The notes under the pieces were generated by a model, which worked only from the letters and a program-made list of their open reading frames with translations, searched no databases and was not told the DNA's origin. Positions 1 through 42,807 of a stretch of DNA of 42,807 nt are shown one piece after another. Numbering within the stretch: the first letter of the stretch is position 1; each line of letters starts with the position of its first letter. Origin of the DNA: a virus; the IMG/VR virus record IMGVR_UViG_3300046505_000019, positions 1 to 42,807 of that record. One strand, written 5' to 3'. The translations under genes and the position numbers were made by a program.

Positions 1-225
1 GATTCCATCCCTTTCTTTTGGGCCTCGTGCCGCTCCAACGCTTCTCGCGTCGCCTTGTCCTCTGACGCATCCCTCTGCCACTGCCGCGCCTGTATCGCCT
101 GCAACTTCGCCTTGCGCTCCGGAGTCATCGTGTCAATCACCGCCTGAACTTCAGGAGATACTTCTCGATGAGGCGGTTCCGCCACCGCCGTCTGCGATTG
201 CCTCGCTAACCGACCCGCCTTCAGC
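1..225. repeat. left copy of the terminal direct repeat
   Basis: These 225 bases recur at 42583-42807 with a single difference (A at 123, C at 42705). The difference is synonymous (Thr ACT versus ACG on the minus strand) in the gene that crosses the join. This is what assembly of a circular or circularly permuted genome gives; a physical short terminal repeat is possible but less likely because the repeat lies inside a gene. Confidence 0.95.
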
Positions 226-278
226 CGCTCTCCGACGGCTTTCTTCTGCTCCTCCGTCCACACCCGCTTGTGCTTCAT
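1..278 (-). CDS. 5' part of a gene that crosses the circular junction (159 aa in full)
   Basis: The start ATG at 278-276 overlaps the stop of the preceding gene as ATGA. The frame runs to base 1 and continues at 42582, ending at 42381, for about 159 residues. The N-terminus is basic and helical (MKHKRVWTEEQKKAVGERLK), the middle is charged and Ala/Gln-rich, and the C-terminus carries a CLCG...KWHPVCLK motif shared with the next small gene (42224-42388). It belongs to the late operon between the small terminase and a secreted protein. The function is not recognised; a small zinc-binding packaging or virion accessory protein is a guess. Confidence 0.8.
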   Translation of the reverse strand, partial: MKHKRVWTEEQKKAVGERLKAGRLARQSQTAVAEPPHREVSPEVQAVIDTMTPERKAKLQAIQARQWQRDASEDKATREALERHEAQKKGME

Positions 279-475
279 CGAGAACTCCTTTTTGGTTTTG
301 TCGTCGGGAGAGGGATAGGGGAGGTAGACTCCCCATCTGGGGTGGCCCCCCCTACCCCGACCTCCGTACCTCCAAGCTCTACATCTCGCTTGAGGGACAG
401 CCCTCGGGCTACGTAGGCCTTCGGGCTCATGCCGAGGTAGTTTGAAAAGGCTTGATACTCTTGTTCTTTAGTCAT
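275..475 (-). CDS. hypothetical protein (66 aa)
   Basis: Second gene of the late operon after the small terminase. It starts at ATG 475 with only a weak Shine-Dalgarno and ends with TGA overlapping the next start (ATGA). The N-terminus (MTKEQEYQAFSNYLGMSPKA) looks helical; the C-terminal half is Gly/Pro/Ser-rich and probably disordered. No family recognised. Position and coupling, rather than any motif, support it as real. Confidence 0.6.
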   Translation of the reverse strand: MTKEQEYQAFSNYLGMSPKAYVARGLSLKRDVELGGTEVGVGGATPDGESTSPIPLPTTKPKRSSR

Positions 476-511
476 TCAGTTCCGATAAGCTATGTTATAT
501 TACCAATTCAA

Positions 512-937
512 TCACTGAGATGCTTCAAACGCTTCGATGGCCTGTTGCTTGCGCTTTATGTCCGTCAGCCTGGAGCTGAGATCCCCAACCATCGTGACGA
601 TGTTCACCACCGGCCGGTTGCTACCCTCCATGTCACGGGCTTTGTCGATCCCGATAGCACCGATAGTAGTGAGCTGGAGCGCGTTCATGGCGTCCAGTTT
701 CTCGTCGGTAACTCGGTTCCATGCACGTGCGACTAGGCCATAAGACTTAGAAATGATGGTCTTTTTACACTGCTCAAGCTCAGATGAATTTGATGGAAAC
801 TGGGCGAGAATGTTATGGACTACATTGCGGGATATATCGAGAGAGCGTGCGATCTTGCTCTGTGAGTACCCGAGATCAAAAAAGCTGGCTACTGCCACTT
901 GCTTGTCATGCGGTATCCGCTCAAGGGTAATCGGCAT
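512..937 (-). CDS. terS: putative terminase small subunit (HTH protein)
   Basis: 141 aa. The N-terminal 45 residues form a clear helix-turn-helix (FFDLGYSQSKIARSLDISRN), as in DNA-recognition domains of small terminases and resolvase-like HTH proteins. The rest is helical, with a C-terminal basic/Gln-rich tail (DIKRKQQAIEAFEAS). It is the first gene of the late morphogenesis operon, which supports a small terminase that recognises phage DNA and stimulates the large subunit. It sits directly behind a TTGACA/TAAATA promoter and its ATG is almost at the predicted transcript start, so the mRNA is nearly leaderless. A transcription factor is the main alternative. Confidence 0.6.
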   Translation of the reverse strand: MPITLERIPHDKQVAVASFFDLGYSQSKIARSLDISRNVVHNILAQFPSNSSELEQCKKTIISKSYGLVARAWNRVTDEKLDAMNALQLTTIGAIGIDKARDMEGSNRPVVNIVTMVGDLSSRLTDIKRKQQAIEAFEASQ

Positions 938-945
938 TCCCACAC

Positions 946-974
946 TATTTACCCTTTATTTCCCGGAATGTCAA
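946..974 (-). promoter_or_regulatory. sigma70-like promoter of the late operon
   Basis: On the minus strand TTGACA (974-969) is followed by a 17-base spacer and TAAATA (951-946). The predicted start of transcription falls within about 3 bases of the small-terminase ATG at 937, leaving no room for a ribosome binding site. Confidence 0.6.
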
Positions 975-1378
975 GTGGCAACACCCAACATTCGCATTGG
1001 CACAACCGATCCGAGCATGTGTCATGCGGATAAATCCCCCCATGCCTGTTTACGCAAACAACTAGGGCACGTTTTAGGCCTCCATGAGGCCGGGACAGCA
1101 TCTTGGCTCTCGCTCATGCCTTTACAGCGCCTACGGCCTCGCTAGGGCCTTCAGAATCAACCCCTGCGCTTGCGCTCACCTCTTGCGCCTTGCGGCGCTT
1201 GCGCCAGTCTCGGACACGGCACGACACGGCACGACAATACCTAGCACCATACCGCCCATTCGTAACAACCGTTACGCATCGCTCGCATTTGTATTCTGTC
1301 ACGCCTATAGGGTAACACTTGTAGACATATAGCGCAATGGGCCTAAAGGCTCAATTTACACTTGTTACAAAATAATGC
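975..1378. other. divergent intergenic control region, no convincing gene
   Basis: This 400-base stretch lies between the minus-strand late promoter and the plus-strand early promoter. It holds a 10-bp tandem repeat (ACGGCACGAC twice, about 1216-1236), several CTTGCG copies (about 1168-1212), a GGCCTC-CAT-GAGGCC palindrome (about 1077-1091) and operator-like GTAAC/GTTAC sites (1262-1275, 1312-1325, 1355-1368). Reading frames here lack plausible starts. It could be a switch region or an origin. Confidence 0.6.
1262..1275. promoter_or_regulatory. operator-like inverted repeat GTAAC-N4-GTTAC (upstream copy)
   Basis: Perfect GTAAC-aacc-GTTAC, extended by one pair to CGTAAC/GTTACG. It has the same arms and spacing as the site inside the early promoter at 1391-1404. 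The repeated architecture suggests binding sites of one dimeric regulator. Confidence 0.5.
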
Positions 1379-1407
1379 TTGACTACCTATGTAACGTGTG
1401 TTACACT
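1379..1407 (+). promoter_or_regulatory. early promoter with embedded operator
   Basis: TTGACT (1379-1384), 17-base spacer, TACACT (1402-1407). The spacer and -10 contain a perfect inverted repeat, GTAAC-gtgt-GTTAC (1391-1404), well placed for a repressor to block RNA polymerase. It drives the plus-strand run of small genes that starts at 1459. Confidence 0.7.
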
Positions 1408-1458
1408 ATGACCATGAAAGACACACACACCACCCCGACGGAAACAGGAGGAACGAAA

Positions 1459-1680
1459 ATGGATCAAGTATCGAGTCAACTAAACGTTAGACAGGCTTAC
1501 GAGTTTATTATCAACGTAACCAATAGGCAGGGGAGACTCTTAGACTTTAACGATCTTTTCTTAGCCTATGCGTCAATGGGTTTTCGGAACCCTATCAGCA
1601 AGACAGAATTCACGCTCTTGTATAAAGCAGTCGTGGAAACACTGGCAGAGATTCGAGGGATCAAGCAGGAGGTGGCGTAA
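1459..1680 (+). CDS. hypothetical early protein (73 aa)
   Basis: First gene behind the early promoter. The start at ATG 1459 is fixed by a strong Shine-Dalgarno (ACAGGAGGAACGAAA); the longer frame would begin upstream of the promoter. The protein is helical (NVRQAYEFIINVTNRQGRLL) without recognised motifs. Its stop overlaps the next start as TAATG. The position is typical of host-takeover or anti-defence genes, but nothing in the sequence proves that. Confidence 0.7.
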   Translation: MDQVSSQLNVRQAYEFIINVTNRQGRLLDFNDLFLAYASMGFRNPISKTEFTLLYKAVVETLAEIRGIKQEVA

Positions 1681-1904
1681 TGAAATACAACCGTTCCGAC
1701 CTGAAAGACACAATCCGAGTCGCTAAGGTTATGGCTAACAAATGGGATAAATCTATGTTTGTCTACCCTACCGCATTAGGATTCAGAATCGAAAAAACAA
1801 GACCCCCATTTCACGGCGACTATTTCATGGTTACGCCCGCTCATGTCTTTGAATTCAATTACAACTTTCAAAAAGCAGAATTCGTTAAGCAGGAGGTAGC
1901 CTAA
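1680..1904 (+). CDS. hypothetical early protein (74 aa)
   Basis: Coupled to both neighbours by TAATG overlaps. Small, basic and mixed alpha/beta, with no Cys cluster or membrane segment. It ends in KQEVA, almost the same tail as the preceding protein (IKQEVA), because both 3' ends carry the same AAGCAGGAGGT ribosome-binding-site sequence for the following gene. Function unknown. Confidence 0.65.
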   Translation: MKYNRSDLKDTIRVAKVMANKWDKSMFVYPTALGFRIEKTRPPFHGDYFMVTPAHVFEFNYNFQKAEFVKQEVA

Positions 1905-2026
1905 TGGCTCATATTGAATTTGAAGAGAGTAAATACGACTATCTGGATAGGCACTCCTGCGACTGCTTAGACGACTGCGAATATATGCAAGACGCTATCT
2001 ATGCGCTCGTTATGGGATGGTGCTGA
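1904..2026 (+). CDS. hypothetical acidic Cys-containing microprotein (40 aa)
   Basis: TAATG-coupled to the preceding gene, with GCAGGAGGTAGCCT as ribosome binding site. It is strongly acidic in the first half and holds CDCLDDC followed by a C-terminal WC. The Cys spacing could bind a metal. No family recognised. Confidence 0.5.
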   Translation: MAHIEFEESKYDYLDRHSCDCLDDCEYMQDAIYALVMGWC

Positions 2027-2027
2027 T

Positions 2028-2144
2028 ATGGGCGATATGGCAGAAGCAATACTGAATGGCGATTGTTGCGAAATCTGCGGAGTGTTCTTTGATGAACCAG
2101 GGGACGGATACCCTAGAAAATGTAAGGGGTGCGAAAATGAATGA
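2028..2144 (+). CDS. zinc-finger-like microprotein (38 aa)
   Basis: It starts one base after the previous stop and ends overlapping the next gene. It has a four-Cys arrangement: CCEICG, then 15 residues further on CKGC. This looks like a small zinc ribbon. Function unknown; possibly a regulator or a binder of a host protein. Confidence 0.5.
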   Translation: MGDMAEAILNGDCCEICGVFFDEPGDGYPRKCKGCENE

Positions 2145-2580
2145 AGCAGACGAAAAGTTTTACGAGCAAACAGCCAAAGACAAACAGTGTTCTACTTGCT
2201 ACGGAGACGGTTGTATTTTGTGCCCTAGATGTTCGGGCAATCAGACCATCGCTTGCCCCGAATGCCAGAACGGTATAGAAAATTTATTGCTGGAAGCCGC
2301 GAGTAAATTAGAACACGCTCAAAATTTACTGGAAGAAAAAGGGATCACGTTAGTCGGTAGTCAGTCACTGATAAATAGAATTAGAGATAACGCCGCCGTT
2401 CTTCGTTCTATGGTAAGCAGTGGGGCTTGCCCTAATTGCTACTCATTTGGGCATAAGGATTGTACTGGTGATGATGAACAATGCAAAACATGTGAACACG
2501 ATAAAGGTGAGCATTGTCTTGATAATTCAGCGTGTCAGTATTCCGACTGCGAATGTTTAGAATTTTCAGAGGTCGCCTAA
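2137..2580 (+). CDS. DnaJ-type Cys-rich zinc protein (147 aa)
   Basis: The start ATG 2137 follows AAGGGGTGCGAAA. Residues about 18-45 carry CSTCYGDGC, CPRCSG and CPECQNG, the CxxCxGxG-type spacing of the DnaJ zinc-finger domain; there is no J domain. A helical linker follows, then a second Cys/His cluster in the C-terminal third (CPNC, CKTCEH, CQYSDC). It may bind protein or nucleic acid. Function unknown. Confidence 0.65.
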   Translation: MNEADEKFYEQTAKDKQCSTCYGDGCILCPRCSGNQTIACPECQNGIENLLLEAASKLEHAQNLLEEKGITLVGSQSLINRIRDNAAVLRSMVSSGACPNCYSFGHKDCTGDDEQCKTCEHDKGEHCLDNSACQYSDCECLEFSEVA

Positions 2581-2997
2581 ATGACCCCCAAAATTACAGA
2601 AGCATGGCTCAAAGAAAAATCGGCTTGTTCGGAAGTCATTGTATGGTTTCTTGGTCAGAAGGAAACCGAAGGCGTTCGCGTTTTGAGAGACTTGATGAAA
2701 GCGGATACATTTCAGTGGGCCAATTGGCTGATCTGCCGATTGATGGATAAGCCGAACCAAGTTCGCTATGCCATTTTCGCCGCCGAATGTGTCCTAGAAA
2801 TTTTCGAGAAGAAACATCCTAAAGACAATAGGCCGCGCAAAGCCATTGAAGCCGCAAAATCTTGGCTTGAAAACCCTTCAAACGAAACTAAGAAAGCCGA
2901 CGCCGACGCCGCCGCCTACGCCGCCTACGCCGCACGAAAAGAAATCCAAACAAAAATATTTGATTATGGAATTAAACTATTGGAGGAAATGAAATGA
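2581..2997 (+). CDS. Imm-like conserved protein (138 aa)
   Basis: It starts directly after the previous stop. The layout matches a common phage/bacterial family often called putative immunity protein: an N-terminal helical domain, then HPKDNRPRKAIEAAKSWLEN, then an Ala/Asp/Tyr-rich helical tract (ADADAAAYAAYAARKE). In other genomes the length of the Ala-rich tract varies. Biochemical role unknown. The stop overlaps the next start (ATGA). Confidence 0.55.
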   Translation: MTPKITEAWLKEKSACSEVIVWFLGQKETEGVRVLRDLMKADTFQWANWLICRLMDKPNQVRYAIFAAECVLEIFEKKHPKDNRPRKAIEAAKSWLENPSNETKKADADAAAYAAYAARKEIQTKIFDYGIKLLEEMK

Positions 2998-3323
2998 CCC
3001 CCAAACCCGCCGCGCACACACCGACGCCGTGGAGGAGAGGCCCATTAGGAGGAATTTATCCTGCATCAAATGGCCCGCTTATTGGGGGTTGCCATGATCC
3101 AAAAGGTATCCCAATAGAAAATTGGACAGCTGACGAATCATTCATCGTCGAGGCCGTCAACGCCCACGCCGCCATCCGAGCAGAGAATACGGAACTGCGT
3201 TACGCCGGTCAAGCCATGCGCGACACGCTGGACAATTTTGGAGACAGCGAAGAAGTCCAGCGGGTCATTAAACAATGGGAGCAAGCTATCGCTAACACCG
3301 CCCCCGGCGGCCAAGGAGACTAA
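2994..3323 (+). CDS. small phage protein with HTPTPW motif (109 aa)
   Basis: ATGA-coupled to the Imm-like gene. The N-terminus has AAHTPTPWRRG and later FIVEAVNAHAAI, a pairing common in small uncharacterised phage proteins. The C-terminal half is a predicted helix or coiled coil. No enzymatic motif. Function unknown. Confidence 0.6.
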   Translation: MTPKPAAHTPTPWRRGPLGGIYPASNGPLIGGCHDPKGIPIENWTADESFIVEAVNAHAAIRAENTELRYAGQAMRDTLDNFGDSEEVQRVIKQWEQAIANTAPGGQGD

Positions 3324-3324
3324 C

Positions 3325-3540
3325 ATGGAGCGCGCAACCCCACAGGAGGATACGACGATGAACTACATTCAAGAGCAAGATAGAAAAAATTACTGGTATG
3401 AGCTTCACTGGAATAACGAACACTTCGTTCAGCGTTACATGGATCATACCCCAGAAAATCCATACATCTTCAAGGGCCCTTATCAGCAAGACTGTGCCGT
3501 CGAATATCTCAAACACAATATATCGGTGCATCTTCAATGA
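3325..3540 (+). CDS. hypothetical early protein (71 or 60 aa)
   Basis: Two in-frame starts each have a good ribosome binding site: ATG 3325 (AAGGAGACTAAC) and ATG 3358 (ACAGGAGGATACGACG). The second gives MNYIQEQDRKNYWYELHW. The protein is rich in aromatic and charged residues, with no motif recognised. The stop overlaps the next start as ATGA. Confidence 0.55.
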   Translation: MERATPQEDTTMNYIQEQDRKNYWYELHWNNEHFVQRYMDHTPENPYIFKGPYQQDCAVEYLKHNISVHLQ

Positions 3541-3638
3541 AACGATTCCTATGTTTTTTGTTTGGGCATATCAGTGTCGGTGGGTTTATTCCAGTTTGCG
3601 ATCGTTGCGGTTGTGTCAAATGGGGGAAACAACTATGA
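3537..3638 (+). CDS. hydrophobic/Cys microprotein (33 aa)
   Basis: ATGA-coupled at both ends. A short hydrophobic stretch (FLCFLFGHISVGGFIPV) leads into CDRCGC. It could be membrane-associated or a zinc knuckle. The double coupling makes it likely to be translated; function unknown. Confidence 0.45.
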   Translation: MKRFLCFLFGHISVGGFIPVCDRCGCVKWGKQL

Positions 3639-3988
3639 AAGAAATCGACGCTAGCCTGAAAGAGTGTTACGACATAACCCGTAACGACCTATCCAAAATG
3701 ACCGAGGCCTGCGCAGCCCTCCAAGCGGAGAATGCGGAGCTGAAAGCGGGCTGGGAAGCAGATCACAAAATCGGCATAAGAAACTTAGAACTCCGAGAAC
3801 AAACAGAACAACGCAATAGCAAGCTCCAAGCGGAGAACGCGGAGCAACGCGAGGCTCTACAGTCCATCAAAGCAAGGGTATGTGGAGAAATGACTAACGG
3901 ATGGAAAGACCAATGGGACACAACCAACAGCCGAGGGGCCATTGCCGATATCTGCGACAAAGCCCTCGCCAAAGCGGAGGGAAAATAA
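3635..3988 (+). CDS. coiled-coil early protein (117 aa)
   Basis: Central coiled coil with the repeated phrase LQAENAEL/LQAENAEQ, followed by a C-terminal domain (GWKDQWDTTNSRGAIADICD). The next gene uses a related LKAENAKLKQE coil, so the pair may be diverged duplicates or may associate. Function unknown. Confidence 0.55.
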   Translation: MKEIDASLKECYDITRNDLSKMTEACAALQAENAELKAGWEADHKIGIRNLELREQTEQRNSKLQAENAEQREALQSIKARVCGEMTNGWKDQWDTTNSRGAIADICDKALAKAEGK

Positions 3989-3989
3989 C

Positions 3990-4298
3990 ATGAGACCCAT
4001 AACTGACATGTCTAAAATTTCCCTGATAAGACTTAACCAAGAGCTAAAAGCGGAGAATGCGAAACTAAAGCAAGAGCAAAAGAACTTCGAGAACCATTTG
4101 AATCTCGACAATAAGCGTCTTTACGACGAACGCGACGCCCTGAAGCAGGAAAACGCGGAACTGCGTAAATTGCTCAGACAACAGCACGAGTTAATTTCGG
4201 AGGTTGTGCCGGGAGTCCATGACGATTCAAACATTCCCATGAAAGTCCCTTGTAAAGTTTGCGAAGCCCTCACCCGCCCCACGGAGGTTAAATCATGA
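3990..4298 (+). CDS. leucine-zipper-like early protein (102 aa)
   Basis: The start at ATG 3990 follows CGGAGGGAAAATAAC. A long heptad coil (LKAENAKLKQEQ, LKQENAELRKLL) occupies residues about 18-68, then a CKVCEAL tail. Coiled coil plus CxxC suggests an oligomeric, possibly metal-binding protein. It shares the QAENAEL-type coil with its upstream neighbour. Confidence 0.55.
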   Translation: MRPITDMSKISLIRLNQELKAENAKLKQEQKNFENHLNLDNKRLYDERDALKQENAELRKLLRQQHELISEVVPGVHDDSNIPMKVPCKVCEALTRPTEVKS

Positions 4299-4531
4299 AA
4301 TCCAATAGTCATCCCGTCCTATCTAAAAGCAACGGTTTTGTGTGTCTGCGTTGCGGCTCTGACAAAATGGGCTATGTCTGCAACGAATGCTCACAGATGA
4401 TTTGCTCTTGCGGAGGAATGGGCGAATGTCCGCAAGGACAGATGCAACGCGAGGAAGAAGAAGAGCGCGACAAAATGGAAGCGAGGCGGGAACAATTGCA
4501 CAGAGATATCGACAATGGCTATTACGATTAA
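4295..4531 (+). CDS. zinc-ribbon early protein (78 aa)
   Basis: ATGA-coupled. The first half has CLRCGSDKMGYVCNEC and then CSCGGMGEC, enough Cys for two zinc sites; the second half is a very acidic/basic helix (REEEEERDKMEARREQ). Probably a protein or nucleic-acid binder. Function unknown. Confidence 0.6.
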   Translation: MKSNSHPVLSKSNGFVCLRCGSDKMGYVCNECSQMICSCGGMGECPQGQMQREEEEERDKMEARREQLHRDIDNGYYD

Positions 4532-4541
4532 CGGTGGTCAT

Positions 4542-4703
4542 ATGAACAGGCCAAAAGACATGGAACTACTAGGCGGTAAAACATGCGCCGATTGTGCGAA
4601 TCTTGACCGATGCACGATGCTGTTTAGTGTCGAGAAAACAAATACATGGTGCGACTTTTCACCTAGCCGATTCAGAGCCCGCCCCCCGGAGTCCCGGCGA
4701 TGA
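4542..4703 (+). CDS. Cys-containing early protein (53 aa)
   Basis: The start at ATG 4542 is chosen because GGTGGT precedes it; a longer frame from 4515 would lie inside the preceding gene. CADCANLDRC followed by WCDF resembles small phage proteins with a four-Cys site. The tail is Arg-rich. The stop overlaps the next start (ATGA). Confidence 0.5.
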   Translation: MNRPKDMELLGGKTCADCANLDRCTMLFSVEKTNTWCDFSPSRFRARPPESRR

Positions 4704-4954
4704 CGGCGGAGGAGATGGCGGATAATGTCATCGTTAAATGGATGAATTTGTACGTTAACGGCCCCGTACAAAATCCTGACAAGTTGAGGAAGTTTATCGC
4801 CGATGCCCTTAAATCCTACCGCTCCGCCGCGCTGGAAGAGGGGGCGAAGTTATGCGAGGCAGAAAGCGACCTATGCGATATGGATGACAACGCCGAAATG
4901 AAAGTATGGGGGTTAGCTGATAAGATCCGCGCCCTCACTCGCGGGGAGGAGTAG
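4700..4954 (+). CDS. hypothetical early protein (84 aa)
   Basis: Last gene of the early operon, ATGA-coupled. Helical, with a middle segment (KFIADALKSYRSAALEEGAK) like small phage proteins of unknown role. Its end overlaps the end of the convergent minus-strand gene by 20 bases, so no separate terminator fits between them. Confidence 0.55.
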   Translation: MTAEEMADNVIVKWMNLYVNGPVQNPDKLRKFIADALKSYRSAALEEGAKLCEAESDLCDMDDNAEMKVWGLADKIRALTRGEE

Positions 4955-5333
4955 AACGGGCGAGGGAGACAAGCTCACGTAAACATTTTTCCAATCCGAT
5001 ATGGTTCATCTTGTAATTGTTTTCGACGATAGAACCTATTGACTCCTCCACCGGATCGGCGGGTTTATCGCAATCCTCACATTTTGAATCGTAGGTTATT
5101 TTGCTCTTGCACTTCGGACACCATCCCGTGCAGTTAGCGACAAACGGCTTCCCCGCCTCGGCCTGGGGCTTGTGCGTGCACTTCTCGCCACACCAACAAG
5201 TAAACGAATCATGGGGAACGCACTCCCGGTCTAGCGTCACAACCTGAACCCATCCACACGCCGAACATTCGTCTATGCGCCTAGACTCCACACAGTCATC
5301 GTCTTTACACGTGGGACATAGCAGGTCGGTCAT
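4935..5333 (-). CDS. multi-zinc-ribbon protein (132 aa)
   Basis: The start ATG 5333 overlaps the previous stop (ATGA) and has GGAGGTGA upstream. It has many Cys pairs: CPTC, CSACG, CWCGEKC, CPKCKSK and CEDC, plus a C-terminal helix. It looks like three small zinc ribbons in tandem. The C-terminal LVSLARSTPPRE overlaps the convergent early gene. Function unknown. Confidence 0.6.
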   Translation of the reverse strand: MTDLLCPTCKDDDCVESRRIDECSACGWVQVVTLDRECVPHDSFTCWCGEKCTHKPQAEAGKPFVANCTGWCPKCKSKITYDSKCEDCDKPADPVEESIGSIVENNYKMNHIGLEKCLRELVSLARSTPPRE

Positions 5334-5527
5334 GGCGTCACCTCCATTTTGCGGATACGGTCGGCTACCCACCATGCCGCATGATCCAATGCAGACTTAA
5401 CGTCCTCGAAATCCATGGGAGCATTATGCTGGAGAAACTCCTCCGCAATCCCCGCCGCCTTCTCCCTGGCCGCCCGGAAGCCTTCGGCGTAGGCTTTACG
5501 TTCTATTTCGCAGTACTCTGGGTCCAT
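5330..5527 (-). CDS. hypothetical helical protein (65 aa)
   Basis: The start ATG 5527 is preceded by a GGGGGGTGTGAG purine run; an upstream in-frame extension would read into AT-rich non-coding sequence. KAYAEGFRAAREKAAGIAEEF and a C-terminal ALDHAAWWVADRIR resemble short phage proteins found beside replication genes. It is coupled to the zinc-ribbon gene by ATGA. Confidence 0.5.
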   Translation of the reverse strand: MDPEYCEIERKAYAEGFRAAREKAAGIAEEFLQHNAPMDFEDVKSALDHAAWWVADRIRKMEVTP

Positions 5528-5634
5528 CTCACACCCCCCTGAAGTTAGGCTTGAAAAAGATAGGTAGATAGATACATTCAAGTCTAATAGTATTAAACAA
5601 ATCAATATAACCCATTTATTTCCCTATACTAATT

Positions 5635-5656
5635 TATATATATATATATATATATA
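5635..5656. repeat. (TA)11 tract in an AT-rich block
   Basis: Eleven TA units inside the 5528-5715 gap, flanked by GATA/TATC-type repeats (GATAGGTAGATAGATA at 5559-5574, ATCTATCTATGAT at 5664-5676) and two copies of AAAAGATAGGT. The adjacent gene is a helicase-like ATPase, so this is a candidate DNA-unwinding element of an origin. It could also be a simple promoter region for gene 5527. Confidence 0.45.
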
Positions 5657-5679
5657 TTTATTAATCTATCTATGATTTA

Positions 5680-5719
5680 CCGTCATAAAAGATAGGTTAC
5701 AAATGGCATAGTAACCTAT
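5680..5719 (-). terminator. possible intrinsic terminator after the DUF3987 gene
   Basis: On the minus strand ATAGGTTAC (5719-5711), a 10-base loop and GTAACCTAT (5700-5692) form a perfect 9-bp stem that starts within the stop codon and is followed by CTTTTATG. The stem is AT-rich, so it would be weak. The arms contain GTTAC/GTAAC, the same half-site words as the early operators. Confidence 0.4.
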
Positions 5720-6900
5720 TCGTTACCTTTTGAGATAAGTTCCATAACGCTTCCATCTATCTTTCCCACCCACTCCAGCATCCAGATGGGATGAGTTGTG
5801 GCCTTTTCCTTTCGCATTAAAATCAGGTCATCAGCCTCTAATCCTTTTAGGTGTCTGGTAAGATTTTCGCCATGGATTCGGATATCATCAGCCAATGATT
5901 CACGGCGGCATATACCGCGTTTTTGGATATAGGAAATGATCTTACGGCGTTCAATGTCCCACTTGTTATCCGTCATGTCCTGCACTAAGCCGGGGAGCAT
6001 ATCTTCCACATATCGCAAGCACAAGGAAGCCTCACGGAACGCATCCAAGGTGATTTCCTGCTCCCCTCGATCCACCGCGAACAGGATGCATAGCTTGTGA
6101 ATAGCCTCGTTCTTGAAGTGCTCAAAGAACGGCCCCAGAAGCGGTAACGCTTTGTTTTCTCTATCCGTTGTATCGATATACCACTTCACCAGCTTCGCCT
6201 TTGCTTCGGGGGTATAGTGGAACACCTGCTCGATCTTCTTGTATTCCCAAAGCATCTCCGAAAGAGCCTTGAACTTCTCCGGATCATGCGGCGGAGGTAA
6301 CGCCATAGGAGCGTTTCCGTTACCAACAAACGGAACCATGAGAAACCGCGCCAGAAACCCAGACATAGCCGATTGTTCGGCATCCTGTAGTGATTGCCGC
6401 AACCATTCTGGAGTAGTCGCCATACCCATTGGCAGGTACGCATTTTTTACGGAGAGAACACCGTGCTTTATGGTGGTTCGTGAGTAGCAAGGCTTCCTGT
6501 AAAGAATTGTAAATAGCGACTTCAAAGACTCGTTATACTTCTTCCCCAACATATCAAAGAACGATTTAGCCTCATCGAAGATGAACAGGCGTATCGGTTG
6601 TTTGGAAAGAGATTGCAGGATCGCTTCGGATGTGAACTCAGCCGGGGCGGATCGTTCGGGGTCTACCTGCTCAATCAAATCTTCGACAATCGAAATTGCC
6701 GTAGACTTATGGGACGATGATTTTCCAATCAGCACGATCCAGATATGCGGGGCGATGTTCCATGATCCGGCCTCAACATAAACGCACCTAGACAAAGACG
6801 CTGATATGGCGAGAAGCGCACCCCACAACAAGAACGGGTCAGGGCAATCCGTGAACTCATTGGCGTATGCCAGATACTTTTCCGTAAACCGTTCAGTCAT
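5716..6900 (-). CDS. DUF3987-type helicase/primase-like ATPase (394 aa)
   Basis: P-loop ATPase. A degenerate Walker A (GKSSSHKST, residues 59-67) and Walker B (LFIFDE, 105-110) sit in the order and spacing of the DUF3987 family, found in phage and plasmid replication modules. The N-terminal FTDCPDPFLLWGALLAISA is typical of that family. Residues about 318-370 look like a winged helix (RRKIISYIQKRGICRRESLA). It probably serves as a replicative helicase or a helicase-primase component. There is no primase catalytic domain. It overlaps its upstream partner by 8 bases. Confidence 0.65.
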   Translation of the reverse strand: MTERFTEKYLAYANEFTDCPDPFLLWGALLAISASLSRCVYVEAGSWNIAPHIWIVLIGKSSSHKSTAISIVEDLIEQVDPERSAPAEFTSEAILQSLSKQPIRLFIFDEAKSFFDMLGKKYNESLKSLFTILYRKPCYSRTTIKHGVLSVKNAYLPMGMATTPEWLRQSLQDAEQSAMSGFLARFLMVPFVGNGNAPMALPPPHDPEKFKALSEMLWEYKKIEQVFHYTPEAKAKLVKWYIDTTDRENKALPLLGPFFEHFKNEAIHKLCILFAVDRGEQEITLDAFREASLCLRYVEDMLPGLVQDMTDNKWDIERRKIISYIQKRGICRRESLADDIRIHGENLTRHLKGLEADDLILMRKEKATTHPIWMLEWVGKIDGSVMELISKGNE

Positions 6901-7453
6901 TGGATGCCGCCAATAACCGCGCTTTCAGTTGGAACGCGATCATGGTATGCATGGCCTGTGACCCGTCATAAGGTTGTCCGCCCTGTTGCCATCGTTTGAT
7001 TTCGGAGCGGAACGCCGCCCACGCTTGCCCCAACTCCTGCCACAGTTTCGGGTGACAGCGTTTATAGAGACAGCGATCCTTTTTAGGAATGGCGAGGCGA
7101 TACCGTTCAATGGCGAACCGCGTCCAGATGATCTGCTCAGAACGGCGGTCTATCTTCAACTCGCTTCCCCACATCGGATTCTTTGCGGCGTACTCGGCGC
7201 GTTCCATCCCGATTTGCCCGGTCTTCATTTTCTCCTGATACTCCATAACGAGCGGAATCATGTCGTCCAGAAACCGACCCAACGCGATTTCGGATCGGCG
7301 GTATGCCAACGTATCCGCCGCCATTTTGTCAGGGGATGCTTCAAACGCCTGTCGGTGTTTATTGCGTTCGGATTGCAGGGAAAGAAACTCACGGCCTAAT
7401 GCGGACTTCAGCGGACAGATATGCTCGAACTGTTTTTCCTGCTGTTCAGACAT
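6893..7453 (-). CDS. hypothetical partner of the DUF3987 ATPase (186 aa)
   Basis: Good ribosome binding site (GGAGGGGCT) before ATG 7453. The protein is helical and strongly charged, with many Trp/Arg/Lys residues in the C-terminal half (RCHPKLWQELGQAWAAFRSE), which suggests nucleic-acid or protein binding. It overlaps the ATPase gene by 8 bases and so is co-translated; a loader or primase accessory role is a guess. Confidence 0.5.
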   Translation of the reverse strand: MSEQQEKQFEHICPLKSALGREFLSLQSERNKHRQAFEASPDKMAADTLAYRRSEIALGRFLDDMIPLVMEYQEKMKTGQIGMERAEYAAKNPMWGSELKIDRRSEQIIWTRFAIERYRLAIPKKDRCLYKRCHPKLWQELGQAWAAFRSEIKRWQQGGQPYDGSQAMHTMIAFQLKARLLAASND

Positions 7454-7619
7454 AGCCCCTCCACGAAAATAGACCCCGAACGGTAGGCGGAACCCTTGGC
7501 AGAGAATGCGCTACCGTCGGGGAAAATGGGATTTTAGGATTAGCCAAGGATTCCATATGAGTCATTGAATTACTTATATGTAACGGTGTCAATGCCCGCC
7601 GTCATACTCGGGCAGGGGG

Positions 7620-8273
7620 TCAAAACAGTACCGCCTGAGTGGGAATTTCTGTAGAAGCGTCATAGCGTTTTGTGTCTCCTTTCGGATAGTCGGGTAGAAC
7701 CTTATAGCGCAGGAGCTTGCGCATTTCCCTAACTTCTTTTTTTGATCCCAGGAAATATACATAGCGGTGTTTTGGTTTTGGTTTAACTTTCTCGATATTG
7801 TTTCGTGATGCCCATTGACTAATTGTTTCTCCAGGCTTGGTTAGATGTCTTGGATGTGTTTTTATTCCATCAATAATATATTCGGAGTCATGTGCCGTTA
7901 CTGCCCCTGTGTAGAGGAAATTTGTGGCCTGATAAATATAACCCTTGTGTCCCATTCCCTCATCAGCATAACTGACGACAATACAGGGATGAGGAAGAAG
8001 TTTTAATGCTCCTGAAACAAGAATAGAAGAAGCATTTTTTATTTTAGAATCCACCACAAGCCTATTTAATTCAATAACCTTATCAGACATCGTTGGTCCG
8101 CAGATACTTTTCTGGATCATGGGAGTAGCAGGTTGCCCAAAAGTAACAACACCCTGGGAAATAGAATTTTCAAATAGTCCAAAAGCGTATTGGACACAAG
8201 GCATCCGATGGGCGTAATGTTTCTGCATCACCCATTGATAGGCTTCTTCGTTTGGAATCTGTTGGACGTTCAC
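7620..8273 (-). CDS. mom: Mom-like DNA adenine-modification protein (217 aa)
   Basis: The sequence follows the Mu Mom family throughout: an N-terminal QKHYAHRMP and FGLFE segment, VIELNRLV (66-73), then SYADEGMGHKGYIYQATNFL (101-120) and YTG, and a C-terminal KPKHRYVYFLGSKKE with a Lys/Arg-rich tail. Mom has a GNAT-like fold and converts adenine in DNA to a methylcarbamoyl form that resists many restriction enzymes. The start is set at GTG 8273 because AAAGGTGAGG precedes it and GTGA overlaps the stop of the Cys-rich gene 8270-8458; a longer frame could begin at ATG 8321. Family assignment is firm; activity is inferred. Confidence 0.8.
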   Translation of the reverse strand: MNVQQIPNEEAYQWVMQKHYAHRMPCVQYAFGLFENSISQGVVTFGQPATPMIQKSICGPTMSDKVIELNRLVVDSKIKNASSILVSGALKLLPHPCIVVSYADEGMGHKGYIYQATNFLYTGAVTAHDSEYIIDGIKTHPRHLTKPGETISQWASRNNIEKVKPKPKHRYVYFLGSKKEVREMRKLLRYKVLPDYPKGDTKRYDASTEIPTQAVLF

Positions 8274-8458
8274 GCCCTCACCTTTCGCGGGGGGGGTTGG
8301 AACTGCAAACACGTCGGGCATGTCACCCTTCCCCAAAAGTCTGAGCAACAGTCAGGGCGCGGCGATCCTTTGTCGTAGGTTTCGCAAAGGTGACAGCCCC
8401 CTTCGTCAGGGTTTAATTTGTGGATCGTCATCCCTTCCTTGGCGGGGGTGTTTTTCAT
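8270..8458 (-). CDS. Com-like Cys-rich protein upstream of mom (62 aa)
   Basis: The start is ATG 8458 behind AAGGTGG. Six Cys are arranged as CHLC (22-25), CC (37-38) and CPTC (47-50), enough for one or two zinc sites, followed by a Pro/Arg tail encoded by a C8 run. Its stop overlaps the mom-like start as GTGA. In Mu the small zinc-finger protein Com is encoded just upstream of and overlapping mom, and activates mom translation. Position, size and Cys content fit; the sequence itself is not recognisably Com. Confidence 0.6.
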   Translation of the reverse strand: MKNTPAKEGMTIHKLNPDEGGCHLCETYDKGSPRPDCCSDFWGRVTCPTCLQFQPPPRKVRA

Positions 8459-8469
8459 GTCCACCTTAT

Positions 8470-8497
8470 ACTATATCCCTTGTTTATTTGCAAACAA
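8470..8497 (-). promoter_or_regulatory. promoter of the com-mom-like pair, overlapping an operator
   Basis: Minus-strand TTGTTT (8497-8492), 16-base spacer, TATAGT (8475-8470). The -35 is one arm of the inverted repeat TTGTTT-N6-AAACAA (8480-8497), so a bound repressor would occlude it. The plus-strand ribbon-helix-helix gene begins 30 bases away and is the natural candidate regulator. Confidence 0.5.
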
Positions 8498-8526
8498 TAT
8501 GTTAGTGTTGGCGCGGAGGTAACATT

Positions 8527-8688
8527 ATGGCAGAACCAAAAGACAAGAAGGAATACCCGATGCTGTCGGTACGAATGTCTCCACGGCTTATCGACGATAT
8601 AAACGAGTGTTCCGCAAATATGCATATGAAAGTACCGCAATTCATCCGATACGTTCTAATGGAATGGTGTTCCTCGTCGAAAAAATAA
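8527..8688 (+). CDS. ribbon-helix-helix (Arc/CopG-like) regulator (53 aa)
   Basis: Start ATG 8527 behind GGAGGTAAC. The layout is that of an RHH dimer: a short strand (PMLSVRMS, residues 11-18), helix one (PRLIDDINECSANM), a turn (HMKV) and helix two (PQFIRYVLMEWC). Such proteins bind short palindromes through the N-terminal strands. It lies between two similar operators, at 8480-8497 and 8699-8710, and diverges from the mom-like operon, so it may control both directions. No toxin partner is visible. Confidence 0.65.
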   Translation: MAEPKDKKEYPMLSVRMSPRLIDDINECSANMHMKVPQFIRYVLMEWCSSSKK

Positions 8689-8691
8689 ACA

Positions 8692-8720
8692 TTGACAGAT
8701 TGTTTACAATGGACTATACT
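8692..8720 (+). promoter_or_regulatory. strong sigma70-like promoter of the replication operon
   Basis: TTGACA (8692-8697), 17-base spacer, TATACT (8715-8720), close to consensus. The spacer contains ATTGT-TT-ACAAT (8699-8710), which shares the TTGTTT/ACAA core of the operator at 8480-8497. Control by the upstream RHH protein is likely. Confidence 0.75.
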
Positions 8721-8755
8721 CCCTTTGTCGTCAGACCCGCTGAAGGAGGAAGCCG

Positions 8756-8845
8756 ATGAGCGCAAGAGAGATAAGGAAGTGGCTGGAGCAAGCCTTGGTC
8801 TTAGCGGCGATCTATCGGATTAACAGGAGGATCGGATGGAGATAA
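8756..8845 (+). CDS. hypothetical microprotein (29 aa)
   Basis: First frame after the strong promoter, with GGAGGAAGCCG before ATG 8756. One amphipathic, basic helix (SAREIRKWLEQALVLAAIYR). It overlaps the next gene by 10 bases. It may act as a leader peptide for coupling. No family recognised. Confidence 0.4.
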   Translation: MSAREIRKWLEQALVLAAIYRINRRIGWR

Positions 8846-8997
8846 TGGAGATCAGCGCACATTGGCAGGACTGGAAAGCGTGTGTCCGTGAGGCGAAGAA
8901 GCAACCGCTGAACCTGATCTGGCAGTACATGGCGGCGAAGGCGCAGATGAAACTGGTCTGCTACCAAGCCCAATACTTTGCGGAGGTGCGAGCGTGA
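8836..8997 (+). CDS. hypothetical helical protein (53 aa)
   Basis: Start ATG 8836 behind ACAGGAGGATCGG. All-helical, with paired Trp and Gln (HWQDWKACVREAKKQPLNL). The stop overlaps the next start as GTGA. Function unknown. Confidence 0.5.
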   Translation: MEIMEISAHWQDWKACVREAKKQPLNLIWQYMAAKAQMKLVCYQAQYFAEVRA

Positions 8998-9191
8998 CCC
9001 CCAATCAACGTCAAGACATGGATCGAGATGTGGAAGTAGTGCGCCGCTTCGAGCCTTTGAATGTGCGCCAGTATTCATGGTGGTACCGCCATGGCGAAGA
9101 AATAGGAATGATGTTGTGGGTCTTTGCCTTGACGTTAGCGGGCGCGACGGTGTGGATGTCGCTGGACTCGACACTCAAATGGTTCCGTTAG
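8994..9191 (+). CDS. single-pass membrane protein (65 aa)
   Basis: GTG start coupled to the preceding gene (GTGA) with GCGGAGGTGCGA upstream. About 35 polar residues precede one transmembrane segment (GMMLWVFALTLAGATVWM) and a short tail. Role unknown; an inner-membrane protein made early could act in superinfection exclusion. Confidence 0.55.
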   Translation: MTPNQRQDMDRDVEVVRRFEPLNVRQYSWWYRHGEEIGMMLWVFALTLAGATVWMSLDSTLKWFR

Positions 9192-9229
9192 TCTGTTGCG
9201 AACTCTGCACGAAACAGGAGGAACTTTAC

Positions 9230-9439
9230 ATGAACAAAATCGAAGGGTCTGTGTCTGACAGCCACATTGTGAACTTCCTGAAAAGTGCGCCGCCATCAGC
9301 TCCGATTGAACTTCGGGATTTTGACCGTGACCCGCGCTTTGCTGACAAATACCCGTCAGCGTCTCAGTTGTGGCATGAACAGCGGGAGATTGACAAGTTT
9401 ATTGATTCCGACATTGACCATTCGGAGCATGGGATATGA
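9230..9439 (+). CDS. hypothetical acidic protein (69 aa)
   Basis: Start ATG 9230 behind ACAGGAGGAAC. Polar and acidic (IELRDFDRDPRFADKYPSAS), with no motif recognised. ATGA overlap with the next gene. Confidence 0.55.
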   Translation: MNKIEGSVSDSHIVNFLKSAPPSAPIELRDFDRDPRFADKYPSASQLWHEQREIDKFIDSDIDHSEHGI

Positions 9440-9660
9440 GTAGCTACTGCCAGTTGTGCAAGCACACCCTGGCGTATGATTCCATCGAAATTGAGTGCGG
9501 GAAACATGGAAACGACCTCTTGCCGATTGACCTTTGCGAGGCGCATCTGACGCTGGCGCAGGATCACGTCGGAGTATTTGACGAGATTTATGCTGACCGT
9601 ATCGACGAGTTAAACGTCCAGCACAAGGTTCGTGGCGTTGACCTTTCGGATGTCGGATGA
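9436..9660 (+). CDS. zinc-binding-like protein (74 aa)
   Basis: ATGA-coupled at both ends. CQLCKHTL, C at residue 21 with GKHG, and CEAH make a treble-clef-like Cys/His set in the first 37 residues. Similar small phage proteins are of unknown function. Confidence 0.55.
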   Translation: MSSYCQLCKHTLAYDSIEIECGKHGNDLLPIDLCEAHLTLAQDHVGVFDEIYADRIDELNVQHKVRGVDLSDVG

Positions 9661-9773
9661 TTTGTTGGAATTGCAAACACTACAAGGCGTGGCACGACAT
9701 TATTATGGGGTGCGGATACTACGCAGACGGAAAGAAGTGCGACTGTCGTGAATATCAACAAGACGCTCCCTAA
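9657..9773 (+). CDS. Cys-rich microprotein (38 aa)
   Basis: ATGA-coupled to 9436-9660. CWNCKHY, MGCGYY and CDCREY give five Cys in 38 residues, a plausible single zinc site. It sits directly upstream of the Sak4-like gene. Function unknown. Confidence 0.5.
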   Translation: MICWNCKHYKAWHDIIMGCGYYADGKKCDCREYQQDAP

Positions 9774-9820
9774 CGATTTCAAATGAAGCGTGACGCGCTA
9801 TAACGTCAAAAGGAGAATAC

Positions 9821-10702
9821 ATGAGAGCCATAAAACCAGAAGTCGTTAAACCGGGGAAACCGACATTCCTCGTATCAGGCCCACCGAAGACATGGAAAAC
9901 CAGACTGGCCCTGTCATTCCCTCAGCCGTACTATGTGGACACCGAAGCCGGAGCGACCCAGCCGCACTATATGCAAGACCTCATTGCATCGGGCGGGGTA
10001 TACATGGGACAGGCGCAAGGGTCACAGAACTTCAATACCGTCATTGAAGAAGTGCGCTGGCTCCAAACGAACAAGCATGAGTACAAGACCTTCGTTCTGG
10101 ACTCGTTATCCCATATCAGCAACTTGGGGTTCGATCTGGAAGAAGCGCGGATGATTGATGCTGGCAAAACCATCACGTTCGCATCCAACCGTAAGCCGAC
10201 GATGCGGCAGGTGCGCAGGTTCTTTTCATTGCTCAATAACCTGGACATGACAAAAATTATCATCTGTCATTCCAAAGATAAATGGGTGGGGGAAGGTGAC
10301 GACAGGAAACGGGAAGGCGTGACGTTCGACGGATGGGATAAACTCGAATACATCCTTGACCTATGGTGCGAATCCCGTAGGGTTGGGAAAGAGGCGGCTA
10401 TGACTGTCCGAGCGACACGCTTCAAGCAGTTCCCGCTCGGGTTTGAAGTCCCGATGAGCTATCAGGCGTTCGCCAAGTTCTATGGCGAAAACACCATGGA
10501 CAAAGCCGCCGTGCCTATTGTCCTTGCGACTCCCGAACAGGTCGCTGAAATCAAGCGGCTTGTAGCGATGCTGAAGATGTCGGAGGACGATATCGATAAG
10601 GAACTGACGAAAAGCAAAGTGCAGGAGATCGAGGATTTACCGAACGCCGCCGCCGATGCGTTCTTGCTGGTTCTCAACAACAAAATAAAGGGAGTGAAAT
10701 AA
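9821..10702 (+). CDS. Sak4-like / AAA_24 RecA-fold ATPase (293 aa)
   Basis: Start ATG 9821 behind AAAGGAGAATAC. Walker A is GPPKTWKT (20-27), Walker B is TFVLDSLSH (90-98), and NNLDMTKIIICHSK follows, as in the phage AAA_24/Sak4 group of RecA-like single-strand annealing or recombination ATPases. The C-terminal 80 residues add a helical domain (TPEQVAEIKRLVAMLKMSED). It forms an island with a probable ssDNA-binding partner and a possible nuclease, matching the common Sak4-SSB pairing. Confidence 0.7.
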   Translation: MRAIKPEVVKPGKPTFLVSGPPKTWKTRLALSFPQPYYVDTEAGATQPHYMQDLIASGGVYMGQAQGSQNFNTVIEEVRWLQTNKHEYKTFVLDSLSHISNLGFDLEEARMIDAGKTITFASNRKPTMRQVRRFFSLLNNLDMTKIIICHSKDKWVGEGDDRKREGVTFDGWDKLEYILDLWCESRRVGKEAAMTVRATRFKQFPLGFEVPMSYQAFAKFYGENTMDKAAVPIVLATPEQVAEIKRLVAMLKMSEDDIDKELTKSKVQEIEDLPNAAADAFLLVLNNKIKGVK

Positions 10703-10703
10703 C

Positions 10704-11054
10704 ATGATAGAAGAAGTGAATTGTAACAACGAATACGAAAGCAAGTCCCTTCCTGACGGGCATTTGAAGCTGACGGTTGTAGCGGGGACTCCACGCAAGG
10801 CGAAGAATACGTACTGGTGGAAGTTCTCATTCATTGCCGATGATGGAACCGAGGGACAGGGAGAAATCGGTCTTTTCGGGAACCAGATGGGGCCGTTACT
10901 TAAGACGCTCGGGTGTCCCGAAGGAAGCAAGCCGGGATATTACGTTCTTAACTCGGACATCACGGACAACGGGAAGGTTGAAGCGACGATCTATACCGAC
11001 GATAAAGGCTACAAGCGCATGAAGGATATCGTCGGGTCAGGCGTCCCCTACTGA
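10704..11054 (+). CDS. probable ssDNA-binding/DUF669-like partner of Sak4 (116 aa)
   Basis: It starts two bases after the previous stop. Beta-rich (HLKLTVVAGTPRKAKNTYWW, then KFSFIADDGTEGQGEI), with the size and position of the SSB-like or DUF669-like proteins that accompany Sak4 in phages. There is no acidic SSB tail; it ends in GSGVPY. Identity rests mainly on fold impression and context. Confidence 0.45.
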   Translation: MIEEVNCNNEYESKSLPDGHLKLTVVAGTPRKAKNTYWWKFSFIADDGTEGQGEIGLFGNQMGPLLKTLGCPEGSKPGYYVLNSDITDNGKVEATIYTDDKGYKRMKDIVGSGVPY

Positions 11055-11055
11055 C

Positions 11056-11547
11056 ATGGCCAACGACCTCGCATTGGAAGAACTCCGACGAGAAGGATTC
11101 ACGCCTTGGGTGGTTGAACGTCAACTCGGGCCATTCGTCAAGTCGGACTTCTTCCTTTGCGGGGACGTTTTCGGGCATTACCCTAACTGCGACAGGCGTG
11201 ACAGGATCATCAATTCGTGCGGGGATGATGTTCAAGTCCACATCGATAAGTACCTGAAGGGGTATTCGGTCGAGCGTATGCGGAAGAACAAAGAGACGAA
11301 AAAAGCGGAAATCTTCATCAAGGAATTCCCCCCAAATCCGTATTTATCGACTCTGCTTCTGAAGTACGATTTCTACATCTATAGTTTCGTTCTTCGCAAA
11401 GATTTCAAGAACGACGGGAAACGATCCAAACGCAGTATATGGAATTGCCGCAAGTGGAAAGCGATCTTGAGTCCCGAAGGGGTTGTCTCTTTTGAGCAGG
11501 AGTTTGAATCCCCTTCGGAGACAGCGATGAAGGGCAATGGCGATTGA
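11056..11547 (+). CDS. possible PD-(D/E)XK-type nuclease (163 aa)
   Basis: The order of elements, WVVERQ (18-23), KSDFFLCGDVFG (29-40), VQVH (59-62), RMRKNK, a hydrophobic strand (FYIYSFVLRK) and a late WNCRKWKAIL, parallels small phage restriction-fold nucleases that read RxDLFGxxD...VQVT. The catalytic set is not fully conserved in the usual positions. Downstream of the Sak4-like ATPase it would suit a recombination nuclease or resolvase. An unrelated fold is quite possible. Confidence 0.4.
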   Translation: MANDLALEELRREGFTPWVVERQLGPFVKSDFFLCGDVFGHYPNCDRRDRIINSCGDDVQVHIDKYLKGYSVERMRKNKETKKAEIFIKEFPPNPYLSTLLLKYDFYIYSFVLRKDFKNDGKRSKRSIWNCRKWKAILSPEGVVSFEQEFESPSETAMKGNGD

Positions 11548-11626
11548 CAAGATTCTCGTCTGGTTCCTGATCTTTTTTCTAGGCCCTGTTCTGGAAGGAT
11601 GGATTCTATGGCAATTGCTGAAGTAA
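11537..11626 (+). CDS. hydrophobic microprotein (29 aa)
   Basis: Starts inside the end of 11056-11547 (11-base overlap) and reads MAIDKILVWFLIFFLGPVLE then GWILWQLLK, essentially one transmembrane helix. The ribosome binding site is weak, so coupling would be needed. Could be a small membrane effector. Confidence 0.35.
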   Translation: MAIDKILVWFLIFFLGPVLEGWILWQLLK

Positions 11627-11853
11627 TGTTGACCTGTGCCCTCGCCCTCGCAACCCCCTCATTCAGGGGGCCTTTGACGGCACAGGCTTTTGAGCAGGAG
11701 TACAAGTGGATTCACTCGTTGCTGGAATCCGTATACCCCGACCATGAGTTCAGAATCGTCCCGAAGGTCATGCACGAAGTTCCGCGTGGGTACGGAGAGT
11801 TGCCGATGAGCTGGCGTGGTCATCGCATTTATTTTCGGAGGAGGTCGGCGTGA
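11608..11853 (+). CDS. hypothetical protein (81 aa)
   Basis: ATG 11608 is preferred (GGAAGGA eight bases upstream); a start at 11626 (TAATG with the microprotein) is possible. The N-terminal 15 residues are hydrophobic and Ala-rich; the rest is aromatic and basic (HEVPRGYGELPMSWRGHRIY). Function unknown. Confidence 0.45.
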   Translation: MAIAEVMLTCALALATPSFRGPLTAQAFEQEYKWIHSLLESVYPDHEFRIVPKVMHEVPRGYGELPMSWRGHRIYFRRRSA

Positions 11854-11914
11854 AAATATCCCAAGAGCGCAGGTGGTGGACTAACCCCCGCCGGGGGAAT
11901 GAGAGGAGAACCGA

Positions 11915-12322
11915 ATGTCTGAGATTCTTATTTCTCTATGTGAAGACTGTTCAGCGAGACAGAGAAAAGCGGAACGGGAACGATGGGAATACAATGCCCC
12001 GCATTATCCCGTAGATTGGGAACAGCGGTACGAGTCTGACACGAAATACAACTGTAACGCCAACGGTGCGGAACTTCGCGCAAAGGATTTGGAGATGTGC
12101 AAGTCAATAAAGATCGGAGATCAAATATCCAACTACGGAGGATGGCCGCGCATCTGGCAGAAGGTTCTAGATATTGCCATGAAGGTGGAGTGGCCTTTGA
12201 ATCGCCCCGATGTGTGTTTCCTGATTACAGGCACATTGGGGCCAACGTGGGAGCATTGGTGGTCTATTACGGATCATGAATCCCCCTTCCCCGCCGGGAG
12301 TGGGAAAGGAGATCCAAAATGA
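11915..12322 (+). CDS. hypothetical protein (135 aa)
   Basis: Start ATG 11915 behind GAGAGGAGAACCGA and just downstream of a small CCCCCGCCGGGGG hairpin (11885-11897). N-terminal CEDCSARQR, a later C...C pair and a Trp-rich C-terminal half (GPTWEHWWSITDHE). No family recognised. ATGA overlap with the next microprotein. Confidence 0.5.
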   Translation: MSEILISLCEDCSARQRKAERERWEYNAPHYPVDWEQRYESDTKYNCNANGAELRAKDLEMCKSIKIGDQISNYGGWPRIWQKVLDIAMKVEWPLNRPDVCFLITGTLGPTWEHWWSITDHESPFPAGSGKGDPK

Positions 12323-12378
12323 AACTCGCCCTTGTGCTGGTGACTCTGGTGTTGATCGCGATAACGATATGGGGATGA
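12319..12378 (+). CDS. 19-aa hydrophobic peptide
   Basis: ATGA-coupled to 11915-12322 with GGGAAAGGAGATCCAAA upstream, a good ribosome binding site. The whole peptide (MKLALVLVTLVLIAITIWG) is one short transmembrane helix. Size and coupling fit a real membrane microprotein, but chance cannot be excluded. Confidence 0.35.
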   Translation: MKLALVLVTLVLIAITIWG

Positions 12379-12416
12379 CGATGACCACTGAGATCGCCGA
12401 GGGCCAAACACTATGG

Positions 12417-12466
12417 GGGGGATGGGAGAGGTACTTCCGCAAAAGTCACTCTCGGCGGCATCCCCC
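12417..12466 (+). other. structured element upstream of the tRNA (possible terminator)
   Basis: GGGGGATG (12417-12424) pairs with CATCCCCC (12459-12466), and inside it GAGAG can pair with CTCTC; the outer stem is followed by TTCTATTT. It may end the upstream transcript or be a processing site for the tRNA. It is too short to be a second tRNA. Confidence 0.35.
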
Positions 12467-12469
12467 TTC

Positions 12470-12481
12470 TATTTCGGGCGG
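12470..12481. repeat. 12-bp direct repeat flanking the tRNA (left copy)
   Basis: TATTTCGGGCGG occurs here and again at 12563-12574, immediately bracketing the tRNA gene; the left copy includes the first bases of the acceptor stem. Consistent with acquisition or duplication by recombination. Confidence 0.6.
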
Positions 12482-12559
12482 GGAAGTCTCTAATGGATTG
12501 GGAGCCGGACTGTAAATCCGGTGCGTTTACGCAAGAAGGTTCGATCCCTTCTCCCCGCA
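12478..12559 (+). tRNA. tRNA-Tyr (anticodon GTA)
   Basis: Acceptor stem GCGGGGA/TCCCCGC with discriminator A559; anticodon stem CCGGA/TCCGG around loop CTGTAAA, giving anticodon GTA (512-514); long variable arm (GCG-TTTA-CGC), the type II shape expected of bacterial tRNA-Tyr; T arm GAAGG-TTCGATC-CCTTC. The D stem TCTC/GGGA needs one G-T pair. CCA is not encoded. It is the only tRNA I found. Confidence 0.93.
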
Positions 12560-12562
12560 GAT

Positions 12563-12574
12563 TATTTCGGGCGG
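12563..12574. repeat. 12-bp direct repeat flanking the tRNA (right copy)
   Basis: Exact second copy of TATTTCGGGCGG (first at 12470-12481), beginning four bases after the tRNA 3' end. Confidence 0.6.
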
Positions 12575-12609
12575 CGCGGCGTGGGAATTAAATAAAAAGG
12601 AGAAATAAA

Positions 12610-12945
12610 ATGAACGCAATCAAAGACTGTTACTTGATAAACGAGGTTGATGAGAATGGAAACCCGACTGGCGGAAAAGCGTCAGGTGTTGGGATGGAAA
12701 TACGTTGGCAAAAAGGACCACTTGGACGTGGGACCGATCGGCAAACTCCGAATGGCGCATTTGTGGAAACGGTCTTATCGGCGGTTTTGCAACGCATTGA
12801 ATTTTATCAATCGGCCAATGGTGGCAAATTCAAATGCCGTGAAAATGCCCTTGCCATTACGAAGATCGAGGAGGCATTGCTCTGGTTGGATAAGCGCACT
12901 CGTGATCGTGAAGCGAGAGAAGTAGAAGGTACGCACGTAGCCTGA
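12610..12945 (+). CDS. conserved small phage protein (111 aa)
   Basis: Start ATG 12610 behind AAAAGGAGAAATAAA. It has EIRWQKGPLGRG, NGAFVETVLSAVLQRIEFYQ, then CRENALAITKIEEALLWLDK and RTRDREAREVEGTH, a pattern I recognise as a widespread small phage family (often mislabelled ABC transporter ATPase; there is no Walker motif). Helical, probably cytoplasmic. Biochemical function unknown; an anti-defence role would be a guess. Confidence 0.65.
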   Translation: MNAIKDCYLINEVDENGNPTGGKASGVGMEIRWQKGPLGRGTDRQTPNGAFVETVLSAVLQRIEFYQSANGGKFKCRENALAITKIEEALLWLDKRTRDREAREVEGTHVA

Positions 12946-12994
12946 ATCTGGCCGCCGCCCGTTGATTTGAGAATAAACCGAGAGGGAGGTAGCC

Positions 12995-13420
12995 ATGACA
13001 CCGATGGAGAGGGCAGAGAAAATTGCAGAGATTATTTGTTCTGATCCTCCCTATACGCCAGACAAGCAGATGAAAATGATCGCCGCCCAGATCGAGGCCG
13101 CCGAGCGCGACGCTTCCCGCGAACTGGCGCGACAGGAAGACCGTCAAGGACGAGAACTTGATCGGGATATTCAGGAGGACATGATGCACGACGAAAGCGA
13201 CTGGCTGAACTGCGAACATTGCTTTGGGAAGATGCCCGCATGGATGAGGGTTCTTGGCATCGCGCTTCTCGCATGGTTTATTGCGGCTGGTGTGACGGTT
13301 TTCTTTATGTGGGCTGTCGGGCGATCAGCCAACAATCCCAAGCCGCAAGTGCGGGCGCAGATCGATCAGATGAAGCTGACGGCCTGTTGCGAGATGAAGG
13401 GATGCGATAACTGCCACTAG
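12995..13420 (+). CDS. membrane protein with Cys clusters (141 aa)
   Basis: Start ATG 12995 behind GGGAGGTAGCC. A charged helix (residues 20-60) precedes CEHC, then one transmembrane segment (VLGIALLAWFIAAGVTVFFM), then a tail ending CCEMKGCDNCH. One membrane pass with Cys pairs on both sides. Last gene of the rightward operon; the stop meets the leftward lysis cassette. A spanin-like or exclusion role is possible but unproven. Confidence 0.55.
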   Translation: MTPMERAEKIAEIICSDPPYTPDKQMKMIAAQIEAAERDASRELARQEDRQGRELDRDIQEDMMHDESDWLNCEHCFGKMPAWMRVLGIALLAWFIAAGVTVFFMWAVGRSANNPKPQVRAQIDQMKLTACCEMKGCDNCH

Positions 13421-13482
13421 GGATGAAAATGATGCAGGACAATCCCAGCCATGGCTATACCAGCTACGATAATCAGCCACAC
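13417..13482 (-). CDS. possible 21-aa membrane peptide after the amidase gene
   Basis: GTG 13482 follows TGGAG and overlaps the end of the amidase gene. The peptide (WLIIVAGIAMAGIVLHHFHP after the start) is one hydrophobic helix with a His-rich end. It may be the last product of the lysis cassette or a chance frame. Confidence 0.3.
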   Translation of the reverse strand: MWLIIVAGIAMAGIVLHHFHP

Positions 13483-13955
13483 ACACGCTCCAGAAGTGGA
13501 GAAGACGCTACATCGTCAGGAGATAGACACGTCTGCCAAGGGCAAATAACGATCCCCGCGTAAGTGCATATACGCCAGACAAGCTCTGAGCAAAAAGGTT
13601 TACCGGCCACCTCGATCCATCCCGCAGTAAGCACACCTATGTAATTGTAGCCTGTCCCGATCTGGCTGTTGGCGTAGCTGAACATCTTCGCCAACTGCGC
13701 TGGTGCTGGAGCGATCTTGAAGCGATAGACCTCAACATGATCCGGTAACCAGTCTGGGACATTCCTGTTCTTGACTCCTCCAGGGGCCGAGTCGTAGTAG
13801 TGGAGCGCGTCAGGTCCGCAGATGCCGACATGGTAGTAGGCCACGTCGCCCTGTTGTTCTCCCAGTTGGCGTTCTCCCCATCCGATCAGGCGTTCAAACC
13901 ATGAGGCCTCGGAGTCGATCCGCCATAATAATAAATCACTCGGCTGGAGGTTCAT
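13473..13955 (-). CDS. YiiX/NlpC-P60-like permuted papain-fold amidase (160 aa)
   Basis: The start at ATG 13955 overlaps the previous stop (ATGA). Residues QGDVAYYHVGI carry the His and FCSELVWR carries the nucleophile Cys, in the His-before-Cys order typical of circularly permuted NlpC/P60 (YiiX/YaeF) enzymes. Such proteins cleave peptidoglycan peptides or lipid/amide bonds. In a cassette with holin-like genes it is the best candidate for the endolysin. No signal peptide. Confidence 0.65.
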   Translation of the reverse strand: MNLQPSDLLLWRIDSEASWFERLIGWGERQLGEQQGDVAYYHVGICGPDALHYYDSAPGGVKNRNVPDWLPDHVEVYRFKIAPAPAQLAKMFSYANSQIGTGYNYIGVLTAGWIEVAGKPFCSELVWRICTYAGIVICPWQTCLSPDDVASSPLLERVCG

Positions 13956-14095
13956 ACCGCAGGCCTCGCAGTTTGAGCCGCGTTGATCGCTTCGATGAAC
14001 GTCTTGGTGGCCTGTAGCCATGCGATAGCCGCGTCAATCAGCTCTGGAGTGTTCTTGACCATATTGAACACCGCCAGAGCCATTGCCGCGTCCAT
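13952..14095 (-). CDS. small helical protein (47 aa)
   Basis: It starts by TGATG coupling at 14095 and ends by ATGA coupling to the amidase. The sequence is Ala-rich and amphipathic (MALAVFNMVKNTPELIDAAI). Too polar for a classical holin. Function unknown. Confidence 0.55.
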   Translation of the reverse strand: MDAAMALAVFNMVKNTPELIDAAIAWLQATKTFIEAINAAQTARPAV

Positions 14096-14472
14096 CAGGC
14101 CGCCGGGGGCGTGTTTCCTGCCGCCGCTTTGACCGCCGCGACAAGGTTCTCAAAGGCCGTCTTGGCATCAGCCATGGCCTTCTCGACCTCCGCGACTGCC
14201 GCCGCCACATCCGCTTCGCCAGCCGGAACGTCTTTCAGAACCTCTGTCACCACCGCTTCCACGATCGGGACGATCTTGGTCAGAACCCCGATTTTGCTTC
14301 CGATACTCGTCAACCATGTAGGCATCGTATTTCTCCTTTGCTGTAGTCTTCTCTCTACAAATTTCTCGACGGGTCTGATCTTTATCCAGAGCGCCGTCAA
14401 TCTGTCTGCCAGTCTGTCTAAGACGATGAGGGCCAGAAACAGGTGCCCTGCCCACGTCTTAAGCCAACTCAT
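14095..14472 (-). CDS. possible holin-like protein with an internal start (125 or 76 aa)
   Basis: ATG 14472 overlaps the preceding stop (ATGA). The N-terminus is hydrophobic (WAGHLFLALIVLDRLADRL), followed by a basic stretch. At 14325 an in-frame ATG has a much better ribosome binding site (AAAGGAGAAATACG) and gives MPTWLTSIGSKIGVLTKIVP, an Ala-rich helical protein. The gene may make a long and a short form, as some lysis genes do. Family not recognised. Confidence 0.5.
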   Translation of the reverse strand: MSWLKTWAGHLFLALIVLDRLADRLTALWIKIRPVEKFVERRLQQRRNTMPTWLTSIGSKIGVLTKIVPIVEAVVTEVLKDVPAGEADVAAAVAEVEKAMADAKTAFENLVAAVKAAAGNTPPAA

Positions 14473-14678
14473 CTTTTTTGTGTCCGCACACTCGGCACAT
14501 TCCGTCTTTGTATATGTGCGCGTCTGAATCTTCTTCTCTCCTTGAAGTCTCTCTCCGTTGCTGTTTGCGGGAGTTCGTAGAAGTGGACGACAATCGCGGG
14601 CTTGACCGAGGTTTCCCAGGGGTATTTGGGTTTCCGGTAGAATCCGATAAGGAAGTCGGTGTAGAAGCCATCGGTCAT
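14469..14678 (-). CDS. hypothetical protein (69 aa)
   Basis: ATGA coupling at both ends (with 14675-14959 and 14095-14472) makes this frame the likely one. N-terminus TDGFYTDFLIGFYRKPKYPW, then a very basic Arg-rich tail. A shifted frame over the same DNA encodes CRVCGHKK near its end. Function unknown. Confidence 0.5.
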   Translation of the reverse strand: MTDGFYTDFLIGFYRKPKYPWETSVKPAIVVHFYELPQTATERDFKERRRFRRAHIQRRNVPSVRTQKR

Positions 14679-14959
14679 TCAGGGCACGTCACCCAATTTG
14701 CGGGTGATCTGGACAGCGTTCCATTGGCCTGTATGCACGAAAAGTAGCAATCGCTCGGGTCGGCCATCAGCACCGCACAACTGGATAAGGCAACGGCTTG
14801 TGTGGGCGTGGACGCGGTCGTGGTAGACGGAACGACATTCGTCCATCCCTGATCGCCATTAAAAATAAAGAAGTTCAGCGTACCAGACGAGACGTTCACC
14901 GCCGACGCCAACCCTGCTGGAAGGAGCCAGAGGGCAAGCGATAAGACGAACGGCTTCAT
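14675..14959 (-). CDS. small secreted protein (94 aa)
   Basis: Start ATG 14959, directly after the previous stop. Clear Sec signal peptide: MKPF, hydrophobic core LSLALWLLPAGL, probable cleavage at ASA-VN. The mature part is about 74 residues, Thr/Ser-rich, with three Cys. It may be periplasmic or a surface component. No family recognised. Confidence 0.6.
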   Translation of the reverse strand: MKPFVLSLALWLLPAGLASAVNVSSGTLNFFIFNGDQGWTNVVPSTTTASTPTQAVALSSCAVLMADPSDCYFSCIQANGTLSRSPANWVTCPE

Positions 14960-14960
14960 G

Positions 14961-15173
14961 CTAGTGGACCAGCACTCCATGGCCCCATCCGAGATGCGGA
15001 CCACCGATTGATCCGAACAGGCTTCCAATCAGCCACAGACACGCGATCACCACAATAAACACCTTGATGATCTGCGCCATCGGAGCGGGGATGAACGGCA
15101 GGTTCGCCAAGGCCCAGAGCATCAGGCCGACAACTAAGGCAACGACAATGACGCTGACTATCAGGTTGATCAT
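14961..15173 (-). CDS. holin-like two-helix membrane protein (70 aa)
   Basis: ATG 15173 is preceded by GGGAGGTTGGT. Two transmembrane segments (IVSVIVVALVVGLMLWALA and VFIVVIACLWLIGSLFG) are separated by a Pro-rich turn (LPFIPAPMAQ); the tail is Gly/His-rich. Size and topology fit small class II holins and the Thivi_2564-like membrane proteins seen in phages. Best holin candidate in the lysis cassette. Confidence 0.6.
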   Translation of the reverse strand: MINLIVSVIVVALVVGLMLWALANLPFIPAPMAQIIKVFIVVIACLWLIGSLFGSIGGPHLGWGHGVLVH

Positions 15174-15183
15174 ACCAACCTCC

Positions 15184-15420
15184 CTATTTCTCTCTCTTGT
15201 AAATCCGTTTGAGCGACTTCGTTCCGCGATGCGTACCGTTTGGCCGACGCCGGTCAAGCCTCTCCATGCCGCACCCCGTACAAAGCCGTCTCTTGGTGGC
15301 CGCACAGACAGTCCTTGCCCCACACTCGCATAGGTTCCAAGGCTTAGCTTCCCAACAGCAAGCAGGACAGGTTCCTACGCATAACATTCCTGAAATCGGG
15401 CATCTACGTTCCTTGAGCAT
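15184..15420 (-). CDS. zinc-ribbon protein (78 aa)
   Basis: The start codon follows the previous stop (TGAATG). Cys pattern CPISGMLC, CPACC, CECG, C and CTGCG, then a strongly basic tail (RLDRRRPNGTHRGTKSLKR). Looks like two small zinc ribbons with a nucleic-acid-binding tail. Function unknown. Confidence 0.55.
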   Translation of the reverse strand: MLKERRCPISGMLCVGTCPACCWEAKPWNLCECGARTVCAATKRRLCTGCGMERLDRRRPNGTHRGTKSLKRIYKREK

Positions 15421-15813
15421 TCACGCGACAGCCGACGGACCATAGTCTTCAAGAACTTTTATGGTCAAATTGGGCTGATTCAGGATCGCCATGATGAACT
15501 TCGTCCAGGCAATCTTAGACTCGCCGATGCAATCGCTTCCCAGCTCCTTGGATGTTCCGAGGGCAATGCACCCTTCAAGCTGAGTCGGAAAGTTTGCCCA
15601 ATGAGCCTCTATCGCGGTTCTCCCTGGAACAAGAATCTGAGGCATGATCTGTTGAAAATGGTTTGACCACATCCATTGGACAGGATAGGTTCCTGCGGGA
15701 ATGCAAAGCGACAAAATCTCCATCGTCACGCACCGGAACGGGTTGATGTCGATCTCCAGATACCCGAAGATCCCGTCCGCTGTCTTATCCGTCCGATGAA
15801 CAGTAATGAGCAT
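15421..15813 (-). CDS. DUF5675 family protein (130 aa)
   Basis: ATG 15813 overlaps the stop of the preceding Cys-rich frame (TAATG) and has a GGGGAAGG purine run upstream. IDINPFRCVTMEI, CIPAGTYPVQ, IEAHWANFP and EGCIALGTS are the ordered landmarks of DUF5675, a phage/prophage family usually found beside lysis or tail genes. The His and Cys in AHW and GCI recall L,D-transpeptidase-like active sites, though activity is unproven. Confidence 0.7.
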   Translation of the reverse strand: MLITVHRTDKTADGIFGYLEIDINPFRCVTMEILSLCIPAGTYPVQWMWSNHFQQIMPQILVPGRTAIEAHWANFPTQLEGCIALGTSKELGSDCIGESKIAWTKFIMAILNQPNLTIKVLEDYGPSAVA

Positions 15814-15956
15814 TATGCTGCCTTCCCCTTGTGTGAAAAATCTTTGACCATGACAAATGAGCAACAACTGCACGATATTTCAAGACCGAGGCCGCCCGGC
15901 CATATTATTATTCTAAGTTTAGCCCCGCACTTTGGACAACATTCGTCACACGACGT
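15813..15956 (-). CDS. Cys-rich zinc-ribbon frame without a usual start codon (about 47 aa)
   Basis: A frame of CDECCPKCGAKLRI ... CSCCSF, an evident four-Cys ribbon, ends by TAATG overlap with the DUF5675 gene and has AGGAGG at 967-962. There is no ATG, GTG or TTG at a suitable distance; the codons there are ACG (959, 956). Translation might use a rare ACG start, or a base may differ from the true genome. Confidence 0.4.
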   Translation of the reverse strand, partial: TSCDECCPKCGAKLRIIIWPGGLGLEISCSCCSFVMVKDFSHKGKAA

Positions 15957-15965
15957 CGTGGCCTC

Positions 15966-16268
15966 CTAATGAATATGATGCTCCATAAACGCCGCCATCT
16001 TCTGCCCGAAATAAGCCAAAGCCCCTCCGACCGTAATCACAACTGTCCATCCAATCCACTTGGCCGGTTGCTCGACACTCTCTTTGACGCGCTCTAAGAG
16101 GGTCAGGCGGTCATTGACCTTCTCTGAATTTAAATCGGCCCACCTTAAATGTTCATCAAAGCGCACAAGAAGATCGTCCAGTTTCTGATCTATTCTAGGG
16201 ATAATTTGATCGTCCACCCTGCGCCTGAAATCCTGATCGTGTTCACGGCGGCCCTGGTTGTCGCTCAT
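15966..16268 (-). CDS. XhlA-like coiled-coil membrane protein (100 aa)
   Basis: Start ATG 16268. A charged coiled coil (DQKLDDLLVRFDEHLRW, VNDRLTLLERVKE) is followed by one transmembrane segment (WIGWTVVITVGGALAYFG) and a short His-rich tail. This is the layout of XhlA/hemolysin-like holin partners. Likely part of the lysis cassette. Its start lies inside the 3' repeat of the preceding gene. Confidence 0.55.
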   Translation of the reverse strand: MSDNQGRREHDQDFRRRVDDQIIPRIDQKLDDLLVRFDEHLRWADLNSEKVNDRLTLLERVKESVEQPAKWIGWTVVITVGGALAYFGQKMAAFMEHHIH

Positions 16269-16474
16269 CGGATCGTCACCGTCCCTCCTGTCCCCGTGAA
16301 TTTTGCCGTCCCTCCCGTTCCCGTCGTCGTGACTCGATCCATCCACCGCGCATGAGCTTGCACGGCCCGGACGCTATAGAAAATGACCGTCGCTACCATG
16401 CCAATGATCGTGCAAAGAAGCGTCCAGTCAGCCTTGCGTCTCAGCATCCAAGATTCACGGGGATGGTCAGTCAT
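16265..16474 (-). CDS. membrane protein with C-terminal GTGG tag (69 aa)
   Basis: ATGA-coupled to the large secreted protein 16471-18147. One transmembrane segment (WTLLCTIIGMVATVIFYSV, residues 17-35), then a tail ending TGTGGTAKFTGTGGTVTIR, nearly the same as the C-terminus of the upstream protein. The shared tail suggests duplication or a common sorting or assembly signal. Function unknown. Confidence 0.55.
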   Translation of the reverse strand: MTDHPRESWMLRRKADWTLLCTIIGMVATVIFYSVRAVQAHARWMDRVTTTGTGGTAKFTGTGGTVTIR

Positions 16475-18147
16475 TTGATAGTCACCTTCCCGCCCGTCCC
16501 TGTAAATGTCACCTTGCCGCCCGTCCCTGTCGTCGTGACTCCTGAAGCGTAGAGCGTCCCGAACGAAACACCGTCATTCCCATAACTGGTCCCTATGGAG
16601 TTGGTCGCATAGGCATTTACCCAGTACTGCGTACCAGACGTAAGGCCCGTCAGAGATGCCGTGAATGTGCCGACTGCCGTAGAGCCGGATGAGACGCATC
16701 CTGTTGTCGGATTTGGCGAAGTCCCGACGCAAACCCCTTCATCGGTAATCGACGCGCCCCCGTTGGATGTGGTCGTTCCGTTCCCTGTGGCGGTCGTCTG
16801 CTTAACGACAGTCGGGCTCTGAGTGGTGACGGTAGGAGCAAGAGCGGTAAATGGGCTTTGAATCGCTATTATTCCATCTGTTCCAAAATCACCGCTATTA
16901 TTGAGTGATGCGGTAGCTGTCTGCGTTCCCGTTACGGTGGCTGTACTGCTTTCGCCGTACTGAGAGTTTCCATTGGAATTGCCAGCCGTTATGATGTCGA
17001 TGTAGCCTGACCCATGAGTCCAAGTCTCGTTAGCCTGGTCACTGGCAAAAAATGCCATATTCAAATCGCCCAATGTCGCAGATCCAGATGTTGACACCGA
17101 ACATTGCGTTGAACAGGCGGCGTTGTTATGTCCCGTGGCCTCGTCGGTGCAAGCCCCGTTACAGTTAACTTCGACGATAATCATGTTCCATCCGCAACCA
17201 CTACACCCCGTCCCAGCCTCAGCAACCGTCTTGTTTCCTCCGGCGGCATTAGCCACTTTGTAGCACTGGAGGTTGGCGTTAGAGCCAGGGTTTACGCTCA
17301 TTCCCGAAACAGCCGCAAAGGATTCTCCGGTCATGGTCGGAGTATTAACCGTCCCCGCCGTATTGACGCTGACGCAGGTATAGACGTTATTTCCTGCCGT
17401 CACGTTATTGGCAAAAGAAGCTGAAACGCTCGATCCCGCCGTGGCAACCGCAGAGGAGATCTGTACGATCACGGGCGTTATGGAAGCAATGTTCGTCGCG
17501 CACATTCCCCAGACATCAGATCCGCCGAGAGTCCCAGTCATCGTGTTGGCGGCACTTCCAGCCGAAAAAGAGCCGCCGCCCTCAATAGATCCGACTCCAT
17601 GCAATAGGAACAATTGGGTAGCGCTCACCGCACTAATGGAGAAGGAAAACCCTGAAACGATACCAGAAACCGTCTCGTCGCCAACGCGGCTGTTGACGGT
17701 GATGCTGGGCGCGGCGCTTGTGGCATGTGTGCAAACCGCGGGGGCAAAAGTAGTGCTTCCTCCGAATTGACTTACTCCCGTGTAACTCTGGCATTGAAGA
17801 AAGGCTTCGGTCGCACCTGTCCAAGTAGCTACAGCTGAATTATTCCCAGAATCAGGATTGACGAGTCCAAACAGGGAAACGGTCTGTGTATTGGAGTCCG
17901 TATACGAGCTGATGAGGACCATGTTCTGCGTGGTGTGCCACGTAATCGCCGCACTCGTCATGGCAGAGTTTACTTCCAGAACGCAAACAAGAGCGCGGTT
18001 CGATCCAGCACCCACCGTGAGGCTTGAGTTGGTTGCTGATGTTGCGGCTCCCGTTTGATCTACTGCCGTACCTGTCGCATCAACCAGTACGGCTCCCCAT
18101 CCCTTCGAGGCCAGAAGCAGGAATATGACGGGGATCAGTTTCCTCAT
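16471..18147 (-). CDS. secreted fibre/adhesin-like protein (558 aa)
   Basis: Sec signal peptide (MRKLIPVIFLLLASKGWGA). Low-complexity Ser/Thr/Gly/Ala-rich beta domains with many Cys (pairs such as CSGCGW and ACSTQC) fill residues 20-430. A fibronectin-III-like domain follows (ITDEGVCVG ... FTASLTGLTSGTQYWVNAYA). The end is TGTGGKVTFTGTGGKVTIK. ATGA-coupled to the 1255-aa fibre. Extracellular adhesion or receptor binding is likely; the Cys content suggests disulfides formed outside the cytoplasm. Confidence 0.6.
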   Translation of the reverse strand: MRKLIPVIFLLLASKGWGAVLVDATGTAVDQTGAATSATNSSLTVGAGSNRALVCVLEVNSAMTSAAITWHTTQNMVLISSYTDSNTQTVSLFGLVNPDSGNNSAVATWTGATEAFLQCQSYTGVSQFGGSTTFAPAVCTHATSAAPSITVNSRVGDETVSGIVSGFSFSISAVSATQLFLLHGVGSIEGGGSFSAGSAANTMTGTLGGSDVWGMCATNIASITPVIVQISSAVATAGSSVSASFANNVTAGNNVYTCVSVNTAGTVNTPTMTGESFAAVSGMSVNPGSNANLQCYKVANAAGGNKTVAEAGTGCSGCGWNMIIVEVNCNGACTDEATGHNNAACSTQCSVSTSGSATLGDLNMAFFASDQANETWTHGSGYIDIITAGNSNGNSQYGESSTATVTGTQTATASLNNSGDFGTDGIIAIQSPFTALAPTVTTQSPTVVKQTTATGNGTTTSNGGASITDEGVCVGTSPNPTTGCVSSGSTAVGTFTASLTGLTSGTQYWVNAYATNSIGTSYGNDGVSFGTLYASGVTTTGTGGKVTFTGTGGKVTIK

Positions 18148-21100
18148 TGGATACGTCTACCCATGCAATACGACCCTGCATTAAGAGCCGTGGAGGTTGG
18201 CGTAACCGACTTACGCATCAGTGACCAATTTCCTGCTGTTGATCCAGTATCCATTTGTGAATAAATACGGACCATGCTTGCTATAGCTGTAGTTCCAAAG
18301 GCGACAGTATCAGCTGTATTTAAAGCTACTACACGAGCTTCCGATATTGTCGTTACGGCACCTGTCGGACCAACGATCCATGTAATCGTTGATGCCCCAG
18401 AAGGACCATTGACGCCATATTCAGAACCACCAGAAGCACCTGTTATGTCAAGCATGCACTCATAGGTCCATGTCGAATTGGCGGGAATTGCAAATACAAA
18501 ACCAGGCAATGCCGTAAGAACCGTTGAGACATCGTTCGTGCTGACGCTTAGAATGTACCCCGTCGAGGAATAGACCGTATAGGCGCTTCCGTTACTTTCG
18601 GTGATATAGAGGGCCGTCGACACGCTGACGTTCTCGGACATGCCCGCACCAAGCGTCAAGGTAGATCCGTTAAGAGTCGTAGAACTCAGCGTAGCCGAGG
18701 AAATGTAGGTGTTGAGGAGGCCGTTGAGGCCAATGCTGTAAGAGGATGATCCGACGGTGAAATCGGATGAGCCGCCTATCGCCCCGGCCCCGTTGTTGTA
18801 TTGCATGGATAGGGCAACGCCTCCCGGGGAAGCCGCCGCTGATGGCGTCGCCCATGTCCCGTCCCCGCGCCAGTAGGTTGATCCCGAGGCCGACGTGCCG
18901 CCATTCAGGTTCGATACCGGGATCTTGGCTCCAAGGATCGTTCCGTCTGCGTAATAAGTGGCCGCGCCATGGATCGAGTTGGAAGAGACGTTGATCGTGC
19001 TAAGGGACACGCCATAGGCATTCGTCCATGTGAAGGTTGCAGGGGAGACAATCCCGCCGCCGCTGGAAGTTCCTCCAAACGTCGAAGACGACACCCATGT
19101 CCCGTCCCCTCTCCAGAAAGTAGAACTCGTCGCTCCCGTTCCACTGTTGAGATTGTTCACGGAAAGGTTCCCGACCACTTGAGAGGACAGACTGACATTC
19201 TGAGCATTCACCGCAATGGCCGTCGTCCCTGATCCCGTCGCATTGTTGGAAAGAGAGATGCTCTGATTCGCGGTGATATAGCCGGGATTCGTGAAGGTCA
19301 AATGTGAGGCAGAAGTTCCGCTTCCGCCAAGAGGAGAATCGGCAGTAACGGCTGAAAGTTTTCCGTTGATGTTGGTCTGAAGGGTATTGGTGTCCGTGGC
19401 CACCGTGTTGAGAGACGTTCTTAGAGTGGTTGTGTCCGTCGCGATTGTTCCGGTGGCGGTGGCCACAGACGTGAATCTGGCATTTGAGTTCGTAACGATC
19501 GTCGTCGTATCCGTTGCCACGGTCGTAAACTTCCCTCCCAGCGTGGTGGTATCGGTGGCGATAGTACCCGTGGCCGTCGCTACGCTGGCAAACCGCGTGT
19601 TTGAGTTCGTCACGATGGTGGTCGTGTCGGTAGCTATCGTGCCCGTAGTGATTGCCACCGAATTTGCGCGAGTCGTAATTGCAGCTGTCGAAGTGTCCAG
19701 ATTGTTTAGTCGCGTGGTCATGGCCGCCGTTGACGTATCCACGTTGTTTAATCGGGTCGTGAGCGTCGAGGTGGACGTATCCAGCGCCGTCAGTTTCGTA
19801 TTGAGGTCGGTCTGCGCCGACAAGGTGCCTGTGATAGAACCCCAAGCGACTGACCCAACGCTCCCTGAAGGAACCGCCCAATAAGGAGCCCCCGCCGTTC
19901 CGCTGGAGGTCAGGACTTGAACGCCTGTTCCGACGGAACCGCCGGAGGCAATGGTCGTGGAGAGAGTAATCTGACCGCTGAAAGTGTTCTGGCCCGTCCA
20001 TGACTGCGTTCCACTCAATAGGTCGTAGCTGACGAGATTCTTGGAAGCGTCGGTCTTGACGAATTGAGAGGGGGTGAGGCTATCAATGTTTGCAGTAGAC
20101 ATTTTAACCAAGACTGCATCGCTCGTCCCAATATCACCTATGACAGCGGTATATGACGATGAAACGGCACAGTTGTATCCGATACAAATAGAGTCCACCA
20201 AAGGACGTACACTAAAATCAATGTTCGATCCTGCGTTGTATCCAATGTATGTGTTGGCATTTGTTGGGGATGTGTTTGTATTAAATCCTTTTCCAGAGAA
20301 TCCACCAACAACTGTATTGCTTGATCCTTTTGTCCAGAAACACCCATTAAAACCAACGCAGACATTAGACTGTCCATCGGCATCTCCCAAAAGGGAGCTA
20401 TCACCAACAACTACATTATGACTTCCAGTAGTAATTTGATTACCAGCAGAATCCCCGATGCAAACATTGTCTTCACCCGTCGTCAGCCCACCAGAAGCAG
20501 AATAGCCAACAGCCGTATTGCTATTACCACTTCCTATAGCACTAAGCGCATTTGATCCGAGTCCAACATTTTTATGTCCTCCTCCTGTTGTATCCATCCC
20601 TCCACAAGCTTGTACCCCGTAACACGAATTGTTGTTTCCCGTTAGCAAATTTCGACCTGCACGATTACCCATAATGGTATTGTCGTGCGTTGTCGAATTG
20701 TAAGTGTTGCAAGTCTGTTGACCCACACAGATGTTATTTACTCCTGTAGAAGGTGGTGCGGAAGTATCGCCAAGAAAAATATCGCTGGTGTAACCCATAT
20801 CAGACAAGAAATCAACTCCATTGATTTGCAAAGTTGATACGTTTATTTTTCCACTTATTGCCAGTACTTTTATCGTGTTGTCCCACGTCAGCGTATTCGT
20901 ATCACTCGTCACGGTGTTCGTGGGAGAACCGAAAGCGATGCCGGAGGAGGGGAGGACGACGGAGGTGCCACCAGATGCAGAAGGGCTTGAGACTTGGATC
21001 GAACCGTCAGGCCATCGAATTGTCGTCGGGCTAAATTGTCCTGCCACCGTCCCACTACTCACATAGAACGTCGCGCCGGATTGGAGAGTGGAGGTGTTAT

Positions 21101-21911
21101 TGATAAATTGTCCTGCCCCCCCATCGACCAAAGAAGCCCCATTCCCTGACCACTGAACGAGATGCCCCGCCGTGTTGCTTGTGCTTGACCCAATAATAAG
21201 ATAGTTAGATGAACTTCCGTTAGGATTGAAGCGAGGCCAATGGTAAGTTGAATCTCCCCATAAGAAATCTGATCCCGACGTTCCTGACGGAGCCGCAGAC
21301 TCTACAATTTGGAAAGGTTCATCGGCGCGGGCGACCGTTGTACTGACATAGAAAGATTCCGTGTTTCCTGCATACAACGAAATCCCATAAGTGTTCGGAC
21401 TCTGAATTTTAAGTTGCAGGGAGCCGGGATAAATGGCATACGCATTTGATCCTGTCCCGATATTGAGTTGAACAGCCAGAGTCCCACTAGACACATAGAA
21501 AGTCGCACCTGATTGCAGAACCGTAGTGCTGAGAATGACTGGATACCAGAATGGGGGAGCCCCCGGCCCACCAGACAAGAGAGCCTGCCATGTTGTTCCT
21601 GCCGCAAGTCCCGATATGACGTTGGATGATCCGGGGGCTGAATAGTAGGCATCGGAATACTGACCCGCCAGATTGATTGTGGCGGTACTGCCACCGCCAG
21701 CCCCGCAACTGCCCCCCGTCAATGTCTGACAACTCCCCACCCTCAGCACCCCAGTCACAGTCCCGCTGGACACGCTAAAAGCAGGAGCCGCCGCCGTCGT
21801 GCTGACGTTCTGGATATAATTACCAGCCGGAGGGCTAGAAGGACCAGCTAAAAGGGGTATAGAAGCCCCTAAAACAAGCCCTATAGCCTTGAATAGGGTC
21901 TTCAAGGGCAT
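18144..21911 (-). CDS. giant secreted tail-fibre-like protein with YadA-type repeats (1255 aa)
   Basis: N-terminal signal peptide (MPLKTLFKAIGLVLGASIPL, then LAG). Beta-rich repeats contain LQSGATFYVSSGT twice (near residues 132 and 276). Residues about 390-590 are YadA-head-like repeats (NTAVGYSASGGLTTGEDN, NVVVGDSSLLGD, NTYIGYNAGSN), which in trimeric autotransporters build left-handed trimeric beta rolls. Residues about 700-870 are Thr-rich coiled-coil repeats (LNNVDTSTAAMTTR and relatives). Two FWRGDGTW/YWRGDGTW modules follow, a motif common in phage fibres. Probably a trimeric receptor-binding fibre. Confidence 0.75.
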   Translation of the reverse strand: MPLKTLFKAIGLVLGASIPLLAGPSSPPAGNYIQNVSTTAAAPAFSVSSGTVTGVLRVGSCQTLTGGSCGAGGGSTATINLAGQYSDAYYSAPGSSNVISGLAAGTTWQALLSGGPGAPPFWYPVILSTTVLQSGATFYVSSGTLAVQLNIGTGSNAYAIYPGSLQLKIQSPNTYGISLYAGNTESFYVSTTVARADEPFQIVESAAPSGTSGSDFLWGDSTYHWPRFNPNGSSSNYLIIGSSTSNTAGHLVQWSGNGASLVDGGAGQFINNTSTLQSGATFYVSSGTVAGQFSPTTIRWPDGSIQVSSPSASGGTSVVLPSSGIAFGSPTNTVTSDTNTLTWDNTIKVLAISGKINVSTLQINGVDFLSDMGYTSDIFLGDTSAPPSTGVNNICVGQQTCNTYNSTTHDNTIMGNRAGRNLLTGNNNSCYGVQACGGMDTTGGGHKNVGLGSNALSAIGSGNSNTAVGYSASGGLTTGEDNVCIGDSAGNQITTGSHNVVVGDSSLLGDADGQSNVCVGFNGCFWTKGSSNTVVGGFSGKGFNTNTSPTNANTYIGYNAGSNIDFSVRPLVDSICIGYNCAVSSSYTAVIGDIGTSDAVLVKMSTANIDSLTPSQFVKTDASKNLVSYDLLSGTQSWTGQNTFSGQITLSTTIASGGSVGTGVQVLTSSGTAGAPYWAVPSGSVGSVAWGSITGTLSAQTDLNTKLTALDTSTSTLTTRLNNVDTSTAAMTTRLNNLDTSTAAITTRANSVAITTGTIATDTTTIVTNSNTRFASVATATGTIATDTTTLGGKFTTVATDTTTIVTNSNARFTSVATATGTIATDTTTLRTSLNTVATDTNTLQTNINGKLSAVTADSPLGGSGTSASHLTFTNPGYITANQSISLSNNATGSGTTAIAVNAQNVSLSSQVVGNLSVNNLNSGTGATSSTFWRGDGTWVSSSTFGGTSSGGGIVSPATFTWTNAYGVSLSTINVSSNSIHGAATYYADGTILGAKIPVSNLNGGTSASGSTYWRGDGTWATPSAAASPGGVALSMQYNNGAGAIGGSSDFTVGSSSYSIGLNGLLNTYISSATLSSTTLNGSTLTLGAGMSENVSVSTALYITESNGSAYTVYSSTGYILSVSTNDVSTVLTALPGFVFAIPANSTWTYECMLDITGASGGSEYGVNGPSGASTITWIVGPTGAVTTISEARVVALNTADTVAFGTTAIASMVRIYSQMDTGSTAGNWSLMRKSVTPTSTALNAGSYCMGRRIQ

Positions 21912-21920
21912 AAACCTCGA

Positions 21921-22169
21921 CTACTTCGTTTCTGGCCCGTGTCCTCGGCCTAGACCACGGCCTGACTGAAACGGCATTTCGCCCGTCGCAAAAATAGGCT
22001 TATTTCCGTGATCCGTCGCCGCTCCACCTTCCGGTGTAGGTTCCATTCCGTCTTGCACCAATTCCGCTTCTTCGTGCAAAACATCCTCATTCGACTTCGC
22101 CACGTTGCCGGACACGTTGCCGCGCCCTGAATGGAACTTCAAGCTGTTTACATCGGTTTTTATTGCCAT
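21921..22169 (-). CDS. hypothetical protein with SGRG motifs (82 aa)
   Basis: ATG 22169 behind AAAGGAGAATAGA. It contains FHSGRGNVSGN and FQSGRGLGRG, Gly/Arg-rich motifs at both ends around an acidic middle. Probably a small virion-associated protein. No family recognised. Confidence 0.55.
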   Translation of the reverse strand: MAIKTDVNSLKFHSGRGNVSGNVAKSNEDVLHEEAELVQDGMEPTPEGGAATDHGNKPIFATGEMPFQSGRGLGRGHGPETK

Positions 22170-22170
22170 T

Positions 22171-22350
22171 CTATTCTCCTTTAAGTCCAGTAGGGGCTTT
22201 AACGGCTTGGGTATGATCTCCGTCGGCTCCAAGTTTGTGAGCCATATTTCCTGAGTTGACGATTCCGGGGGCTTCTATGTCCTGATCCATTGCCGACCCT
22301 TGAGGGTCATAACTGGACGTGGTGCTTTTAGGCCATTCTGGTCCGTTCAT
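22171..22350 (-). CDS. hypothetical protein (59 aa)
   Basis: ATG 22350 behind TAAAGGAGACTAAA, an excellent ribosome binding site. Polar, with Pro/Gly/Ser (GPEWPKSTTSSYDPQGS) and NMAHKLGADGDHTQAVKAPT. Its stop falls within the ribosome binding site of the next gene. Function unknown. Confidence 0.55.
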   Translation of the reverse strand: MNGPEWPKSTTSSYDPQGSAMDQDIEAPGIVNSGNMAHKLGADGDHTQAVKAPTGLKGE

Positions 22351-22361
22351 TTTAGTCTCCT

Positions 22362-22499
22362 TTAGTGACTTTCTTGCATATAATCTTGATGAGTTCCTGT
22401 CTGATAATAGATTGTATCTGCGTACTTTATTTGCGCTACTTTTATAGTTGCATTTCCTGCCGGAGCTGTCGCTACTTTGACTATTTTCCCTGATTGCAT
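22362..22499 (-). CDS. hypothetical protein (45 aa)
   Basis: ATG 22499 behind AAAGGAGGTTTT. Beta-like and polar (GKIVKVATAPAGNATIKVAQ). It is the first of three small genes with strong AAAGGAG sites that precede the giant fibre. The start region overlaps the antisense promoter of the HNH gene. Confidence 0.5.
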   Translation of the reverse strand: MQSGKIVKVATAPAGNATIKVAQIKYADTIYYQTGTHQDYMQESH

Positions 22500-22522
22500 A
22501 AAACCTCCTTTAGTGTTATACT
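22494..22522 (+). promoter_or_regulatory. promoter of the first HNH gene
   Basis: TTGCAT (22494-22499), 17-base spacer, TATACT (22517-22522), 70 bases upstream of the HNH start on the plus strand. The gene can thus be transcribed independently of the leftward late operon. Confidence 0.6.
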
Positions 22523-22591
22523 TTAGACAGTAAAAAGCCCCAGCGTGGTTTGAGCCACCTGAGGCATGGCACTGAAAGGAGTTAGCTTCCA

Positions 22592-23047
22592 ATGCAAAAA
22601 CATCTTACCAAACCTCTCTCCGAAAGATTCTGGAAATTCGTTAAGAAAACCGATAATTGTTGGGAATGGTCTGGCGCACTTACCAGAGGCTATGGAAGCA
22701 TGGGATCGAATAGCTATGCCCATAGAATCTCTTGGGAAATCCATAATGGCCCTATTCCAAAAGGTCTTTGGGTACTGCACAAATGCGATAACCCCTCTTG
22801 TTCCAATCCTGACCATCTTTTTCTTGGCACACAAACTGACAATATGCGTGACATGCTTAATAAAGGACGAGGAAACTGCTTTGGAGTTGGAAATAAATTG
22901 ACACCAGAACAAATAAAGGAAATTAGATCTACCTATCGTTTCGGATCTCTTACTAATGGGGCTCGCGCTCTTGCAAAAAGATTTAAGATTGACAGGAAGA
23001 TGATTGCTAACATCATCAACAAAGAAGCTTGGAAACACGTCACCTAG
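22592..23047 (+). CDS. free-standing HNH homing endonuclease (151 aa)
   Basis: ATG 22592 behind GAAAGGAGTTAGCTTCCA. CWEWSGALTRGYGSM, then AHRISWEIHNGPIPKG, and the core LHKCDNPSCSNPDHLFLGT, the HNH_3 type with catalytic His and Cys/His metal ligands. The C-terminal 45 residues form a helix-turn-helix (ALAKRFKIDRKMIANIINKE) for target recognition. Antisense to its surroundings, with its own promoter: a mobile intron-free HNH cassette. Paralogous to 37584-38126. Confidence 0.85.
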   Translation: MQKHLTKPLSERFWKFVKKTDNCWEWSGALTRGYGSMGSNSYAHRISWEIHNGPIPKGLWVLHKCDNPSCSNPDHLFLGTQTDNMRDMLNKGRGNCFGVGNKLTPEQIKEIRSTYRFGSLTNGARALAKRFKIDRKMIANIINKEAWKHVT

Positions 23048-23057
23048 GAGGTGTGTC

Positions 23058-23276
23058 ATGGAAATCCTGATTATCGGTTTAGCCATATTCGGATTCTTGC
23101 AAATGGTCATTGGACACCCACCGATGAAGGATTGCTCCCTTGATTCTGAGCAGGCCCTTGACCGCCAAAATAGGTATCAAGAGCGGAAGCGGCGGAACGC
23201 TGAATTAAAGGATTTGCAAGGGCTTTCATGGTTGCGCGTGAAGTTGCACCACTGGCGGCTGACACTAAACCCATAG
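23058..23276 (+). CDS. possible small membrane protein behind the HNH gene (72 aa)
   Basis: A good ribosome binding site (AGGAGGTGTGTC) precedes ATG 23058, ten bases after the HNH stop. The N-terminal segment (EILIIGLAIFGFLQMVIG) is hydrophobic; the remainder is charged. It overlaps the 3' end of the opposite-strand gene 23107-24330 by 170 bases, which lowers confidence. Confidence 0.35.
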   Translation: MEILIIGLAIFGFLQMVIGHPPMKDCSLDSEQALDRQNRYQERKRRNAELKDLQGLSWLRVKLHHWRLTLNP

Positions 23277-24330
23277 CAAACGGAGAAGAAGCCTGCTGTA
23301 AAGCCAAAACCTTAGCCGCATCTCCTAGAGACTTCCCTCCAATTCCTGCTACTCCCGCCATAGTTTCAAACATCAACATTCCAAGTTTTGAATATTCGTT
23401 CGGATTGCTTTTATTAACTTGTCCGAATTTCAATAGTTGATCCCTCAATTTTGAAGCCGCATACACATCATTGGCTTCCTTGAAGTCTGGGTCTTGCTTG
23501 GAAATGACATCATTCAGGTATTGGTCAAAAGTTCCAAACCCTTTAATTCTTGGAAGATTCTTTGCTGTTCCTGCTGGCATCAATTGGTCAATCCCACGCT
23601 TCGCCGCTATTGCTTCCTGAGTGGTAATGGGTTGTCCTGTTTGCGACTTAACAATCGCTGATTGTAGCGCATCCTTAGCCATTCCTTGAGGATTCAGGAG
23701 TAAATCGGCCTGCTGTTCCGGCGTGAAATGGTCGCCCATGACGCGGTTAAATTCATCTCCGTACTGTTCACTCGCATCCTTCAGGGAAATAGGATCAATA
23801 AATGTTTTAACAAAGCCTCCCTTATAAGCTCGACTCAAATTAGAGGCAGGAGTCCCAGATATGGCCTCACCCATTTTTGCCCCCGGGAGAATTGAGGATA
23901 TCGCATCTCCTACCGGTTTCGCCGCCGCCCCTATCGCTTGTCCTTCTAACTCAACTTTTGCCCCTTCAAGCATTTGATTTGAAAGAGATTGCTGCTCAGT
24001 AGTAACGCCACGTATTTTGTCTATCGCATCGGCAACATATTTTCCAGCGGGATAAAATGCACCAGCCCCAATAGCCGCCCCTCCCATTGTTCCGACGGGC
24101 CCTAAAACGGGATCAGCAAGAGTTCCGATAGCTCCCCCTGCCATACCACCAGCAGTTGCCGCACCGCCCTGTAAAACTGCTCGGTAAGTCTTTGATAGAG
24201 TATCAGGAGATTTCCCTTGCAATGGTTGCGAAGAGGATGGCGGCGAATCTTCCCAAAGATTAGCTGGCGGTGCTGTCGGAGTAGAAACAGCAGGAGCCGA
24301 AGTATCATCCCAGAGATTTGCTCCACTCAT
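23107..24330 (-). CDS. putative DNA-ejection/internal virion protein (407 aa)
   Basis: ATG 24330 overlaps the previous stop (ATGA). A Pro/Ser-rich N-terminus with NLWDD/NLWED repeats is followed by a glycine-zipper membrane-active stretch (GGMAGGAIGTLADPVLGPVG, residues about 62-81) and further Gly/Ala helices near the C-terminus. Position after two Q-rich virion genes parallels T7 gp16, though it is far shorter and has no transglycosylase motif. Probably forms part of the channel through the cell envelope. Confidence 0.5.
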   Translation of the reverse strand: MSGANLWDDTSAPAVSTPTAPPANLWEDSPPSSSQPLQGKSPDTLSKTYRAVLQGGAATAGGMAGGAIGTLADPVLGPVGTMGGAAIGAGAFYPAGKYVADAIDKIRGVTTEQQSLSNQMLEGAKVELEGQAIGAAAKPVGDAISSILPGAKMGEAISGTPASNLSRAYKGGFVKTFIDPISLKDASEQYGDEFNRVMGDHFTPEQQADLLLNPQGMAKDALQSAIVKSQTGQPITTQEAIAAKRGIDQLMPAGTAKNLPRIKGFGTFDQYLNDVISKQDPDFKEANDVYAASKLRDQLLKFGQVNKSNPNEYSKLGMLMFETMAGVAGIGGKSLGDAAKVLALQQASSPFAMGLVSAASGATSRATMKALANPLIQRSAASALDTYFGGQGPAQNQGSNPSSVGVQ

Positions 24331-25616
24331 TGAACAGACATCCAATTATCCTTGTTTTTCCAGTCATTCGTCCCCGTCTGTCCTCGGAAAACGTAATTTT
24401 TCCCATCACTCGGATTCTTCATAATCTGCCCCGTTTGAACTTGAGATGGGGGAACTTGCGGAGATTGGAATAATTGTGACGTACTGGGGATTCCCACAGG
24501 ACGAACATTCTGCATTGCTTTCATCGGATCAATGCGATTACGAATTGCACGACTTGCAGACGAATTTTCGATACTCGTCAAATTCGCTTCATTATTAAGT
24601 GCTGTTTGAGCGATTGTTTTAGTAACTGCCTCGCGTTCCGAGTTACTCATTGCCACGTTATTCGTCGCATTGTTATAAACCGTTTTTATCTGTTCTCCAG
24701 CTAGTCCGCTTTTTATCATGTCTTCCATTGTCATGTTCGGAGGCCGCTTGCTCGACGGAATCATCATTTGCGCGTATCGGATCATGGCTTGCTTATCGTG
24801 CAGGGCAAATTCAGCCTTTTCTGTTTCTGTCGCATTGGCGGGTACTGGCTGAGCAACCATACTGAGAGCATTTGCCGCATTCGGCAAAACTTCTTGATGG
24901 TCTTTCGTCATGTCAACAAAATTGCTCGTCGCGGCCTGTTGGTTAGTATTCTGCAAGGTCGCCACTTGTCCTGCCGGAATGAAACTCCCCGCCGCTCCCG
25001 CTGGCATAGCCTGACCATTCGGAGAGGAAACGGCCCCCGTAAATGAATTTTGCGTAGCGGGCTGACCATTGACTTGACCGCCCGTCTGGTCGGCCATCCC
25101 TTCTTTATACATAGGTGTCTTTTCGAGAAGGCCCATTTGTTGCTGTTGGTACTTCATCCCATATCGAGAAATGGCCTGTGTCGACCCTGTCACGGCATCT
25201 GCCGCACTTAACCCCTCTTTCCCCTGCGTCTGTTGCCATGTCCTGTGCTGATCCATGAAGTAGCCGAGGTCTTTGGCGGCATCTTTATCAAGAGGCATCC
25301 CTTGCGGTAGCGGCTGTCCTGTCAGAAACGGATAGGCTTGCTGAATCAAGGATTTTCCTGTTTCCTGAACTTCTGGTCCACCAGAAAGCATCATGTCTGA
25401 TCCCGTTTCCAGCATCTTCATATTCTTCTCAATCATCTGCTGTTTCTGCGCCATCTGGATTTCCTGCTGCTTCTGCGCGATGGCTTGTTGTTGCTGATAA
25501 ACTGCTGCGCCTCCTAAAAGTCCTTGAGTCATGACACCCGCATTGTTTGGCATCGGAATGTTGGTGCCACCTAAATTAAAATTCCCGATCTGGGCCATAG
25601 GAAGTCCGTCAGCCAT
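24327..25616 (-). CDS. putative internal virion protein (429 aa)
   Basis: ATG 25616 behind GGTGGTTTAAA. Gln/Met-rich helical N-terminal half (YQQQQAIAQKQQEIQMAQKQ), central Gly/Ala/Asn linkers, and a C-terminal GKNYVFRGQTGTNDWKNKDN tail of the kind seen on phage virion proteins. It occupies the T7 gp15-like position between the other two ejection candidates. No enzymatic motif. Confidence 0.5.
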   Translation of the reverse strand: MADGLPMAQIGNFNLGGTNIPMPNNAGVMTQGLLGGAAVYQQQQAIAQKQQEIQMAQKQQMIEKNMKMLETGSDMMLSGGPEVQETGKSLIQQAYPFLTGQPLPQGMPLDKDAAKDLGYFMDQHRTWQQTQGKEGLSAADAVTGSTQAISRYGMKYQQQQMGLLEKTPMYKEGMADQTGGQVNGQPATQNSFTGAVSSPNGQAMPAGAAGSFIPAGQVATLQNTNQQAATSNFVDMTKDHQEVLPNAANALSMVAQPVPANATETEKAEFALHDKQAMIRYAQMMIPSSKRPPNMTMEDMIKSGLAGEQIKTVYNNATNNVAMSNSEREAVTKTIAQTALNNEANLTSIENSSASRAIRNRIDPMKAMQNVRPVGIPSTSQLFQSPQVPPSQVQTGQIMKNPSDGKNYVFRGQTGTNDWKNKDNWMSVQ

Positions 25617-25643
25617 TTTAAACCACCGTCCTTTGTGTGAACA

Positions 25644-26636
25644 TTAAGCTAAAGCTCCGGCCATTGCCATACTGCTTCCTCCGCCAGCCGCACCAGCACC
25701 GCCAGCGGCCGCCCCAGAACCGCCCATGCTTCCAATACCTGACATAGCGGCATATCCGCCCATGCTCGCAAGAGGACTCAAATAAGTCCCCAACATCGTA
25801 TTAAAACCTGTGTACTGATTTAGGCTGGCCTGATAGTTCGCCTGCGCTTGCGCCATCTGTTGCTGGTAAGAACCGATCTGTTGCATATACTGAGGTTGAT
25901 AGGCACTACTCAGATTCTGCTGATAGCTAGACAAAAGAGGCGACAACGCCGACGGCCCGTTCGTGATCGACGATTGCAGATAGTTCAAAGGCGTTTGGGT
26001 GGCGTAATTGCCGAGACTTTGCCCTGTCGCAGATTGTGACGCCGCCGTGTTTTGCAGTTGCCCCATGTTCCCCGCTAGTTGCCCGACATAGCCGAGGTTA
26101 TAGTTCTGGTTCTGGATGTTGTTGTTCTGTTGCATGTTCTGCAACAACTTCTGACCCGCCGACGAATCCGATACGGCGTTCGCCCAGCTTGTGCCGTTGA
26201 TCGTAATGCCCTGTTGTGCCGCCTGCTGTTGCATCTGCAAAAAGTTCTGGTTCTGCTGATACGCAATCTGCTGGTTGGCGGGAGCCCCGTTCTGCAAGGC
26301 GTTCGTATAGGCTGAAGATGTCGCATTCTCGGCCCCTTGCGTCCCAGCCATCCCCGCTAACTGGGCTTGTCCTGCCTGCCCTGCTGTCTGTGTCGATGCT
26401 TGGCTCTGCTGTTGAAGTTGCGTCAAGGCGTTCTGGTTGATCGTCCCGTCCTGATTGAACAGGCCGGAAATCATCTGAAGGATGTTCTGGTTGTTGCTGA
26501 GCTGACCAGAAACGGTGTTGATCATGTTCCCCTGCGTGTTTAACGCATTGGTCTGCTGGTTCGTGATATTGGTTTCTCCGGATGTCATGCCGGGGTATTG
26601 AGGAAGCTGAGGAGCCGATGGAGCCGATCCGCACAA
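25644..26636 (-). CDS. Q/N-rich internal virion protein, gp14-like (330 aa)
   Basis: TTG 26636 is preferred: AGGTGGGTGG lies just upstream and it gives MCGSAPSAPQLPQYPG, the Met-Cys start seen in many gp14-like ejection proteins. The body is dominated by Gln, Asn, Ala and Ser (YQQNQNFLQMQQQAAQQG) and ends in a Gly/Ala/Met-rich hydrophobic stretch. Probably ejected with the DNA to build a conduit in the envelope. Confidence 0.5.
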   Translation of the reverse strand: MCGSAPSAPQLPQYPGMTSGETNITNQQTNALNTQGNMINTVSGQLSNNQNILQMISGLFNQDGTINQNALTQLQQQSQASTQTAGQAGQAQLAGMAGTQGAENATSSAYTNALQNGAPANQQIAYQQNQNFLQMQQQAAQQGITINGTSWANAVSDSSAGQKLLQNMQQNNNIQNQNYNLGYVGQLAGNMGQLQNTAASQSATGQSLGNYATQTPLNYLQSSITNGPSALSPLLSSYQQNLSSAYQPQYMQQIGSYQQQMAQAQANYQASLNQYTGFNTMLGTYLSPLASMGGYAAMSGIGSMGGSGAAAGGAGAAGGGSSMAMAGALA

Positions 26637-26637
26637 G

Positions 26638-26949
26638 TTAACCACCCACCTTTTGATGAAGATCACTCTGCTTTAGCAGAGGCTTAATGAACCTTTGAAA
26701 ATTGCCGTCTATCTCTCTTGGCAAACACCCAAACTTTACAAGGAGTTTGTGAAAAGCCGTATGTTTCAGTTCTGAATCCGTAAACCATCCGTTCAACTTC
26801 CCCGCGAAAATGAACCGTTCCACGAAGTTTAAGTCCTTGATGAGCTTCTTCTGTAGCTTCCCATGCTTGTTGTCAACCCACCGACAAAACACCCATCGGT
26901 TCGGGTAGAGAGTCGCTTCAAGGATTCCATCGTCGAAGATTTTGGTCAT
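26638..26949 (-). CDS. hypothetical protein at a gp13-like position (103 aa)
   Basis: ATGA-coupled to the collar-fibre gene. Basic, aromatic and compact (LYPNRWVFCRWVDNKHGKLQ, then AFHKLLVKFGCLPREI). Similar small genes precede gp14-like genes in T7-type phages. The end HKLLVKFGC recalls GNAT proteins, but acetyl-CoA motifs are not evident. Confidence 0.45.
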   Translation of the reverse strand: MTKIFDDGILEATLYPNRWVFCRWVDNKHGKLQKKLIKDLNFVERFIFAGKLNGWFTDSELKHTAFHKLLVKFGCLPREIDGNFQRFIKPLLKQSDLHQKVGG

Positions 26950-27872
26950 AGAACCCTGATTAAGCGATACATGCCGAGATAGGGAGGAAGATTATTGTGC
27001 GATCCACCACCAGCCAAGTCATTCAGACTGACTCCGCTACTCCCTGAATTTGCTCCCGTAATCCCAGTAGATGAAGAATTAACCGTAACGCCAGTAGATG
27101 AACTGCTCGTAGTTAAAGTTCCAGAAGGCGTTGTACCACCCTGAACTGGTTTCGCTCCTCCTGTGCCTCCTGAAAACATCCCATCAGTATGAGAATGTTG
27201 TGGGTCAGTCACGCCATGGGAATGATTCGGGTCTGTAATAGTGTGGGAGTGATTTGGGTCTGTTAGCGTATGAAGCCCTGTCGGAATTTCTGCCTTAACT
27301 AGGGTATGGGTCGCTTCACCTCCCGTCGCCGCCACCGCATAAAGGTTCCCTGCCGCAATAGACATCCGATCCGTGTAGTTCGGGAGGTTGAACGTCGTCG
27401 ATCCATCGCCATTCCCAAAGGGATAAGAAGCCGCGCTGTAGAGAGTGTTCAGGGCCGCAAATGCTGACCGTCCGATAGCCTGACCGTTGGCAAGGAGCCA
27501 GTTGTTGTTTGGAGGCGTTGCCGAGTGGTAGTCAATGACGGCCCCCAACGGAACAGTGATGTTTTGCAGGGCGGTCAAATTCGTCGGAGGGGCCGCGTAC
27601 CAGTAAGCCGGAGTGGTTGCGCCTAAAATCTGGCTGATCTGGTAACGGATACGCTCGATCTCACCGCCCAAACTCGTCGCATGGCTTGTGACCGACCCCG
27701 GATACGGGGCCGTCTGAATCTGCATCTGGGTGTCGGTGTCTTCGTAGCCATCCAGACCCAATGGATTCAGGTTGTTGGCAATGTTCGTGAACTCGTTATT
27801 CCAGAGAGCCGAAGCGATTAACTGACCAGGAATAACGGTGATTAAAGGAATTGTAAAAGTTGCGCCAGCCAT
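26946..27872 (-). CDS. phage tail-collar fibre protein with HxH repeats (308 aa)
   Basis: Start ATG 27872 behind ACAGGAGGCTTAG. A tail-collar domain spans residues about 107-175 (PLGAVIDYHSATPPNNNWLL, GDGSTTFNLPNYTDR). Residues 204-228 hold three repeats of the form TDPxHSH, the His-x-His metal-binding motif that stabilises short tail fibres of the T4 gp12 type. A Ser/Thr/Gly tract leads to the conserved end HNNLPPYLGMYRLIRVL. Likely a trimeric receptor-binding protein. Confidence 0.8.
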   Translation of the reverse strand: MAGATFTIPLITVIPGQLIASALWNNEFTNIANNLNPLGLDGYEDTDTQMQIQTAPYPGSVTSHATSLGGEIERIRYQISQILGATTPAYWYAAPPTNLTALQNITVPLGAVIDYHSATPPNNNWLLANGQAIGRSAFAALNTLYSAASYPFGNGDGSTTFNLPNYTDRMSIAAGNLYAVAATGGEATHTLVKAEIPTGLHTLTDPNHSHTITDPNHSHGVTDPQHSHTDGMFSGGTGGAKPVQGGTTPSGTLTTSSSSTGVTVNSSSTGITGANSGSSGVSLNDLAGGGSHNNLPPYLGMYRLIRVL

Positions 27873-28316
27873 CTAAGCCTCCTGTAAAATCTTGCCTTCC
27901 GAAACTTCCTGCGGATTCAGTTTTCGGAGGATTCGAGCGTCAGACCACGCCTTCGCTATCCCCTCAACCGCTTCTTCCGGCATCCCGACATACCGCGCTT
28001 CAATCTGCATCGCCCGTTTGATCTGACGGATGATCTCGTCTGTATCTCGCGCCGGATCGACTTCCTTGACGCAATCCTGACAGACAGGAAGGCTCGTCAT
28101 GTTGACCTTGCCGCGCCGCATCAAAGCGACTGGCATCTGTCGATAGTTCCCATACTGTTTCTTGAAAGCCACATTAACCATCAGTTTCGGATTCGTCACG
28201 CTTGGCATTTCCTTGTATCCAAGACCCATGATCTGCGTCCCGCAACGGATACAAAACACTGACTCATCTGCGAACACATCGCCCGTCGCTATGTAATCTT
28301 TCCCGTAAGGGATCAT
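27873..28316 (-). CDS. zinc-motif structural-operon protein (147 aa)
   Basis: ATGA-coupled to the 511-aa gene. CIRCG near residue 22 and CQDC near residue 78 could form one zinc site; the C-terminal half is helical and charged. Conserved-looking but not recognised. Possibly an assembly factor rather than a virion part. Confidence 0.5.
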   Translation of the reverse strand: MIPYGKDYIATGDVFADESVFCIRCGTQIMGLGYKEMPSVTNPKLMVNVAFKKQYGNYRQMPVALMRRGKVNMTSLPVCQDCVKEVDPARDTDEIIRQIKRAMQIEARYVGMPEEAVEGIAKAWSDARILRKLNPQEVSEGKILQEA

Positions 28317-29848
28317 AGAGCCACCTTTATGCCAAGAGGCTTGACCATGTACGTGATCTCAGCCATGAACCAGTCCGTTCCCACTTCCTGTTCCACAAAT
28401 TGAAGTTGCAGGTCACGCCCATAAAGACCAAGATCGACGGGAGCCAAAGACAAGGAATCCGTTGCAAAGGTAGAGGTGTCAAAAGTCGCACTATCAAACG
28501 TCGCACCACTCCCGTTAAGCGTGAAATTCTGAGATTGATAGGCTTGCCCTTCGCTCGTCGGGTAAAGCGTGAAATTGACAGGGCCGGATGCTTCGCCCCT
28601 GATCGCCATCGCCAGCCAATGCTTGTTGTTGCGAGGCTGATTCAAATCCTGCGCTTTCGTCTTAACGACCACAGGATATGGATTCCCGTTATCGTCACGA
28701 GAAGTCTGCTCCAAGCCCCAAATCGCTCCTTTGTAATCCATCGTCCATATCTGGTAGTTCCCCGCTGACACCCGCACCTCACAGGAACAGGAGGCATTGT
28801 ATCCGGACGGATAGGCCGTGTTGTTGTGAACAACCCATGCCGATGTCGGAGGCTTGTCAATGAAATAGGCCAAAGCGATATTGTTGCCAGAACCGCCTTC
28901 CTGCATGAAAAACTTGAGTGCCCGAAGTTTGCGGTCATAGGAAACATGGAAATTCTGGATATTGCCTAAGTTCACATTGTCCCGAATGAACTTGTCCACA
29001 AAAGCCGGGCGGTTTAACGGAACGGCATTGTATCCACCTGTGGTAAGGACGCCAATGAGGTCGTAGATGAATCCGTCTTCCGTCATCATGTACAGGTTGT
29101 TGTTCCCATGCCCGAGAAGACGGAAAGACCCTACGCCGCCTTCCCAAATAGCGTTGATATACCCCCAGTTACTGATACTGGAGTCTGTGTCGGAAATAAA
29201 GAAAGACTGGGTTTTCGAGAAAGCAAAAAGCTGACCACCAAGATCAGCCGCCCCTATAAGGCCTCCGATAGAATCTATCGGGATTGATCCGGCATCGCCG
29301 TTCAAAAAGTCCGTCGGAGTATTGAGCTTTGAATACCATAAAGCGTCAGGCGTGACAGCCCATAACCTATCTCCCGAACCAGAGCCAGCTTTAGTATGTC
29401 GGAGCATCTGAAACGGCATATTCCCAGTCCATGACGCGGCTGGCGTGACTGACGATGAACTTCCTGCAATCCCATCCCAATACTGAGGAGTTACTTGCCC
29501 GTCAGCAAAGAAAACGTATTTAGAGGTCTGCGTAAAACTGGTCGGGTTTGTTACTGAACCGCCAGTCGCCAGAATGTTACTGTAGTTCGTCTGATAGGCT
29601 GTCCCGTTGGAAACAAAGATCATCTTATTGATGGTCGGAGTCAAGAACTGAAAAATGCCAGTTCCCGGATGCCCGCCACCCGGAACCATGATCGTATTCC
29701 CTCCACGCTTGGAAAGTCCGTTTTCGTGGTAGTTCACGTTGCAGGAAGGCGTTAATAAAGAAGTCGGTGGCAAAAGCTGGACGTTCCGATCATCACGGAA
29801 CCCCGTGTCATTTAATGGCATCCTGAATTGTGTTCCCGCGTATCCCAT
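28313..29848 (-). CDS. virion stabilisation/tail hub protein, P22 gp10-like (511 aa)
   Basis: TGATG coupling sets the start at 29848. A beta-propeller-like series (YVFFADGQVTPQYWDGIAG, DRLWAVTPDALWYSKLNTPT, QLFAFSKTQSFFISDTDS, NNLYMMTEDGFIYDLIG) resembles the packaged-DNA stabilisation proteins that plug the portal of P22-like podoviruses. The C-terminal domain is beta-rich. Neighbours are connector-type proteins. Confidence 0.55.
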   Translation of the reverse strand: MGYAGTQFRMPLNDTGFRDDRNVQLLPPTSLLTPSCNVNYHENGLSKRGGNTIMVPGGGHPGTGIFQFLTPTINKMIFVSNGTAYQTNYSNILATGGSVTNPTSFTQTSKYVFFADGQVTPQYWDGIAGSSSSVTPAASWTGNMPFQMLRHTKAGSGSGDRLWAVTPDALWYSKLNTPTDFLNGDAGSIPIDSIGGLIGAADLGGQLFAFSKTQSFFISDTDSSISNWGYINAIWEGGVGSFRLLGHGNNNLYMMTEDGFIYDLIGVLTTGGYNAVPLNRPAFVDKFIRDNVNLGNIQNFHVSYDRKLRALKFFMQEGGSGNNIALAYFIDKPPTSAWVVHNNTAYPSGYNASCSCEVRVSAGNYQIWTMDYKGAIWGLEQTSRDDNGNPYPVVVKTKAQDLNQPRNNKHWLAMAIRGEASGPVNFTLYPTSEGQAYQSQNFTLNGSGATFDSATFDTSTFATDSLSLAPVDLGLYGRDLQLQFVEQEVGTDWFMAEITYMVKPLGIKVAL

Positions 29849-30195
29849 CAAATCACCTGTGTACTGCCATCGGGAGGAGATGTTTTTTCCGTCCACGGCG
29901 TGACGGGACTCGTCTTGCCCGTCCATGAACTCGCAGGAACTGCTCTTTCCTTCCAGTTCGTTGACGGAGACTTCTTCCCGTCCCATGCGCTGACAGGGGA
30001 AACCTTGGAGTCCCACCCACTCGCTACCAAGTTCCTGTTACGCCAGTTATAGAAAGGAGCCACAACAATAGGCTCAAAGTAAAGATTGAGGATATGCGCC
30101 CGTTGCGTCACCTGTAGATGACCAGACGGAATCGGCATCCCCGTTCCCATGATCTTCCCAAAATCAATAGATTGTCTTCGCTGTTCAGCCGTCAT
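29848..30195 (-). CDS. protein with six Trp-led decapeptide repeats (115 aa)
   Basis: ATGA coupling at 30195 and TGATG coupling at the end. Residues 1-50 form a small domain (DFGKIMGTGMPIPSGHLQVT). Residues 51-110 are six consecutive decapeptides with Trp exactly every ten residues (51, 61, 71, 81, 91, 101), consensus W-x-x-K-x-S-P-x-S-x. Unit number could vary by slippage. It lies between an adaptor-like protein and the hub protein, so it is probably a virion component. Function unknown. Confidence 0.6.
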   Translation of the reverse strand: MTAEQRRQSIDFGKIMGTGMPIPSGHLQVTQRAHILNLYFEPIVVAPFYNWRNRNLVASGWDSKVSPVSAWDGKKSPSTNWKERAVPASSWTGKTSPVTPWTEKTSPPDGSTQVI

Positions 30196-30719
30196 GAGAA
30201 TTTGCTCTTTGTGTACTGTGTTCCGTTGTCATTCAATGTCGCCGTCGTAATAGGGCTTCCGGCATTGTTGTAAATGGACTCCTGCACCCCTGTCGCCGTG
30301 TGCTGGTTGCGAAGAGACATAAAAAGAAGCATCAACGCCTGAAATACCGTTGGGGTTGCCCCCGGTATCCCCGTCAGTTCCGTCATGGACGCATTGCTCA
30401 GAACTTGGGCGATCCCCTGCTCCTCAGCCGTCCCATTCCAGTAAATCTGGCTTGACCCGATGACCGTATCCCCAACGATTCCGCTTCCTTGATAATAGAC
30501 CTCCGTGTACTTCCCTGCCGGGATTGACAACGGAAATGCCGCTGTGTAGTACCCCGTCGCCGTCTGCTCCGTCAAGCTCGTCACGTAATTCGACCAGTGC
30601 GCTGAATTGAAGTTCTCAAATGCCACCCCGCTTGTGTTCCAGACTTGTCCAGAAGCATTATGAACCGTCGCATAAAGCGTCTGACCAGAAAGAGAAACAC
30701 ACTCAATTATTGCGCTCAC
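30192..30719 (-). CDS. virion-operon protein (175 aa)
   Basis: ATGA-coupled on both sides. A beta-sandwich-like first half (QTLYATVHNASGQVWNTSGV, YYTAAFPLSIPAGKYTEVYY) is followed by a helical segment (FQALMLLFMSLRNQHTATG) and NAGSPITTATLNDNGTQYT. I recognise this general layout from podovirus tail and neck regions, but no named family. Possibly a neck or head-closure protein. Confidence 0.45.
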   Translation of the reverse strand: MSAIIECVSLSGQTLYATVHNASGQVWNTSGVAFENFNSAHWSNYVTSLTEQTATGYYTAAFPLSIPAGKYTEVYYQGSGIVGDTVIGSSQIYWNGTAEEQGIAQVLSNASMTELTGIPGATPTVFQALMLLFMSLRNQHTATGVQESIYNNAGSPITTATLNDNGTQYTKSKFS

Positions 30720-31624
30720 TGGTAATCCATCACTTTTTGCTGAAAGTTGTGGAGGTCAGTTCCGTATTGCTGAGATCGAATCAAAGACTGTAGTTTGGCC
30801 TGACGATCTGCCTGAGACTTATCAGCCGTGGTGTCATCCTGATCCATCAGTGCCTGAGACTTCACGCCGTAAATCCAGAACTCGCGGAACTTCTGATAAA
30901 GAGTGGAAAGAAGCGGAGAATCCAAGTCCAGCGTCATGATGTTGACCGTATACCGCATCCGAGCGCAGTACTGAAAAACATTGTCCGGCGGAACATCAAA
31001 AATAAACTCGTCGTATGTTTCGTTACCTGTCGGAAAGAAATAGCGAGGCCGATCCGCCCCGTTGGCTCGATGGAACAGGTCGTAGTCAGCAATATGCCTC
31101 TGCTCTACAGGCCACTGGTTATCGACAATCATGTAGGTCGATGTTGCATCGGGAATGGCTTGAAAGTTGGGGTAAACCGTTAATGTCATGGTGTTATTGT
31201 TGTTGTTCACAAGTCCCGTAATCTGAGAAACAGAATTTTCCGCCGTTCCTCCCGTGATGACCAAATCCTCACCCAAAACCTGATTGATGTCATAGACCCC
31301 ATTCGGAACTGTCGATACCGTGATGGTGTTGGCTGATCCGGCAGAAACAGCCCCCGTATAAAGGCCCGTCAAAATGACCATCGTCATATCCGATGAATAG
31401 TCCGAAGGACACGAATACCGAGACTGGCCCGGAGTCAGCATCATGTAAGAAAATGTCATCAAGGGCTTGGCCTGTTTCAGTTCCTGCCAAAGCTGGTTCT
31501 TGAGTTGTTCCATGACCTCAGACTGATAGGTATTGATCTGCGCCTGAGTCGGATAAAAAATCCGAGCCTGACGAAGCCCTTCCGTGACTAAAGACGTTGC
31601 CGTCGGTATCGCCGGAGCAGACAT
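30716..31624 (-). CDS. putative head-tail connector/adaptor (302 aa)
   Basis: TGATG coupling fixes the start at 31624. Helical N-terminus (TSLVTEGLRQARIFYPTQAQ, LKNQLWQELKQAKPL), a central beta insertion, then DLFHRANGADRPRYFFPTGN and a C-terminal helical region. This is the usual order in podovirus adaptor (gp4-like) proteins that sit under the portal. Confidence 0.5.
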   Translation of the reverse strand: MSAPAIPTATSLVTEGLRQARIFYPTQAQINTYQSEVMEQLKNQLWQELKQAKPLMTFSYMMLTPGQSRYSCPSDYSSDMTMVILTGLYTGAVSAGSANTITVSTVPNGVYDINQVLGEDLVITGGTAENSVSQITGLVNNNNNTMTLTVYPNFQAIPDATSTYMIVDNQWPVEQRHIADYDLFHRANGADRPRYFFPTGNETYDEFIFDVPPDNVFQYCARMRYTVNIMTLDLDSPLLSTLYQKFREFWIYGVKSQALMDQDDTTADKSQADRQAKLQSLIRSQQYGTDLHNFQQKVMDYQ

Positions 31625-32796
31625 CAGGCTACCCCCACTTTCGACTTCATCGCCGCACATTCTTCAAAGGCATCAAGCCAGATTTTCCATGTCTTGTTCG
31701 CATCGTAATGATCCTCGACGGACTTTCGAGCGGCTTTCCCCATCTGCATCCGTGTAATGGGTTCCCGCGCCATCTTCGTGATACCGTCAAACCATCCCTG
31801 CATATTGTTTTCTGCAATGAAAATTCCGTTATCGGGTACCAAATCCATCATCTTGTCGTAGGGAGCCACAAAAGACGTGACTGCGGGAACCTCAAGAGCC
31901 CCCATTTCCAGCCATTTAATCGGGCTCTTGCATCGGTTGAACTCCATGTCAATGAGGGGGATTATCGAGAAATCGAGGTCAAGAATCGCCGCCTTGTATG
32001 GATAGGCCATGATGTCGCAGAAGTTGTGGTGTTCGATCCGTGCCGGATCAATTCCCTTCAATGTCCATTCGTAACGGCCTCCCATAATGACCAAGGTCAC
32101 GTCTGGGTTCTGATCCATGAAAGGTTTCAGGATCGGAGCGATCATCAGCCAGTCGTGGTAGTGCGTGTCGCCGCCAAGCCATCCCATGCGGATTCCGTGA
32201 TGTCCCAATAGAGGCAATTTCTCCCACATATTCACATCCACCGAGTTAGGACAAATCCGAACCGCCGGATTGATCTTTTTGAAGGCTTCCGCCAGATGCG
32301 GCCCCGTCGTCAAGACCATATCCGACATCGCAAGCCCCTCTTTGAGCATTTTCATGTTCTCGCGGTTCGTGGCAATGTCGATATTGCGCCCGTCTTTCCA
32401 AACCTCGATCATTTCCTTACGCCCAGTCTTTTCATCAAAGATTTCCTCGGAATACTCCTCCTGCCCGAAATAGCTGTACTGCTGAGTCAAGGGATTGACG
32501 CACATGAAGTTGTCATCCCATTCCGACACGATCTTTTTGCCCATCTTCTGAAATTCCTTCAAAACATTCATCAGCCGAGGCTCACAAAGCCGAGGAATGA
32601 ACAAAACATCAGCCCACGTCAGGTCATCGTTCAACTTGTCCTCCGCTTCTTGAGACGCAAACCAGTCGAAGTCGTTTCCCTTGTGGAAAAGACGCACTTC
32701 ACCAGCTTTATGGGCGCGAATCTGGATCAGCGGCTGAGTACACCTGTACCAGTCGCACCCTGACTTTGACTTCTCGAATCCGAAGACCTTGACCAT
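31624..32796 (-). CDS. GT-B glycosyltransferase in the structural operon (390 aa)
   Basis: ATG 32796 (MVKVFGFEKSKSGCDWYR) matches the N-terminus of GT-B enzymes; an upstream GTG at 32832 would lie inside the terminator hairpin. The second Rossmann domain reads IRMGWLGGDTHYHDWLMIAP, VTLVIMGGRYEW, DFSIIPLIDMEFNRCKSPIK, then WLEMGALEVPAVTS, the nucleotide-sugar-binding end of GT1/GT4 family transferases. No Shine-Dalgarno precedes the ATG. It may glycosylate a virion protein, the host surface or DNA; the substrate cannot be told. Confidence 0.75.
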   Translation of the reverse strand: MVKVFGFEKSKSGCDWYRCTQPLIQIRAHKAGEVRLFHKGNDFDWFASQEAEDKLNDDLTWADVLFIPRLCEPRLMNVLKEFQKMGKKIVSEWDDNFMCVNPLTQQYSYFGQEEYSEEIFDEKTGRKEMIEVWKDGRNIDIATNRENMKMLKEGLAMSDMVLTTGPHLAEAFKKINPAVRICPNSVDVNMWEKLPLLGHHGIRMGWLGGDTHYHDWLMIAPILKPFMDQNPDVTLVIMGGRYEWTLKGIDPARIEHHNFCDIMAYPYKAAILDLDFSIIPLIDMEFNRCKSPIKWLEMGALEVPAVTSFVAPYDKMMDLVPDNGIFIAENNMQGWFDGITKMAREPITRMQMGKAARKSVEDHYDANKTWKIWLDAFEECAAMKSKVGVA

Positions 32797-32846
32797 AAAA
32801 AAAGGGATGCCAAAAATGGTGGAAGCGGCCACCGCTCTGGCATCCC
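32797..32846 (-). terminator. intrinsic terminator/attenuator between capsid and glycosyltransferase genes
   Basis: On the minus strand GGGATGCCA (32846-32838) pairs with TGGCATCCC (32812-32804), with an inner AGCGG/CCGCT hairpin, followed by seven T residues (32803-32797). The glycosyltransferase ATG follows the T run at once. It should end most capsid-driven transcripts here. Confidence 0.75.
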
Positions 32847-32878
32847 GTTACTTACGGCCTATGATCTACGCAAAGAAC

Positions 32879-33187
32879 CTAGTGTTTCATCTTCTCGACC
32901 ATCATAAACGGCTTGGCATAGTCGGAACCGAGAAATTCACGCCATGCTTTCTGTCTGTCCTCTAAATCCTTCGTCTGAGACACGCGCCCCCACCATCCGG
33001 GGTGAATACGGTCATATTCTAGGAGCGTCATGTTCGGAAACGACCCGATCCGACGCATATTTCGGTCTTTCGTGAACCCATTCGACGGGTCTTTCGACAA
33101 ATCGTGACAGTATTCAGGGATTCCCGCTATGTTCTGAGCGTGAAGGGCTGAAATCTTGCTGTCTTTATACTTCGCTTCGATCAACAT
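32879..33187 (-). CDS. small protein downstream of the capsid gene (102 aa)
   Basis: Start ATG 33187. It contains ALHAQNIAGIPEYCHDLSKD, NGFTKDRNMRRIGSFPNMT and HPGWWGRVSQ. Genes of this size often follow SU10-type capsid genes, but their role is unknown. It lies between a GC hairpin and the terminator, so it is on the same transcript as the capsid gene. No enzymatic motif. Confidence 0.5.
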   Translation of the reverse strand: MLIEAKYKDSKISALHAQNIAGIPEYCHDLSKDPSNGFTKDRNMRRIGSFPNMTLLEYDRIHPGWWGRVSQTKDLEDRQKAWREFLGSDYAKPFMMVEKMKH

Positions 33188-33203
33188 TTCATTTTTGGCC
33201 TTT

Positions 33204-33227
33204 GGGCGGGGTTTTTAGGCCCCGCCC
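33204..33227 (-). other. GC-rich hairpin after the major capsid gene
   Basis: GGGCGGGG-N8-CCCCGCCC, a perfect 8-bp GC stem 13 bases past the capsid stop, without a following T run. Probably protects the capsid mRNA 3' end, or acts as a pause or processing site. Confidence 0.55.
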
Positions 33228-33239
33228 TTAGCCATTTCC

Positions 33240-34151
33240 TTAGTTGTACGTGTACAGAAGCCCTGTAATCATGCCGGAACCAAGCTGATTCCGAGATTCC
33301 AAGGTCAATTCTGCCTCGATCTTGTACTTATCGGCTGAACCAGTCTTCGCCAGTTCAATCCGGTTGACGGGTCTGAGCCATGCCTTCACCCAAAGTTCCA
33401 TAACGCCAAGATTTACAACGTATCCGGGGTTATTGTCGTTCAGGATGTGATGCAGGCGAACCATAATCATTCCGAAGTCCGATTCGTACACATCGACCGA
33501 GTTCACCAATTTCTTTTCCTCAGCCTCAATGCGCCGGACGTTGGAAGTGAATCCACTAATCTGCTGTTTCTGATACGCGCCAACCAGAGTCACGGTAGGA
33601 TACCCGCCGTTCTTCCAGATGATCGCCAGATTATTGTTGTAGATCGCTTCCGTCAACGCCACAGTCGTTGCCGAGACAGTCCCGACGTTGGATGTGATCC
33701 AACCCAGAACGCCCTTCAACTGCCGAGCCGTCGCAGACGCACCAGCCGCCGAAGACGAGTTAAGAACCAGCGCGTATTCAATGTCACGCGCCAAGCTCTT
33801 CGACATCTTCAGGGTCTGGTAATCCACTTCATCGTTGCGGCCTGCGGCGACAATCGCCCGTTGAGTTTCGGAAATCGTGAACGCTTTCATGAGAATTTGC
33901 GTGTAATTTCCGATTCGGGTTGTTGCCGTCACAGCTTCGCCCGTGAAGTCGTTACCTTCAATCTGGGCGTTTGCGGCTGGCGTATCAAGCACGTCGGTCT
34001 GCCACTCATGGTAAGTGGAGATCGCTCGGGTCGAACCCGTGTTGGATGTGAACCACGTGTCCATTGGCGAGAGAATCGTGATAATGTCTATCAAATCCTC
34101 TCGGTTCCCGATGGCCTGATACGTTTGAAACGTATTTGTAGGAGTAGCCAT
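33240..34151 (-). CDS. major capsid protein, SU10/DUF5309 family (303 aa)
   Basis: Start ATG 34151 (MATPTNTFQTYQAIGNREDL). Typical DUF5309 landmarks: IITILSPMDTWFTSNTGSTR, IGNYTQILMKAFTISETQRA, DVYESDFGMIMVRLHHILND, then LGVMELWVKAWLRPVNRIEL. The family has the HK97 fold and forms the icosahedral shell. Gene order (portal, small gene, scaffold, capsid) supports it. A hairpin and, further on, a terminator follow, consistent with high expression. Confidence 0.85.
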   Translation of the reverse strand: MATPTNTFQTYQAIGNREDLIDIITILSPMDTWFTSNTGSTRAISTYHEWQTDVLDTPAANAQIEGNDFTGEAVTATTRIGNYTQILMKAFTISETQRAIVAAGRNDEVDYQTLKMSKSLARDIEYALVLNSSSAAGASATARQLKGVLGWITSNVGTVSATTVALTEAIYNNNLAIIWKNGGYPTVTLVGAYQKQQISGFTSNVRRIEAEEKKLVNSVDVYESDFGMIMVRLHHILNDNNPGYVVNLGVMELWVKAWLRPVNRIELAKTGSADKYKIEAELTLESRNQLGSGMITGLLYTYN

Positions 34152-34170
34152 TTTTTATCCCCTAACAGTC

Positions 34171-35247
34171 CTACTGCTCCGCTTTGAACTTGTGCCGCAT
34201 CAAAGCCAAGGCTGTAGCATCGCTAGGATTCTGTTTGAAATCCGCGTATAAGCGGTTGTACGTGCTTTGCCAATTACTGTTTTCGCTCGGCGTACTCGGA
34301 ACGCCACTTGAACCCTCAAACGTCGGGATACTGACGGGTTTCCCGCTGTTGTTCAATACCACGGGAGCCCCTTCCTGAGTCTGTAATACAGGGCTCGTCG
34401 GATTCGTGGGAGTCGGAGGAGGGGCGGAAACCTTTGACGCTAAATCACGGAGTTTCAATTCCTGATACTTCTGATAGTAGAAGTTGTCGGAATCAAAGAA
34501 CCTGACCGCGTTCACGTCTCCTGCCGCCTGCGCTTTCGCCGCTTCCGCTATCGCCGCTTCCTTCACCTTATCGTGATAGGCGCGGTAGTCGTCAAACCCC
34601 GTCTTGTCCTTCGCCATCTGTTCCACCCGTTTGATTCCCGCTTCCTGTATCTGCGGAAGAAGAAGAGCCCGTTCCTGAACCATCGACTGTTCCATCTGCG
34701 CAAGTCGCGCTTCAAGAGCCTGGACTTCTTCCGACTTCTTGACCGTCGGTTCAGGCTTCGTTGGTTTCGGTTCCGGTACTGGTGGTCTGGACAGAAGTTC
34801 CTGCCGTTCCCGTTCCAGTTGCGCCCGCTCCTGCGCGATCTTCATCAGTTGAGCGTTCGAGTGGCGTTCCAACTGCGTGAGCTTAATCAGTTCACTGGCT
34901 TGCACGTCCTGTTCGATTCCATCCACTTTGAGTTTCACCATTTTCCCTGCCAACTCTTCTGGCTTGAGGTAGGTCGGGACCGTAGGTGCTTGAGTCGGAG
35001 GCGTCTGGCCTTGTGCCGGAGCTTGAGGCGTGGCCGCCACTGGCGCAATAGGTTGATTTTCTTCTCTGGGCCGAACAGGACGGTTTGTGATGGCACCGTC
35101 GTCTGTCGTGAAGTCCGGGAACAGCCTTTCAGAAGTCGTCAATTCTCGCGGCGTATTCGGTTCGCTCGGTGCTGTCGGTGCAATGCCTTCATTCAACTTC
35201 AGCGCGGCGCGTTCCGCCGTAGCTGAGTCCTTAATCTTAGTTGCCAT
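34171..35247 (-). CDS. capsid scaffold protein (358 aa)
   Basis: ATG 35247 behind GAGGAGAATCAAA. Disordered Pro/Gln/Thr-rich N-terminus, a coiled-coil middle (LMKIAQERAQLERERQELLS, QALEARLAQMEQSMVQERAL), an Ala-rich helix, and a Pro-rich C-terminus with a final basic helix (ALALMRHKFKAEQ). Composition and position just upstream of the capsid gene are those of an internal scaffold. Confidence 0.7.
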   Translation of the reverse strand: MATKIKDSATAERAALKLNEGIAPTAPSEPNTPRELTTSERLFPDFTTDDGAITNRPVRPREENQPIAPVAATPQAPAQGQTPPTQAPTVPTYLKPEELAGKMVKLKVDGIEQDVQASELIKLTQLERHSNAQLMKIAQERAQLERERQELLSRPPVPEPKPTKPEPTVKKSEEVQALEARLAQMEQSMVQERALLLPQIQEAGIKRVEQMAKDKTGFDDYRAYHDKVKEAAIAEAAKAQAAGDVNAVRFFDSDNFYYQKYQELKLRDLASKVSAPPPTPTNPTSPVLQTQEGAPVVLNNSGKPVSIPTFEGSSGVPSTPSENSNWQSTYNRLYADFKQNPSDATALALMRHKFKAEQ

Positions 35248-35620
35248 TTTGATTCTCCTCGACGCGCTCATTTAAGGTAGCGTCTATTTCCAATTTCTTT
35301 AACTGCGCCCGCGCATCCGACACTGTAGCCAAGCGTTGATTGATCTCCGCCTCAATCAAGTCAATGGTCTGACATAATGCCTTGAACTGCGCGACTTGTG
35401 ACACGTTTGCCGGATCAAACGCCGGGTTCTTGACCGTCTGAAACGCCCGTCGTTCAATCACATCCAAAACTTTAGCCCGAAGATAAGACCAATGGCCTTC
35501 ATTCACCCACCGCTCTAAATCCTCATCCGCCGTAATCGCTTTCTGCCACCCCTGCGCCTGTTGCGCCGTGGCTCGAATGAAAGATTCAACTTCCTGCTGT
35601 TCTGTGGTCAGTTTCGCCAT
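35237..35620 (-). CDS. helical protein between portal and scaffold (127 aa)
   Basis: TAATG coupling to the portal gene; the 3' end overlaps the scaffold start by 11 bases. All-helical and acidic (TEQQEVESFIRATAQQAQGW, IDLIEAEINQRLATVSDARA). Probably a head assembly or scaffold accessory protein. No family recognised. Confidence 0.5.
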   Translation of the reverse strand: MAKLTTEQQEVESFIRATAQQAQGWQKAITADEDLERWVNEGHWSYLRAKVLDVIERRAFQTVKNPAFDPANVSQVAQFKALCQTIDLIEAEINQRLATVSDARAQLKKLEIDATLNERVEENQNGN

Positions 35621-37572
35621 TAGCTAGGACTCAAAATGTTTAACTGCGCTGGTGTCATTCCACCCGAAACGCCGGGAGGACTCGGGTTTCCGCCTTTTCC
35701 CTGCTGAGGCGGAGGCGGTTGCATCGCGGGCATAAACATCTCGTCAACATTCTTCTGCCCCAACAATTTTGCCATCTGCTTGAATGCCCAGACAGGATTA
35801 AAGAATTTAGCATCCTGAGCTTTGACGGCTCCAATCTGAAGGGCTTGGGTTAGTTGTCCATTGGCCTGACTCCCAAGCTCGGTAATCGTTTTCAGTTGAG
35901 ATAACTGGTTCTGCTTGTTCGTCCCGACGTTCGCTGACAGGTCGAAATCCCCTTGAATCACGATGCTTGGACGCGGCCCTACGTGATTGCCTTTGTCGTC
36001 TTTGACGAACTTCCATCCCAAAACCCTCCCCGTCACCTGTTCAATCAGGGTGTCCGATTCGTATTCCTGCTCAAGACGGAGTAACATCCTAAGCATCGGA
36101 AGAATCCCCGTCTGGGTGAAGTTTCGAATCACCATGTTCATTTTCTTGTTGGCATTGGTGGATTGAGTGCTTGAAGCTGTTGCACTCTGATCCTCACTGC
36201 CGGGCTGAGATGAGCCCATCTGATCCGGCCCGATAGAGGATATTTCCGTGTAAAGCTGGTCAGTTCTCTGTTGCCCCGGTAAACTGATTGGGATAGGATT
36301 AGCAATTTCCATCTCTCGGATCGCTTCAGGTCCGATATCATTGCCTTGCACCACCCCTCCTATTTTCCTGACCATCAAGGCCAGTAAATCCACGTTGGCC
36401 CCACGATTGACTAGGACTGGCGGTCGCAGGGCTCTCGCACTAGCTTCACGCTCGGAATTGAATCGCGCATTCGTTTCCTTTTGGAGTCCCTCAGTAACTT
36501 GAGGGAGGTCTTTGCCATACATTCCGTGAGCTTCTGGGAAAGCTGTTCCCACGACAAAGGGAGGCCGGACGGGTTCCGTGGGATCGAATTGATAGGGAAG
36601 CTCATTTTTTACCCATCCTCGCATTAACGCCATCGGGCGTTCGGCTGAGCCGCCTAAAACGAATGATCCGCTTTCGAGATATCCAAACTTGCCGGGTTGC
36701 AAGTCCCAGCACTCATACACCCAGATATACTGCTGTTCCTGAATGTCCTCCGGCGCACCGCTGAAGGGCGAACCCTGATTCAAACTGCGTTGCATCTTAA
36801 TCAAGTCGGTGCCGGGGAATGTTCCAGCCCACGGAATCAAATCGACGTTCTTGTACCCGCGCTTTGTGCAATAGTCACGGCTCCGTTTGACGCGGTGAAC
36901 GATAGGATTTTTCCAGTAGTCTTTCCATGTGGACTCGAAATGCAGGAACACATCCTCATAAGGAATGCACTCGACGATGGGGCTGAAAAACTGAACCAAC
37001 TCCTCGAAATCAGCGTCCTTCGACGGCGGCGGGACTTCGTTGGCGTTCTCATCGACAATGAATTTGCGGCCTTCCTTCTTGACGATTTTGAACCGGGGAT
37101 AGACCTTGAAAATACCGACCTTGTTCTTGATCGCATCCTGACTGGCCTCGTACACTTCCTGATAGCTTTGAATCGGATGGTCGTTCAAGCGGTAGTTGAT
37201 GAGAGCTTTTACAATCTCCAATGTTTCACGTGGAACATTCTTCCAACTCCGAATCGAAGCAAATTCTTCCACGTCAAAGAACAGCTGTTCCAGAACTTCC
37301 TCGTGCATCCTCTGAACTTGAGCGTACGTTTTGGGGATGAAAATACGGGGAACGCCAAGGAACTCGGAATGGGCTAGTTCTTTCTTATCGAATTTGCTAT
37401 CATATAAATCTTGAGACTTAGCCCACTGAAATTCTATGAGATTACGAACATTGCGAGACATACGAATAATATCAATACCTCTTCGGATAAGCTTATGGTC
37501 TTCTGTGCCAGCTTTACCTATGTACTCAATTTCGTTATCCGCAGGAAAAGAAACAGAGACATCCCCACTCAT
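35620..37572 (-). CDS. portal protein (650 aa)
   Basis: Start ATG 37572 (MSGDVSVSFPADNEIEYIGK) with GGAG upstream; the antisense HNH gene begins 12 bases away. It has FIPKTYAQVQRMHEEVLEQL, WVYECWDLQPGKFGYLESGS, PFVVGTAFPEAHGMYGKDLP and a crown region with RLEQEYESDTLIEQVTGRVL, in the usual order of podovirus portals. Pro/Gly/Gln-rich tail. It forms the dodecameric DNA channel and docks the terminase. Length is normal for the group. Confidence 0.75.
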   Translation of the reverse strand: MSGDVSVSFPADNEIEYIGKAGTEDHKLIRRGIDIIRMSRNVRNLIEFQWAKSQDLYDSKFDKKELAHSEFLGVPRIFIPKTYAQVQRMHEEVLEQLFFDVEEFASIRSWKNVPRETLEIVKALINYRLNDHPIQSYQEVYEASQDAIKNKVGIFKVYPRFKIVKKEGRKFIVDENANEVPPPSKDADFEELVQFFSPIVECIPYEDVFLHFESTWKDYWKNPIVHRVKRSRDYCTKRGYKNVDLIPWAGTFPGTDLIKMQRSLNQGSPFSGAPEDIQEQQYIWVYECWDLQPGKFGYLESGSFVLGGSAERPMALMRGWVKNELPYQFDPTEPVRPPFVVGTAFPEAHGMYGKDLPQVTEGLQKETNARFNSEREASARALRPPVLVNRGANVDLLALMVRKIGGVVQGNDIGPEAIREMEIANPIPISLPGQQRTDQLYTEISSIGPDQMGSSQPGSEDQSATASSTQSTNANKKMNMVIRNFTQTGILPMLRMLLRLEQEYESDTLIEQVTGRVLGWKFVKDDKGNHVGPRPSIVIQGDFDLSANVGTNKQNQLSQLKTITELGSQANGQLTQALQIGAVKAQDAKFFNPVWAFKQMAKLLGQKNVDEMFMPAMQPPPPQQGKGGNPSPPGVSGGMTPAQLNILSPS

Positions 37573-37583
37573 AAGGAGACTCC

Positions 37584-38126
37584 ATGCCAAGAGGACGAAT
37601 CAGGAAATATCCAATTAGCCATTGTATAGATTGCGGAGTTATATTGTCGTGCTGGTATGTCAAACGATGCCATCCATGTCAAGGAAAACAGAAACGATGC
37701 AAAAATCCCACGGAAAGATTCTGGCAAGGAATCGAAAAAACAAGCGAAACCGGATGCTGGTTTTGGAAAGATGCTAGATCGAAAGCTGGGTATGGCCAAT
37801 TCCGTGTCAACGACAAACTGATTTATGCCCATCGTTTTTCGTATGAAATTCATCATGGAAAAATCCCAAAAGGAGGTAACATCTGCCATACTTGCGATAA
37901 CCCATCCTGTAATCAACCCTTGCATTTGTTTCTTGGAACGCATCGCATTAATATGGAAGATGCCGCCATCAAAGGACATTTTGCGAAACGCTTCACAGAG
38001 TCTGATATTAAATGGATTCGAGAAAATTACAAATATGGACAAGGAGCTTCTATCGCTCGAAAATTTGGAGTTTCGACTACGGCTATTTATCTGATTCTTA
38101 AAAAGATTAATTGGAAACATATTTAA
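37584..38126 (+). CDS. HNH homing endonuclease with N-terminal zinc ribbon (180 aa)
   Basis: ATG 37584 behind AAGGAGACTCC. N-terminal CIDCG and CHPC form a zinc ribbon absent from the other copy; then CWFWKDARSKAGYGQFRV, AHRFSYEIHHGKIPKG and the HNH core CHTCDNPSCNQPLHLFLGT; the end is an HTH (SIARKFGVSTTAIYLILKK). It is antisense in the junction between large terminase and portal genes, and its 3' end overlaps the terminase stop. Paralogue of 22592-23047. Confidence 0.85.
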   Translation: MPRGRIRKYPISHCIDCGVILSCWYVKRCHPCQGKQKRCKNPTERFWQGIEKTSETGCWFWKDARSKAGYGQFRVNDKLIYAHRFSYEIHHGKIPKGGNICHTCDNPSCNQPLHLFLGTHRINMEDAAIKGHFAKRFTESDIKWIRENYKYGQGASIARKFGVSTTAIYLILKKINWKHI

Positions 38127-39877
38127 GCGTACATCGCCTCCACCGCTTCTTCAGCGGCCCTGAAGTCTTTGCTTTCGGGAGCTTCTAACGGATACCACCG
38201 CAATGGCGACTGAAGGATGTACCGTAACGCCGCGTGATGGTCATGCTTGCCTTCCGCTATCGAATCCTTCGGGCCACGAGTGTCCTCGTTGGCATAAGTA
38301 TCACGCTGAAGCGTGCGGAAACTGTGGATTAATTCCTGATTCTCCGGCCTGTCTATAATCTTAATCCGAGGCGTTTCTGAATCTCGCCCGATAAGAAGTT
38401 GCCGTATAATATCGACCCCTGCGAGAATCGAGCCTTTATAGGCGTCAGCTTTTTTAAGGTTCGGGATAGGATGCTCACCTTTGGTAAGGATTTTCCAGGC
38501 ATTGATGTTATCGAAAGCTGTCCTGTCGGAGTCGGCGTGAGGATCACATTTCCCGAAACCATAACGGTAAAATCCGAGTATTCGATTAAGATCATGTTTC
38601 ACATCCTTCAAAGTTTTATCACCCCTGTAGCACCGATCCACAAACACCGTCTCGTCACGGTCTACGGCAACGACGACAGCCGCCGTCGCTTTAACTTCGT
38701 GAGGGTCCAGACCCAGAAAAGCCACGTACTGCAAGAAAGGACAATCGGGCGCGTGGGGAAGGTCTCGAATGTCCACAGATAAATCGCCGTAATGAGCGGA
38801 AGCACAATGGCAATCCAGATACTCACCTTGATGAAGGCCAAGTTTCTCCGGCGCAATAACATGAACTCGTCTTTTGAAATAACTTCCATACACCAGCCCC
38901 GAAAGGGAAATCCATTCCCCGAGTAGACGCATCTTCAATTCATCGTATTTCTTGATGTTCTTGCAGATTTCTCTGAGTGTTTCTAAATTCGCCTTGGGAT
39001 TTGAAATGCTACAAAGCTGAAACCATCGCACAGAGTTCGTGCCCTGTATGGCGTCCTTGTTCCAGAGCCGATCATAAACCCACGACAGACCGTTCGTAGG
39101 AGTCATCCCGAACGCAATGTCCAAGTGATCGCTCGTTACAAATCGCAGGAGGTTCTCGTCGAAGATATCCTCCCGTGGCTCCTCGTCATAACGAACTCGG
39201 TCAATGGGCGGCCCCTGGAATGTGCCTACCTCAGCGTTATTCGTCATGAGTTCGATGGTAGCGCAAATCTGTTTTTCTTCGGGATGAATAAGCGTCAATT
39301 GCATCTTCTCGGCACTCCAGCTCTTTTCCCACCGACCATCTATAAGGTAAGAGCGTGGAGTCCAGCGCATCAGATTCGGCAAGTTGTGTTTCAAAATCCC
39401 GTTCTGGTAGTCTTCACAGACCACGCGGATACGGTTGAATTTCTTCTTCGGGAGTTTCGACTCAGGATAAATCCCCTGAAGACTCTGGGGAATTTTGCGC
39501 GTCGCTTTGATCAAATCTTCGATAGTACAGGTGGTCGTCTTTGAACTCTGGTTGCCCCCAGAGACGCCGATGATATTGGCTTCACAGGCGTGAACATCCA
39601 TCGCACTATCGAGACGGGTGGGAATGTCCTCGGGGTGGAGGAATTCTCGGAGGAAGGCCCGTTGAAGATCAGAAAGAGTGTTTTGCGTCGGCTGGTAAAA
39701 CCAGAACGGGTCCTGCCCCTTTAACGCTTCCAACTCCTGCTCAACCGCCGCCGCCATCTCCGCCAATTCAGCTTTATGACGAGCCCTCTCCTCGGGAGTC
39801 ATCTTCGCTAACTCTTTAACCCCCTTGGCGATCCTCCGTCGTTCTCGGACGGGAATGATGTTGGAGGCCGTGGTCAT
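38123..39877 (-). CDS. terL: terminase large subunit (584 aa)
   Basis: ATPase: Walker A GGNQSSKT (107-114), Walker B RVRYDEE (227-233). RNase-H-like nuclease: FLGLDPHEVK (D391), KCDPHAD (D445) and KHDHHAALRY (D546). It packages DNA into the prohead through the portal. Between the domains, residues 355-379 hold several Cys and His (DCHCASAH, then HAPDC), a possible zinc insertion. ATGA-coupled to the small gene upstream; the stop overlaps the antisense HNH gene. Confidence 0.9.
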   Translation of the reverse strand: MTTASNIIPVRERRRIAKGVKELAKMTPEERARHKAELAEMAAAVEQELEALKGQDPFWFYQPTQNTLSDLQRAFLREFLHPEDIPTRLDSAMDVHACEANIIGVSGGNQSSKTTTCTIEDLIKATRKIPQSLQGIYPESKLPKKKFNRIRVVCEDYQNGILKHNLPNLMRWTPRSYLIDGRWEKSWSAEKMQLTLIHPEEKQICATIELMTNNAEVGTFQGPPIDRVRYDEEPREDIFDENLLRFVTSDHLDIAFGMTPTNGLSWVYDRLWNKDAIQGTNSVRWFQLCSISNPKANLETLREICKNIKKYDELKMRLLGEWISLSGLVYGSYFKRRVHVIAPEKLGLHQGEYLDCHCASAHYGDLSVDIRDLPHAPDCPFLQYVAFLGLDPHEVKATAAVVVAVDRDETVFVDRCYRGDKTLKDVKHDLNRILGFYRYGFGKCDPHADSDRTAFDNINAWKILTKGEHPIPNLKKADAYKGSILAGVDIIRQLLIGRDSETPRIKIIDRPENQELIHSFRTLQRDTYANEDTRGPKDSIAEGKHDHHAALRYILQSPLRWYPLEAPESKDFRAAEEAVEAMYA

Positions 39878-40143
39878 TCAACGTCGAAAGAAGTTTCCTG
39901 CTCGGCCTTCGCTTCTTCAGGACTCCAATACTTCGTGTAGGAAAGAAGGACACGCCCTCTTTTCGCATGAAAGTTCTTCGGCATCCCCTTCCCACCCTCC
40001 TGCCCGTTCAAATCGCCCAGATGCACCACCACAGGAGTCTGCCGCTCCGCGTCGTTCTTCTCAATGGGGTATCTGGCGTTCATCTTAAATGGACGACCGG
40101 CACCTTCCACATTCTGATACTCTTCGCGTTTCTTCTGAATCAT
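39874..40143 (-). CDS. hypothetical protein upstream of the large terminase (89 aa)
   Basis: ATGA-coupled on both sides. Basic N-terminus, central beta segment (RQTPVVVHLGDLNGQEGGKG), acidic tail (SPEEAKAEQETSFDVE). Small genes here may assist packaging. No family recognised. Confidence 0.55.
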   Translation of the reverse strand: MIQKKREEYQNVEGAGRPFKMNARYPIEKNDAERQTPVVVHLGDLNGQEGGKGMPKNFHAKRGRVLLSYTKYWSPEEAKAEQETSFDVE

Positions 40144-40394
40144 AACCCAAACCTCCCTGACGAAAATTTCCCATATTCTGTCTTCCCCGACTTCGGACCC
40201 TTGACATGGTTTGGCGTATGATCGGACTCGGGAGCCTTCAGGCTAAACGGGTCTTGCGTGAAGTTGCCGTCCAAAATGTCAGGATGCTCGTCGTTGGCCT
40301 CATACCGCTCCTGCGGTTCCGGCATCGGAGGTTCTGTGCGCCCTTCTTCATCGCGGCCTATCGGACCCTTAATCGGCACTCGTTCTGGTTTCAT
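40140..40394 (-). CDS. hypothetical polar protein (84 aa)
   Basis: ATG 40394 behind AGGAGGAATAATTT. Rich in Pro, Glu, Asp, Lys and Gly (GRDEEGRTEPPMPEPQERYE), so probably disordered. ATGA overlap with the next gene. Possibly a virion decoration or packaging accessory protein. Confidence 0.5.
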   Translation of the reverse strand: MKPERVPIKGPIGRDEEGRTEPPMPEPQERYEANDEHPDILDGNFTQDPFSLKAPESDHTPNHVKGPKSGKTEYGKFSSGRFGL

Positions 40395-40406
40395 AAATTA
40401 TTCCTC

Positions 40407-42227
40407 CTACTGCGTCTTCCCGATGACCTTCATCCCGAAGTTCAACGCCCCAGTCGTCGGAGGAATCACCTTCGCTCCGAAGAAACTGTAGTCCATGTGG
40501 TTCAAGTCGTACACATTCACTGTCCCCGTCGCCACATACGTCGAATACGTCGCACTGCTGATCGCGATGTTGTTCACCGTCGTCGTAAACGGTACCCAGT
40601 TGATCGCGTCATCCGACACCACAAACTGCCAGCTCGGCGTTCCCGTAATCGCTAACGGAGCCAACGTAAACGTGTCCGCCGTCGCCTTGGTCTGACTGGA
40701 TGTCAATGGCAACGCGTTCCCCAGCATCGCCTGAATCGTGCTGGATGCTAGAGAAATCGTGTTCGCCGTAAGATAAATGGGGTAGTATGTCGTCCCCCAC
40801 GTCAATCCAGTAATCGCCGTCGCACTCCCTGTGCTGTACAGCACAGGCAACGCCGTGTTGAATCCGTGATTCGGAATCGTCAACACCGTCCCCGTCCCGT
40901 TCACGAGCGTATATGCCGCACTCGTCCCGCCGCTGAACATACCCACCTGAGCTCCAGTCGTCGCACTCGATGACACTAACACCGACGGCGTAATCGCATT
41001 CGTTGTCACGGTCAACAGGAAACTATTCGGGGCCGTCCCCACCACCGTCGAAGTCGCACTCACAATTGCCCCAGCAGAAGTTAACGAGATCGTCTGGCTC
41101 GCCACTTGCGTTGCCCACGCCGTCACAATTGCCGCCGCCGTTGCGGTGTTGCTCGTCGCCGGATAATAACTGCTGTTCGCCGTCAGACACGCCCCGTTTA
41201 TGCACGTCACCGCATTACTCTGCCCACCACTCATCGTCAATGCCGCCGTAGAAATAGCCAAGGCGTTACTCGTTAACGTCGCAAACGAATTGCCCGCCGC
41301 GCCTGCTACCGTAGCCGTAGCACTCACTACCGTTCCCGCTGAAGCCGCCGTGATTCCGATGGTGTTTGAACTCGCCGCAATCTGTGCCGCCAAGTTCGTC
41401 GCCATCGCCGTCGTGTTGGCTCCCACATTGAACTGGTTCGCCGTCAACGAAGACACCGCCGCCACAAAGTTAGCCCCACCCACCGTCACCGTCACGGGAT
41501 TCACTCCGCCACTGAAAGCCGCTGTCGAAATCGCCGTCGGACTCGTGCTCGTTACGCTGTACGCATTACAAAATGTCCCGGATAACACGCACGTAATCGT
41601 CACCGTCGTGCTGGATGAATCCACACTCGCACGGATCCCATCCGCTAACGATGGAGCATTGTTGATGGCGGATGCTAAATTCACCGCCGTGTTCGTCGAT
41701 GTGTTGCCAGGAGCAACGTTGCCGCCAATCATGAATAACAAAGTTCCGGGCGGAGGACCTAAAATCGCAATCTGTGTCCCACTCACGTTCGATGACACCA
41801 CAACAACTCCGCTTCCGGCTACGCCAACCGCCACCGTCGTGCTCACCGCCGTGAATGTCCCGCTCGCCGTCGCCGTACTTAACCCCGTATAACTCGCTAC
41901 CGTCAATGTCGCCGTCGCTGCCTGCCCGTCCGTAAACGTCTGAGACGCTATCGTGTCCGAACTCACAATGGTTTCTACGCTGATGTAACTCGACCCATCA
42001 TCTCTGTAGAAGATCGTCGGTGTCGAAACGGAAACCACGCCAGTCGTCGGATTCGTCACGCTGTAAACCGTTCCGTTCCCCTTCGCCATCGACCCCGCCG
42101 TCATCACGGGAGCCGCAATCAGGTAATCGTCAAAATCCACAAAGTTCTGATCGGCCCGCGCCATGGAACATAAAAATAGAGCGGCTGTCACCGCTCCACA
42201 AAATCCTGCAAATTTTTTCAGGTTCAT
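40407..42227 (-). CDS. secreted repeat protein of the late operon (606 aa)
   Basis: The start at ATG 42227 overlaps the previous stop (ATGA) and gives a textbook Sec signal peptide (MNLKKFAGFCGAVTAALFLC ... ARA-DQ). The mature part repeats beta modules with shared phrases such as TNLAAQIAASSNTIGITAAS, GTVVSATATVAGAAGNSF and ALAISTAALTMSGG, as in phage tail or spike repeat domains. The C-terminal 150 residues differ (SWQFVVSDDAINWVPFTTTV). Probably a surface or virion-attached spike exported before assembly. Confidence 0.65.
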   Translation of the reverse strand: MNLKKFAGFCGAVTAALFLCSMARADQNFVDFDDYLIAAPVMTAGSMAKGNGTVYSVTNPTTGVVSVSTPTIFYRDDGSSYISVETIVSSDTIASQTFTDGQAATATLTVASYTGLSTATASGTFTAVSTTVAVGVAGSGVVVVSSNVSGTQIAILGPPPGTLLFMIGGNVAPGNTSTNTAVNLASAINNAPSLADGIRASVDSSSTTVTITCVLSGTFCNAYSVTSTSPTAISTAAFSGGVNPVTVTVGGANFVAAVSSLTANQFNVGANTTAMATNLAAQIAASSNTIGITAASAGTVVSATATVAGAAGNSFATLTSNALAISTAALTMSGGQSNAVTCINGACLTANSSYYPATSNTATAAAIVTAWATQVASQTISLTSAGAIVSATSTVVGTAPNSFLLTVTTNAITPSVLVSSSATTGAQVGMFSGGTSAAYTLVNGTGTVLTIPNHGFNTALPVLYSTGSATAITGLTWGTTYYPIYLTANTISLASSTIQAMLGNALPLTSSQTKATADTFTLAPLAITGTPSWQFVVSDDAINWVPFTTTVNNIAISSATYSTYVATGTVNVYDLNHMDYSFFGAKVIPPTTGALNFGMKVIGKTQ

Positions 42228-42388
42228 TTCATCGTCTCGCTCTCCGCTTCTGTTTTTAGACACACCGGATGCCATTCCCGTTTTCCCGCCCCACACACAC
42301 AAGGCCCTAACTGACTCACAATCTCACCCTTCCCGTTTGTCCGTAACAGGTACTCCGTCACCCTCGTCCGCATCGCCACCTCAGCCAT
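42224..42388 (-). CDS. small Cys/His protein (54 aa)
   Basis: ATG 42388 overlaps the end of the 159-aa gene by 8 bases; the stop overlaps the secreted protein start (ATGA). The end PCVCGAGKREWHPVCLKTE repeats the C-terminus of its upstream neighbour (PCLCGEQRLKWHPVCLKVK). The CxCG...WHPVC set could bind one zinc. The two genes look like a duplicated domain, here without the long N-terminal part. Confidence 0.65.
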   Translation of the reverse strand: MAEVAMRTRVTEYLLRTNGKGEIVSQLGPCVCGAGKREWHPVCLKTEAESETMK

Positions 42389-42807
42389 TGACCTTCACCT
42401 TCAAACACACCGGATGCCACTTCAACCTCTGCTCCCCGCACAAACACGGGCTTAACTCCGAAATCATCAGCCCCGACTGGCTCCCCGTTAACCGAAAAGG
42501 AACCTTGAACGGAACTTCCATCACCAACACCGCTTTCGGAGGGGGAGGCGGTTCTAAGTCAACGGCAACGGCCTCCGGCTTCGATTCCATCCCTTTCTTT
42601 TGGGCCTCGTGCCGCTCCAACGCTTCTCGCGTCGCCTTGTCCTCTGACGCATCCCTCTGCCACTGCCGCGCCTGTATCGCCTGCAACTTCGCCTTGCGCT
42701 CCGGCGTCATCGTGTCAATCACCGCCTGAACTTCAGGAGATACTTCTCGATGAGGCGGTTCCGCCACCGCCGTCTGCGATTGCCTCGCTAACCGACCCGC
42801 CTTCAGC
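42381..42807 (-). CDS. 3' part of the junction-crossing gene (5' end cut by the window)
   Basis: Same gene as 1-278: its start lies at 278 in the left copy. The piece here holds the helical middle (SPEVQAVIDTMTPERKAKLQ), a Pro-rich linker (DLEPPPPPKAV), a beta segment (VLVMEVPFKVPFRLTGS) and the PCLCG...WHPVCLK zinc-like end. It overlaps the next small gene by 8 bases. Function unknown. Confidence 0.8.
   Translation of the reverse strand, partial: LKAGRLARQSQTAVAEPPHREVSPEVQAVIDTMTPERKAKLQAIQARQWQRDASEDKATREALERHEAQKKGMESKPEAVAVDLEPPPPPKAVLVMEVPFKVPFRLTGSQSGLMISELSPCLCGEQRLKWHPVCLKVKVNG
42583..42807. repeat. right copy of the terminal direct repeat
   Basis: Identical to 1-225 except C at 42705 (A at 123). 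See the left copy. Confidence 0.95.

Follow-up and report, generated by a model that had tools for sequence, protein, structure and literature searches.

A Mom family gene preceded by a small cysteine-rich gene not recognisable as com in a podovirus-type genome

The mom gene of phage Mu is tightly controlled. Its product modifies adenines in the phage genome, which protects it from restriction (PMC6483171; PMC7824862), and the gene lies directly behind com, with an annotated overlap of 80 nt that places the mom start inside com. Com belongs to the Pfam family Zn_ribbon_Com (PF10122), and GAGNNCC is its SELEX motif (PMC6483171). Mom genes have also been described in podoviruses, namely the Bacillus Claudivirus phages (PMC9965433). 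Here we analysed a stretch of 42,807 nucleotides, positions 1 to 42,807 of the IMG/VR virus record IMGVR_UViG_3300046505_000019 (hereafter the window), for which a preliminary description had proposed a com-mom-like pair of hypermodification genes. It had also called the genome podovirus-type, in agreement with the major capsid protein and the portal, which match Pfam SU10 families.

The two genes lie on the minus strand and were correctly described regarding their coordinates, their overlap and the six cysteines. The upstream gene (8270-8458, ATG start, with AAGGTGG just 5' of it) encodes a protein of 62 amino acids whose cysteines are arranged as CHLC, CC and CPTC, that is, with two CxxC pairs 21 residues apart. 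The downstream gene (7620-8273, GTG start) encodes 217 amino acids, and its start shares the letters GTGA (8270-8273) with the stop of the upstream gene, which is an ordinary geometry of stop-start coupling. A Shine-Dalgarno-like AAAGGTGAGG stands before it at 8275-8286 (minus strand), outside any significant hairpin. The GTG start at 8273 agrees with the start position of many relatives, in which the KHY motif is equally far from the start; translation might alternatively begin at an in-frame ATG (8321), which is served by a separate Shine-Dalgarno-like AAGGG, and the product would then have 233 amino acids. On the other side of the pair a rightward ORF of 53 amino acids (8527-8688, plus strand) looks ribbon-helix-helix-like by eye only and had no Pfam match. 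The interval between this ORF and the leftward cysteine-rich gene (8459-8526) may be a divergent promoter or control region; a scan for sigma-70 promoters 5' of the gene pair on the same strand, this interval included, gave no match.

The Mom-like assignment of the 217-aa protein was borne out. It matched the Pfam Mom family (PF25680) with an E value of 2.2e-40 and 139 bits, the curated cut-off being 27.1, and the alignment joined residues 2-197 to positions 3-201 of the 202 in the profile. Furthermore, it matched PHROG 1384, 'Mom-like DNA modification protein' (E 1.3e-55), and its best match to a structure by sequence was Mu Mom (PDB 8bv8, E 5.6e-11). The AlphaFold2 model, built from 44 sequences of the window and other Mom loci, reached a pLDDT of 89, and when the PDB was searched with it 8bv8 came first (E 9e-12, TM 0.64-0.68), whereas other acetyltransferases appeared at 3e-4 or worse, seven orders of magnitude weaker; the protein thus does not fall into a different GNAT subgroup. 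The residues H19, Y20, E68, R71, N80, S83, S101, D104, Y114, Q115 and N118 are invariant among the 44 Mom sequences and are kept in the 217-aa protein. One of them, S83, identical in 44/44 aligned proteins, aligns with S124 of Mu Mom, for which we take S124A as the inactive mutant from the title of PDB 8bv8, with catalytic details also drawn from secondary citations. The protein is, as judged from sequence, invariant residues and predicted fold, a genuine member of the GNAT-fold Mom family, so that the hypermodification of phage DNA at adenine N6 is its expected function.

Nevertheless, the window Mom is not a close copy of the Mu enzyme. The motifs quoted in the preliminary description as Mu Mom landmarks are present in the 217-aa protein, but they are typical of the wider Mom family and not of Mu Mom itself, which reads ELNRMW, SFADERCGRAGVVYQASNF and YRYIRFLN at these places. 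Although both proteins share the whole-length family match, the predicted fold and the invariant residues, they are only 32% identical in the alignment, and the tree sets the window Mom and 41 others apart from Mu Mom and two Moms of Enterobacteriaceae with a support of 100/100. Other close relatives are Moms without Com (PHROG 1384; phages of Proteus, Listeria and Bacillus and many IMG/VR contigs), with 38-55% identity and a similar length and start, whose genes often show a short overlap with an unrelated upstream gene, as in the window. Mom relatives are abundant, since tblastn found them in 285 annotated phage records and the IMG/VR scan in at least 596 confirmed stretches. Relatives of Mu Com were found in only 24 phage records, which leaves the majority of Mom genes without a recognisable Com. 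The window mom is a known and common kind of gene, one more Com-less Mom in a large phage family.

Regarding the 62-aa protein, the preliminary description had held it not recognisably Com, and the searches agreed. Pfam, PHROGs, NCBIfam, the phage records (tblastn) and the IMG/VR scan gave no significant match for it, nor did any collection searched hold a relative, and BLASTP aligned only six of its residues with Mu Com. Against Zn_ribbon_Com there was nothing up to an E value of 10, while the positive controls, Mu Com and the Com of locus L111, scored 2.7e-9 and 8.7e-8. On the basis of these searches we rejected Com identity for the protein. A Pfam search for Com in the window's own record was also empty, but so were the control genomes, and this result therefore carries no weight. 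A single-sequence AlphaFold model had a pLDDT of 48, which is too poor to judge one zinc finger. Actually, the likeness to Mu Com consists of the 62 residues, the two CxxC pairs, the shared CPxC and the place upstream of mom; the differences are the missing profile match, six cysteines where Mu Com has a CCCC finger, a first cysteine that comes only after 21 residues and an overlap with mom of 4 nt. A true Com inherited together with mom from a Mu-like ancestor and then greatly diverged would account for the length, the position and CPxC, but it would not be expected with a profile result so far from that of Mu Com, with the short overlap or with a Mom outside the Mu-type clade, and we consider this origin barely credible. 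The 62-aa protein is probably a small zinc-ribbon protein and would bind zinc.

The region around the mom start was examined at the RNA level too. The predicted folds were weaker than those of shuffled sequences (z +1.20 and +0.60), although this is a weak test because the Mu region was equally unremarkable by z-score. The Com motif GAGNNCC does not occur at the mom start of the window, which is again a weak test, as Mu itself carries GAGCATC and not an exact GAGNNCC. An Rfam search gave no match. An inhibitory hairpin with a run of eight C opposite the Shine-Dalgarno site of mom had been seen by eye and was discarded, as folding did not support it.

We then have the genes that precede mom elsewhere. 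Of the 92 usable Mom loci, 77 have a gene whose end lies close to the start of mom, and in 64 of these it overlaps mom; in none is it a small cysteine-rich gene, which sets the window apart from the other Com-less Mom loci. After thinning near-identical loci 43 remained, of which 31 had such a gene and again none a cysteine-rich one. This census covered short overlaps, so a true Com with a longer overlap, such as that of L111, lies outside it. By eye, the upstream genes are diverse and include replication proteins, methyltransferases, small membrane proteins and others.

The two genes of the window also differ in base composition. The mom gene has a GC of 0.413, which places it in the bottom 0.7% of 650-base windows, and a GC3 of 0.344, whereas the cysteine-rich gene has 0.566 and 0.667, like its neighbours (Fisher p 1e-5 for the GC3 difference). 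This sharp difference makes mom look like the later arrival, and it speaks against a cysteine-rich gene inherited together with mom as a diverged Com. However, the two genes differ in Mu as well, where com is the richer in AT (GC 0.418 vs 0.493 for mom), and therefore a gap in composition cannot by itself exclude a working pair; it is weighed here with the other evidence. No convincing flanking repeats that would mark an insertion of mom were found.

Small cysteine-rich, zinc-ribbon-like ORFs occur at other places in the window as well (2001-2144, 4295-4531 and 9436-9660 on the plus strand, 15184-15420 on the minus strand), and none of them resembles the mom neighbour by eye. Small cysteine-rich ORFs are also found in mom-less relatives (L021, 1844-2023; L114, 1651-2013).

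All this bears on whether the 62-aa protein might activate the translation of mom, that is, play the role of Com without being Com, after an independent evolution. The gene lies directly upstream of mom and overlaps it, its product has the size and the two CxxC pairs, and in one fold the Shine-Dalgarno site of mom can pair partly with the upstream C run. On the other hand, neither the folding nor the motif search at the mom start, both weak tests, points to such control, the pair does not recur in the 92 other loci, the two genes differ in composition and the genome has small cysteine-rich ORFs elsewhere. We therefore consider an activator role very improbable, and we give as little weight to the evolutionary form of the same idea, in which a zinc-ribbon protein unrelated to Com was co-opted where it stood to switch a mom gene acquired not long before, so that a control pair convergent with com-mom arose. 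Thus, the com-mom pair of the preliminary description is not supported, given the missed Com profile, the empty census, the different compositions and the other cysteine-rich ORFs.

As to the surroundings, mom apparently lies within an operon of replication genes, unlike Mu mom, which is found at the genome end. Leftward it is followed by a gene of 186 amino acids and a DUF3987 primase/helicase-like gene, and a Sak4-like gene lies on the other side of the locus in the opposite direction. Elsewhere in the window there are a tRNA-Tyr gene (12478-12559, plus strand) and, in the structural gene block, an ORF of 402 amino acids (31624-32832, minus strand) that matches the phage glycosyltransferase family PHROG 7162 (E 2.6e-36). 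Seven terminase-related contigs, several of which are fragments, had neither mom nor the cysteine-rich gene. In one of these seven, G002/L021, the 186-aa gene (61% identity) and the primase gene (82%) are conserved, and in the mom-less L114 and L115 the 186-aa gene is kept (56%); in all of these the upstream genes are different. The mom segment therefore appears to be variable cargo placed before a conserved block.

The conserved 186-aa gene is preceded by a long hairpin in its leader, at 7455-7535 of the window (minus strand), 2650-2728 of L021 and 1979-2061 of L114, the last being identical in L115. In the two cases tested it was stronger than shuffled sequences (z -2.8 and -2.7). Its overall shape is common to the three distinct phages while the letters of the stem differ, with TTTCCCCG and C-AGGG as conserved parts. 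The automatic alignment of the three hairpins contained no compensatory pairs, but it misregistered the 3' arm, and the covariation is seen by eye only. The hairpin has the appearance of a conserved RNA element that acts in cis.

A recently acquired mom may also be a mere passenger, inactive or unexpressed in this phage. Its atypical composition would fit, as would its absence from the seven related contigs, possibly fragments; nevertheless, the ORF is intact, has a Shine-Dalgarno-like site and keeps all the family-invariant residues, so we regard an idle gene as unlikely.

The reading that we favour, and that we hold as a whole to be quite probable, is that of a functional, acquired mom beside an unrelated native gene. 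An SU10-like podovirus would have gained mom horizontally, as the second gene of a leftward and probably early operon formed by the cysteine-rich gene, mom, the 186-aa gene and the primase/helicase-like gene. Translation would proceed from mom's own Shine-Dalgarno site and may be helped by stop-start coupling to the preceding gene. The enzyme would then give adenines in the phage genome the Mom modification and thereby block the restriction enzymes of the host. The 62-aa protein would be a native small zinc-ribbon with an unrelated function, a neighbour of mom by chance.

Thus, a location like that of com is by itself weak evidence, and in the branch of the window Mom the gene seems to follow whatever gene it landed behind. 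For the question of how the Com-less Mom enzymes are controlled, which the tight control of their Mu relative raises, the window locus is not special.
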